From contig CAIIXF020000005.1 of NCBI GenBank assembly GCA_903813345.2, positions 11,971,375-12,035,374 on the forward strand: a stretch of 64,000 nucleotides of DNA, given 5' to 3'. Positions 1 to 64,000 of this stretch are shown here, piece after piece; the first letter of the stretch is position 1, and every line of letters starts with the position of its first letter. Source of the stretch: Owenia fusiformis (Eukaryota; Annelida; Polychaeta; Sabellida; Oweniidae). The notes under the pieces were generated by a model. The model worked only from the letters and a program-made list of their open reading frames with translations. It made no database searches and was not told where the DNA came from. The position numbers and the translations under genes are program-made.

Positions 1-572
1 ATTGTGAAAAGTGACCATTGAACAATTCTGTCCGGGCTACTTTGTACCTCATCTTCAGATTGGCAATTAGCAAGCCTTCAGATGTTTAATTTATGAATGT
101 TTGATGGAATAAGTAGATTATCACATCAGAAAATAACAGCTGAAGATTGAAAATCAGCTTTTCTCAGCCACTGAATAAAACTACTTAGGCTAAATTGTAA
201 GATATTGTATTAATTTTTTATTTAGGCTAGATAAAATGCAAGCATTTTTTTTTAGTTTTGCAATCCTTCTTCATTTTAAATATTTAATTATCTGTCTTCA
301 CATACAAAGAAATAGCTTGGAGATTTCAAATTTTGTAACTAGTAGTATTTTGTTGTCATAAGGTATATTGCACTGTTTCAAATTGGAAAATGATATGAAC
401 CTTCCCCAGAATTCCAAATCAGCAATCAAAATTTAATATTTCTTATATCTGGTTATTGTTACTGATAAAGTGATGGCTTAAAAAAGTTCCCACACTTACT
501 GTAATCCATTAGCAATAAACTGCACATACTGACATATACTGTATATTAAAATCAAATGAAAAAAACATGTAC

Positions 573-3500
573 CTTTTCCTCCCATTTCCTTGTCTATCTG
601 AGAAACCAGCTCTGCATATTTTGGATCAAATGGATATTTTCCACTAAAGTCATAGAAAAGTTTAGTCCCAATCATCATCCCAAGCCAGCCATTAGGCGTA
701 TAGCCCTGCTGTACTTTTATAGGCACAGTCTTCTTTCGCAGTTGGAATGTATATTCAGCCTCTGAAAACAATAGGATATAAAACTTGTTAGTTAGGTTTC
801 AGATATCAATGAATTTTGAGTTGAAGAAAAACATGGTGTCTAACATGTGTATTAGTTAATTATCCTTATATCCTGAAAGACTTGAAAATGTCATATATGC
901 CATGTGAAAAAACATCTATCTCAAAATACTGTTTAAAGATGGACACTCACCTGTTCTGCAATTAGGACTGTCTTTGTACTTCTCTGAGAAACACAGTAGT
1001 ACCATACTGGCCTGCTCTACTGCCTCTGCCATGGCCTCCAGAGTAGACCCACCCATCTGTTCAACATCAATCCATGTTTTGTAACCATTTGCCTGAAATA
1101 TAGAGGGATTGGTGATATACTTTTTATTTGTCATATCATATTTATCAAGTTACATGTACATAATTTCATGTTATTGGTATTTTTAGACTTCTTAATAGAG
1201 ATTTGATTATCTACAATGCTCTAGACCTGCACCCAATGTAATTTTATGGTTCCTTTACATTGCATGTGTAGATGTCAATCTTTGACAACACTGGACAACA
1301 ATATTATCCTAAGCATATGAATTTTTCCCTCAAAGAGGTCAGATGAATCTAGCACTTTTCTATTATTTTTCTTTTTTATTATTCATTCAAATTAAATACC
1401 ACTCACCTTAAGTCTGTCATTGATCTTCCTAACTATAGCCTTATGGTCCCAATTGTAACTTATCATAATATGGCCCTTCTTTGTAAAATCTGTAACAAAA
1501 AATGAAAATGTGAAGAAAAGTTTGAATTACAAAGTCATGTTTATTACATGTACTACAAAAAACGAGAGTAACCTTTTTCGTAAATTTTTGTAATATTTGA
1601 GATCATTGTTACAGAGAAACACTTGAATTTGGTGATTTTGAGAGAATTTGAAGATTGCATCAAGTATTTAGTCAGATTATCATATAGGTACATGTAATTC
1701 CAGCATGAATCAATTTAAATTATCAAAGCAAAGAATACAGAAATACTGATAAGCCTACCTGCTCCTTCTTTGGCCTTAGGTCGAGCCTGGCTGTCCTCAT
1801 TAATGACCCACAAAGCACCGAGTGCTGACCTCTTTACATCACTGTTCTCACTTGATTTCAAGATTTCTAAAGTCTCTATACATCCATCAGTTGCTTTGAT
1901 TTCTCCACGGACATCTTTATCAAATGCCAATGTCCAAAGTGAACGAGCTGCCCAATGTTGTTCTTCCGTATCATTGGATTTAAGCATTAACACAAATTCT
2001 TTGATTGCACCACATTCAACGATCTGAAATGATTTTTTCAAGTTTGTTACACTAATCAAGACAAATATGCATTTCCAACACAATGCCTATGGCATTGCAG
2101 AAGACAACCATTACTTTGTGTCTAATGAGTCACAAAATTAATATTTAGAATATGCTTTTTAAAACTTTTTAAGATCCACCTGGAACAGTCTAGCCCAGTC
2201 TGCCATAGATGTTGAAAGTATCAACCAGTTCAAGAATGAACACAATAGACAGACACTTAGCCAGCCAGATGTACCACTATCATAGCTGATTCTCTAAGCC
2301 TATGTCCAGTTAGCATTATATCAACAACCTAATTAGTGAGACACAAGAACACAAAAAGATCTGGATCATATAGGAAACATCCTTCTTCCAGAACTATTGG
2401 TATAAAGGTATATAAAACAAAATAAAGTTACAGGCTTCACCATATAAGCTGAGAGTAATTCTGTTTAAACTGTTGAATTAAAATAGTTCATAACTTACCA
2501 CTTTTTTATTCTTGTCATTGACAGCCAATTTATTGAGCCCCATGGCCAGCTCTCCTGGGCTAAATCCACGGAATCGTCTTGTTGATGATTGTAGTGCAGT
2601 CCTTAAACAGTTTACAATAAACTTGATGGAGTCTGCAAATATACAAAGAGCATATTTGAGCAAGGAAAATAGATGTGGATGCCAGTGGGCACAGAAATAG
2701 AAGAGTAGAACCATCAAAGCATGAAACTTTAAATGGATGCAGTGATCTCCCCAGGATCAAACCAAATCAGACCAGTTATTTTTCGAGTTATAGTAAAATA
2801 CGTTTAAATGGGGGCCATTTTTCAAAATGGCCGCCTTCTACAAAAAGTGTCATTAGTACAAAAAGCGTCATTAGACAGTGTGAAATGCTTATAGTATTCA
2901 CATACCAAATATTGGCAAATATGAACAAAATCGCTCCACTACTTTTCAAATTGCAGCAAAAATCGTAAAATAATGAGTAAAGGCCACCATTTTTCAAGAT
3001 GGCTGCCATGTGCTTCTTTAATATCTACATTTCTAGCTTTATTAATGTCCTATATAATTTTTTTACATTTAAAACAGATTGCTATTACAGTTTTACATAT
3101 TGCACCTAAATAACTGTAAAATCGGGACTAAAACACAGGCTGGTATCGAAAGATATGTCCGCTGTGACGGAGCATGCTATTTTTCATAAAAATACTAAGA
3201 ATGCTTCACGATTTATTTTTTAACTCATATGTTTCGTTATATCAAAGATAATTACTTACTCCATGCAATGGATATATCATTTGCGTGTAACCTCCACTTC
3301 TGTTTAAAGTCCAATAACGCTAGGAGTAAAATCTATTGAAAATGGCGCCAGAGTATCAAACTCAAAAATGTACCATTTCTTTTTTAACTTTTTAATGGCA
3401 TGATATAGTGACACGATAATATTAACATATGTTTTCAGCATAACACTGAATGTATTAATGAGATATTTATGTATTGGGTCTTTTTAATCTTTTTATAAAA

Positions 3501-6500
3501 AATAATATTAATATTTTTTGTCCGCTGTGACGGAGCATTTTCACAGTTCACATTTGTAACTGCTCCGTCACAGCGGACAAAAAAATTAAACATTATTTTT
3601 TATAAACGAATTAAAAAGACCAAATACATCAACATCTCATTTATACCTTTATAGTTATGCTGAAACCATGTGTAAATATTATCGTGTCACTATATCGTGC
3701 CATTAGAAAGTTCAACTAGAAATGGTACATTTTGAAGTATGATACTCCGACGCCATTTTCAATAGCTTTTCTTCCAAGCGTAACTGGACTTCAAACAGAA
3801 GTGAAAGTTATCCGCAAATGATATATCCATTGCATGGAGTAAGTAATTTTGTATGGTATAACGAAACATATGAGTTTAAAAATAAATCGTGAAGTATTCT
3901 AATCTTAGTGTTTTTATGAAAAATAGCATTCTCCGTCACAGCGGAGAAATATTTCAATACCAGCCTGTGTAAAATGGCCACCATTTTTAAGTGAGTGGCC
4001 ATTTTTGAAAATCGGCTTTTGAGCAGAACTTCTAACCCCATCGGGTATATGTGTACAGAATATGAACAAAATCAGGCCAACGGAATTTGAGTTATTACCC
4101 GGACAGACGAACAGACGGACGGAAGTACATACGGACGTCATTTGTTGGACGGAGGCATTCCCTATATCCCTCTGAACTTCGTTCGATGGGATAATGATTA
4201 ATGATAGCATACAATATAGAATTTACCTTTATTAGCATCTAATGTGTTGAGGTCATCTTCATCTATAATGTAAGCCATAGTGAGGGCAGCCAGGGCTTTG
4301 AAGAAGTCATTGTCAGAATTGGTGAATGGCTTGATAACCTTAAACAAAAGTGACATCAGTAGATACTTCATAGTCAAATTTGAATTTGAAATCATTAACA
4401 ACACTCCTTCGTTTCACTGAAATGATACTGTACTCCGGGTATTGTTCGCGTGCGATTTAATTTCGCTTTGTTCGCGAATGTAGTAAAATCGCGAACATTT
4501 ATCGTCGCGAAATTTGTCTTTTAAATCCCCGGGAATTTGACCCGGGACTTTTGATATGTTTCATTCAAAAAATATTATTATTATTCAATTTGTGCAATCC
4601 GCGAAATGTCATCAACCCAAATCCGCGAAATTAAATAGCCGCGAAATTGCAATTTTGGAAAATCGCGAAATTTTATAGCGTCGAAATTTACCCGGAGTAC
4701 AGTATCCATAACCTGATTCAAAAAATAATTGCATTTTTCAATCAAAGTCACAAATGTTCTCTTATTTAATTATCTAGATTATTCATAAGACTTTCTTATA
4801 GGTTATTGAACAAAATGTTCACCTTATTTGTCATTTGATCAAAAATAAGGTGGCTAATACTTTTTCAAAATGGCTAATATTTTTTTTATAAAATATTCAC
4901 CATATTTGGCTAATATTTTTCAATACTGATATCTTATCTACATGTTGATCTCCATTAATTAGTCAGATTGCTCATTCATCTTAGCCTACCTTTATCACAT
5001 ATGTTATTCTGCCTACATTACCTTTGAACAGTAGACCATGGCTTGGCTTACCTCAATTCCTTTGTTTTCTTTGAAGACATGTCCAGTCTCAGGTGTGCGT
5101 GCAACATTGTGTATAATACTCAAGGAGGCTTTGATCATATAGGTTACATTCTGAAAAGGAAAATTTATTTAATTTTCAAGATGAGGATACACAAGCACAG
5201 TTCATTTCTCTATCATGTTTGGTGTACAGTTATAGATGCATAATGGTTATAGTAAGAAAGGGGGGAGGCAATGCTTTTGGCTCCTACCCCCCCCCCCCCT
5301 TCCAGCACTAAATTAAATATGAATGAAAGATATTTTGCAATAAAAATATCAATCTCTAAAATGCAAGATATTAAGTTTCATCAGGTTATTCAGTAATATT
5401 CTAAATCAAATATTATGTCTATATCTTAATAAAGCACAAAATCATCCAAACCCCCTAGTCTGCCCCCCTCCTCAATCCCAAATTATTTTGCATTATCATG
5501 CATTTTTTTTATATATGAGGAAACTTCAAAGCACTTCAAAATGCCAAAATTCCCATTATTTCCATCTGCCATTATGTCATACCTTGCTGCTCAGATTCTC
5601 AAGGTATGGTTTGTGAGAGAGATTGGCTAGCAGAAGTTTACATGTACCATCATCAGCCAAAGCCTATTAAACATAAAGTCATGGGATATTATTATTGAGT
5701 GTACAATATATGGCTACAACTGCAAATTTAAAAAAGTGTCATCATTTGTCATTCTTGAAAATTATGACAATTTTCATCTTTGTGAGTTTGACACTTTCTA
5801 CCCATATATATGAAGGAGAGGTTCTTTTAAAACGGGAGTCAACATATGTGACAAAAAACAAAAACTGTCATGTATGGGGAGATTCATAAAACCAATGAAA
5901 TGCTTTAATTTACATGTACAGTAAACCAGTCTAAGTTGAACACCTTTGGTACCTCTAGGTTTTCCACTTACAGAGGTTCATTTAAAGGTGCAACAACAAT
6001 AAGTGCAGAGGGGCCATTCAACAATCATGGACAAGTGCCAAAATATATATAAATTTGGTTATTTCTAACATATATTTCTATTATTTCCAAAGAAACCCCC
6101 TGGATGAACATTATTTCAGCTGATTAATTCCTCTTGAAACATGGTATATCTTACAAATCTATAAGTGGGACTCCCTCTATAGAAGCTTTGAACTGAATTT
6201 ACACTTCTTTATGCAGAAATTGATAGTTTATCCATACATTTTAAGAAAATAAGTATGTCAAAGAAGATGTTAAGCCAAATGTTGCCCTGTGGCTCAGAAG
6301 AAGTAAAATATTTTGAATTTTCTCTCTACAGGCCTTGTTGCCCCTTTAACATTGAGTCAGTTGGTCTTAGAACTCTGAAAATTTTTCAACTAACAGAGGT
6401 GTTCCACTTCTTGAGGTGTTCCACTTCACAGGTTTCATTGTAGTTCTTACCTTTGCCAATGTAGGTACAGCATCTGAGTAATTCCATAGGATATTCATTG

Positions 6501-7058
6501 TGTAATAACATGGGAACCATACCAGATCACTCTTAAATACACCCACTTGATTGAAATATTTCAACTGCTTTTGGCATTGCACTAAAAAATATTAAATAAT
6601 CATTCATTTTGACATGGATGAAGTCGTAGGACATAATTTTAATATAATGATATCTTCAAATGTATTTTGAACATTTTATTGAGTGAGCGAGGAATTTGCA
6701 TGCAGACATTCAGTGTGTCTCAAACATGGTACAATATCTTTGTACATTCATCAAATATTTTTTTCTTACCTGACAGTCCTTCAACAGTTAAAGCTGTTCC
6801 AATAGCTAACCTATGAGGGCGGCAAACACTATAAATAGAGCTGATTGTCTTTAGAGATGTCAAACACTCATCATTGTCATAAGTATCACATGATTTCAAG
6901 TGCCGCAAAAGTTCTAGAGCAAATGCAGTAATGTCTTCTTCTGAGGATACTTTCAGTATTTTCTTGTTTTCTTCCAATGGAGTATTTCTGTCCAGTTTAC
7001 CCTTAGGAGTTTGGCCTGTTGGATTAGGAGATTGGTTCTTTGATGCATTGCTCATCAT
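573..7058 (-). CDS. ARM-repeat / TIR-domain protein, SARM1-like architecture (3' end outside window)
   Basis: Ten exons join in phase on the minus strand: 7058-6770, 6581-6451, 5663-5583, 5150-5052, 4338-4227, 2632-2499, 2023-1759, 1489-1407, 1092-951 and 761-573, giving 508 codons before the gene leaves the window. The start at 7058 is fixed by an in-frame TAA 12 nt upstream. Residues of about 100-370 look like armadillo-type helices (for example AARSLWTLAFD and RSALGALWVINE). A TIR domain begins near residue 375 with GHIMISYNWDHK and continues through WIDVEQMGGSTLEAM. By alignment with SARM1 the glutamate in STLEAM (about residue 417) sits at the NADase catalytic position, so NAD-cleaving activity is plausible but inferred. 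I see no SAM domains between ARM and TIR, unlike SARM1. Invertebrates, especially lophotrochozoans, carry expanded ARM-TIR families of unknown role. No gene symbol is assigned. Confidence 0.85.
2785..3010 (-). repeat. Copy of a dispersed repeat, antisense to the 33.4-34.0 kb tandem copies
   Basis: Contains the same phrases as the tandem array at 33438-33960: GGCCATTTTTCAAAATGGC, a GTCATTAGACA motif and AACAAAATCGCTCCACTA, here in reverse orientation. It lies in the intron between the fifth and sixth exons of the ARM-TIR gene, directly beside the 838-bp foldback. Confidence 0.6.
3133..3970. mobile_element. 838-bp foldback (near-complete palindrome)
   Basis: The left half from ACACAGGCTGGTAT is matched by the reverse complement of the right half ending ATACCAGCCTGTGT. 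Matching continues inward through the CATATGTTTCGTTAT and CCATGCAATGGATATATCAT blocks to a centre at about 3545-3560. A 15-bp motif, TCCGCTGTGACGGAG, is present near both ends and on both sides of the centre; one outer copy has a base change or is shortened. No coding sequence is seen. It is probably a non-autonomous foldback or MITE-type element inside an ARM-TIR intron. Confidence 0.85.
3971..4197. repeat. Tail-type dispersed repeat with a GACGGA run
   Basis: The sequence has a GGACAGACGAACAGACGGACGG run followed by CCCTATATCCCTCTGAACTTCGTTCGATGGGATAAT. Nearly the same arrangement is found at 30895-30990 inside NOP16, so this is the 3' end of a repeat family. The beginning of the family unit is not clear from two copies. 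Confidence 0.6.
4428..4702. mobile_element. 275-bp palindromic MITE with TA target duplication
   Basis: Begins CTGTACTCCGGGTATTGTTC and ends with the inverse, ATTTACCCGGAGTACAG, with TA on each side. The interior is rich in CGCGAA/TTCGCG words. The ends resemble the element at 10743-11066, which indicates the same family. A pogo/mariner-type origin is inferred from the TA flanks. Confidence 0.8.
5919..6440. mobile_element. TA-flanked element with CAGTAAAC/GTTTCATTG ends
   Basis: Starts CAGTAAACCAGTCTAAGTTG and ends CACAGGTTTCATTG, with TA at both borders. The internal text GAACACCT and AGGTGTTCCACTT recurs in the other CAGTAAAACCTGT elements of the window. It occupies an ARM-TIR intron. Confidence 0.6.
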
Positions 7059-7152
7059 CTTGAGGCCTTAATTTTGGTTATTTCTTTGCATCTGTACTGT
7101 ACAGTATGTCATTCTGAAAAGTATTTCAAATCAATTAGTTGAATAACATATA

Positions 7153-7652
7153 CAGTAGAACCTGTATATCTGAACACCTGGCTTATCTGAACACCTCCCA
7201 ATCTGAACACTTTTTTTCGGTCCCATTTTTTCCTCCCATTGACTCCCATTTTAAAAAACCTTGAAATGTGAACACCTCCAAATTTGAACAGTGAACAGTC
7301 ATATTTGAAAAATTCACCTGTCTAATCTGAACACTTTTCATAAAATTTCTGATGTTTAATACAAAATTGCTCAAATTTTGTCATGATATCAAACCTTTGG
7401 GAAATAAACTTGAATGGTCTCTTTCATAATGGGGCTTTCCAGCATGACTAGATTCATTTGGATCAAAATTTCAAACTTCTGGAATGCCATAAAGCTATGT
7501 GGTCAAAAGAACTATAAATATTTACTGAGAATGTGTTCACATTTTTTCAGAAACTGGAATATTGCGAATGCAAAAACCTTGAAATGTGAACACCTCCTAA
7601 TCCGAACGCTTTTATCCGGTCCCAATGGCGTTCGGATTAGACATGTTTTACC
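7153..7652. mobile_element. TA-bordered MITE with GAACACCT repeats, right end decayed
   Basis: Starts CAGTAGAACCTGTATATCTG after TA. The interior repeats TCTGAACACCTC phrases, and the right part reads CGGATTAGACATGTTTTAC, a mutated version of the intact end of the copy at 34415-34880. The two copies share several hundred aligned bases. Confidence 0.65.
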
Positions 7653-7823
7653 TTTAAAAATCTTTATATGGATCAGATACACTATAGTGTATATACATGT
7701 CATATGAAAGGGCCTCAGAGACAAATCAATCTATTGATCAAAAGGTAATCCGACAAAAAGTGGTACAAACACCTCTAGGCTAACTGTTACATATTTTTCA
7801 TATGTAATTTTTATGTTGCTGAC

Positions 7824-8940
7824 CAGAGGCCTTATTCACAAAGCATCGCAATATTTAGTGATTACAATTGCTATGCGATAGCAATGACGTTTGGCGCGGT
7901 ATTCGCAAAAGTCCGGTGAAGCAAAGCAATTGCAAACACATAGCAAACATGTCCCAATCCCAGGGTCGCAATTCTGTAATACAATTTTGATCATTCATTC
8001 TTTCCTAAATGAGTGAGGGAAGCGGCCTGCTTCCCTTGCTCCAATGCCGATGTAACATGAAAAACTGACGTTTAGTCGCCCGGGGATTATTTTCCCACAT
8101 ATTGGTTTTATTTGCTTTATTAAAACTATTATATATTTAAAATAGCACTGTGATCTATTGAGTGTTTAGCCTAGGCTATTTTAGCAAAATAAACTACTGA
8201 CATAACAATTGTAGACATTTTAGGTAACAGCTAAATTATTGGAAAATTTCATATATAGTTCTCATACAATATAACGACTATATAAAATAATACTATGAAT
8301 TTGTTGAATTATGATGGTTTATATTTTTTCACCATTTTTAACTCATCATTAGGGGTATCTTCCAAGTTTAAGTTCAGATTACGTGGTACCTAGTCGATAC
8401 CTTTGAATTAGCTCAGGATTTGACTGTATCAATAGGGTGTTTTCGATAACTGAACAACCTTCAAATCTTTATAATCATCTCCGTCCTCTAGAAACTAGAA
8501 CAAGCAACAATCACCATCCTAATTGACCTTGATTTGATGTCACTGACAACTGGTTGCAAATGCTAAATCGCTACTAGAAAAAGTAATTTAAAAGATATTT
8601 TCATAACCAAAACTTACCTACATTTACAGCACCGTTGAGAGAAGGACAAGATACTTTTCATTCAACAATTTAGTCTACCATATTGAGTTTGTTCTTATTA
8701 ATCAATATGCGTAACCTCATCTCTAATGGTCCACACTTTAGAGTGTAAATTGACAGTCAAAGATTGCTGCAAATTGCGGAAAGGTAGTACCCTATCGCTA
8801 AATATTAGCGATATAATAGCGATTGCTATGGTAAAATAGCGATTTAGCAATCATTAAATTTCATACGTATTGTGAATTAGAAAAATCACTAAAAATTGCC
8901 TTGCGATTGCGATAGTGATGCTTTGTGAATAAGGCCTCTG
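7824..8940. mobile_element. 1.1-kb element with terminal inverted repeats CAGAGGCCTTATTCACAAAG
   Basis: The left end CAGAGGCCTTATTCACAAAG and the right end CTTTGTGAATAAGGCCTCTG are exact inverses. Imperfect matching continues inward through GCATCGCAAT and GATTGCTATG words. No transposase is visible, so it is non-autonomous. I could not find a clear target-site duplication, so the superfamily is left open. Confidence 0.75.
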
Positions 8941-9761
8941 AATAGACCAATGCAAAGAAGGCCATGCAATGTTGACACACCGGGTAATGTTGACACAAGA
9001 AATGTGGTAACTTCGACACTCTAAATTGTGGAAAGAAGACATTCCCTATAAAAAGAAGGTCAGAAATCTTCCCATTCTAACGTCACGTCTAAAGATTAAA
9101 ATTAAAAGTTCCCTTGCCTTGTGAAAATAAAGAAAAAATCATAAAATCGCTGAGGAAATGAAAAACTATTCACAAAAGTAATAGTATACCATGGATGTAC
9201 CAGGATCCAATAGCTTATCATTGTTCAGCAACATTAACACAAACTAAGTACCTCATTGTTATTGTTTGTAACACTTATCATAGACGTATAAAAGAGTCCA
9301 AACTTTCATAGTTCTTTACTGTTTTATTTGCACTGTCCACCATGTTGTTTTCCTAACGATGACCTTTGACCCAGCAGGTTCTTTACCGCTACAAACAATA
9401 ACAAATAGATTATTCTCGTGTTCTTGAACATCAAAAAATATCTATTCGTCACAGTTTAGTTAAAAGCTAGCAATCACATGGTTAACAGAAGATGCAAACT
9501 GTCCTCAAGGCTAAAGGGTCATTTATGAGTTTCACAACAATATTTATAATATCCGCGAAGTAAGAACTATTTTATATCCATCCACTTCTTAGCATTTGTT
9601 ATCTTTACATATTGTATTACCTTTATTGGGAGATTTCTACAAATATATAATACTTGTTTTATTTTGATTATGATCCTTCGAACACTTTGAAATTTAGTTT
9701 GAAATAATGGAGAAGGAAAGTATTATATTTCGTCTCGAAAGTATCTGAAAGTGTTCCTGGG

Positions 9762-9771
9762 CACTTCCGGT
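9762..9771 (-). promoter_or_regulatory. ETS/GABP-type site before HOGA1
   Basis: CACTTCCGGT is the reverse complement of the ETS consensus ACCGGAAGTG and lies 21 bp before the HOGA1 start codon. Such sites are common in promoters of nuclear genes for mitochondrial proteins. Function here is inferred. Confidence 0.5.
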
Positions 9772-9791
9772 TAAATGTGGACACACACAAA

Positions 9792-12700
9792 ATGTTGAAA
9801 TCAGCTGCAAGTTTTGTGTTTTTCACCTTACCAAAACGTTTACCTAAGAATTCTTTACATCTGACTAATAAGACGACAATACCAGGAATCACCTTGAAAC
9901 AAAACCGAACCATGGCGTCGAGTAGTAACCTAGATATAGGTGGAATTTATCCACCAATTCCCACCCCTTTTGATGAAAAAGAAAATATTGCTTATGATAA
10001 ATTGGAGAAAAACCTATCCATATGGAATAAGGCCCCACTCAAAGGTTTGCTATGATATACTTTATAGATTCTTAATTCAATAAGTTAAACCCATTACAGG
10101 ATCAGGAGGATTTGCCAAGAGTGGAGGTGACTTTTTGGTATGGATGGGTCGTGCATGCTCTAGAGGCTCTAGAGCTTTCAATTCTATCGGTGTCAAATCT
10201 AAAAAATCTGGGAAAAGGGGGGGGGGGCGGTCGCCCGCAACGCCCTCCCGCTTCTGATGCCAGTGCAATATACATCTGTCTTTTTCAATCTGAATTTTCC
10301 TGGAGCCATTATTGGGTTTAACTTGGGTTTGTAGAAAAAAACTGGTACCGGGTACTTGGTAGTAAATCCTCCATGCTGGGTTCAAACTTGGTACCGGGAA
10401 CCTGGTCGAAAAAACCGGGTACCCAAAAAACGAAAATTACGAATATACATGTATAACATAATTAGATCATTAGAAAAGGTGTAAGATTTGTTTTGAATTT
10501 ACAAAAATGTATGTAACTTCCTTCAAAATTGAGCTAGAAGCTTCAAATAAAAAGCATTTTACCCAAGGTTGAACCCAGCATGGAGGATTTACTACCCAGT
10601 ACCGCTACCCAGTTTTTTTACAAACCCAGTTTAACTTCTTTGCTAAGTAAAATTTTAAATGTTTGGAACTACTTTGAATTTAAAAATAAGCAATCAAAAA
10701 GACTATATTGCAACAGTATATGAAAAAATGGAAACATATGTACTGTAAAACGGGTATTGTTAGCGAGGGGTAATTGTTAGCGATCGTAAGCGATCGCTAT
10801 AGTTTCGCTAAAAATTCAATTCGCTAAAATAAACCGGGGTTAAAATAGACCGGGCGCTAAAATTTGCAAATTCCCGGGAAACAACATGAATACTAATATT
10901 TAAGGAGCTTTTCGTTCAGTGCTCGACGTTCGGTTTGTAATTTGAAAAAGGTAAATATTTTTAAATCGTATGTTTCTTTCATTTTCGCTAATATTTCCCG
11001 CACTAAAACCCCCTAAAATTGAAAAATCGCTAAAATTTCCCAGTGTCAAAATTACCCGTTTTACAGTATATTTCAGAAAGTTATTTATAATGTGCATCAA
11101 CGCTGTGGCCTTTTGTAATTTAGGGAGTTTCAGCCATGTTAATTTTTTCGAAAATAAGATGGCAGAGAAGCATCAAAATATAAGAGGCCGATATGATAGC
11201 TAAACTACAAAAGAACTAAAATATACAAAAGTTTGGACATGTATAAATGTTTCTATTTTACATATTCTGTTTTAATATGGTCCTTTAAAGATGCATTATG
11301 CCATAGGTTTCTCCCCGAGACAATCAATGATGTCCTATTGTTATTGCTCATATAATATCTCACATACCATGGATATATCTTGAGAATAACTTTTGGGTAT
11401 ATTATTGCCGAAATATCGGAAATAATCAACAGAACAACCAAACTCCAGAATTAAACACAATCGATTCCTCGGCTATCGAGGGGAATCTTCATTGAGTTAC
11501 ACAAACGCCCACAAGCGCCTTGAACCAGACGGCCAATCAGGTTTATGATTAAAAAATTCAACGACAAATCAGATAACAGGAGGACTTTCCCAGAATATTC
11601 AAACTTCAGATTGAATTAATTTCTTCGAAAATAATTAGATCGGCCAGCACAATCGCAAAATAAACACTGAAAGAGGGGGATTTGGGACTTCATCTTTGGT
11701 AAGTAGATGGGTATATATATGGTGAAACTCAATATGCAAAAAAGTCCAGAGGGGTCTTGATTGTGCTATCCTATGGCATAGTGCCCCTTTAATTGCTTAT
11801 TTTTTAGATTCAAAGTAGTTCCAAACATTTAAAATTTTACTGTACATGTATGCATTCATGAATTGCAAATTATGGATCGATCGAAATCAATTTTACTCAA
11901 TAATGTGCGACAGATACTTCACAATAATGTGAAAACATCTACCATCAAAACGATTTCATGAGATGATCTGGCCTTACTTATACGGTATGTATGTTTGCTC
12001 CGATCTCATTATTCAAGGAGTAACATCTCAGATACATGAATTAATTACAAGCGCTGGCCAAAATTGCGCTACCATTCCACGTAGTTGGTAGAATATACAC
12101 AGAAGACAAGTTAAACCTAGTTGCGGAACATAAGACATGTCAGATAAAGAATAAGGCCCGGATAAAGGCGTCTCACTTTTCAGCTTGTCTACAGGTTTCC
12201 AGCCAAATCATTTCAGGGATTCATCTGAAATTTTCAGGGATGTTTCTACATATCAACGTCAAGAACTGATTAGTTTTTGGGCATTCTGGGTAAATCTTAA
12301 GGTGGCCATTTTGGATTTTCCGTCCTAAAATCTTCACTTTCAAGATTTGTCTACAGGTTTCCAGCCAAACCATTTGAGGGATTCATCTGAAATTTTCAGG
12401 GATGTTTCTACATATCAACATCAAGAACTGATTAGTTTTTGGGCATTCTGGGCTGCCATTTTAGATTTTCCATCCTAAAATCTTTCTATCGAGGCTTGTC
12501 TACAGGTTTCAAGCCAAACCGTTCAAATTTTTACATATGTTACACAGTGATAAGTTCTAGAGCTTATTAACTTTTCTGCGGCCATCTTGCTTTCTTGGTC
12601 AACAAGACCACAATGCTGTGTTTTAGGTACGATATCATGTTGTATTGATGTTCAAATGTGGCAGATCACAAAAACTTTACTTCTGGTATTGAGATCCAAA

Positions 12701-15700
12701 CCTAAACCTGAAATAAAATCTCATTATTTCCATTCAAGCATTTTAACTGAATTACATTTGCATTATATGTGATCTGTAAGCATTAGTGGTACTATTAGGT
12801 ATATTAGGACAGTTATTGCAATGCTTTTTGTGTTAAGTATGCCACTGTTTTTCTAGGGTACGTTGTTCAGGGTTCCAATGGCGAATATACATTCCTGACT
12901 GCAGAAGAGCGGGTTGAGATGGTGAAGAAAGTTAGGGAGATGATACCTAAGGACAAACTTATCTTAGCAGGCTCAGGCTGTGAATGTAAGTAGTGAGCTC
13001 TGGTCTGATATCAATATCATATAGTTTGGAACTACTAGTATTCTATTGTTATGATATAACAGATTAAACGGGATAAAAATTAAATGGAAAACAAAAACGC
13101 AGTTTTAGTGTATAACCTCATATACAGTCCATATGCTATAAGTTTAATATGTAAGTGGAAGATTATGTTACAATACTATTGACCTATCTGGGTTTTAATT
13201 AATCATGTTGAAATTATTTATTGGATTCAATGGAAACTAAAATTTTACAGTGCTTTTTCTCTGAACCACCTCTTTGCAGTTATGAGGTAACTTCTTGCTT
13301 ATTTTTCAACCATATTTTTTTTTACTTTTTCAACACAAAATAGATTAGGATGTATGTTATGTATAGGTTTAAATTATTACTTAAACTTACTTACAGTACT
13401 TACAATATATGTGCTTAACAAAATTGTATTTGAAATAAATTCATAATTTTTCAACTTTCTGAAATTAAACAGTATGGGGCCTTTAAAGCTCTAGTTCTGC
13501 CTTTAACATCATATAATGAGCCAATTAACCTATCTGCAAATCTAAATTAAATCTAGGTTTATCATTTCTTGTAAACAATTTTTGTTGTTACTATAGCAAC
13601 TCGAGATACTATTGTGATGTCAGAGAAGATGGCTGAAGCTGGTGCAGATGCAGTTCTGGTGGTGACACCTTGTTATTTTAAGAATGCTATGACAAATGCT
13701 GCCCTGATCAATCACTATACAAAGGTGAGATTCAAAAAAAAAGGTGAGATTCATTTTGTCGATAAGCTCTTGATAATATTTTGCCTCTTAATGTAATTTT
13801 GGATGATCTTTACAATCATTCATAAGACTAACATGTTAGTCTGAGAAAATCTATGGATATGAGTTTAGGGGGTGCATATATTATGAAATATATATTATAT
13901 ATACACCCTGTATATGAAGTCTAATAGTTATATTAAGTCTTCCATCCATTGTCTGCTGTTCCAGCCTTTTGGTTGAGTAATGTGAGGGGTTGATAGTAAA
14001 TGTAGATGGGAACCACAGGGGCTTGGTGCAAAACTAGGTCCTGTGAATAAAATAAAAGCATTTTTTGCCATAGTTAACAAGCATGTTCGTCTTAGGCGGG
14101 TACTAAATGTGATTATATAGAAATGTAAAGGAAAAATGAAAATGGGTAATGGGATTTTGAATAGTGTTCCTCATGGAAGTGTTCCACTTACAGAGGTGTT
14201 TCACTTGACATGGTTCACTGTATTTTGTCTAAAACCTGAATGCATATATTGTTATTTTTCAGCTAGCTGATGCGTGTCCAGTGCCTGTTATACTGTATAG
14301 CGTCCCAGCAAACACGGGGATCGATATGGCCCCTGAGGTTGTGATACAACTATCTAGTCATCCTAATATCATAGGCTTGAAAGACAGCGGTGGTGATGTA
14401 AGATTATAATTGTTTTTTTTTTTATATTTATTTGGGTGTTATGATATAAGAGGAAACCTTTTGTTTGTAATTCCAGTTACAATGATAATTTTTCTCATTA
14501 CCTTCAAACCTCTGTAATGTTGTATTAGTACAAGAGGCAACATAAGAAATATAATCCTCTGAAAAACAAAAGAATGTGAAACCAACTAGTAGAGCTAGCC
14601 CTAAAACGTGTGTAAGCAGTCACATGCATTTTCAGATTGGTAAAATAGGAAACATGGTCTTCAAGACAAAGGCAAACAATTTCCAGATTCTTGCTGGCTC
14701 TGCAGGCTTCCTTTACCCTGGCTATGCAGTAGGTGAGAGATATATAGTTGACCGAAGTCTTGATACATTGTATAGGATGGGTTCGGAGAGGTAGTTAGGG
14801 TTAGTTATTAAAGGAAAAGGTCATAAACAATATGTGGATGAATAAGGGATCATTGAATGAAGGGGAGTTATCTTACTAAAGACAATAAGAGAATGTTAAA
14901 GAATTCAGGGGATAGAGATGAATTAGCCTTTTCCTAATGTGGTAATGACTAATGAGGGGGCCACTGACTTAGGGAGAGGGTCATGAACAATACAATAAAA
15001 CCTGTAATGTGAAACACCTTAGTAAATGGAACACTTCAGAGTCCCATGATCTATTGACTAAATGTTTACTGAACCTCTGTAACACTTTTGATTAGAGGCA
15101 CACAAGGTGTTCCATGTATACAGGTTTTGCTGTTTTAGGAAAAAAGGAAACATTGAAACAAAATCTTTAAAATAAGTAAAATCTGTTAAGTAGAACATCT
15201 CTGTATTTTAAGAAACAAAGGGTGTGTACTTCATGTACTTACATAGGTTTATCTGTAAAACTATTTAATTGATTGTTGCAGGCTGTGTAGGTGGAGTGTG
15301 TGCCTTGGCCAATGTTCTCCCAAATGAAGTATGTGAAATAGATAGGCTCTTCAAGGCAGGTGACCACAAGGCAGCTCAAGACCTACAACACAGACTCATT
15401 GCACCTAATGCTGCTGTAAGTCACACTGATACATAGTACCTTAAATATAACTCTTATTTTTATTTTGAAAGAATTTGGTTATCAAAATTGTGTTTTTAAG
15501 TCACAAACGCATTATTACTGCCTTGATTGTTTCTTAACATCATTTGTAAAAAGAATTCAGAAAGCAGTGTAAATCTGTACTATTTGAGGCAGGTTCTCAT
15601 TGTACTCTGTAGGCCAATCACCCATGGTATTATTGTTTTCTATCATAGAGCAGCAGATAATAATACAAACATGTTTCATTGTAAGATATGTATAGCCTCA

Positions 15701-15864
15701 TTTTGTACTTTCAGATAACAAAGAAATTTGGTGTTCCCGGGTTAAAGGCTTCCATGGAGAGATTCGGGTTCTACGGGGGACCTCCTAGATCTCCCCTCTT
15801 ACCAGCCACCCCAGAGGACACTGAGAAGCTACTTGGGGATTTCAGATATAGTGAATTCCTTTAA
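9792..15864 (+). CDS. HOGA1: 4-hydroxy-2-oxoglutarate aldolase, mitochondrial
   Basis: Seven in-phase exons (9792-10044, 12857-12985, 13597-13724, 14263-14397, 14636-14732, 15282-15415, 15715-15864) encode 341 aa; human HOGA1 has 327. The enzyme cleaves 4-hydroxy-2-oxoglutarate to pyruvate and glyoxylate at the end of mitochondrial hydroxyproline breakdown. It belongs to the DHDPS/NAL class I aldolase TIM barrels. Visible marks are the substrate loop QGSNGEY (Ser91, Asn92), the catalytic tyrosine in LYSVPANTG (Tyr182) and the Schiff-base lysine in GLKDSGGD (Lys210). All are offset by 14 from the human residues, matching the longer N-terminus. The first residues ([17 protein letters not shown]) are basic and hydrophobic, as in a mitochondrial presequence. 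I chose ATG 9792 because the same frame upstream offers only a GTG at 9777, and the ATG at 9912 would remove the presequence. Every catalytic element is intact. Confidence 0.97.
10319..10632. repeat. 314-bp palindromic element in HOGA1 intron 1
   Basis: The left arm (ACTTGGGTTTGTAGAAAAAA, then AATCCTCCATGCTGGGTTC) is matched inversely by the right arm (GAACCCAGCATGGAGGATT, then TTTTTTTACAAACCCAGT). Several GGTACCGGGTAC-like words lie inside. It is a hairpin-forming MITE with no coding content. Confidence 0.8.
10647..11840. mobile_element. 1.2-kb inverted-repeat element split by a nested MITE
   Basis: The arm 10647-10695 starting GTAAAATTTTAAATGTTTGG is repeated inversely at 11792-11840, with a few differences. 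A TA-flanked MITE (10743-11066) lies inside, so this element is the older insertion. It sits in HOGA1 intron 1 and no transposase is seen. Confidence 0.65.
10743..11066. mobile_element. 324-bp TA-flanked MITE (CTGTAAAACGGG ends)
   Basis: Begins CTGTAAAACGGGTATTGTTA and ends AATTACCCGTTTTACAG, with TA on both sides. The ends CTGTAnnnCGGGTATTGTT are shared with 4428-4702, so the two belong to one family with different interiors. Confidence 0.8.
12183..12520. repeat. Tandem repeat, two units of about 160 bp plus a partial third
   Basis: The phrases TTGTCTACAGGTTTCCAGCC, GGGATTCATCTGAAATTTTC, GATGTTTCTACATATCAAC and TTAGTTTTTGGGCATTCTGG occur in the same order twice. A third copy starts at about 12498 and breaks off. 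It lies in HOGA1 intron 1. Confidence 0.8.
14993..15132. repeat. Short CAATAAAACCTGT repeat copy
   Basis: Starts CAATAAAACCTGTAATGTG and ends GTATACAGGTTTTGCTG, an inverse pair of the family also found at 32522-32704. The left TA is present and the right TA is mutated. It lies in the intron between HOGA1 exons 5 and 6. Confidence 0.55.
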
Positions 15865-15949
15865 ATAGTGTACATGAACTGTATACAGTATAATGCATAG
15901 CCGATAGATATGGCTTAAATTGAAACAACTTTCCAGTCATTTACATAAA

Positions 15950-15955
15950 AATAAA
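15950..15955 (+). promoter_or_regulatory. Poly(A) signal of HOGA1
   Basis: AATAAA occurs 86 bases after the HOGA1 stop codon, the first canonical signal downstream. Confidence 0.6.
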
Positions 15956-16601
15956 CTTATACCTATGCATTAAACTGTACTATACATACGTATTGCGTAC
16001 ACTATTAGGTAATCTCAAATAGAGATTATTTTTATACTGGGAAATGTGAACGGGAAATATGAGCTTTAAAAGTTTGATAAAAAATATTTTCATCTATTTA
16101 TCAGGTTTTATTGGTTGTAACAGCTGATATGTATCTTTTGAAAGACCCATTGTTCTTCATTAAAATGAAAATCATTAAAAAAAATTAAAAAATGTATTTG
16201 ATACATGTACATGAGGTATGATTATGAACGTTCTTAAAGAGTGTAGAAGGGAGAGTTTAAAGTAAAAGTGCTCTATTTTTTAATGAATCCAATAAAACGA
16301 GTTGAAACATTAGGTTGCTTCTAACATTTTACACTCTATCAATTTTACTTCCTTCACGTTACAACCCACCGAAATCATGTGATATGTTCACCTTTCTCTA
16401 AGATAACTAAGTACATATACCTCGTCAGTGTCTTCACAAAATAATGAAATAAAAAACGACGTGCAATTGAAAATTTACACGGCAGCATTAACTTCATTGT
16501 TAAAATTAGTTAAAATTCTACATGGTACAATTTTATAACATGTGATGATATGTTTTTATGTATCTATTTTTGATGAATATAATTCTGATATAAAATGTTG
16601 T

Positions 16602-16636
16602 CTATTTATTTATTTATTTATTTATTCATTTATTCA
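16602..16636. repeat. TTTA microsatellite
   Basis: About eight near-perfect TTTA repeats with two TTCA interruptions. Confidence 0.85.
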
Positions 16637-18469
16637 TGGGAGTTCCAGAAAAAGCACAGGATGAACGTTTTATTTATGCTTAGAATGAAGAAAATGATGT
16701 TTATATCCGCTCGCCCATCGTCCTTTATTTGAAATAGGGCTATTTCTACTAAATCATGAGGTTCTAATTTGAACCAACAATTAATTTTCTTCAACGTAAA
16801 CGCCCATTGGTTTGATTAATGTCCAGCCGGAGTATTATGGAGAAACTCCGACAGTACAAATACAAATACCTCATTACTTGTACTAATAGTAGAAAATGAT
16901 AACTTTAGAGCAGGGGTATACGAGGGGTGTCTATAATATTTTTTGAAGATCTTGAGAAAATATTGAGCACTATTTACCCCATGTCCATTGTTGGATCCCC
17001 GGTGGGATCCACAGGCAGTACTATCCCGTCTTTCAAAGCTTTGGATAAAGAGACTGGTAAATCAGAATATCCTCTGTTTGTGATTTAGAATTAGTAGATT
17101 TCACACAGAGTACGGTGACTTGAATTCTTGGCCCCATGGATTGTCCGTCCCAGCTTTATATCACATTCTACATGGCCCGAATACGTGTCAGAACCGTAAA
17201 AATGCATGATTTTGATAGAATATATGGCCGAACAAATTCAAAGCGAGATGAATGATGGAAATGAAAATATTCGGCAAGTATTCTCAACTTCTCGAGAAAC
17301 GTCTCTTTCGGCTCCAAAAGTCGCCTTTTCACTAAATCTCTCGAAAATTTAAGTTATCTTTGGATTTTCTTAACAATATTTTTTGCTCTCATCATCTCAT
17401 GTCATGTCTAATTTTCTAAGATATCCTGCTGCGGCTCTGATTTTATTTCAGATTATCCCTTTAATTTATAAGAATAACTGGCCAAAAATCTTCGGTAACT
17501 TCCGTATTTGATCAGATATCCCACTTCAGAAAAATAGGATATTGATTTGCAGGGGAAATACAAGTATTCATCCCACGATTAATGTGTTATCTGTACAGTA
17601 ACAGCTATTGATATTTCTTATATTATTGAAATCCGTGTGATATTTTCCAGAAAATCGTTTATCAAACTCATATGCGTGTGATATCGTTTATCTCACGCAT
17701 ATCCGTGTGATATCACATTACATTTGCATTTCGCGCCACAATATTGTTGGAAATTAGGTCAGATATTTTATTAATATTAATTTAATTTTTATCAATAATT
17801 TATTAATTTAGTCACAATAGTCACAATAATATTAACTGTTATAAAGCTGACATAAAACTGACAAAAAACAATGTTTACATGTTCATTTTATTTACTTTTA
17901 ATTGTTAAAATAAAGTGTTTCAAATATTCAATTGATATTATAATTTCTAGTTTAGATTGTCTGCCAATGTCCTGGAAATTGGATCAGAACAACATCGCAA
18001 GGTGATTGTAATCATGGGATAAACCCAATATCACATAATTTCTCGTGATATCGTTTTATCGCCTCGTAGATATCAAATATCAACACTCATTCGCTAAATG
18101 ATATCACTCAAAATGATGTGATATTCTGTATATACATGCCGAGCCAAAATATGTTCAAATTTGGTATTAGGGCGATGTGTACTTTTTGGAATCTTTATGC
18201 AGTCCTCTTTAGAGTCGCATGTTATTTTCAGGAATACATAGGCTAGCTCATTTAATATACGATGTACACCTTCCACATTTGCACAAATAGTGCTCCAAGA
18301 TACCCAGAAAAGAAATAATGTTACGTATGCCATCAATTACAATAGTTGTTCCTGGCACAATCGTGAGTATATTATTAACTTGCACAAGGATCTTGGAGTT
18401 GCACTTTTATATTAGCTAGAATGCATTGTATCATTATGTAAGCAAGATGCAAGATGCTGATAAAATAAA

Positions 18470-18720
18470 CTCGACGGGCGTATAGAATATAGATGTTTCT
18501 CCACGCGTGTTAAATAATGTCTGAACGTCCGCTATTGAACATTTTAACGCCGTTAGTTAACGCCTGTATTTGTTTTAACGCGTATAGAATTCACTTCTTA
18601 ACGAGCGTAATTAACGTCTACACGGGTGTAAATTACGTTAGCATGGGCGTAACTTTACGTCTGCACGGGCGTAATTAACGCCTACACATCCGTAAACAAC
18701 GCGTGCATACATAGGGTAGG
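18470..18720. repeat. Degenerate CGTAATTAACG repeat cluster
   Basis: A loosely repeated unit of about 22 bp, built around CACGGGCGTAATTAACG and variants, occurs roughly six times. CpG density is much higher than in the flanking AT-rich DNA. Confidence 0.55.
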
Positions 18721-21314
18721 TTGGCAAACCATACGGGATTGCGTCTAACGTTTCGCCGTACCTACTCATTGAGTAGTACTCAACCGGGGTACTCGAGAGA
18801 CACGCAGTACCCTCCAGTATCTCCTACTATTTCATAAAAATTATTTTGTTATAGCCTAATAAACATAACATTTGTTTTTGAACGTAACTGATTTAAGTTT
18901 CCTTTGATACATCTTTTCATTTCTTTCTTTAGTATTGACGTTTGATGATGGGATTAACGATTTTACTGAAGTCTATCAGTCCATTGTATTAGCTGATTCC
19001 ATAGCCTGGGCGATAATCCAACGCGAACAACTAAGCAATACATTGTCGCAGACATTGCATAATAACAATGAACATTATTGAATTATATATAATATTTTTC
19101 ATTGAAGAACTGCGGTAGTGAAATCTCTATTCAATGAAATCTGATAGACTTTGTTACCTGTGTCACGTGACCATACCTGGTTGCCAAGTCGGTTGTTATG
19201 TGACGCTTTATAATGGCAAAGAGTACACATGTACAGAAATGTAGAATATGATATTTGAAGTTCGGTTTTGAGGATAATTAATATGATAACTAAGCATTCA
19301 GGACATAATTAGGACGAGAATCAAGATGACAGACTATTTAGGTAAATATGAAAGTTTGATAAAGTTTGAAACTTTGAAACACTTCTCAAAAGTTTTAGAA
19401 AGTTTTCACAACAATCATTACGACCAGAATCTGTTCCAGATAGCCTAATACCTTGACAATATAATTTTTATATTCATTAAAGTAAAACGTTAATTAAATA
19501 AGCTGATAGAACTTGAAACTAACCAAATAATTAGACAAACTACAAAGAACAAGATGCACTGAAATACTTCATACAGAGAGTTCTGAAGTCCGCCATGCAC
19601 CAGTCAAGTCAAATTTAGAAAAGTCAACATGTCTCTCAATAACTCAAGAGTCACTTGAAAAGCGACTCAGTCAACATACAGTTCTTTCAGACGCTCAGTT
19701 CACAATACAGTATACACAGTTCTTCGTTGAAATGTAAAATAACGTACTATAATATAAAAAACAACCAATGATTCAGTCAGTCGGCAGCGGTCCGTCCACT
19801 AGGATGTCCCATCTCTTGAAGGAGATGTACCATAGCCATGAATATACAAGGCCTTGGAATACAATGATATACGTATTAGTAGAAAGCAATGTTTTTTAGT
19901 AACAAAATCGTATTTTATTGTTTTTATGAATATGTACCAATCCATTAGTTTCGTGTCCATATATTAAAACTCAAATATTGCCCTTGCGTATACAATAACC
20001 TCGCGATTTTAAAATAACCCATCAAACTTGGAAACTTAGATTTCATAGCGTAAACTTAGACCTCTCACAGATTTGTGTTGAACTGACACCTCTTACTGCG
20101 TTACACAGCAGCAATTATATTCACGTTTGTTCATCGGTTCGATTAAAACAAGTGCTATTATCTTAACATGATAACACTTTCAATACATGATAACAATATT
20201 ATCTTAAAGTGTGCGCCTGACCCGGCTACGTATAGCACAGAGTTTATACTGGCGGATTAGACTAGTTCATTTTTTATATGTGTGTGAAAGCTTTCTCTTA
20301 TTTGCGTTTTTTCGTTTAGTACGGTTTTGTTATAATTGCCGAGGTCATATAACCGGGATAAAACAATGATTATCGTTGACTGCCCACACACAAAACATAC
20401 GTTGAGTGAACAGTGTTATTACAAACAACAGGCTTTAGAATACAAAGCGTAGTGTGATAATAAGCTGTACACTACCACTGCTGCATGTACATATTACTAA
20501 TTTACTAGGGCTCCCAAAGAGTGGATAGGGAGGTTGTGTTTGTCACTTTTAAATTTTACATTTCAAAATTGTCATTTTACATGTCATAATTTGTTGGTTT
20601 CATTTGTTTAGCCAATCAAAACATTGTTAAACAATAAATTGTCTGTTACGTACAATCAATTTTGTTCAGTTTTGATTAGTTGTCAGAATAAAGTTACGTT
20701 CATCTGAATTCATGTATCAAAACAAAAATCCTATTTTCACTTCAAAATTCTTCAGTGAGATGAAGGCTCGGAATTGTCACATGCAATAACTTATTGTCGT
20801 ATTCGTTATTTTATCTTCTCGATAGTAGCATTTAGTCGCACATTTGATGCCAGGTCACCTTGTCGCGTACCTCTTGGGGAACCCCACATTTATGTGTGTA
20901 CTCATGGAAGTAAAAACCCCGGTGTAGCCGAGAGCCACAAACTTTTCAACAGGTTCGAAATGACCAATTTCTCTCATATATACTCTAAATATTTTATTAT
21001 TTAGCACCTACAAAGTATTGCTAATAACCATATGTAATTTCAATAAGGAAACTTTTCTGGCTACATATAAATTCAATATCAACACTAGCTGTTCTCTCAA
21101 CACGTCCTGGCTTACCTTGTGGTGACAAACCCTGGATTTTCGCTATTTATAGTTTATCAACACCTGGACGCATGCGCATTTTATAGTTAATCGGGCACTT
21201 TAACATGAGAACTCCATTTTCATAACATGACAAGATTAGGTATATCTTACCATTGTTTATTTAATTCAATCTTAATAAATCAATCAATGACAATACTAAT
21301 CTAGTAACTCTAGT

Positions 21315-21400
21315 AGTCTTGCATTAAGCCTCTGGACCCCCCCCCCTCAATCTACTTCTAACCAAATGGGGAGGGGGGCGTAAGGCGTTGAAGCAAGACT
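21315..21400. repeat. Short hairpin with poly-C / poly-G arms, copy 1
   Basis: Bounded by AGTCTTGC and GCAAGACT, with a run of about 10 C on one side and GGGGAGGGGGG on the other. A related hairpin lies at 22035-22149. Confidence 0.65.
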
Positions 21401-22034
21401 ATCAATCAAGAAAAAGTCCAAAGACCGCGGACGGCATGTGACTTGTCACTATCCCTTTTTATATAAAATAGACAAATGGCCTTCTTGCTAAGTGCACGAT
21501 ACCTATACGCCGAAAATCCCTTGTCGTCTGACACAGTACTGTATAAACATTATTCTTCCTACTTCTAAATTTTATATAATGTCATATCCGTGAATGTGAT
21601 TAAATATTCATGGGTATACGAGAGTAATACATAAAACAAGAATTCATTAATAAACTGAAAGTATGATTGCGATTGGAAATCTACATGTATATGACACGAT
21701 ACAATGTCTATGACTTGGGGGTATTGGATTCATTAACTAAAGTACATATCCATTGTCATGAATTATAATGCCGTCTGCCTCGCATGATAGAATTTTACAG
21801 GAAACATTCCTGTATAATCATATAAATGTACATGGTAAATATTGATTGAAATGCGAGTGCATTTCATTGGTTACGTAACATTAGGATAATGAGAACACAC
21901 TAAGAGATATATATGAGAAAAACAAGTTCTAAAAATCATAGAAAATCAGTTTTATAATACATTTATTTATTTCATGACTTCTAAATTGAAAAAAAAACAA
22001 TGATAGTCGTCCTTTGAAAAGTTATTTCATAATT

Positions 22035-22149
22035 AGTCTTGCTTAAAAGACCCTGTTACCCCCCCCCCCCTTTATCCTTCTCTCTCTGTATATTGCCAGG
22101 TAAAGAGAGTGAAGGTGACGGGGGGGGGGTACAGTCTTTGAGCAAGACT
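22035..22149. repeat. Short hairpin with poly-C / poly-G arms, copy 2
   Basis: Bounded by AGTCTTGC and GCAAGACT like copy 1. A run of about 12 C and a run of about 9-10 G flank a CTCTCTCTG ... AGAGAGTG stem. The interior differs from copy 1, so the shared parts are the ends and the C/G arms. Confidence 0.65.
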
Positions 22150-22584
22150 ATTTCATAATTCAATTTCCATTCGATAAATCAGCTTTCTTTCAAACTATAA
22201 ATTGGAATGCCTTTGGCACGACCTGTATATTGGCACCAGTATATCAAATTCGATTATCTTTTGTCATTTTAAAATTAATATCTGATATTTTACTTTTATT
22301 TTATTTCATTTGGCATTCATCAACAGAGGGAACTTTAATCATAGAATAATATCAAAACACAGCGTTGCCAAGGACTGTTATGAAGAATAGTTCTGGTAAT
22401 AAATAAAATATACCTTTCCATATTTGGCGTTCAATTTGACTTCTGGCATCATGATGAATGACCAAATTTTATGTTTTACATACCAGTATTTCAGTTTTAT
22501 TTTTAACAATTTTAATATTTAGAAATAAGTAAGGGGGGTATCCTGCACGTCTCAAAGACCTAGAAGGACGAAGAGTTACCGAGG

Positions 22585-25500
22585 ATGACAACCGAAAACA
22601 ACAGACCAAATATGAGTGCAGATGACAATGAACGACATGCCAAAAAGAAAGCAGACGTTGAATCGAGTAAAAATGAAACAAATGAACTAAATGATGATTC
22701 GAATGAAAATACAAAATCAGTCGATCAGACTCCTGTGAATGCCAGGGCAAATGATAATGAGAGTAATCGTAATGAAAATCAAGTGAATACCCAAGCTGAT
22801 GAAATTCTTGAAGATGAAGATGAAAAACAATTGAGTTCTGATACCGAACACGATGATACGCACAATGTCCAAAAGAATAGTAAAAATAATAGTAATAACT
22901 ACGATAACAACGATGAGCTTAGCACTAAGAACGACGAGACCAAATCAAAAAGTAATTCAAAGAGTGAGAGCAACTCAAAAGAGTATAAAACAGCTGAAAA
23001 CAAATCAAACAACGAAAATGATCACGGGGATACAAAACAATCAAGTAAAAATAACAGACGAAAGAAATCTTCGAAATCAGGGAGACCAATTCAAGATCAG
23101 AAAAGACCAGGTGAATTATCTGGAAGTCCCTACGCAAGCATGCAATCTCTAGCTTCTGGTGATGCAAGACCAAAGTCGTCCAGTTCAAAAAGGCAACGCA
23201 AAAAGCAATCGATGTCAAGTCAATCCGGTCAGAATAATGACAGTGCAAGGACACGTGAAGATGACCATGAAAATCAATCTGATATGAATGTCAAACCAAC
23301 TAGGATTAGACCTAAAACTAAAGGGCGAAAACCAAGAGATAAAAGCCACAAGGAAAATAGAATTGTGGATGAAGAAAGCATTGATGACAATCAAAGTAAC
23401 AATAGCGGAGGAAGCAGAAATGATAATGACGAGCCTCGTTCTAAATCTAGCAGACGACATGGACAAGGACGTCGTGAACGTGCCAAGTCTGCCCCCGCAG
23501 GCGGAGGTAATGATGCGTGCATTGCTTCCATATCTGGTATTTGGGATATTCCTTCTGCTTTTGGTGTTTTGGTCTATATCACTATCGCAGAGTACACGCA
23601 TTCTGATACTCATCCCATCTTTCTGTTTTTACTAGCAATATCCTTCTAGAAAAAACTGTCAGAAGGAGTACATCTTTATTCTCCTTTGTAGGGCCCTCCA
23701 TGTTAGTAAGATTTGTATGCTTAGCATAATCTTTGACTTTCAGCTCTTTGATGAATCAATTGTATGTTATCGCACCACAATACTAGATAGTATCCTGTAT
23801 CATGTACATTGTAGGATCATGCATTTCATTATTGTAGGTCGAAATACTATCAATAGCTTTTCAAATGCATTACAAGAAATCGTGCCCTTTAAATGGAAAT
23901 ATCTCATACAGAATTGTTTAAATATCTTACAGACCAATTCATGACGTACTGTGACATTCCTTTATCTTGTACTCATGATGAATTTGCATTTAGAATCGCT
24001 TATTTTGCTTTGTAGAACTCTGGTTAGAAGTAAATATGTTATTTCGAGTTTACTAAGAATTCCAAATTCAATCATTTTATTTTTGGTTAAATTGTTTAAA
24101 TTAAGACCTTATTACAAATACAATTAATTCAAGTAAATTAACTGAATGTGAAATGTAAATCCATTCAACTTTATAGTGATCATGGGATAAATCTGTATTT
24201 CACTTATCAGGATAGATATAGAATTTATCACCAGGAAAATATTAATATCTTCCCATGGACACTCTCGATATGTATCAATTTTCTATTGTGGCATACCCTA
24301 TACCGATTCCCTCCCAGTGCATTTGATAGTTGAACGTTGATGTTTGAAATTGTTAAATGTCATATCATTCTTAATTGTTATTTCTCTCTGTTTCAGTTAG
24401 AACCAAACAACCAACGTAAGTAAATTTTACATCTTCAAATGTATCAATCGAAAAGTAACAAATCAAACAAACAAATAAACAAACGAGCAACCCATTAATC
24501 AATCAACCAATCTGACCAAGTAACGAAAAATAAAATAAAATCAATTAATAATTTTGCTAAATTGGGATATGATTTCAAGCAATCTAATACGACCAATCAA
24601 TTAAATATGTAATTCCATTTAATCAAGTCGATGAAGTATTGTCTCACATTGTGACAAAATACCATCCCCTCCCACGTCCCTGTTCTCCCTCTCTTTATCT
24701 GAATAATTATATACATTCAGACATGGCATGTATTATTTCAGGACTCGCATCCTTCAACTCTCCAAACATAAAGATTCAAAGTCAGTATGGCTTACCAGAT
24801 TCGGGTAAGTTACTTATAATTATCCCAAGTGTATTTATAAGTGAATGCCAATTTAAAATTAACATAAACAAAACAAGTAAAAAATAAATACAGTGTCCGA
24901 GTGGCATTAAAAATAGAAGGGATAAAGATGACCTCTTAGAATAATCATTTCGTTACATTTTCTATCCCTTTAACTTTACAAATAAATAGAACACTATAGG
25001 ATAAATGTAACCCATATTAACAATATTGATGAAGAGAAAATACTTAAAATACACACAGAAGCCTATACAATGCATGTTGTTTGCTATTACAGAGAGAGCA
25101 TAATGTGGGGTACCCAAGATATGCTGTGGGATATCTCAGACGCAGCTATGGCAGCTGATCCCACAGGAAGAGTGATGGATCTCAGTATACCAAAGAAAAA
25201 TTTTCAAACTGGAAATAAAGTAAACAGGTTAGTAACTGTTCAGAGTTTCAAATAAGATTTGAAGCTTTCTCTTGAATTTTTTAAACTTTGGCAGAAAATT
25301 CTAATTTCAACTTTTCTAATAAAATAATGTTCAGAACTGAGACATCAAAATTTTACTCCTGCATTCATGATCAGGTACTGAAATGAAGAAGACAACCATG
25401 ATGAAACCAACCATACTGAGCAACAATATATATTGTGTCAAGTATCTGAGCTCCCTTCACATACTATATTCCTATTCAGTCTATTCCTATTCTATCTGTC

Positions 25501-27818
25501 TTATCCAAATGCCACTGGTACCAGTCAAAAGTGTTCACATTGGCAGATGTTCACATTTCAAGATTTTTTAAATATGGGAATTAATTTGAAAAAACAAAGT
25601 GACAAAGAAAAGGTGATCACATTTTGGCAGATGTTCAGATTAGAGAGATGTTCAGATATCCAGATTTTACTGTTCAGTACTTCTGTAAATAAACAGATGT
25701 AGTTTGTGAAGTGTGGGTACACATAAGCATGATTCAAAACAATACTAGAGGACCCTCTTCTATATATTTCAGACCGGAGTTTGTCTACAGTTGTGGCAGA
25801 TCCTCTGAAATCTGGGATGTCAGCCCATTGGCCAAGAAGGCAGAATGCAGTGATAGGGTGGGGTTCTTGGCCAACCCTAAACAGGCACCAGCTGCCTATA
25901 AAGAAAAGGAGGGCAGGTAAGAGTCAATACTCAATCAATTTATGAGGAGCGTAGCCAGAATCTATGCCATATCATTAGTGTTCCAAATCCTTTACATATA
26001 CAATAAATACTTCAAACTCTCTTACCTATATTGTAACATTGTTACTAGTATTCAAGATCCTTTCACCTAAATATTTCAAACTCCTTTCCTATACAATAAC
26101 ACCTGTATTCCAGATTCTTTCATCTATAAATACAATAAAACATTTCAAACTCCTTACCTATGCAATACCATTTGTATCCCAAAGTCTCTTTTCTACTAGT
26201 ATATTTTAAACACTCTGGCCAATACAATTACATTAATATTCAAGATCTTTTCACCTATACGTATAATAAATAAAAAATTTCAAACCTTCTTACCGATACA
26301 ATAACATTTGTATTCCAGGCCCCCTTACCTATACAACAATAACATTTGTATTCCAGGCCCTCTTAGCTATACAATAACATTTGTATTTCAGACCCTCTTA
26401 CCTATACAATAAATTTTTTATTCCAGACCCTCTTACCTATACAATAACATTTGTTTTCCAGACCCTCTTACCTATACAATAACATTTGTATTCCAGACCC
26501 TCTTACCTATACAATAACATTTGTATTCCAGACCCTCTTACCTATACAATAACATTTGTATTCCAGACCCTCTTACCTATACAATAACATTTGTATTCCA
26601 GACCCTCTTACCTATACAATAACATTTGTATTTCAGACCCTCTTACCTATACAATAACATATGTATTCCAGGCCCTCTTACCTATACAATAACAATTGTA
26701 TTCCAGGCCCTCTTACCTATACAATAACATTTGTATTCCAGACCCTCTTACCTATACAATAACATTTGTATTCCAGACCCTCTTACCTATACAATAACTT
26801 TTGTATTCCAGACCCTCTTACCTATACAATAAAATTTTTATTCCAGACCCTCTTACCTATACAATAACATTTGTTTTCCAGACCCTCTTACCTATACAAT
26901 AACATTTGTATTCCAGACCCTCTTACCTATACAATAACATTTGTATTCCAGACCCTCTTACCTATACAATAACATTTGTATTCCAGACCCCCTTACCTAT
27001 ACAATAACATTTGTATTTCAGACCCTCTTATCTATACAATAACATTTGTATTCCAGGCCGTCTTACCTATACAGTAGTGGTAGAGTCAGCCCTTTATGGA
27101 AGGTCCACCCTGCAGCAAAAAGTTGTGGAGAAAGGGAAAGAACAATGGGTCTTGCACGACCAAAAATGCCCCACCAGAGTTTCACCGGTGCTAAGCCAAT
27201 TGCTACGATCATCCCAAGACCTGCCCTCAGTGCCAGGTGTACCGACAGGTTGGAGACCCTGGCCGAGTCTAAAAATAGATCCGAGGGGCCCTTCAGGGAA
27301 CCAATGTGGCCAGTAAGTCATTGATAAGGTCGATTCAAAATACTGATTTCCGAGTACATGTATAACCATAAAAATCCATGAAATCACATCCCAAGTCATA
27401 ATGAACATTGTTAGCTACTAATTATATTCTCATTTAAATGAATATGAGAGATTATTTGAGTGCCCTGTGGAATGTGACATAGCGAGAGTTGAATGTTTAA
27501 CTAACATTCTAGTTTCCTTACTTCTAGGTATCAGATAGAGCAAAGACAGCACAACCCTCAAACAGATCCCTTGAACTGGCCAAACCTAAATCATTGGCGG
27601 AGGGATATATCCCAGAAAGAGGAGTGGAGTGGCCTGTTACCAGGGGAGCTAAGAAAGCTATCGCTAGTGCCCGAACCACTGCATTATCAGAGCCTATAGT
27701 ACGGGCATCCATGGACCATGTGCAATTTGACCCTGATGCTTTCTTAGTTTCCCCCTTAGCTTTGAAGGCTCGATGTGCTCCTAGGATAGAGGAACTCTCC
27801 CAACCTATACAAAGATAA
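22585..27818 (+). CDS. THEG: THEG-repeat protein (sperm microtubule-associated protein family)
   Basis: Seven exons in phase (22585-23506, 24397-24415, 24742-24804, 25093-25227, 25773-25916, 27057-27312, 27528-27818) encode 609 aa. The start is fixed by an in-frame TAG 24 nt upstream. Residues 1-307, all in exon 1, are disordered and rich in Asn, Ser, Lys and Asp. Residues 315-609 carry degenerate THEG repeats: RILQLSKHK, LWDISDAAM, IWDVSPLAKKA with LANPK, LWKVHPAAKS with LARPK, and MWPVSDRAKTA with LAKPK. Vertebrate THEG (SPMAP2) and THEGL are made in haploid spermatids and associated with sperm microtubules, so a testis or ciliary role is inferred. The second exon is only 19 nt, yet its phases are needed to reach RILQLSKHK in frame. 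The intron before exon 6 ends in a 35-bp splice-acceptor array. If exon 1 were not spliced, its frame would stop at 23649 after a hydrophobic tail, giving 354 aa. Confidence 0.85.
25975..26283. repeat. Decayed part of the THEG intron array
   Basis: Diverged versions of the 35-bp unit (CCTATACAATAACACCTGTA, TTCAAACTCCTTACC, TTCAAGATCTTTTCACC) precede the homogeneous array. Spacing is irregular. This gradient fits an older edge of an expanding tandem array. Confidence 0.7.
26284..27076. repeat. 35-bp tandem array copying the exon 6 splice acceptor
   Basis: Twenty-two acceptor-like sites end at 35-bp spacing from 26318 to 27056, with one 3-bp insertion. Each unit holds ATAAC (branch-point-like), TTGTATTCCAG and then ACCCTCTTACCTATACAATA. 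The last site is the real acceptor, and THEG exon 6 itself begins GCCGTCTTACCTATACAGTA. The unit therefore equals the end of the intron plus the first ~20 bases of the exon. Variant units recur in the same order 420 bp (12 units) apart, at 26401 and 26821, which indicates block duplication. On the minus strand each unit reads TATAGGTAAGAGG, a near-consensus donor. Confidence 0.95.
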
Positions 27819-29496
27819 GACAGTAGCTGCAGTTATCTTAATGTTCACCTTGCCCAGCATTTTTATGTATGAAATTGTGAAATGCACTTTGAAATGGATT
27901 TCAAATATGTTCAATTTTCAAAAGACAATCAATTTCCCGAATCTCAATCAACAAGGTATCACAAGAGTTTTTTTCCTAAAACACATAACTGAATTAACTA
28001 TGACCTTGTGATGGATTCATCATTTTTGAAAAACTAATTAATTTTCAAATTCTCTTATAATACAAAAGGTCCTCAACCAGAGTGACATTCAGACATTTCT
28101 GAGTTCCTGAGATTATAAGAAAGTTATCACTGTACAAAAACAAATATTAATATATAATGTGGTTTCAAAAAGCATTTGTGTGATAATGTGCTATAAGCAC
28201 AAATTACTTTTATGCAAAATATGCACATTGTACAATAAGTATTATTTACATATTCATTATCACACTTATTTACAAATCAGTATTATAACACCTTCTTCCT
28301 ATCAGTATTATTTGTTTGTTGTTTAGATGGTTAAACGTACAGGGCCAGTACCTGATATATTCATTAATACTTGGTCATTCCTTGATATGTCTTGAACTCT
28401 GTGGAGCGGGATGTGCGCTTATTATGGTATATGAAATTCTGTTTCATATAAAATTAACTAAAAATATTATGATAATATGTAATTTGGTTCACTTTGATAT
28501 AAATAGTTACTTTTTTCCTATATTATCAAACCTTAGAGAATCACTCATTTAGAAAGTTGGTTATTTGCATTTTAGAATAGAAAAGATATATAATAGTAGT
28601 TTATCTGGATTGGAACTTCTGAACTTGCTGCTTACTAAATGAATAATTGTTTTCAAGCGTTCATACTTTTAGAATTTTGGAGCAAAGCCTATATATAGAT
28701 GTAAGTTACAAATATGATGAACTAAAAATACTTGAAGTTGATTTAGGATCAGAACATTTAGGATTTTGAACGTTACTGTCCTTTCCAATTGACTCATATG
28801 GCAAGTATAATTTAAACATTGTATAAGATTAGATATTACAAGGTTACTGGTAAAACAAGTTGGGTCTTGAAAATCAGAACCATGTTTTACTTGGATTTTA
28901 TTGTATAATAATGATTTTAATTTTTGGTAGAGAGGAAAGTGACTGTGCAAAACAGTCCATAAATAACGGTTAGTTATACAGGGTATCCTGCACTTGACAA
29001 TTGTTGTAGTAAAGAAACTTTATGGTCACCCTGTATTACTGGTTTACTGACAACAAGAACACCAAGAAGTACTGCTGATGATTGTATCTATTTGCATTGT
29101 AATAAAAAACATATTACATTTATTTTACATATTTAAAGAAGATACTTCTGTTACCCATATTTAATCAGTTGTGCACCATAGATAATAAAAAATGACATCA
29201 TTGTTCAGTCTATACCAGACTCCGAAGAAAACATGCCCCATTATGTATATGAAAAGACAACTTGCTTTAAGTTGAGGTATTTCCCAGATCTGTGAATAGA
29301 CTACACTTTGCACTGGAATGGTGGTAAACATCATGGATACCAAATTATAGATGATCCATTTCAAACTATTTTATAATCCCATCCTCGTAGTTTTAATTAA
29401 AACCCGAAAATACTGAATTCTCCCCATTTCTTAATCCCCAAAATTGGACATCAATGATGAGGTGTTAAAATTAGAATATATTCCTTTATGTTAGCA
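27819..29496. other. Space between convergent THEG and NOP16 genes
   Basis: AT-rich sequence with no supportable exon. It contains one 55-bp mini-element (28981-29035) and presumably the 3' UTRs of both genes. Confidence 0.5.
28981..29035. mobile_element. 55-bp TA-flanked hairpin (CAGGGT...ACCCTG)
   Basis: Starts CAGGGTATCCTG and ends TTTATGGTCACCCTG, with TA on both sides. A 75-bp relative lies at 41663-41737. The ends look like minimal Tc1/mariner-type inverted repeats. Confidence 0.6.
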
Positions 29497-32400
29497 TCAG
29501 GTTGTTTCCATGTTGGATGATTTGTCCTCCTTTGACTTCAAATATTCTTCATATTGTTCAGGTATTCCTTTAAAAGTCTTAATCTTTTTACGAATCTGAG
29601 CTGGGGTGTCCTGGTAATAGTTTTTGTCATCTCGAGCCATTTTCTGAAACAAATGATTTCAATTTAGTAGGCTTGTGTGTTGTGTACAGTCATTTTATTT
29701 CCATTCAGTATTCTCCACTCAGTTCTAGTCAATTTGTATCCAAGTAAAATTAAACCACAGGTTCTTTTTATGTCAAAATGCAAAAACGAGAAATACAGCG
29801 ACTACAAGAATTGCCAAATCCCACTAAACAAAACTTAATCAAAATTTTATCAAATCAAATCCATCCATCAGTATTTGAGTTATTCCCCAGAGATGATGGG
29901 ACAAATGAACAAAGGAACAAATGACTGACAAGCAGACAGTTTCTTTACTTTTCAATTTCTACTTGAAATTTGTTCAGTGAGATATGACAACGTTCAAAAA
30001 CTTTAAGTGATGTGTAAATTTTTCACACAGTATTTTGAACTACACAGTAAGTAATTAATTATCCCGAACTCCTTACTTCATACCTTATAATTTTCTCCAT
30101 AAGTTTCCATCATATAAATACAGTATCTGACCTCAGGTTGCGAAAGACGCATTGTTTTCTTTTTCACAACACTAGCCCTACTTTCCATTTCTGTAAGAAG
30201 ATAAAGTGTGGTAAATATAACTAGATAATGGCAACTCCGCGGAGTAGCAAATCCCAACGAACAAAATATCAATTACCGAATTCCAATCAATTATACTCAT
30301 TACTTCATTGGTTAAAATTGAAAAATTTAGATTTTAGAATTGCGAATTCCTGCAAAGCAGCCATTTTGAATTTTCTGAGGTACAAATCTGAAAAATAATA
30401 GCATAATTGTGATCTACTCCAAATTTCCTTCAATTTGAGTATAATATAGCCATACTTTGAAGGGATCGAAAAATGATTGCGAAATCGTACATTAGACAGC
30501 CATTTTGAATTTTACGAGGCTCGAATCAGAAAAAAGATACAATATTTGCAATCTACTCTTAATTGCCTTTCATTTGAGTATAATAAAGCTATACTTCAGA
30601 AAGATCTAAAAATTAGCGAAAATTTCTGTTTTCCTGACCCCCCATACACGGCCCCTGGGGGTCAGGATGAAAAACACGGAATATATGTGAAATAGATAGA
30701 TGTTGCAAATATACTACCAAAATTTCAAACAATAATATAAATTACTTTGGTTTAGAATGAAAAATTTATGATTTTAGCGAAAAAGTCCCTTCATTTTTTA
30801 AGCGGCGGCCATCTTGAAAAATTTTTTTTTAGCGTAAAACTATTCATCAATATACATCTTTCCACCAAAAATAAAGAAAATCCGTCTACTAATATTTGAG
30901 TTATCTTCCGGACGGACGGACGGACTGACTGACTGACGGACGGACGGAGGGCTTCACTATATCCCTACCGAACTTCGTTCGTTGGGATAATTAGCTTAGG
31001 CTAATTAGTGGTGTCCAATTATCAGTTGTTCAGTTGCAATTTTGGAATGGTTTAAACGGATATTCCTTGCCAGACCATTTCTATATAAACTAGACAAAAG
31101 CAATGCCAAAGCGTAGCAAATCCCATCAAAGTCTATTGCAAAAATGGCAGCCATTTTTCAAAATGACCACCTTCTACCAAAAGTGTCATTAGACAGCAGA
31201 AGAAGTGAATAGCTCCCATAATTCTTTCATTTTTCTATCGTATTCGGGGATTCCCCATTACATCATGTCCAATCAAATTTCAGGATGCAATCAAGTGATC
31301 AATCATGAGCACGTGCTCTCTCAGGGCCGCGCATGCTCAAAGTAAAATTTGAAATTTTCGAAATGGCGTTAACATCAGTTCAATATCATCATTTTAAACC
31401 TACGGTAAGACTATTGAAGTTGCTCAATCCAAACTTGTAGAGAATACTCATAAAACTACAGCGAACATGGGAGATTCATTTCAATGGCAAATGAGGCCTG
31501 TTTATAAAATTTGTTTTCGAACATGCCAATATGAAATAAATATACAGTACTTTCCATATTTAGCAAATCATGGGATGTTTTGATATAGTCAATATTGATC
31601 ATTTAAAAAGTTGGTACTAATTTCCAGGAGGCTGCCATCTTTCACACAGGAAGACATACAGAATTACTGTAAGTCTATGCTAATTGCAAATTAGGTGCTG
31701 CTAATGGAAACTCATGAATGTTGCATAATGAATATAGACGATGGTTTACCTTCAATGACTCCTGGCTTGATGTTACTTGCACTTGGTTTCCACGTGGTTT
31801 CACCATCATTGGCATGTTTCTCTGTCTGAAAAAAACCCATTAATAAACATGAGATTATGAGTCAGTCGATCAAACTGATGTTATGTAATACAAACTCTAC
31901 AGATAATTAAAAATGTCCAATACATGACAGTCTCTCCAATGATCTCCCCAGCATTAAAGCAAGTGGGCGCAGCACCCAATAGGCTTGCATCCACCTGAAA
32001 ATCCATTTGCACCCACTTGAAAATGAGAAAAATCTTTAAAAATTGGCATATTTTGACCAATTTTGGTCTGAATTGTGAAAATGAGAATTTTGCACCCAGG
32101 TCTCACCTGAGAAAAAAATCCTGGGGATATGATTGCTCTCCACAATGGCGTTCTCTTACAATGTACTTCAAAACATTATGTACATACAATTTCAACACAG
32201 GCTCTGTCTTTGAGTGTAAAATACGCAAATATACCAATAAGGTATTGCTCGCCAAAATATGGTGGTAACCAAAATACAGACCCTTTATAATATTATCTAC
32301 TGTCTTCTTCATAATCTTACCGTATTCATGATCTTAATAGATTTGTTTGGGTCTGCCGAGATTCCCATTTCCCGTAAGTTCTGCTTGACTGATTTCTTTT

Positions 32401-35400
32401 CATCCCAGGCATTTTTCAGTTCATGGCTGAAACATTAACTTTTTGAGTTTACATGTTTCTTAATTTTAACATACAAAATGAGTATACTGTATTTACTGTT
32501 AGGGTATAGGCTGAAACATTACAGTAAACCCTGTCTTGGTGAACAGCTCCCTCAAGTGAACACCTGTGTTTAGTGAACACCACTTCATTGCACATTCTAC
32601 ATTAACACCTGTATAAAATCCCCTCTCTGTAGTGAACACCTACCTACAGTGAACACTTTTTTGTTGCTCCATAGAGAGGTGTTCATTAGATACAGGTTTT
32701 ACTGTAATTCAAGCTATACATATGACAATTTAACAGCACAACTAAAAATCAAATACATGTAGTCTAGTTAGATATATGTGACTAGCAACTTTATAATATA
32801 TAAGGTATGACCCCTATATAGTCCATTTAAAAACTTGTGGTTTTGTTCTAAATGACGCCATAGTTGGCTTCTAGGGTACCTAGGATGCCACTATTTGGTA
32901 TCAAAATAAAGGGGAGTTCAACTTTCATTTGAATTACGAAAATAGAGATGTAGGTCAAAATAGTTCCGACGTGATCATGTTTACTACGCGTTTGCCCATC
33001 ATCTCAGAATTGAGGAGATGGTAGCAAACGCGAGTTACAATAAATGGACGCTGATATCTCAAAAAGTAACCTGACTCCCTATAATTTGATGTAGATCAAT
33101 CGAACCCCTATATGAACAGGTACATTTTGATATATAACACTATGGGGGGTAAGCGTTTTATAGTTGATCACGAACGCCATATGTGCCAAGTATTGTTCTG
33201 AATTTTCGAATTTGCTGTTGGATTACGGTACTCATACCTTAATATGAGGCCTAAAATTGTCTGCTAGTTGGCCAGAGACCATTATTCCAGCAGACTTTGA
33301 GAACAGAATCGATTTTTTCATTCTGCGTAGGGCAAACAATGATTTAAAATCACTTTCAACCCTTCTATGTGTATAAGAATGGTCATAAGAGGCCCCTGGA
33401 GGGCCATTATTACAAGTGTTATTTAACTTTCTTTACTGTAACTCAAAAAGTAGTGGAGCGATTTTGTTCAAATTTGGTATGTGAATACTTTAAGCATGGC
33501 ACAATGTCTAATGACATTTTGGGTTGTAGGAGGGCATTTTGAAAAATGGTCGCCATTTTTACGTGTGTTATTTTACATTTTTTACTATAACTCAAAAAGT
33601 AGTGAGCGATTTTGTTCATATTTTATATGTGAATACTATAAGCATGGCACACTGTCTAATGACACTTTGGGTACTAGGCGGCCATTTTGAAAAATGGCCA
33701 CCATTTTTATGTTTTTTCTCTATAACTTGAAAAGTAGTGAAGCGATTTTGTACATATTTGATACGTGAATACTCATGAGCCTTGCACACTGTCCCATGAC
33801 ACTTTGGGTAGTAAGGGGCCATTTTTACTATACATGTAACTGGAAAAGTAGAGGAGCGGTTTTGTTCATATTTGATATGTGAATTCTTTAAGCATGGCAC
33901 ATTGTCTTTAGAAGGTGGCCATTTTAAAAAATGGTGGTGGCCATTTTTCAAAAAATTTACAAGTACATGTGTGCGATTTTTAAAATTTTTTATAGGTGGC
34001 TACTTAAAAGAATATTGCTTCTTCTTATGACAGCTTGGCTAGTGAGCAACCATTTTGAAAATGGTGGCCTTTCTTATGTGTGTTGTTTTATGATATTTGC
34101 TACATATTTCGTTTGTAAAAGTGCCAGCCATTTCTGCTGATGGGATTCGCTACGCTTTGGCATTGCCGTTGTTCTGGTTCTCATCTGTCTCAACAAAACA
34201 GGAATATCCCAGAATTCATACAGTCATACTTCTCTTCTGTAAACTATATCATTGATTGGCCAAGGGTTCATCTATAACTACCCTGGGAAATGGCCTCTTC
34301 TGGACGTAAAGCGTTGGAACATCTGATATGACCAGTTCCCATGGTAGTGTGTCACCTGTCATTTCTCTGGAATGATGTACACTTTCCTCCAAAAGATTGG
34401 AAACAATTGTAGTACAGTAAAACCTGTTAGTGTATATCTGAACACTTGGCGAATCTGAACACCTCCAAATTTGAACATTTTTTGGTCCCATTTTTCTTCC
34501 CATTGACTAAAATGTTAAAAAACCTTGAAATGTGAGCACCTCCCAATTTGAACAGTGCACAGTCATGTTTGAAAAATTAACCTATCCAATCTGAACACTT
34601 TTCATAAAATATCACATGTTCCATACAAAATTGCTCAAATATTTGAAAAAACCTTGAATGATCTAACTCATGGTGGGGCTTTCTAGGATGACTAAATTCA
34701 TTTGAATCGGATTTTCATGTCACTGTAATGCCAGAAAGCTATGTAGTCAAAAGAACTATAGATATTTATTGAGAATTTTTCCTCGAAATCCAATATCTTG
34801 CAAATGCAAAACCTCAAAATGTGAACACCTTCTAATCTGAACGCTTTTAGCTGGTCCCTCGGATTAGACAGGTTTTACTGTAGGTACAATCCCCTCTAAA
34901 AGTTACTGAAATCACTGGATTGGAATTGGTGTTCGCTATACACAGGTGTTCAATGGAGTAGACGCATGTGTTCACTGGGCACAGATCTTCAATAAAGAGG
35001 TGTTCATTATCGATATTTTTACTGTACTGAAATTACTGGCTGGGAATTGGTGTTCGCTATACACAGTTCAATAGAGTAGACGCATGTGTTCACTGGCCAC
35101 AGATCTTCACTAGTCTAAAGAGGTATTCATTATGACGGTTCTACTGTTAGACTATATCCTATTTAGTCTGAATTATATTCAGACTATAAGGCACCTATGT
35201 TAAAGTTTGGTAATTCAAATGTTTGTTGTTTAAATAGGAAGTGCTATTCAAAATGGCCGATTAGGTAAAATTAATTTGCACATTCGTTACTTCAACTAGC
35301 TTTATTTCCACTTGACAATATGATGTGTTACTTTTTATTGCATTTAAATGTACCTTACTATTTAATTGAAATTTTGTAATGTTTATTTTATTGAAGAAAT

Positions 35401-36152
35401 GGTTCCTCTAATTGATAATCTTGTGCAAAAAATTTCACTGCAATTTCCACAGGAAAGTAGTACATCATAACAGACTGACTTCTAGTCAGTCTGTTGGATA
35501 CATACTAGTTCTACTGTACTGAAATCAATAGCTGGGAATTCACTATATACACAATTGAAATGTGTCTATCATGCCACCCCTGCAAAATAATTGACTCGCC
35601 CACTTGGTCTCGGATCCACTTGCAAAATATATAGTCTATAACAAGAGGAGGGAAAGCCCCAGAGCTTCAAGATGACAGACATAATTACCTCTCTTGCTTA
35701 CCACCTTCGTTCGTTCGAATTTTCATCGGCTAGCTATCAAATACTTCACTTCGATGGGATGTTATAATTGATATAGGCATATTCCGTACACCTTTCTTTA
35801 TCTTGATGTGAAATGAGAAGCTATGATATTGGTTAACACGCCAGAAATGAACATAATATTATTCGAAGCGTATTTCGAAAATTTTGAAACCGCCATTGAT
35901 GACGTCATTTGTTTGTCGACTTTTGACCAATCAGCGACCGTGTCATCTCAATACAGATTTACATTATAAGCGTATGTCATCTTTGAACCCTGGTGTTTCT
36001 CCCCCTCTGGTCTATAACCGAGAATTTGGTCTGGGAAAAATCTCAAAAACTCACCATCCAATTGTAGGCAATTTTTTGCTTTTTAACCATGCTTTCCGTC
36101 TATTCTTGTCATAGTCGAAACTCATCCCTCTTTTTTTCTTTGGTTTACCCAT
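29497..36152 (-). CDS. NOP16: Nucleolar protein 16 (60S ribosome biogenesis)
   Basis: Five exons on the minus strand (36152-36055, 32426-32321, 31825-31750, 30190-30084, 29643-29497) join in phase to 177 aa; human NOP16 has 178. The protein opens with the basic stretch MGKPKKKRGMSFDYDKNRRK. It then has HELKNAWDEKKSVKQNLREM and ends with the signature MARDDKNYYQDTPAQIRKKI (from residue 131), which closely matches the family. NOP16 works in the nucleolus on the large ribosomal subunit precursor. Length, exon phases and both signatures agree, so identification is firm. Intron 1 is 3.6 kb and filled with repeats. The gene is head-to-head with HIGD2A, with 289 bp between the start codons. Confidence 0.96.
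30895..30990. repeat. GGAC tandem run with TTCGTTCGTTGGGATAAT tail
   Basis: CGGACGGACGGACTGACTGAC is followed by CTTCACTATATCCCTACCGAACTTCGTTCG. It is a second copy of the repeat tail at 3971-4197 and lies in the NOP16 intron between exons 3 and 4. Confidence 0.65.
32522..32704. mobile_element. 183-bp TA-flanked MITE (CAGTAAACCCTG ends)
   Basis: Begins CAGTAAACCCTGTCTTGGTG and ends GATACAGGTTTTACTG, flanked by TA. Repeated GTGAACACC words fill the interior. It is in NOP16 intron 1. Confidence 0.75.
33438..33960. repeat. Tandem repeat, four diverged units of 110-150 bp
   Basis: Units start ACTCAAAAAGTAGTGGAGCG near 33440 and recur near 33590, 33725 and 33838. Each contains GATTTTGTTCATATTTGATATGTG-like text, then GCATGGCACANTGTC, and three end in a GGCCATTTTGAAAAATGG palindrome. 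It lies in NOP16 intron 1. Confidence 0.75.
34415..34880. mobile_element. 466-bp TA-flanked MITE, most intact copy of its family
   Basis: Begins CAGTAAAACCTGTTAGTG and ends GACAGGTTTTACTG, with TA at each border. It is homologous to 7153-7652 and to a fragment at about 25495-25665. CAGTAAAACCT-type ends with TA duplications are typical of pogo/Tigger-related elements. No transposase is present. Confidence 0.8.
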
Positions 36153-36441
36153 GATATGTGCTTATAATAAGGCAATAAATTAGAAAGTAATAAAAATTCT
36201 TAAATCACGTTTTTAACCGGAAGTACAGAAATGAGATGAACAGAGCAAGCGAAAACTAGTCTACGTATTTGACCTACTTTCAAAATAATGTAATTTTGGC
36301 ATAATCAACGCAAAATATCAAGATTGCTGTGGCACACGAGATATGTGATATACTTCCTATTTAATGATACATTGGTGAATTCAATTTGAAGAAAAATATT
36401 TTGATTTTTGCAATGACCTTGACCTCTTTCACAACTCGATC
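36153..36441. promoter_or_regulatory. Shared divergent promoter NOP16 / HIGD2A
   Basis: The start codons of NOP16 (minus) and HIGD2A (plus) lie 289 bp apart with no other gene between. A perfect ETS/GABP-type site, ACCGGAAGT, is at 36216-36224. No TATA box stands out. The same head-to-head pair exists in vertebrates as far as I recall, so a shared promoter is likely. Confidence 0.7.
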
Positions 36442-37723
<1,282 letters not shown>

Positions 37724-38264
37724 TTTCTTCCTAGTCTTAATCTTTACATTGGCATTAGTCTTGTCCTGACATGGAATCAGAACTTCATTTGTGTGGTGAT
37801 TTGAAATATGATAACAAATATATACTGATCATTGCTGGATTTAGGATGATGTGTCATACAGATCTCTTATCGTATAAACGCTGCTGTTTGATTCTAGACC
37901 TATGTAAAAAAAACATACATGGATTAATCTCAACCAATTAACAAGCAGTGAGAATAGCAAAGAAATATCTTCGAACCTGTTGACTGGATCATGAGGTCTG
38001 GCCAGTGACTGTGAATGTTTGATGTCAATGGCCATTATATTGAAACATTTGCTTTTACCAAACCTGATGGTAATGGCACTGCGATATCAATATACAATAT
38101 GTCAACAATTTAATGTTCAGCAATGCATTTTATATCCATAAATTATGAAGACAGTCGTGATGGATATTTTATGATATCATTCTGGAAAATATTTTCTTCA
38201 GTTAATTTATGTTTATCACCATACACTGGATTGATTAATTGTAACAAATGTCACTAGATGTATC

Positions 38265-38270
38265 AATAAA
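38265..38270 (+). promoter_or_regulatory. Possible poly(A) signal of HIGD2A
   Basis: First AATAAA after the HIGD2A stop, 542 bp downstream. The distance makes this tentative. Confidence 0.35.
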
Positions 38271-38374
38271 TACCTCATTTTTATTAAAACATTAATTTTG
38301 AGAATCGTCAGATAAAATCCATCTGGGTCATGCTTTGTCTCCGGTTATGTGGTGTAAAGGTTACCGTAGCACTC

Positions 38375-38882
38375 TGTACTCTTGATACGCGGTATATGGC
38401 ATACATTCATGGTTGCGCGGTATTTGTGATACGGGTGAATATGTCATACTCACTTGCGGAATATGCCATATACCGCAGGTGATTATGACATATACCGCAG
38501 GTGAAAACGTGATACAGAATGATTGATTTGATTGGTTGCGAGAATTGACTCTATATGTAAAACTACGCTGGATTACCAATAAAGTTAGAGCGTCGAGTAC
38601 TAATAAATGAATCTTGGATTGATTAAGTTTATTACGCGAGATTGGTCACTGATACTTCTGCTAAGTTAATATATTCGATACACAGTACTGTTGATTCAGT
38701 AATCATTATAATGATTTATAACGTTTTACTTGTTCGTTCAATCGATGCAATTGACAATTGTGTACTTCCGTATCATGTTCTCATTGGTTAGTGTGTATGC
38801 CATATACCGCAGGTGAATCTGTCATACACCGCAAGTGAATATGCCATATTCGTTGGGGAATATTACATATTTTTGTATCGTG
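38375..38882. repeat. Inverted-repeat element with GCCATATACCGCAGGTGA words
   Basis: The word GCCATATACCGC or its inverse GCGGTATATGGC appears at least four times, in opposite orientations at the two ends, with GTGAATATGTCATAC-type text beside it. It is probably a decayed MITE. Confidence 0.55.
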
Positions 38883-39195
38883 TTTACCGTGTAACAGTCC
38901 TAGCCAGGAAAAAAAAATACCAGCTCCTGTCAGATTAATATGGGGAGCTGTTTCTACATTAGGATATCAAGTTACATTATCCTACCACACGTATATGCCC
39001 TATGGTGTCTGTGAGATATGATGTCAAATGAAAATGAATCCATTTCTCTCCCTGAGAAGAGAAGATGTTATTTCATCAAGAAGTATTTTTTGATTTTGCA
39101 ACAGGGATAGAAATGCCATTTGTTTCGATGGAATGATAATAAGTGGGGGTTCAATCTGATATAAATTACAGTATTAAGGTGGGAACATTTTTTAT

Positions 39196-39307
39196 GTCAC
39201 CACCAGAAGTGGTGACATATTGTTGTAGTCTCCAACTTTTTTGTAGATGGTGCTTGGAGTTCAGCATCTGTAACGATTTGTATTAACTTACAAGATGATG
39301 ACATTTT
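39196..39307. repeat. Dispersed repeat with CACCAGAAGTGGTGA core, copy 1
   Basis: TCACCACCAGAAGTGGTGAC, then TAGATGG, CAGCAT, TCTGTAA and ATGACATTTTG, in the same order as at 60432-60541. Confidence 0.6.
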
Positions 39308-39827
39308 GTCATGTTATGCCTTGTTGAACTTGTTTTTGTATGATTTCAATATGCAAGTTTAAGTGCTGTATTTCTCTGAACAAGAAACTCCATGGAAATC
39401 ATGACATTGACTATATGTATTCATATATGAGATTTGGGAATTTTCAGAAGTGTTCCTCATATTTAGTCATCTCTCCCTGCCTTCGGTATTTTTCACTTGA
39501 TCCTCTGAATTTGCTCTTAGATTATGTTCAACTGTTCTGTACCAGATGTTCTATGAGTAAAAACTATTGTAGTTTTAACAAGGTGATGTATTGTAAATAC
39601 ATACTGTCATATGTAAATATGCATTTGTACAAAATAAAATGTAGATATTTATGAAAGATATGTCTTATGTGTCTTCTTCAACAAGTTTCAATTGAGACAG
39701 AAACTTGTTTTATTGTAACGTATGATAATCAAGCATGATATGGCGAGTGATTTTAGACAATATTACTTTGATTAAAAGTACTTTTAACCATAAAACCATA
39801 TTTACATTTCCACAAGAACTGTGAATG

Positions 39828-39924
39828 TAATAACTGAATATTCCTCTGTACTAACCTTGAAAAGTAAACTAGTACAGAGGAGTCTTTTTCATACAGAGGA
39901 ATCTTCAGTAATTCAGTTATTATT
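39828..39924. repeat. Short hairpin
   Basis: ATAACTGAATATTCCTCTGT on the left matches the inverse ACAGAGGAATCTTCAGTAAT...CAGTTAT on the right, with an extra inner TACAGAGGAGT. Predicted stem about 25 bp. Confidence 0.6.
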
Positions 39925-40433
39925 GTAAGAACTAACAGATGAATATCTTTGGCACAACTGTGATTGGGTTTTCCTCCAGTACAAGTCATTACAATTGTAA
40001 AAATCAATCTGATGATGCATTGACTAGGAGCCCCACGGTACTTCGGATCCCCCTCGGTACTTTTTCCAAAATTTGATTTTTTATTTTCCCATGTGGAAAA
40101 CTGCTATCCATGTTGTCTTCACTTTGCTCATCAGAACTTTCAAAATTAAGTTGCAGAACCAACCATATTTCTTTTGTTTTTAAAAGTTATAAATATCTAA
40201 TACAATCTATAGATGAAATAAAAGGAAAATTACATTTTCAAGAAAACAGTCCACTATTTTTAAACGTATGTTGACTTAAGGTCATACTTCAAGAATTATA
40301 TTTATTTTTCTTCTGGGGAATGTATCATTTTAATGTGATGTATTTGTTGTCAGAAATACATGGACTCTAGGTTAAAGACATGACTGTCAGAAATGACTTG
40401 CAGAACCACACATAGTTCTTTACATCAGGACTA

Positions 40434-40694
40434 CAGTCTGTTACACTGCTTCAAAGGCAGGCAGTTAAACCTGAAATATAAGAAATCTAAATAATATTGT
40501 GCAATAATATATAGAAACATATATTCATATTGCTCACGAATGACATTTGTCTATGTTGGATTAATAATCTGAAATATACAAATGTCATTCATGTGCAATA
40601 TGAATATATTTTTCTATATATTATGGCACAATGGTCTATAGATATCTTATTTTTCAGGTTCAACTGCTTGCCTTTGAAGCAGTGTAACAGACTG
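40434..40694. mobile_element. 261-bp near-perfect palindrome with TA flanks
   Basis: Starts CAGTCTGTTACACTGCTTC and ends GAAGCAGTGTAACAGACTG, flanked by TA. The arms continue through AGGCAG, TTCATATTG and AATGACATTTGT words to a centre near 40560. It is a MITE that would fold along its whole length. Confidence 0.8.
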
Positions 40695-41304
40695 TATAAG
40701 TATTCGATACTAGAGAGAAAGCATTTTCTTTTGAAGGTGGCTCTTATTAATTGTTTATATTAAATTAAGCAAGTATAAACTAGCGAATGATTATTATACT
40801 GGGATAAATTTTCATTCATGAAATGTATCAAAAATACACTGATATGATAAATTAAATACCAAAATCAACACTAAACTGTAAATTGGTTTAATGTTGGTGT
40901 TTTATCCATAATCTGGAAATTGCCCCAACTTATTACTTTGCAAAAATCATTTGAAATACTAATCTTTCCATCATACTAAGCTTATGCTTATACTAATTTG
41001 ACTTACTTTAAATGCATCCACAGACAACATAATAATTTTTTTATTTTTGGCAAATTCAGTATATTTTTATTTTATTATTCACTGATATATAATTTGCATA
41101 CCATAGAGTATAAAAGATTATAATGTATAAACAAAAATAATATCTTTACTACATGTATTTTTGATTTTTACATATGAAACAACAAATTATCAAAGATAGT
41201 AAACAATAACAAATCTGGATTTTGTAAATAAATGACGCATAAATACAATATACAAATGGCACCCGGCGACACAAAAGCAAACATTTATTCTTTGATTTAT
41301 CAGA

Positions 41305-41490
41305 TGGCGTCTCAAAAGTTTTGCATGAATACTTTCTAAGTGTAATTACCTTTTGGATGGTGTGAAGCTAAAAACCTTGAATCATACAGGCAGAAACTAG
41401 GCAATAAATCAATCACCTAAAACCCTACCCAATTCATGAAATGGATGGCATTACAAACTGTGAGCAAAACTTTTGAGACACCACCTCAGA
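41305..41490. repeat. Inverted-repeat element GGCGTCTCAAAAGTTTTGC
   Basis: GGCGTCTCAAAAGTTTTGC at the left and GCAAAACTTTTGAGACACC at the right are inverses with one difference. The word AAGTTTTGAGACA recurs three times near 51665-51745. Confidence 0.65.
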
Positions 41491-41662
41491 CATATATCTG
41501 TATTTCGATACTTGAAATTGTTTCAAAACATTTTTATCGCCCAGGAATGTCAAAACAATAAATTATAGCATTTCACACTATTAACTGCACACTTATATGG
41601 AAACATATAATTTTGAAATTTTGATTTTGTGAGTTATATACTTTAACTTGCAATATGATATA

Positions 41663-41737
41663 CAGGGTGATCATAAAGTCTTGTTACACTTTACAGACTT
41701 TGTATTGTAATTGTGAAGAGATTTTATGGACACCCTG
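41663..41737. mobile_element. 75-bp TA-flanked hairpin (CAGGGTG...CACCCTG)
   Basis: Starts CAGGGTGATCATAAAGTC and ends GATTTTATGGACACCCTG, with TA on both sides. It is related to 28981-29035. Confidence 0.65.
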
Positions 41738-42334
41738 TATAGAAGAATGTAATATCATAAATTGATACATTACATGTAAACACAAAAATAGAGACAAGTA
41801 CAAAAATTATATGATTCTGGTATTTCTTTCTGGCCTTTGAAGCATGGAGTTAAGTTTTAAAAGGAAGTGTTGTCTTATTTGATAAATGTAAAAATAGAAT
41901 AAAAATATCATATATATGAATAAAGAAAAATTCCAAAGATGGTAGAGGTAATAACTCGATTTTTGACGGTGTATTTGGCAATGATCAGATCATGATACAA
42001 CATAGGATACCATAAAATGGCAAATATACACAAAGGTTTAATAAGTTAAAAGAGTTAAACCAAATAAGGTCCATCATTGAAAATGGAAGAGCCACCCTTC
42101 GATTAATCCACTATCACTATCACAAGGTGAGACTGGAAGATTTGTCTACTATGGGGAATAAAGCTTTTTGACAGAAAGGATGATGTCTGGAGCCTGAGAC
42201 CAGAGGATGGTAAAGATCAGATAAATTTCTTAGATGAATACTACATACATGCATCGTTTACAGGTGACAACTATCTACATGCATCGTTAACATGTGACAA
42301 CTATCTTTTAGAAAACTTACTACAGTTAAGTATA

Positions 42335-42610
42335 GCAGGCGCGTAACCAGGCATACGCGAGGGTACGCAACTGCGTTCCCTAAATGATGGAGCAAAAAAA
42401 GGCAAGGCAAAATATTTTGTATTATGATCTTTCCTGAACTTCTTCTCTTCAAGACTCCAGACAAGTAACATTTTTCTATGCTGGTTGCATTTTCCAATAT
42501 GCACCAACTAAGGTCGAAAATCAAAAAAGTTCTGGAGGTCATGCCCCCGGAAACCCCCTAGTTTTACTCAGCCTCGCTATCTGCTTTCAAAATCCTGGTT
42601 ACGCCGCTGT
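42335..42610. repeat. Element with GCGCGTAACCAGG / CCTGGTTACGCCGC ends
   Basis: Left GCAGGCGCGTAACCAGG and right CCTGGTTACGCCGCTG are inverted with one mismatch near the tip, flanked by TATA-like DNA. Internal text includes GTTCCCTAAATGATGG and CCCCCGGAAACCCCC. Confidence 0.6.
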
Positions 42611-42951
42611 ATAGAATCTAGGTAGGGTTTGACCTCCAGTTATTAGATATTAAACATATATTATCTGATAATGATCCACATATGAGTACCTTGGAATATC
42701 TTTTCCCATGGCAGGAGATATCAAAGTTTTATATCTGAGTATTCTGGTGAACATATTTGAAATATATTTAGACAATTTGAAGCCGATAGCAAATTAGCAG
42801 CAAACACACTTACTGATGAATGTGATGTGAAAACTCATGTATGAGTATGAATGGTTAAATTAGGGTTATGTATATATTTTTCCCTGTTTTTAGTGGGTGC
42901 AGAATTATAATTTTAAAAATTCTGATCAAAACTTGTTATTTTAAACATTCC

Positions 42952-43683
42952 CAAAGGATGGGTATCGATATGGTGAACTTTTGAACATGCGTTTATCTTA
43001 AACCAGTCATCAAAACATTCTGAAAATTTTACACATCATCAATTTAATGGTCATCTTTTGAATGGTAACATTATAATTTGAAATATATTTATATACTTTT
43101 CTCTATATTGTTTTAGAAAACACATGAAACACTTCTTTTGTTCTTGGTATCATATGTTCAGAATGAAATGAAACATCTATCCGAACCTCATTGGAACACA
43201 ACGACATAAACACAATGTGTATAGGTCTCTCAATATTGTAATTGTACAAAGGAAAGTTTGGTTGATTTTAAAAAAGTATCTTGTAAATGAAAAAAAGGTT
43301 TATCTTAATTTCTATCTATTTTGGGGGGGGGGTTTGTTTTTAGTTTTTGCATACTTTTTGTTAAATCAGCCAAAATTTCCATTGTATAACTATAATATTG
43401 AGAGGTCTAAGAAAATGTTGTATGCTATTTTGTTCCAACAAGGTTCGGAAAGACATTTTATTTCATTCTCAAGCATTGGTAGAAAGGAACAAAAAAAAAA
43501 CAATTGCACTAAAAAACAAAAAATGTTATACAGTTATATAAAATATAAATAATTTTTGCATCAAATTGTTGCCAATCAATCAACATTACATAAAGGACCG
43601 TGTTTTTTTACAGAATCTTTTCAATAATTGGTTTAAGAGAAAAACAATCTTGAATTCAGTTCACCATATCGATACCCATCCTT
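42952..43683. mobile_element. 730-bp element with AAAGGATGGGTATCGATATG inverted ends
   Basis: Left AAGGATGGGTATCGATATGG and right CCATATCGATACCCATCCTT are exact inverses, followed inward by imperfect matching (TCTTAAACCA / TGGTTTAAGA). A second palindrome (43223-43411, AGGTCTCTCAATATTGTAAT arms) is inside it. No transposase is seen. Confidence 0.7.
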
Positions 43684-44884
43684 TTATCATTTTTCAATTT
43701 CAAGTGGGTTCATGCTTACCAAGTTAAAGGCTATTTAAAAATCATAAAAAGGTGCAGTACCCTTCTGTTTGATCACTTAAGCCACAGTGACATTTGCTCT
43801 ATGGTGTCCGTAGCTTAAATCAATATAGAAACTCTACACCATACTGCTTATCCCTTTATTTTGTGCTGCAAATTTATCTCAATTTTGGGAAACTACGGCT
43901 GCCATATTTTTTGCTATACATGGCATCAAGCATCAATTGAATTCATTTGATTTACACATTGGAAGTGAATAAATGCATGTGCTTTGGGCAAAATTACCAG
44001 TCAATGTGGTGTCCAGCTTTGATTGAAAATAATATAAAATCTAGGAAATAAAGATGAGATACATATATTATTAATTTGGGATATTTTGTAAAGCTATTAC
44101 TATAATATTTTGAGGCTAGACTAGACAGAGGCTAGTTGAAGAATGTGTGTAACAGTTTTGAGTTTTTAGATAATAGGGGTGTTAAGCAGTACATCTTTAA
44201 GAGAACTTGTATGCGAATGTATAATGTCATTGGTCACTGGCCTTCTCTCAAGGAACCTAATTATAAATATTTTCTTAAAATCAGAAAACTTACTTGGACA
44301 AGTAAAAAGGATAGAGCTAATGCCCGGAGGACCATGTTCACATTCAAGCTTTCTTTAACTAACATAAGTTGCTTAACCACCCTATTGTACACCCTATTAC
44401 ATTTAACAATTCCGAGTTAACGGTAAAATACCAATCCTAACCCTGTGAAAATATCTTTTTATTCCGAGAAAACAGTCATGGAGATTATAACCTTAAAACT
44501 CATAGCAACATGCACCACCATAAGATTTTTACACATTTTTTCAATACACGTAGGTATCTTTTGCTCACCTAGTAAATGGCTTGATAGGGGAGAATTCTGT
44601 GTGAAGAGTTATTTTTGTAACTTTAATATTTACAGAGAGAAATTTTTTATCAGTCTCCTGATGGTGCAATTAATAATTTTTCTGTTTTTTTAATTTTGGA
44701 GCATTTTAGGACCAGAGTTACAAAGCCAGCCACTGAGAGAAGATAAGGGAATTGACAGGGATACATTGACATGCTTTTTGGAGATTCCTTCCAACATAGT
44801 GCTATACACTCTACCTTTGCCACCACTTTAACTACTGTAAATGTAAATTCCATTATCTCCTTGAGGAGAATCATCTCATGCATA

Positions 44885-45029
44885 CTACAATCCCCTATAA
44901 TACGCATCAGGTTTCAACGTTGGAACTCTGTCTTCCAGTTTGTAACGTCCTTCCCAGAATGCAATACCCTGCCCTTTGGCTCTGTATTTTTTCTCTTTAG
45001 AATCAAAACCATTCTGGCCATTGAATAAA
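44885..45029 (-). CDS. Possible C-terminal coding exon, unrecognised
   Basis: Read on the minus strand from an acceptor-like CCAG at about 45030, the sequence encodes NGFDSKEKKYRAKGQ and continues with IAFWEGRYKLEDRVPTLKP and DAYYRGL before a stop at 44885. The charged, aromatic-rich composition is far more protein-like than the surrounding AT-rich DNA. In-frame sequence further upstream is open and hydrophobic (LYMHIFYAVGFLIYVCYYILF), which could instead make a membrane segment in a single exon. I could not find the first exon or a family. It lies downstream of ARL10 on the same strand and could also be a decayed gene. Confidence 0.35.
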
Positions 45030-45515
45030 ATATAATAACAAACATATATCAAAAAGCCTACTGCGTAGAAAATATGCATATATAGCAGTGCATATATTGT
45101 ACATATTGTATACATACAGTGCACCCATGCACAGTAACCCTGTACTTAGTACAATAATTACTGGACAGAAACTATACCTTAACAGTGATCTCCTCAGAAT
45201 TCTCAAGTACGTATAAAATAATCATTTTTAGAATTCATAGTTTGTCAAAATGTGCCAATGCTTCATAGCTCTCCTTTTCAAAAAGGTTTTCAGACGATTC
45301 TACGCTATATTCAAAATTTCATGAGTATTCCGTACCCACTTGCTCAAATGCTAGGGAGATCACATCTTGAAAAGTGCAGATATACAAATTACACCCTTTC
45401 GTTATACATGTACACTGGAGACATCAAATGTCCATATTTCCCACAGTTATCAACACAAACACAATCTTGTTGATTCAAAAAATGTGTTGTTTCCTACTAG
45501 ATTTAAATGCACTTG

Positions 45516-48500
45516 TTATAGTTTCATAAGAAGATTCTCCAAATGCTCATGCCCTTTCTTGATACCCTCTAAAGGAGTTTCTGTTCCTATAACCTGAACT
45601 TTGTGGTCCTTAGGTGAGAAAAAGTCTAATCCTAACACTGTTTGTATTTCATGTGGTTTCAAAGCACCAGCCAAGTCCTGAAAGAAAAAATGTATTCAAA
45701 TTTTTAACACAATATTCCTTTTCCTAAATATAGATTCTATAATAGTTCTCTATAATGATAGAGCTACATAATCCACCAAAATAGGCCTCGTGCAAATCTT
45801 CTAAAATGTCACATTCAGGGTTTCTTAAAGGGGTTTAAACAAGTTTTGTGTGCAACAATACAAATTGATGGTCAGTGAACAGGCCCGTAGCCAGGATTTG
45901 CCAAGGGGGGTTCACTTTTTGAAAAATTCCAGGGGGGGTTCACTTTTGACAATTTTGGTTCCTTAAAAAGTGCTCAGAATGAAGAGAAACTGCATGATCT
46001 TGAAAGAATCTTTGGGTTCCCATCGAACCCCCCCCTCCCCCTGGCTACAGGCCTGGTGAAGTATAAGAAAAGCCCAACTAGAAAATAAAATGGAGAAAAA
46101 TGTACATGTAATTATTTTTGACTAGTCACAATTCAACAAAATTGCTACCGACCTGTTTATTGGCTACAATTACTATTGGTACATGTTTTAATCTCTCATC
46201 CCCTAGCTGTATATGTAATTCATCATATGCCTCTGGATGTCTCTTGGTGTCTGCAGAGTCCACTACAAACACCAATATGTCTGTGTCCTGAATAAAGTTG
46301 TGCCAGTATTTCCTCACAGATGGATCACCTCCAACTGAAAGAGAAATTGAGACATTAATACATGGAAAAGTAACTCATTATCTCTAATTCTGGAGATGAG
46401 TCAAACTCAAAACATCTTTGTTTCATGTGAGAGTCACCAACAGGTCAAGTTAACTTGATCTATCATGAAAAAATTATTCCTTATAGCGTAGGCTCCATTC
46501 TTCTTCATTAATTTTTGATCAAATATGAAATATGCAAATGGAAAATTTTCTGTTTGCAATATCTTTAAAACTATTTGTCTAATGCGAGTAGGCAGTTACC
46601 AGTTTCACCACCAGGTGGCTCATTTGGGTCAGATAGCATGGTGGGTGTAGTAGAAAGTAATTTAAATATTCATCTGTTTTAGTGGTTCAATTTTCATATC
46701 ACTCTTATGTATCTAATATTAAAATATGTCCAGTTAAAGAATCTGTCCAATACAAGAGAAGATATTTCACTGTTTGTGATTTTATAACATGGGGTCTATG
46801 GGGAATCTCCCTGAATTAGAAGTCAAATGAAAAAAAAAAATTTTTAAATAAAAAGTTGATAAACAATTTTCGAAACCATATTTCCTGATGTATTTTTTCA
46901 CGTTGATTTCAAATATGATGTTCAATTATGTAAATCAAGATTATTCCTAATTGTACCTAGTTTATCGTCCTCTGGGTTTCGTCAATAAATTCTTCTCACG
47001 TTTTTCAACAAGTCAGCAATTTAGTATCAATTTGATTTTTTGCTGTTTTAGTATGCTGATAGTCTTGATATGCAGCATGGTGTCATTGTATACAACATGT
47101 AGCTTTTAATGTACATATTTTTTTGTAATAAATAACTCAATTTAAAACATATATTAGAACGTAGAATGTCAGAAGAATTTGTCATTTAATCAAAGTCGTC
47201 AGTTTTAATTGCTTAATTGCTTTTATTTAATTGAAACTAAAGCTATTGACAGTTACATACACTCATTAATGTTTTTGACCAGTGATTACAATGAACATTT
47301 AGTCCATTTTATACAACAGGCCTCCTAGACTTCCAACAACGCGAACATCAGTTCTGATACCACGAACTACGTTCCTTGCACTCGAACCATGAATCTCATA
47401 TCGCGAATGTGAAATCTTATGTCGCGCACCACCATTTCCTTGTTTCCGAACATATTTCTTGTACCGCGCACAAAGATCCGTTACCGCGAACCACGCATCT
47501 GATCGAAAAAAGTCCGTAATTTTGTTTGTATTATTACGCATAAGTTTAATTCCAAAGAGGTGTTTTCATGTGGAATGCGGAAGAAATATTTTCCCAGTTT
47601 TTCATGCATGTGAATGAATATCCAATCATTGACGATAACAGTATTTTCAAGCTCTAGGGAACACAAAATATTGGGACTACCTTGCAATCACGCGCATTGA
47701 CATTTTCAGTGAAAGGGCTGGGTAATAACAACAAAAACCTGACTTATGAGTAACAACACGTATGGCCAAATTAGTGACATCTTCCGATCACAGGGCTTCA
47801 AAATCCAGAATATCTTCTTTCTCTTTACCAGCTTTTTCCAAATTTGTCCATTTGAGCCGATGATTGCATCATAATAAAGAAATGAGTTACCCTATGTACA
47901 ATATTCCCGATTTTATAGAATACTTGATGTGCTATATCTGTCGCTCCAGCTACTGATAATTTCAAGATGCTACCCTTTGCCTGTCAACGTTTTAGATGAA
48001 AACTTAACTTAAATGTTGCCCCCTCCCCCATTACGGCTTGTGGGATTAACTGTTTACATACAGTAAATATCATCCTGATAAAGATTTTAACACTTGGTTT
48101 TTGTTTCAAAACATATCAAATGACTACTAAATCGCAATTTTAGGGTAAGGGCTAAGAATACTTTATCTGTCTAATCTTTGACCGTCTGAAATAAATGTGT
48201 GTTGACGAGTCCTGTAGTTAATTAATCTTGGTTTTAAAACCGAAGCTTTCATTGTGGGCTGTTCTGCCCCACGCATGGGCCATTTTGCCCTACTCTCAAC
48301 ATTATTTTTCGAACACTCTGAAAAATCACAGAAAATGTGAAATATAATCCCTTCATAAGATGGAACATGAAAGTTCGCGATGATTGACAGATTAGAAAAA
48401 CCTCTGCACGGATCAAACTATTATGAGGGCCGTTTTGCCCCATGTTCCCAAAAAATTCCTGACTTCAGCAACCAGGACGATATCTGACCCAAGACATGTG

Positions 48501-51500
48501 GAGCGCTAAAATGTCGGACCCTTTTTTTTCTGGGCCCATCTCAGAGGGTGGGGCGGGCCAGTGCATCTACACAGAACACAGCCATAACTGATTACTACAA
48601 TGTAGGTGTACTGTATAAAAGTAAACCTTGTAGTTAAAGGTCGCATGATGCAGTGTGACCAGGATCACACTGACCATGGTCAGAATGACCTTAGACATGA
48701 TGAAATAACTTTTTCAGGTCACTGTAAATAGCTTTAAGTAGGAGCATAGGAAAGGTCAATGAACAGAGTCTTTTGAATTTTTCAGAAAATGTGCCCAATA
48801 TATTGCTCTAAATGATAAAATCTTTAAAATTTTAGAAACTTGTCTGAAAAAATGGCGGTCATAAAAAGGAAAAAAATATCGCTTTTACAAATGACATCTC
48901 CCATTACACCACACCGTGCGCAGATACTCTCTGATCCCAAAAATGAATGACTGTAGGACGCAGTGCTTTCCTTTGACACATCATTTAAAGCCCTGCCAAC
49001 TCGGGGCGTGGATGTTAATCTTAAGATTACGTTTCAAAATACAGTGACGAATGGGTCATCTAACATGCAAGTGCATGCTTTTCATAGGAACGAAAGTACG
49101 GCGAAAGCGGAGGAGAAACTGAATTTCGTTTCCTTGTTTCACTCCGTTGCATGGTATATACATGTAACTCGGAATCCCAAACACCCGGATGTATTATGTA
49201 CAAATTGTTCGCGGTAACGGATCTCTGTGCGAGATACAAGAAATATGTTCGGAAACAAGGAAATGGTGGTGCGCGACATAAGATTTCACGTTCGCGATAT
49301 AAGATTCGTGGTTCGAGTGCAAGGAACGTAGTTCGCGGTATCAGAACTGATGTTCGCGTTGTTGGAAGTCTAGGAGGCCTGTACAATGTATATTTAGTTT
49401 ATTTTTCAATTTTGTAAAAAGTGTGCGTAAAATGTGTGCGAAAATATTGAAGATTGTGATTGGTTTTAGTTTAATATAGTTTATTTATGTGTCACAAGCA
49501 ATACTATTAAAATACATTTAAAACATTTTTTAAAAAACATTGCTTCTAGCCGATGCCGGCTTATGAGACACCAAGTTAATACATGTGTGGATAATGAAAT
49601 GGTCAATGAAGAAAATGGTCAATGAAAAAATCTCGATCTAACAATTTGATTGCCCTATGAAGTGATGGTCTGCAAAATACTAAAATGAAACTATTCAATT
49701 TTACACTACTTCATTTGTTTCCATTTGGACAAAAGGTAATACTTACTTTCCCATATGTTCAATGTTGTATCATTTTTCTGCACACACATCACATTAAATC
49801 CTTCAGTTGGTTTAGGTGCTGATTGCAGTTCATTGTTCTCCATGCATGCCAAGACAGCACTTTTCCCCGCATTGTCCAATCCAAGTACCAACACACGCTT
49901 TTCCTTGGACTCTTCGATTGTCTGAAATAACATCTACATCTATCAATAAACTACTTAAAGCTCTATTTTTTAAGCAACACAATATGTTTTTATGAAGTTA
50001 TCCACACTACGATCAATCAGTGACATATAAAACATATGTTTTATATGTCTCTGGATCAATCCACCAGAAAACTAGCATATACATGTACCCTCATAATACA
50101 AGAGTTTCTGGTGTTGACATTATACTGCATCAAAAATGCCATTTTTGTTTAATTACAATGTTATCAAATTGGCCAATTAATCCATGATATACATGTACAA
50201 TCTACACTTGATTTCATGTTGTTTCACAAAATAATTTCAAGTGATCCTATTAGTCAGATAGTATTAGATTCATGTGGTTGCTTAAATGATCCAAGGAGTA
50301 TTAAACAAGACTTTGGCATTTTTTAATTACTTAGTCATATTTGATCGGATAGGGAGAAAAACTTAACAAAATATAAGTTGCAATTTTATATCAATTCACG
50401 ATGTTGTTTCAACATTTTTCAATTGCCATATTATTGTAACATTTATATTGAGCCATAACTTGTAAATGTCTATTGCCCCGAACCGGTCCGTCTTCTTGCT
50501 GCAAGCAAAATGAAATTCTTTGTCACAAAGTTTGGCATTTTTTATAAAATCAAACGCGCGTCATTGAAACTCACAAGATGTAAATAGCATGTCATTTACA
50601 TCATACCTTGATGGGGAAAAATAGATCTTATATGTTAGAAGTACTAAATAAATATTATCGTGAAAATGAGACAGTCGTTCAAATTAAAAATCTGTAAAAA
50701 ATTGGGGTACTAAAAGCATCGGGAGGCATCATATATTTCAAATTAGACACGAGGAAGTCAATATTGAGCAAGTTATGGCTGTTTTAAATTCAAATAAAAC
50801 CGTTAACCCGTACCGGTCCAGCTTTTGACCCGTACCGGTCAATTTTCGTTAGCTGCGTATACCAAGGGTGTATTGGCTAACTGAGGACTATCCAAATCAT
50901 GTCCATGTTAAAGGGGAGGTTTGCTGTGCTAATTATGTTTAATAAAATCATATAGTAGATTAAAGGTTATTATTATATGTAAAAAGAATGATATGTTTGA
51001 TTGATGTAAACGGGGTCGTTTTTTATTGTTATTTGTACATTTTAGCCCATATTTCAGTGAAAACTTATATTAATATTTCAAACAATTTTCTTAAACTTTT
51101 ACAGATTAAATTCTGGTAATAGTTAAGGAGACATGACAAAGCTCAAGATACTATTTTAATTTTGCCAACCTGTGCTTGAAATGGGGGGAAAAGGCCGAAA
51201 TGCTTGAAGTGGATGAAATGAAAGAGAATGTGAGAACAGCTTATGCTTGAAACAGCGAAACAGGTGCAAGCAGCTAAACAGTAATTTCATTTTTCAAGAC
51301 ATCGATTGAATTGATTGAAACGGTTGAAAAGCCCCGGCGAAATGCTTGAAACGAAAAACGTGCATGTTCGTTTTCCTTTTCAATCGTTTCGCCTGTTTCT
51401 TCATCGAAACTTTAAATTCATTTCAAAGGCGAATCGATTGAAATGCTCGAAATGACGCAAGCTTTGAAACGTAGGAAATGATGCAAAAATTGAAATGATT

Positions 51501-53307
51501 GAACTGATTGACACGATTGAAACAATTGAAATTTTATTTATAGTGTATACAGGGCTTGGTGTAAGTGATATTGAGTTTATCACAAGACTTGAATATAAAT
51601 CTTTCCTTGGTGATATACTTTTACCCCACAAATTTTACACTACAATCACAGACGTCGGCACTCAACCATAAGTTTTGAGATACACTACCATTAAGTTTTG
51701 AGACATGCTACTGTACGATAGTTTTTGAAGTTTTGAGACACATCAGCATAATTTCTGATGTTGAGAGAATGAACTTTTTTTGGATGCGACTTTTCACGAT
51801 GTGGTAACACCTCTCAATTTTAGAGCACAGACACATTACGAAGGCAGAGCGATTTCATTACAATACATTTTTACCATAATCCAATTCCTTTTTATTTCAG
51901 GTTTGGAAATCAGGTCATCCTACCATTGTTCAAAGTATAATGACTCCAACATTATTGTTAACAAAAAGAACACAACCTTGTCACAAAATCACACAATGTG
52001 AATTGTCAAATCAAGATCAAAGGCCATCAAATCTAAAAAAATTATAGTTTGGGACAAAATAAATGACACTTGACAGGTGGATTTTCTGTCACCATATCCA
52101 AACCATGGTGTTTTGTAAGCCCTATAGTCTCAAATATTGTCTTGATACATATCCCTTAAAATTTGTTTATTTTACATTTTGTATACTGTCATCCAGTGAT
52201 GTATGACCTCTTGAAAATTCTCTTATTTTTAACATCACCCCGGAATCGCCTGACTATGGTAAAGTCAGATACCGTTGTCATAAATGACGGACATAACCGT
52301 CGCTTCAATTAGATTTTCATGAACTGTATGTTTAATAAAGCACCTCCACTATATTCCTTTGGAACAACAATCAATCAAAGTGTCTTAATACTCATTGTGC
52401 AGTTAATAATGTTCTACCATCGAAATAAAGTCTTTAATTTAACCAATCAAAATGATATATTGGACAACGGACACTGTAATTACCATATGCCGTTGTCTTT
52501 CTAAATTACTCAAAATCAGATTCTGTTGTCATTGACGATATCGAAGATGCTATATTGTGGCGATTCACGACCCAACTTGATCGAAAATGGGATTTCATAT
52601 GATACATTATCACAAGAGCCACATGTAATCCATGCACAGAATTAGTTCAACAAGTTAAACCTAGTTTGGGCCTTATTTCTTATCTGACATATCTTGTGGC
52701 CCGCCCTAGGTTTAACGTCCGGGCCTATTCGGCCTTTGATGCAAAATATTTAATAGTGGCCTATGGCAGCGCATAGAATTCCATGCGCGTTTAATTTATA
52801 ACTGATAGTGAGAATTTGCAACAAATAAAACTATGGCACGGAAGTTAAACCCAATCACGGCAACAATAACATTCAGATTAATAAATGAAAGCCGTGGTAT
52901 TTGGGTTTAACTTGTTGAACTAGCACAGAATTAGCGACGATAAAATCCCATGAAATGAGGACCAAGTGATTAAACAGTTGAAGCGACGGTTATCTCCGCC
53001 ATTTGTGACAACGGTATCTGACTTTACCGTAGCCAGGCTATTCTGGTGTGAACATGGGAAATCCTCACTTCAGCAAATCCATGTGTCATTATTTTTGTTC
53101 CAAACTGTCATGATTTTCCATGCTTTCAAAATTAGATGAAATTTTAGACAGTATAATTCAGACCTTTGACAGCTCTTCAAACCCTTCATCTTCTTGTGCA
53201 TCTTTTCTTAGCTTCAAATAGTTGTACGTCACATAACCTATCCCTGCAACCGTTGCCCCACCAGCTAATAAAATAGCAACTTTTCCAGCAATTTTGCCAA
53301 ATGACAT
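45516..53307 (-). CDS. ARL10: ADP-ribosylation factor-like protein 10
   Basis: Four exons on the minus strand (53307-53164, 49921-49747, 46334-46153, 45677-45516) join in phase to 220 aa; human ARL10 has 244. The N-terminus has a single membrane segment, VAILLAGGATVAGIGYVTY, instead of the myristoylation site of classical ARFs, as in ARL10. The GTPase core shows the P-loop GLDNAGKS (Lys68), a switch II-like WEIGGDPSVRKYW and the G4 motif NKQDL (Asn165). In ARF proteins a glutamine follows the GG of switch II; here it is aspartate (Asp110). From memory human ARL10 also lacks it, so GTP hydrolysis may be slow or unusual. Introns 1 and 3 use GTC donors (GTCTGA, GTCGGT), which are weak. It is divergent from HAUS8 with 157 bp between start codons. 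Cellular role unknown. Confidence 0.9.
45880..46055. repeat. Inverted-repeat element CAGGCCCGTAGCCAGGATTT
   Basis: Left CAGGCCCGTAGCCAGG and right CCTGGCTACAGGCCTG-type ends, with GGGGGGTTCACTTTT repeated twice inside and a CCCCCCCTCCCCC run on the right. It is in ARL10 intron 3, between exons 4 and 3. Confidence 0.65.
47317..49381. mobile_element. 2,065-bp element with ~180-bp terminal inverted repeats and TACAA duplication
   Basis: Left end CAGGCCTCCTAGACTTCCAA and right end TTGGAAGTCTAGGAGGCCTG are exact inverses. Homology continues for about 180 bp through GAACATCAGTTCTGATACC, TTCCTTGCACTCGAACCA and ACCACCATTTCCTTGTTTCC. Both borders carry TACAA, a 5-bp target duplication. The interior has inverted GGGGCAGAACG / CGTTTTGCCCC text but no transposase. 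Long terminal inverted repeats suggest a non-autonomous cut-and-paste transposon. It occupies ARL10 intron 2. Confidence 0.85.
51165..51535. repeat. Degenerate TTGAAA/TGAAATG-rich region
   Basis: Words such as GCTTGAAATG, GATTGAAATG, GCTTGAAACG and ATTGAAACAATTGAAAT recur at irregular spacing over 370 bp. A simple-sequence origin is likely. It is in ARL10 intron 1. Confidence 0.6.
52236..53050. mobile_element. 815-bp element with ~70-bp inverted repeats, AACAT duplication, split by a nested MITE
   Basis: The left end begins CACCCCGGAATCGCCTG. The right end, read inversely, begins CACACCAGAATAGCCTGG. Both continue GGTAAAGTCAGATACCGTTG and end the repeat with AACCGTCGCTTCAA. AACAT flanks both sides (52231-52235 and 53051-53055). 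A 280-bp element is inserted at 52643. A related partial copy lies at 59125-59332. The CAC tip and 5-bp duplication recall Transib/RAG-type transposons, but no transposase is present, so this is only a hint. Confidence 0.8.
52643..52922. mobile_element. 280-bp nested MITE with 9-bp duplication
   Basis: Ends TAGTTCAACAAGTTAAACC and GGTTTAACTTGTTGAACTA are inverses. GCACAGAAT is duplicated on both sides (52634-52642 and 52923-52931). A 9-bp duplication suggests a Mutator-like origin. Similar internal text (AAGTTAAACCTAGTT...GGCC) occurs near 12107. Confidence 0.8.
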
Positions 53308-53464
53308 TTTTACACTTGTTTACAGATTTTTTACCAGACAAAACTAATCAGTCAATTGTATTTCAACTCTTCATTTGAATAGAATGACATGTATAGCTCG
53401 CTTACATGGTACTGGCTGACCTCAATTTTAATATGCGCGCATGCGTACAGTTGAAGCGGGAACA
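53308..53464. promoter_or_regulatory. Shared divergent promoter ARL10 / HAUS8
   Basis: Only 157 bp separate the two start codons. GCGCATGCGT at 53437-53446 fits the NRF1 palindrome consensus and is the most CpG-rich spot locally. No TATA box is evident. Function is inferred. Confidence 0.6.
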
Positions 53465-56400
53465 ATGGCGTCAAAACGTTCTCTGTATAAACCTGCTCCC
53501 GAACAAAGCGGTGGAAATCATAGTCATAGGTAAATATATGAACTTTTATTATATTTCTTGCACTAGATATTTACATATTGAATATTTTGACGGGTGGTTT
53601 AACATTTTGCATTAGTTTTTCATTTAGAAAACGATGCCCGAAGTAAAATAATTTTTGAGTACTTTTGTTGTTTTGGATATTTGGATTTTGGCGCCTGACC
53701 GTTATGCACAGCAAATCTTGGCGGCAGTTACAAATATATCCCATTGTTCAAATAATTTTTACTATTAAATTGATCTCGTTGATACAAGGATTATATTGGT
53801 GTAATTTATGATAATATCCGTAATGGGAGTATAATTTTACATGAACAAATAGATGATATAAGAACAATGAAGATTCAACTTCAAACACAAAATTGTCTCT
53901 GAACATAATTTCTGTGAACCCAAATGCGCACTCTTCCGGGTCATCGTAACATTTTAAAGATGCAACAAAGTTTGTGTAAGATATTCTACTAAGACATGCT
54001 ATAATATTGGTGTCTATTTGACCTTGGGTTATTGCATAATTTAATGTGAATTCTTCCTCAAAATCCACAATCATGATTCACAAATTGCATATTGAAAGTT
54101 GGCTGACTGCCAAAAAGATGTAGGTCACACCTGGCATAAACAAAGATTTGATTGGTTGCATCAAATGTGGGAATTTTGAAACTATCAAATGTATAAGATC
54201 ATAATAAAATAAATATTATGGTCCTTATTGTGTTATTTACTCAATTCTATCGTATTGTTTATTTTTATTCTCAATCATTTTGACAAGTTCTATTTGTTTC
54301 CAAACACATTCCGGTTCAGATGATTGGTGAGGGTGTCACAAAATAAATTTGGCATTTTTTGCTCGAAAACAGTTATGTTCAGAAAAAGGCACTTTATTGA
54401 TTTACTCTTCATTTTCAGGAGACCATTAGCCCAGGGTAGACTCATCTCAAATATCAGCAATAATGGGGAGTCAATTCTGTCAAACACTCATGACAGTGGA
54501 GCAATGGATCTTACTACATACAGCACAAAAGGTGTTTAGAATTCACATCCCATTAGAATTTGATCTCTTCAATTTTTGTGAATCTGTATATCAGATTAAA
54601 TAAATGCCAAAATCTGAGTAGTTATAAATTCCCATTTTTAGCTTTCTAAATGTGGTACGATTATAGATTGCATCCCTATATCAATCAAAAATGTATGAAA
54701 GTGGCTCGTCTAGAATATGCTTGTAGATATGAGCCGACAATGAAAGATGAGCAATTGTTGTTTTTTCTGTTAAAGGGCATGACGTCAGCCTTACTATGCA
54801 ACATTCCCCCTTTGACAACTCATCCCATAATGCTCAATCTCCAAGACAGAGACTTACCAGACTAATTAGTGGTGACAGTGCAATAGGTGATCAGACAGCC
54901 ACTCCAAGAAGGTACTTACATTTGAATATGATTTATTCTATGTTATTAAATTATTGTGCTGAACTGCAAGACATCAAGAATGTTCACTTAAATTACTAAT
55001 AAATGTTCATCTATTTGAATTCAGGAACTCCCCAAGTGTAACACAACCTTATTCACCAAGAAAAGAAGACCCAACACATTCCTTAGAGGTGTCAGATCTA
55101 GAGAATGAACTCTCATACAGTCAAATGGTAAGTTTTAGCCAATAAATGTATCAATGAACAATGAAATAGAAATTGCTGTTCCCAGTTCCAGCCTTACATG
55201 GGTACAGTGTATGACAAATATAACAACTGCAACATGTAAGGCTGTCTCTGTGACTAAGCCTTCAACAGTTCTGTACAATATGTATTTCGTAGGTGCTTTT
55301 CTATTGTACATGTAATTTTGAATGCAGGAGTAGGTGATTCCTGGGTACCATTCCACCAAGTTGAGGACATGAGAATGTCAGTCTGGATTCCAGCCTTATT
55401 TGTGTACAGTGCGTGATATAAACTGCAACTGCAACATGTAAGGCTGTTTTCCTGAGAAGACACTGCTACAATCATACCGCCTTGGATGGGATACTGTTCT
55501 TTCCCTCAAAGATTGTGCATACAGTAGAGGAAATATGTTATATACCTATTGATTATTTAAAATTTGCCAAATTTTTTTGACTATTCACTTTACTTTTCGT
55601 GAAACTGCATATATATACTATTGTTGCAAAATAAGAGCGATGGCATAATTCAATTTTGCTCTGTTTTCCAGAAGTCCAGACTTTCCAAGTCTCATTCCCC
55701 TGCCAATGTCATGGTGGTAGATGCAAGTCGTAGGACCATATCCCCTGATAAATCTGAAGTTGATATTGTCACAGGCTATGAACACAGTCCTGTCAAGGTG
55801 GTTTGCCATACTCCAGGAGTAGTACAATCAACTGAATCAAGCCTCAGGTACATAATGGCAATAGTCAATCCAAGTAAACAAATTGAATCAAATTTGATCG
55901 CCATTGACTAGTAAGTTCATGCTGAATTAAAGGTAAATGAAAAAGTCAATCAAGAGTACCATTTATCAACTACCAACTTTTTTTCTATAATTTTTCTGAA
56001 ACCTGTCTAAAAGAGGTCTTATTTTTTCAGGAACAGTGGTAGCGTTCAAGCAGCTTCTACCGTTGCAGTGGATCATCCTCCTAGTAGTATAATACTCAGT
56101 GGTACAGATATAACAGACCCAAGTCTGAAGAAACCACCTGATAGATTTAAATCTCCCATGGTAGTCCGTGAAAGTACAATAGCTGGGAGTAGTAATGTTG
56201 ACCCATCTTCACTGTCTAAATCTGTAAATGTTGCCCATACAAATGATAAACTGGAGGAGACAACACTTCAACACAGACAACCACAGCAGCCCAAGAGAAT
56301 CATAGGGGATGGCAAAAAATTATCCCCAACAGAAAATCAGGAGTCTGTGACTGGATATACCTCACACAGACCAAAGTTAGTATCATCCTTTGTCCTCTGG

Positions 56401-59400
56401 TATTTGACTCATTTTGTCATTTAGCTTGTCAGTTAGTTTAATGTCTGAAAATCAATGATATCGATATGAGTACTGATAAGAGGCCCCATGTAAGTAGAGA
56501 AATCAGTCTATCTGATCGTGTCAGTAAAGATATGGATTTCAACCTGTAACCTGCCCATATGTTACCTAACTCTGCTAATAAATACTCTGTATGCTTTGTA
56601 GAATAATGTCAAAGACAATGGATACCAGTCACGACAAGAAGAAACGAAGGAAGATGAAAGGAACAGTGATTCCATCCAGGTTTAAACAGAGTGCTGAAAC
56701 AGTGAAAATTGCAGGCACTTCTAAAATGACCGATAAGGTATAGCATTCATATAATCAGAGATCACGGTAGAAGTTCGCCATTCGCCAATCGCGAATTTTC
56801 GAAAGAGGTGGCGAAAAATATGTAAAGGTATTTCGCAGTTATGGCGAATTAGAGGTGTCACGGTTTCCCGATATTGGACCGAATTTCGGTCCAGATGCTT
56901 CGGTTCGGGACATGGGACAGAAAGGGTTAATATCGGTACATAGATTCCTTCCCTAAAATGCATAAAAACGTGTATAAATAGCGAGGAACACCTCCGATTT
57001 CGTTCTGAAAAATTAAATATTTTCACTTACCTCGTACCTAGATTACACTTCTTTGCATTGAAAAGTGTTATTAACGGACCCGCGATTTCAGGTAGATGGT
57101 AATGCTTGTTCGTAAATTTCTTCATCGTCGTTCGCAAATCGAGTGCATTATCAGTATGCCGGATGTAGGAAAGAAATTGAAAAATCGAGCCGGCATCTAA
57201 GTCGAAAAAGTCGGCAGTTTGGAAGTATTTTGGGACTCCGATATCACAAGGTAAACGAATTGGTGATATTACACCGTGCAGACTATGTGAAATGCCGATA
57301 ACATTCGCGGCAGATGCTTTACATTCAATTTTAATTGACGTTTTTTATTTCTGAATATGATTTTGAAAAGTGAAAGTGAAACTGAAAGTGAAACTGTCAT
57401 CATCAGACATTGCATAATGTTCCCTTTTTTACGGTTTTTCAAAATGGCTAATTCATATTTTGGTTGGCGAAAATTTTTTGGGAAGATTTAGCCACAATGG
57501 CTAACAAGTTTTTTCAACTATCATGATCTCTGATATAATTAGTGTAGATAACTCAAGACAACATCATATGTTTCTCAAGAGGGATTTAGCAGTTGACTGA
57601 AGTGTGACACTGCATTAAATGTACAGTACAAATGTATAATGAGTGGATGTACGCGGTGCTCCGCGGTTCTAGGGCCACGGTCAGTACGTTCGGTTTGAAA
57701 AAACTCTGATGTTCGGTTTTTAACGGTTCATTAATTCAGAAAAAAGTGCCGTTCGCTAAAGTTGAGGAAGATGAATCTCGAAACGAGAGGTGAAGATTTC
57801 GGCTTTCTAAACGCTCCAAAGTTGTATAAGGCCCACTGTTGGGTTATTTTGGATTTCCAACGAGAGATGGTGTTCCTCTCCCGGAAAGAATGATATGCCG
57901 GCTTTGCAAAATCGCTATGGTATATGAGAAAGGTACGTGTGAAAAAATGTGAAAATTTGCTGACTGCTAAGAACCCAACCGAAAAGATAAAAACCGTGAA
58001 CCAAACCGAGGAATTATGAAACCGTGAGAGCCCTACTCAATATAGAAGTATTATTTTACTTTATAAATGATATAACTGAATGAGATGTCACACATACTTT
58101 TGAAGTAGCTGCATTTTTTTATAATCAAGATTTTCATTTCAGTCTTCACTTGAGCTGACTACTAACTTGCGAGCCTCGAGATTAGACTCATCTGGCCCGA
58201 AACGCCCTGGATCTGCAAGGAAAAAGCCAGCTGCTTCAGAGTTTCATGCTACTCCAATGGTTAGAGGCTCTAGCCAAGTTGGTGGTAAGACATCCACCCC
58301 TACAGCAAATGTGTCTTTGTTCCCTGGCCAGGATGTATCTGCCATTGTGCCAGATAATCTCTCACTCTTGCCAAATACCAGTCAAGGTGAGTTCTGTAGT
58401 TTGATAATTTGGGAATTATTCCTTTGAAAAACATTAAAATGATTTGTGCGTCACATGTGTTCTGTCTATACTAATTTAACTTTATATGAGTTACAATATG
58501 AATGTTTCGCAAAACTGATAATAATGCATGGTAGTACTTTGGATTGGTTAGTTTTGTTACAAATGCAGGGGTTTCATTAGCATTAGGCAGTTTTCAACCA
58601 TTCTTTTCACAAAATCACCTGTTTTTAGGGACTTTTCAACTTTTCCATGTTAAATTTATGGTTTCCATTAATTTTGCCTGTTGTTTTCATTTATTTAACC
58701 AGTTCTGAGAAATTCTACTGAAACCTCTGATAATGTAACTCCAATGTTTAAAACTGTGTAACAAACTTGCAAATCTGAGCTTTTAGATTTGTTGGAATTT
58801 GATTCTTTGAACTTTTCTGTAATCTGTGAACAATTCTAATTTGTTTGATTTTGTATTTGCTATATGGTCATGTTGTTTTCATTTCAAGATATATCCCACA
58901 TTGAAAGACCAGCTAGTCATAAGAAAGTGGCCAGTAAAACACTAGCTCGCACAAAACAACGAGATATTAGTCAATCAAGACCCAGGGAAGCAATAGAATC
59001 TCATTCTCAAGGAACTCCAAAGAAGGTATATTATTTAAATAATGATGATATACATTGTATATGAATTTATTTGAGCAAATATTGAGATATTGGAGAATCT
59101 TAAAGTGTTATATTGACGCTATAAGACGCTATATTGTGGCAATTCACAAATTTGATCGAAATTGGGATTTCATATGAAACATCATCACAAGAGCTCAATA
59201 CATACACAGAATTAGCGACAATGAAATCCCATAAAATGAGGACCAAGTGATTATACAGTTACAGCGAAGGTTATGTCTGCCATTTGTGACAACAGCATCT
59301 GACTTTTACGTTGTCAGGCTACTCCGGTGTGAGTGTAAAAAGGATGTTGTATGGTTTTAGAAGACAAACTGGTGAGATGGGTATATATTTTGATGGTTTA

Positions 59401-62400
59401 ATAATTGAACCACTTAGAATATGTTAAGTAAAAAGAAATCTATATGGAATGATTTTTAACTTAATTTTGAATGCTTATTCATGACCATCAAGATTATTTT
59501 ATGCATATCTAGTCTGTTGGCAATGCTAAGAAGAAATACTGTACATGAATTCTGTATTTCATCAGTTCAGGGTTGAGAGAAACAGCAGTTGCAAATTGGG
59601 ATGTAATTCTGTATTTTCCCTTTTTTTTCATGAGCGAATTTTTAATTAACCGCCCTTTTCTTTTCTTAAAATATTCAAAAGTTTCACAATTTCTCTTATA
59701 AATTCAATATTTTATTTCAGAGTGCTCCAAAAGGTGCAAGTATGGAAGTTGTGCAGCAGCATTTGGATGTTACCTATGCACGTTATCTACAGATGCTTTA
59801 TTTAGACTCCAAAGCTAAGAAAGTCTTCCAAGAGCAGGAAAAAGAAGTGATGGTATGTATTGGAATACTACACTCTGCTTTATATTAGATTTTGATGTAA
59901 TATATATTTTTGTATAAATGGCTCAATTATATTTTTTAAAGAGATCCAATTTACTGTGAAACCAAAATTATAACCACTGTTTTGATTCTTCTGATTTTCT
60001 CTGTAGTTTTTATTATTACCAATATCTTGAGTTATTTTGATGAATTTTTCATTTTATATCTGTTGATAGCAATTGCAACGAAATCCTTGTTATTCTTAAT
60101 GTTACATTCTAGGCTCAGTTATATGCTCTATGGGAAGAGGTGGAGGCTTTGAGAAGAAAGGACACGTCTCTGGACATTGAACTCACCAAACTGAAACATT
60201 CTAATGCTCTGGATGAACAGCTTGAAATACAGGTAGGCTTACCTATAACCTAAGATAAACAATTTAATTATTGAACTTAGGCTATGGAATCCCCATTTGT
60301 CTGTCATGTCTGCCCATCAATATTTTTTTGTCAAATAAGAACTGCCTATCAATGCTCATATTCATTTTATAGAGTTCATACAGGACTTATTTTTGAGAAA
60401 ACAGGTTTTTTTTCATTAAAATATCACATTTTAGGTCATCACCAGAAGTGGTGATATTATTGTCTCCTACTTTTATATAGATGGCAGTCAGCATTCACCA
60501 TTTGGTGTCTGTAATAAGTGGCAGGTGGTGACATTTTGCATGTTAATGCTCAAATAAAAGTGTTCTTCCCATACACTTAATTTCATGTCCTGTTTGAGTT
60601 AGTTTCATCCCTGCCAGGAATGTCATTTGATTTGATCTCGGAGCACTTGATTTTATCAATTTATTTGTTATTTTCTAGCAAAGTGGTCTAGGCCCAGTGA
60701 CTGCCACCATTCCAAAATTGCGACAAGAATATGGCACCTTAGCACAAGCCCTGGATACTACCAGACACCAGATACCCCTACGAGGCATTCAAGTCCCTGA
60801 TAATGAGGAGGCATTTGATGGTAATTCAATTCATATTGTTCAGTTCGAGGCAGTTAAAATTGCGTTGATTAAACCTAGGAAATAATATATATATATAGAA
60901 ATAATATGACCACAGTGCAAAACATTTCAATATTTATTACTAATAGTTTGGCCAAAGAAAATTGGTGGTCTCTTGTGTTTTGATGCTTTTCTGACATGTT
61001 ATTTTCTAAAATAAAAAAAGATAATTTGTTTACTTATTATATCAAATTTAATTTGAATACTCTGAATTTCCATTGGTTTCAATTTGTACTCGATGGAATA
61101 AGTAGAATTATTTTCCAGACATGTGACATTGTGTGTTTACAGTAGGGGTTAACCGCGGTACGCGGTTACCGCGGTTAATGATGCTAGGACGGTATTTTCG
61201 GTTCATGAATATGAGATTCGGTTCATCCACGGTTCGAGGAAAAATTGAAAAATAAAATTTTTTAGTCTTTAATATTCTCTCTTTCGTTCGACATGAACTT
61301 ATTCTTCATGAATATATTCCTTAAAAACATGTTTATAGCAATAGAAAACATTCAATTCCTACCTTAGATGTGAAACAGATCGCTCACAAATCGATAGACA
61401 AGTAATTGTTTACATTTTTGTGACATTTAAACAGACCGGAAGTTGGTCTCGCCAGATTACGCTATTCATAGTATGATTAATTTTGCTTCGTGGAGGTGTT
61501 TTGTCTGTTATAATAAGTTTGTTTTTAATCAATATTATTTAAAAAATACTACAATTACAGAAATTATAACATTACTAATGTCTTTGTTAAAAACTTGAAA
61601 CATATTTGTGTTTAAATCTCCCGCACAATCGCAGCGCCATCTGTGCTGATTCAGCATGACTGCTTTGACAGACTACAAGAATTGCGAGATTAAATCTCAA
61701 TTATTTAAATACAAAATCAACGTTTGGAATGGGTAATTGTATGAGTCTACACTTTCTCCCTCTTTCTGAACTCTCATATTGAATTGGGCACGCTCGTAAA
61801 TAATGTTCCTTCTGCTGACAAAATGTGCGTCAAATTTGTCCATAACCTGTTCATAACTCGGCTCACCTTCAAATTCGAACGATTGATATACGTCCTCCGC
61901 TTGGGCTCCCATTATATATATCAACATGTTGATCTGCTTTGGCTCTGGCTGTTTATCCAAACCAGCAGCTAAGCGGTATCGCTCAAACCGTCTCTTCCAT
62001 TTAGGCCAATTTTGTGATTTTGTAATACAGTATCAGAAAAGTCAAAGCCATCTGGAGGTTGAATTGGGGCTGATAATAATGATACAGGTTGTTGCGCATT
62101 TTCCAGTTGTTGCACGTTTTCTTGTACTTGCGCCATTTTGAATCTCAATCAAAATCAAATGTCACTTTCTATTTCAGAAAATATTTACACATAAATATCT
62201 ACCTCGAAACGTTAGAATGTCCAGTAGATTCAGCTTTCTGTGAGTTCTGTGTATCCTGTAGTATCTGACACCATATATGATTAGCGCACATAACATCTAA
62301 ATGTCTGGTTTATCTGTGGGGAGCATATATTATGTTATTGTCACAGTAATCAGAGGGCAATGTATCAATATGCAGAATCTGTAGGGAGATCATAAAGTAT

Positions 62401-63994
62401 CTTCATGGTGAGAAAAATATTTTCTTAGGCTAAATTTTTTCCTCAAGTTAAGTTAAGACATAGGTCTGGGAAAATGTATAATAAAAAAGATGAGTTGAAT
62501 ACACCAAGTAAAGAGATCTCTTTACTTGGTGTATTCGACTCGATCTTTATATGCATGTTCCCGGGGCTATGTTACTGCTTGTGCTACATGTAGATCTCAG
62601 CTCTTAAAATACAATCAAGGACAGAAAAATCTAAAGTTTAAAATTTAAAGTTGGCCACTAGACCAATAAACTTTGCTTTGTCAAGTCAATTTAATAAAAA
62701 AGGATAGTGGGACCAGGATAGAAGATGGCCAACATGGGCAAGGCTAGATAGAAAGCTAAAACCTGTTTCTTTATGAGCTGTCTTTACTATTTTATAAGGA
62801 AATATTACCATTTTACGAGACCCGCGAGAACCGTGAAAGAACCGAACCGTGAACCTAAAAACCGTGACCGAACCGAACCGTTGGAATTTTGAACCGTTTG
62901 ACCCCTAGTTTACAGTGTGGCAAATAAGAGGTCGCCAAACACCAAAAAGAGGGAGTGAAAAACATTTGGCGATAGAAGTTGCGATCTATCTCGACAATTT
63001 TGGCGATGTTAGATCTATAAACTTCACAGTTTTTATCCCCGACATTCTTGAAAAATGAAGTTTCATAGTTGATCCTATTCCCATTCACAAAGCTTTTTAT
63101 TCTACCTAAAACATGATCAGAATAGAAGAACATAAAGCCACCTACCTTAGAGAAGAACAATTTGAAGTAAAATAGCCAGATAATCATCAGTATTTAGAAA
63201 AAAACACTGAAAAATCATCTAAATTTTGCCGTGAGCAGGCAGGAAGTTAGCCTACTCGGAGGTAACAATTTTGGTATTGTATCTGTATTGATCGCACTGC
63301 CATCTTTATAACTTATGAAAAACTGTTGAAGTAAAAATTCATTTATAACAACCAGATACCTGTCTAGAACTCCTTGCACATTTGATTCCTTTATTTGTTT
63401 ATCCTCATTAGACTAAAAAAAGTTCATGATGTTCATTTTAAAGAGGTTCAATTCAAAAGATGCTACATTTTCAAAATATTGATCTCTCCAAACTCTGAAA
63501 TAAAAGCTTCTTTGATGATACATACTCTAGCAGTATAGCCTAATAACACAATTTTCTTCATCTATATTGTTAGTACATACAACTCTAGTACAGACATTTG
63601 ATCAGCATGCTCTGTCTAATTTACCCTCAAAAAATTATGAGTAAGATTTTTCCAACCTACCTACCTGCCTACCCCAAATCTGAAATTTCATTGATCAGGA
63701 AACAGACATGTGTGGCCTTTCCACTTATTTTAAGCAGTTTAATTTACCATTCGCAATTCATGCACAGTTTAAGATGAGGGCAAAATTTATGCTGACTAGA
63801 CAAAATTATGGCCAGACGAAAAATATTTTGGCGAGAGTGTTTCAAATGTCTCTGGACAAATTTGGCTATAGTGAAAAAATCCTTATTTGCCAGACTGTGT
63901 TTAGAAATGTTTTGACATTATGATAGAGACATGTTGTGACATTGTATTTCAGAGATGCTGTTGTCATCTCTCAATGAAAGTGAACAGCTACTTG
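53465..63994 (+). CDS. HAUS8: HAUS augmin-like complex subunit 8 (3' end outside window)
   Basis: Thirteen exons in phase: 53465-53529, 54419-54531, 54776-54911, 55025-55127, 55672-55847, 56031-56375, 56602-56737, 58143-58386, 58889-59025, 59721-59852, 60113-60232, 60679-60820 and 63953-63994, giving 630 codons so far. HAUS8 (Hice1) is the microtubule-binding subunit of augmin, which recruits gamma-tubulin to spindle microtubules for branching nucleation. The basic KKKRRKMKGTVIPSRF block (residues 325-340) matches the start of the microtubule-binding part. The coiled-coil half begins near residue 486. The family signature YGTLAQALDTTRHQIPLRGI occupies residues 587-606. About 310 disordered Ser/Pro/Thr-rich residues precede VIPSRF, far more than in human HAUS8 (about 410 aa in total). 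Introns 7 and 12 are full of transposons. Confidence 0.9.
53748..54074 (-). CDS. Uncertain 108-aa open frame antisense to HAUS8 intron 1
   Basis: An ATG-started frame on the minus strand encodes an acidic, aromatic-rich 108-aa protein (start MIVDFEEEFTLNY, middle CYDDPEECAFGFTEIMFRD). AATAAA follows on the same strand near 53543. There is no recognised family, no clear promoter and no second exon. It may be chance in AT-rich DNA. Confidence 0.2.
   Translation of the reverse strand: MIVDFEEEFTLNYAITQGQIDTNIIACLSRISYTNFVASLKCYDDPEECAFGFTEIMFRDNFVFEVESSLFLYHLFVHVKLYSHYGYYHKLHQYNPCINEINLIVKII
56754..57534. mobile_element. 781-bp element with ATCAGAGATCA inverted ends, probably compound
   Basis: Starts ATCAGAGATCACGGTAG and ends CTATCATGATCTCTGAT. 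Words of the form GGCGAA and ATGGCTAA appear near both ends. An inner segment starting GAGGTGTCACGGTTTCCCG looks like a second, hAT-like insertion. It begins only 16 bp after the HAUS8 exon 7 donor. Confidence 0.6.
57670..58035. mobile_element. 366-bp hAT-like remnant
   Basis: Left TAGGGCCACGGTCAGTACG and right GAAACCGTGAGAGCCCTA are imperfect inverses. CGGTTC/GAACCG-type words inside resemble the intact hAT-type element at 61143-62907. No duplication remains. It is in HAUS8 intron 7. Confidence 0.5.
59125..59332. repeat. Partial copy of the 52236-53050 element
   Basis: ACGCTATATTGTGGCAATTC, TGGGATTTCATATGA, CAGAATTAGCGAC, AAATGAGGACCAAGTGATTA and TTTGTGACAAC match the right half of that element without its nested insert, which independently shows the insert is foreign. 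It is in HAUS8 intron 9. Confidence 0.75.
60432..60541. repeat. Dispersed repeat with CACCAGAAGTGGTGA core, copy 2
   Basis: TCATCACCAGAAGTGGTGAT and following text match 39196-39307. It is in HAUS8 intron 11. Confidence 0.6.
61143..62907. mobile_element. 1,765-bp hAT-type element with perfect 8-bp duplication
   Basis: GTTTACAG is repeated exactly at 61135-61142 and 62908-62915. The ends are TAGGGGTTAACCGCGG and CCGTTTGACCCCTA, and subterminal CGGTTC/GAACCG words are dense on both sides. An 8-bp duplication with TAGGG-type ends fits hAT transposons. No hAT transposase is seen, but a gag-like fragment on the minus strand is inside. It is in HAUS8 intron 12. Confidence 0.85.
61697..62136 (-). 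pseudogene. Decayed Ty3/gypsy-type gag fragment
   Basis: On the minus strand an ATG at 62136 opens a frame that contains PPDGFDF. After a frame change the reading continues with WPKWKRRFERYRLA, a QINMLIYIMG segment and FNMRVQKEGESVDSY. These are capsid-region signatures of Ty3/gypsy retrotransposon gag. The frame ends at 61697 without protease or reverse transcriptase. It is a broken fragment carried inside the hAT-type element. Confidence 0.7.
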
Positions 63995-64000
63995 GTGAGT

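Follow-up and report, generated by a model that had tools for sequence, protein, structure and literature searches.

Tandem minisatellite copies of an intron/exon border in a THEG-like gene of Owenia fusiformis, with similar arrays at other exon borders

Introduction

Mirages, which are tandemly duplicated intron/exon borders, have been described in the amphioxus genes Adh3 and TnC, the globin genes BflGb6 and BflGb9, and PGBD5, and are reported to be spliced normally (PMC3087553, PMC3902484). Under that name, our literature searches, which covered few subscription papers, found mirages in lancelets only. According to the published description of human ABCA7, the variable-number tandem repeat (VNTR) of this gene has a 25-bp unit that starts with a splice donor and is present in 23.7 copies in the reference; the canonical donor is the exon-proximal one, and an isoform retaining one unit has been seen (PMC5954066). 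In human segmental-duplication genes, minisatellite units of approximately 30 bp at exon-intron borders are reported to alter splicing (PMC2812944).

The selection of one splice site where its neighbours are identical has long been under study, mostly with the help of mutants. As the scanning rule has been formulated, the first AG after the branch point is used, and AGs nearer than 12-15 nt are sometimes skipped (PMC1431707, PMC7317903). Here, we describe a natural case from the annelid Owenia fusiformis, with up to 22 near-identical acceptors at one border of a THEG-like gene and repeated donors elsewhere, in which protein conservation indicates which copy is the right choice. Coordinates refer to the window, i.e. 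the whole 64,000-nucleotide stretch of DNA that was analysed, unless a contig is given.

Results

Gene structure

A reading made earlier from the sequence alone (hereafter the sequence-only reading) had assigned the exons to a THEG gene. This assignment was borne out by matches of exons 5, 6 and 7 to the Pfam family THEG (PF14912), all above the cut-off of 27 bits applied (Table 1), and by two THEG-like chains in the Protein Data Bank that matched the joined translation of exons 4-7, the Theg-like chain 8otz (E 9e-28) and 8snb (E 3e-15). We take 8otz to be bovine and 8snb to be from a sea urchin, both from sperm doublet microtubules. Upstream of exon 4, positions 22564-23646 form a long open frame with many K, E, N and S residues; it has no Pfam match and is possibly an earlier exon of the same gene. 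The THEG-like locus is present as a single copy in the assembly. A THEG-like paralogue was found on contig C1; no tandem array was found at the paralogue's acceptor, where one was looked for, and a single 28-bp two-copy repeat occurred elsewhere in the paralogue locus.

Table 1. Features of the THEG-like gene in the window, and the six arrays that straddle exon-match edges at sampled loci. Exon numbers follow the sequence-only reading.
Feature	Position	Strand	Unit × copies	Basis
THEG-like exon 4	25093-25227	+		AG/GT borders, reading frame; bovine Theg-like alignment
THEG-like exon 5	25773-25916	+		Pfam THEG, 27.4 bits; start residues resemble those of exon 6
Intron 5, given an exon start at 27057	25917-27056	+		Mostly repeat-derived
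Decayed copies of the 35-bp unit	25960-26283	+		Consensus score against 200 shuffles; 67% identity, E 1.7e-19
Young array: 21 upstream acceptor-like sites, closed by the 22nd at 27056	26284-27056	+		TRF, CAG positions
ATAAC-type branch-point-like motif, last unit	27038-27042	+		By inspection, place approximate
THEG-like exon 6, from the last acceptor	27057-27312	+		Pfam THEG, 58.8 bits; exon 5 likeness; donor CCA/GTAAGT
Rival in-frame acceptors within exon 6 (starts 27075, 27078, 27084)	27073-27084	+		Reading frame, isoform scores
THEG-like exon 7, presumed last exon	27528-27818	+		Pfam THEG, 106.3 bits; stop at 27816
CCT theta acceptor array			83 bp × 9.1
CCT beta acceptor array			96 bp × 4.2
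Donor array about 7 kb from the CCT beta acceptor, same strand			28 bp × 16.6
CCT gamma donor array			48 bp × 5.3
VPS4-like donor array			45 bp × 24.7
AAA acceptor array, unit containing the GTGKT motif			118 bp × 13.1

The array at the intron 5/exon 6 border

The sequence-only reading had described a 35-bp minisatellite of splice acceptors in which every unit copies an intron/exon border, and both parts of this description held. TRF placed an array of period 35 at 26277-27073 (22.7 copies, 93% matches, score 1378). Exon-start positions following a CAG numbered 22, at 26319, at 26357 (a spacing of 38 nt) and then at each 35 nt up to 27057, and the CAG was kept at all of these young sites. Each unit consists of 15 intron bases, as at the end of intron 5, and 20 exon bases, as at the start of exon 6. 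Exon 6 follows the unit to position +20 with differences at +1, +4 and +18, and the likeness ends there. The consensus was matched identically by 8 of the 20 regular units, and variation was confined to 10 of the 35 columns. In the last unit, the branch-point-like A lies approximately 15 nt upstream of 27057. A search of the assembly for the unit with up to three mismatches gave no hit elsewhere, all 19 hits being in the array (these counts are lower bounds).

Upstream of the young array, the stretch 25917-26290 scored 129.5 against the tandem consensus, compared with 33.6 ± 5.7 (maximum 51.5) for 200 shuffles, and the match to the young array extended over 25960-26290 (Table 1). The CAG is mostly lost in these older copies. 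Both the size and the age of the array exceed what the sequence-only reading had described; with decayed copies upstream of 26284, most of intron 5 is therefore repeat. Units 12 apart had three variants in common and units 11 apart had two, with at most one at any other lag from 1 to 14. The sharing at lag 12 suggests a large internal duplication or internal unequal exchange.

Read on the minus strand, the unit gives TATAG/GTAAGA, which resembles a 5' splice site; the array at 26284-27056 is a row of acceptors on the plus strand and a donor-like row on the minus strand. The region 26270-27130 folded better than its shuffles (z -5.89, n = 20), with a hairpin that holds ATAAC in its loop. This hairpin was rejected as a kept structure because its stem is broken in 5 of the 20 units. 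The end of intron 4 (25741-25773), with GACCCTCTT..CTATA ahead of exon 5, is similar to part of the 35-bp unit. This resemblance was too weak to be taken as kinship, approximately 1% of the stretches in the window (GC 33-36%) matching as well.

Coding consequences of the upstream sites

When exon 6 is entered one unit back (27022), the frame shifts and stays open, and the spliced message stops at 27697 in exon 7. Entry two units back leads to the TAG at 27075, and for 18 of the 19 sites lying three or more units back the stop falls in the third unit read. The exception is 26357, with a stop at 26364 within its first unit. Apart from this one site, the frames had been given correctly in the sequence-only reading. 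Its further claim that only the last site keeps the THEG frame holds for array sites alone, given the in-frame AGs inside exon 6 (starts 27075, 27078, 27084 and 27090). Altogether, for 20 of the 21 upstream sites translation ends in exon 6, and the distance from the stop to the last junction is then 238 nt or more. By the usual decay rule, a message with a stop well before its last junction is removed, and decay is therefore predicted to remove the messages from these 20 sites.

The acceptor of exon 6

The start of exon 5 (RPEFVYSCGR) and the start of exon 6 as opened by 27057 (RPSYLYSSGR) are alike. None of 37,724 control 8-mers scored as high, and the five residues supplied only by 27057 were equalled against exon 5 by approximately 0.016% of controls; among the 970 controls that follow a YAG, none reached either score. 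This likeness therefore argues that the exon start is old and the array its product. On balance, 27057 is quite probably the exon 6 acceptor in use.

The claim that 27057 is the true exon start is weakened, however, by the scores of shorter isoforms. Splicing could instead use an in-frame AG that lies within the stretch taken here as exon 6, with the exon starting at 27075, 27078 or 27084, which we consider unlikely but the most serious of the alternatives. All 22 array sites, 27057 included, would then be intronic, and the last unit's branch point would bypass an AG 15 nt off and take the next one. Chain 8otz scored 103.7 and 104.4 bits with starts at 27075 and 27084, compared with 100.8 bits for 27057, and 8snb scored 64.4 and 67.3 compared with 59.9 bits; yet both homologues may simply be without that stretch, and the likeness of the dropped residues to the start of exon 5 is far above chance. 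As a check of the method, exon 5 was shortened alike, whereupon 8otz fell to 98.3 and 8snb stayed level at 60.1. The AG preceding 27075 is unique, the array units having ACAATAAC at that place, and by inspection the acceptor of the paralogue is at the place of 27084. AGs within 12-15 nt of the branch point are reported to be open to skipping (PMC1431707). With no more than some 15 nt between it and the exon, the branch-point-like A falls within the range of such skipping, which would favour 27075; the published scanning rule leaves room for that site.

The sites 26319, 26357 and 27057 have an identical 23-mer (-20 to +3). Local sequence alone therefore ties these three sites and cannot choose between them. 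GAR triplets were absent from the 773 nt of the array, compared with a density of 4.3 per 100 nt across exon 6. From this composition, with a GAR-rich exon 6 and a 5' splice site downstream, exon definition is the likeliest chooser.

Arrays at other exon borders

We sampled 80 loci around exon matches (30 kinase, 30 CCT chaperonin and 20 AAA). These were the best-scoring matches of the three families and not random genes, and many of their edges are domain ends and not splice sites. Arrays were counted from 2.9 copies and a period of 10 upwards. The straddling count was based on 98 exon matches (196 edges); a separate tally of edges in the sample gave 156 + 44 = 200. Arrays straddled 6 of the 196 edges (3.1%), compared with 6.3% of 20,000 random non-exon positions, and a preference of arrays for splice borders was therefore rejected. 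They covered 6.4% of the bases outside exon matches and none of the 15,775 bases lying more than 100 nt deep in exon matches.

The six arrays are listed in Table 1; the 28-bp donor array and the CCT beta acceptor are probably in one gene. Beyond these six, a kinase donor heads a 23-bp × 35 array, whose end is 29 nt from the match edge. Two-copy borders, likewise outside the six, were seen at a donor and an acceptor of genes that we take to be CCT eta and CCT delta-like, respectively, and at the acceptor C10:13378984. Close to CCT edges, three short arrays of 2.2 copies also fall outside the six. In a first check, a second border copy was present at 5 of 132 edges, that of THEG itself included.

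At the five borders other than that of the 28-bp donor, the exon peptide matched known proteins up to the exon-proximal site, namely chains of CCT theta, CCT beta and CCT gamma, of VCP-like proteins and katanin, and of VPS4. Exact copies of the 23-mer at the real site occurred upstream in the arrays of CCT theta (five) and CCT beta (three), and the VPS4-like array contained 15 further nine-base donors identical to the real one. No further copy identical to the real site at nine bases was present in the donor arrays of the kinase and of CCT gamma or in the 28-bp donor array, so the local site could decide there. Identity of sites across border arrays is common but not universal.

In the VPS4-like donor array (L093, G000:C3:22612089-22613208), the 45-bp units are in frame and open, and later donors, if used, would add 15 residues per unit up to a stop in the sixth unit. 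The AAA locus L097 (G000:C10:6917093-6918636) has approximately 13 copies of the acceptor together with the AAA GTGKTLLAKAVAT coding stretch, in an array that runs to the end of the examined locus. Two further arrays in the window (30358-30613 and 33403-33825) have units of 139 bp and 148 bp, and a 162-bp array in L041 contains, by eye, similar GGCCATTTT-like words. The assembly consists of 12 large scaffolds of 32-62 Mb; six small contigs (G000:C15-C20), each exactly 50,000 bases long, are perhaps scaffolding debris. Searches for COX1 and GFP gave no hit; that for GFP, run without a positive control, carries little weight.

Discussion

The explanation that we favour, with good though not full confidence, is tandem duplication of the border, tolerated because exon definition picks the exon-proximal copy. 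A 35-bp segment comprising the last 15 bases of intron 5 and the first 20 of exon 6 would have been duplicated head-to-tail, creating a second acceptor, and unequal exchange would then have expanded the intronic copies to approximately 22, in addition to the decayed copies of an earlier set. Selection on the protein would hold only the copy joined to the exon. This copy would be chosen by exon definition, because it adjoins a purine-rich, enhancer-like exon body and its 5' splice site, with no need for a difference intrinsic to the sites. Messages from the upstream copies would mostly be lost by nonsense-mediated decay. On this explanation, the array is probably a side effect of tandem duplication, neutral and tolerated by splicing, and the same process is probably at work at other exon borders of the Owenia fusiformis genome.

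Deliberate use of the upstream copies, with regulated or decoy acceptors adjusting protein output according to stage or tissue, is in our view very unlikely. Such use had been raised in the sequence-only reading and found no support in the array itself, the period not being a multiple of 3 and 20 of the 21 upstream sites leading to a stop in exon 6. The CAG at all 22 sites would fit regulated use, but young, near-identical repeats retain their letters without selection, and the CAG is mostly gone from the older copies. The nearest upstream site does give a frame that is open into exon 7. Against regulated use, unrelated genes bear similar border arrays with periods that are both multiples and non-multiples of 3; at the chaperonin and AAA borders, moreover, the conserved peptide reaches the exon-proximal site. 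That the array or its length is an artefact of the single assembly behind it is more improbable still, given that the differences between units are patterned, that the locus is in one copy with decayed copies leading into the young array, and that similar arrays occur at other loci, although the copy number could nonetheless be off.

The larger point is that border arrays recur across the Owenia fusiformis genome. We give an even chance to the wider proposition that border-duplicating minisatellites lie at a few percent of exon borders, thousands in all and in essential genes too, and that cells choose the exon-proximal copy on both sides of the intron where the local sites are identical. If this is true, the arrays are a natural experiment in which cells choose the exon-proximal copy, an outcome predicted by exon definition and not by simple 5'-to-3' scanning for acceptors. 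Mirages may be a more general way for introns to grow longer and for borders to move.

Comparison with known systems

The THEG array is of a known kind, the amphioxus type of mirage. What is new is that such arrays occur in a genome that is not amphioxus-like, and in its chaperonin, AAA and kinase genes as well. Amphioxus has approximately 19 chromosomes, compared with the 12 large scaffolds here. Provided that 27057 is the exon start, the THEG units span an intron end and an exon start, with CAG at 22 of 22 young sites. The array is also homogenised, 8 of 20 units being equal to the consensus, the upstream copies decayed and the exon copy 3 of 20 bases off. The mirages in the amphioxus reports are likewise minisatellite copies of a border, with AG or GT in many units, homogenised inside and with the edge copies excluded, and are found on the acceptor or the donor side (PMC3087553, PMC3902484). 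Their units are described as 10-72 bp in Adh3 and as 150-160 bp in BflGb6, with 6 and 3 copies, compared with approximately 22 copies of 35 bp at THEG. The VNTR in intron 18 of human ABCA7, as described, is the donor-side counterpart of the acceptor-side THEG array (PMC5954066). Normal splicing and length change were measured in amphioxus, and length polymorphism and splicing effects in ABCA7, according to these reports, whereas the THEG array is known from sequence alone. The repeats reported from human segmental duplications form novel introns in recent paralogues (PMC2812944), whereas at THEG an existing acceptor has been multiplied.
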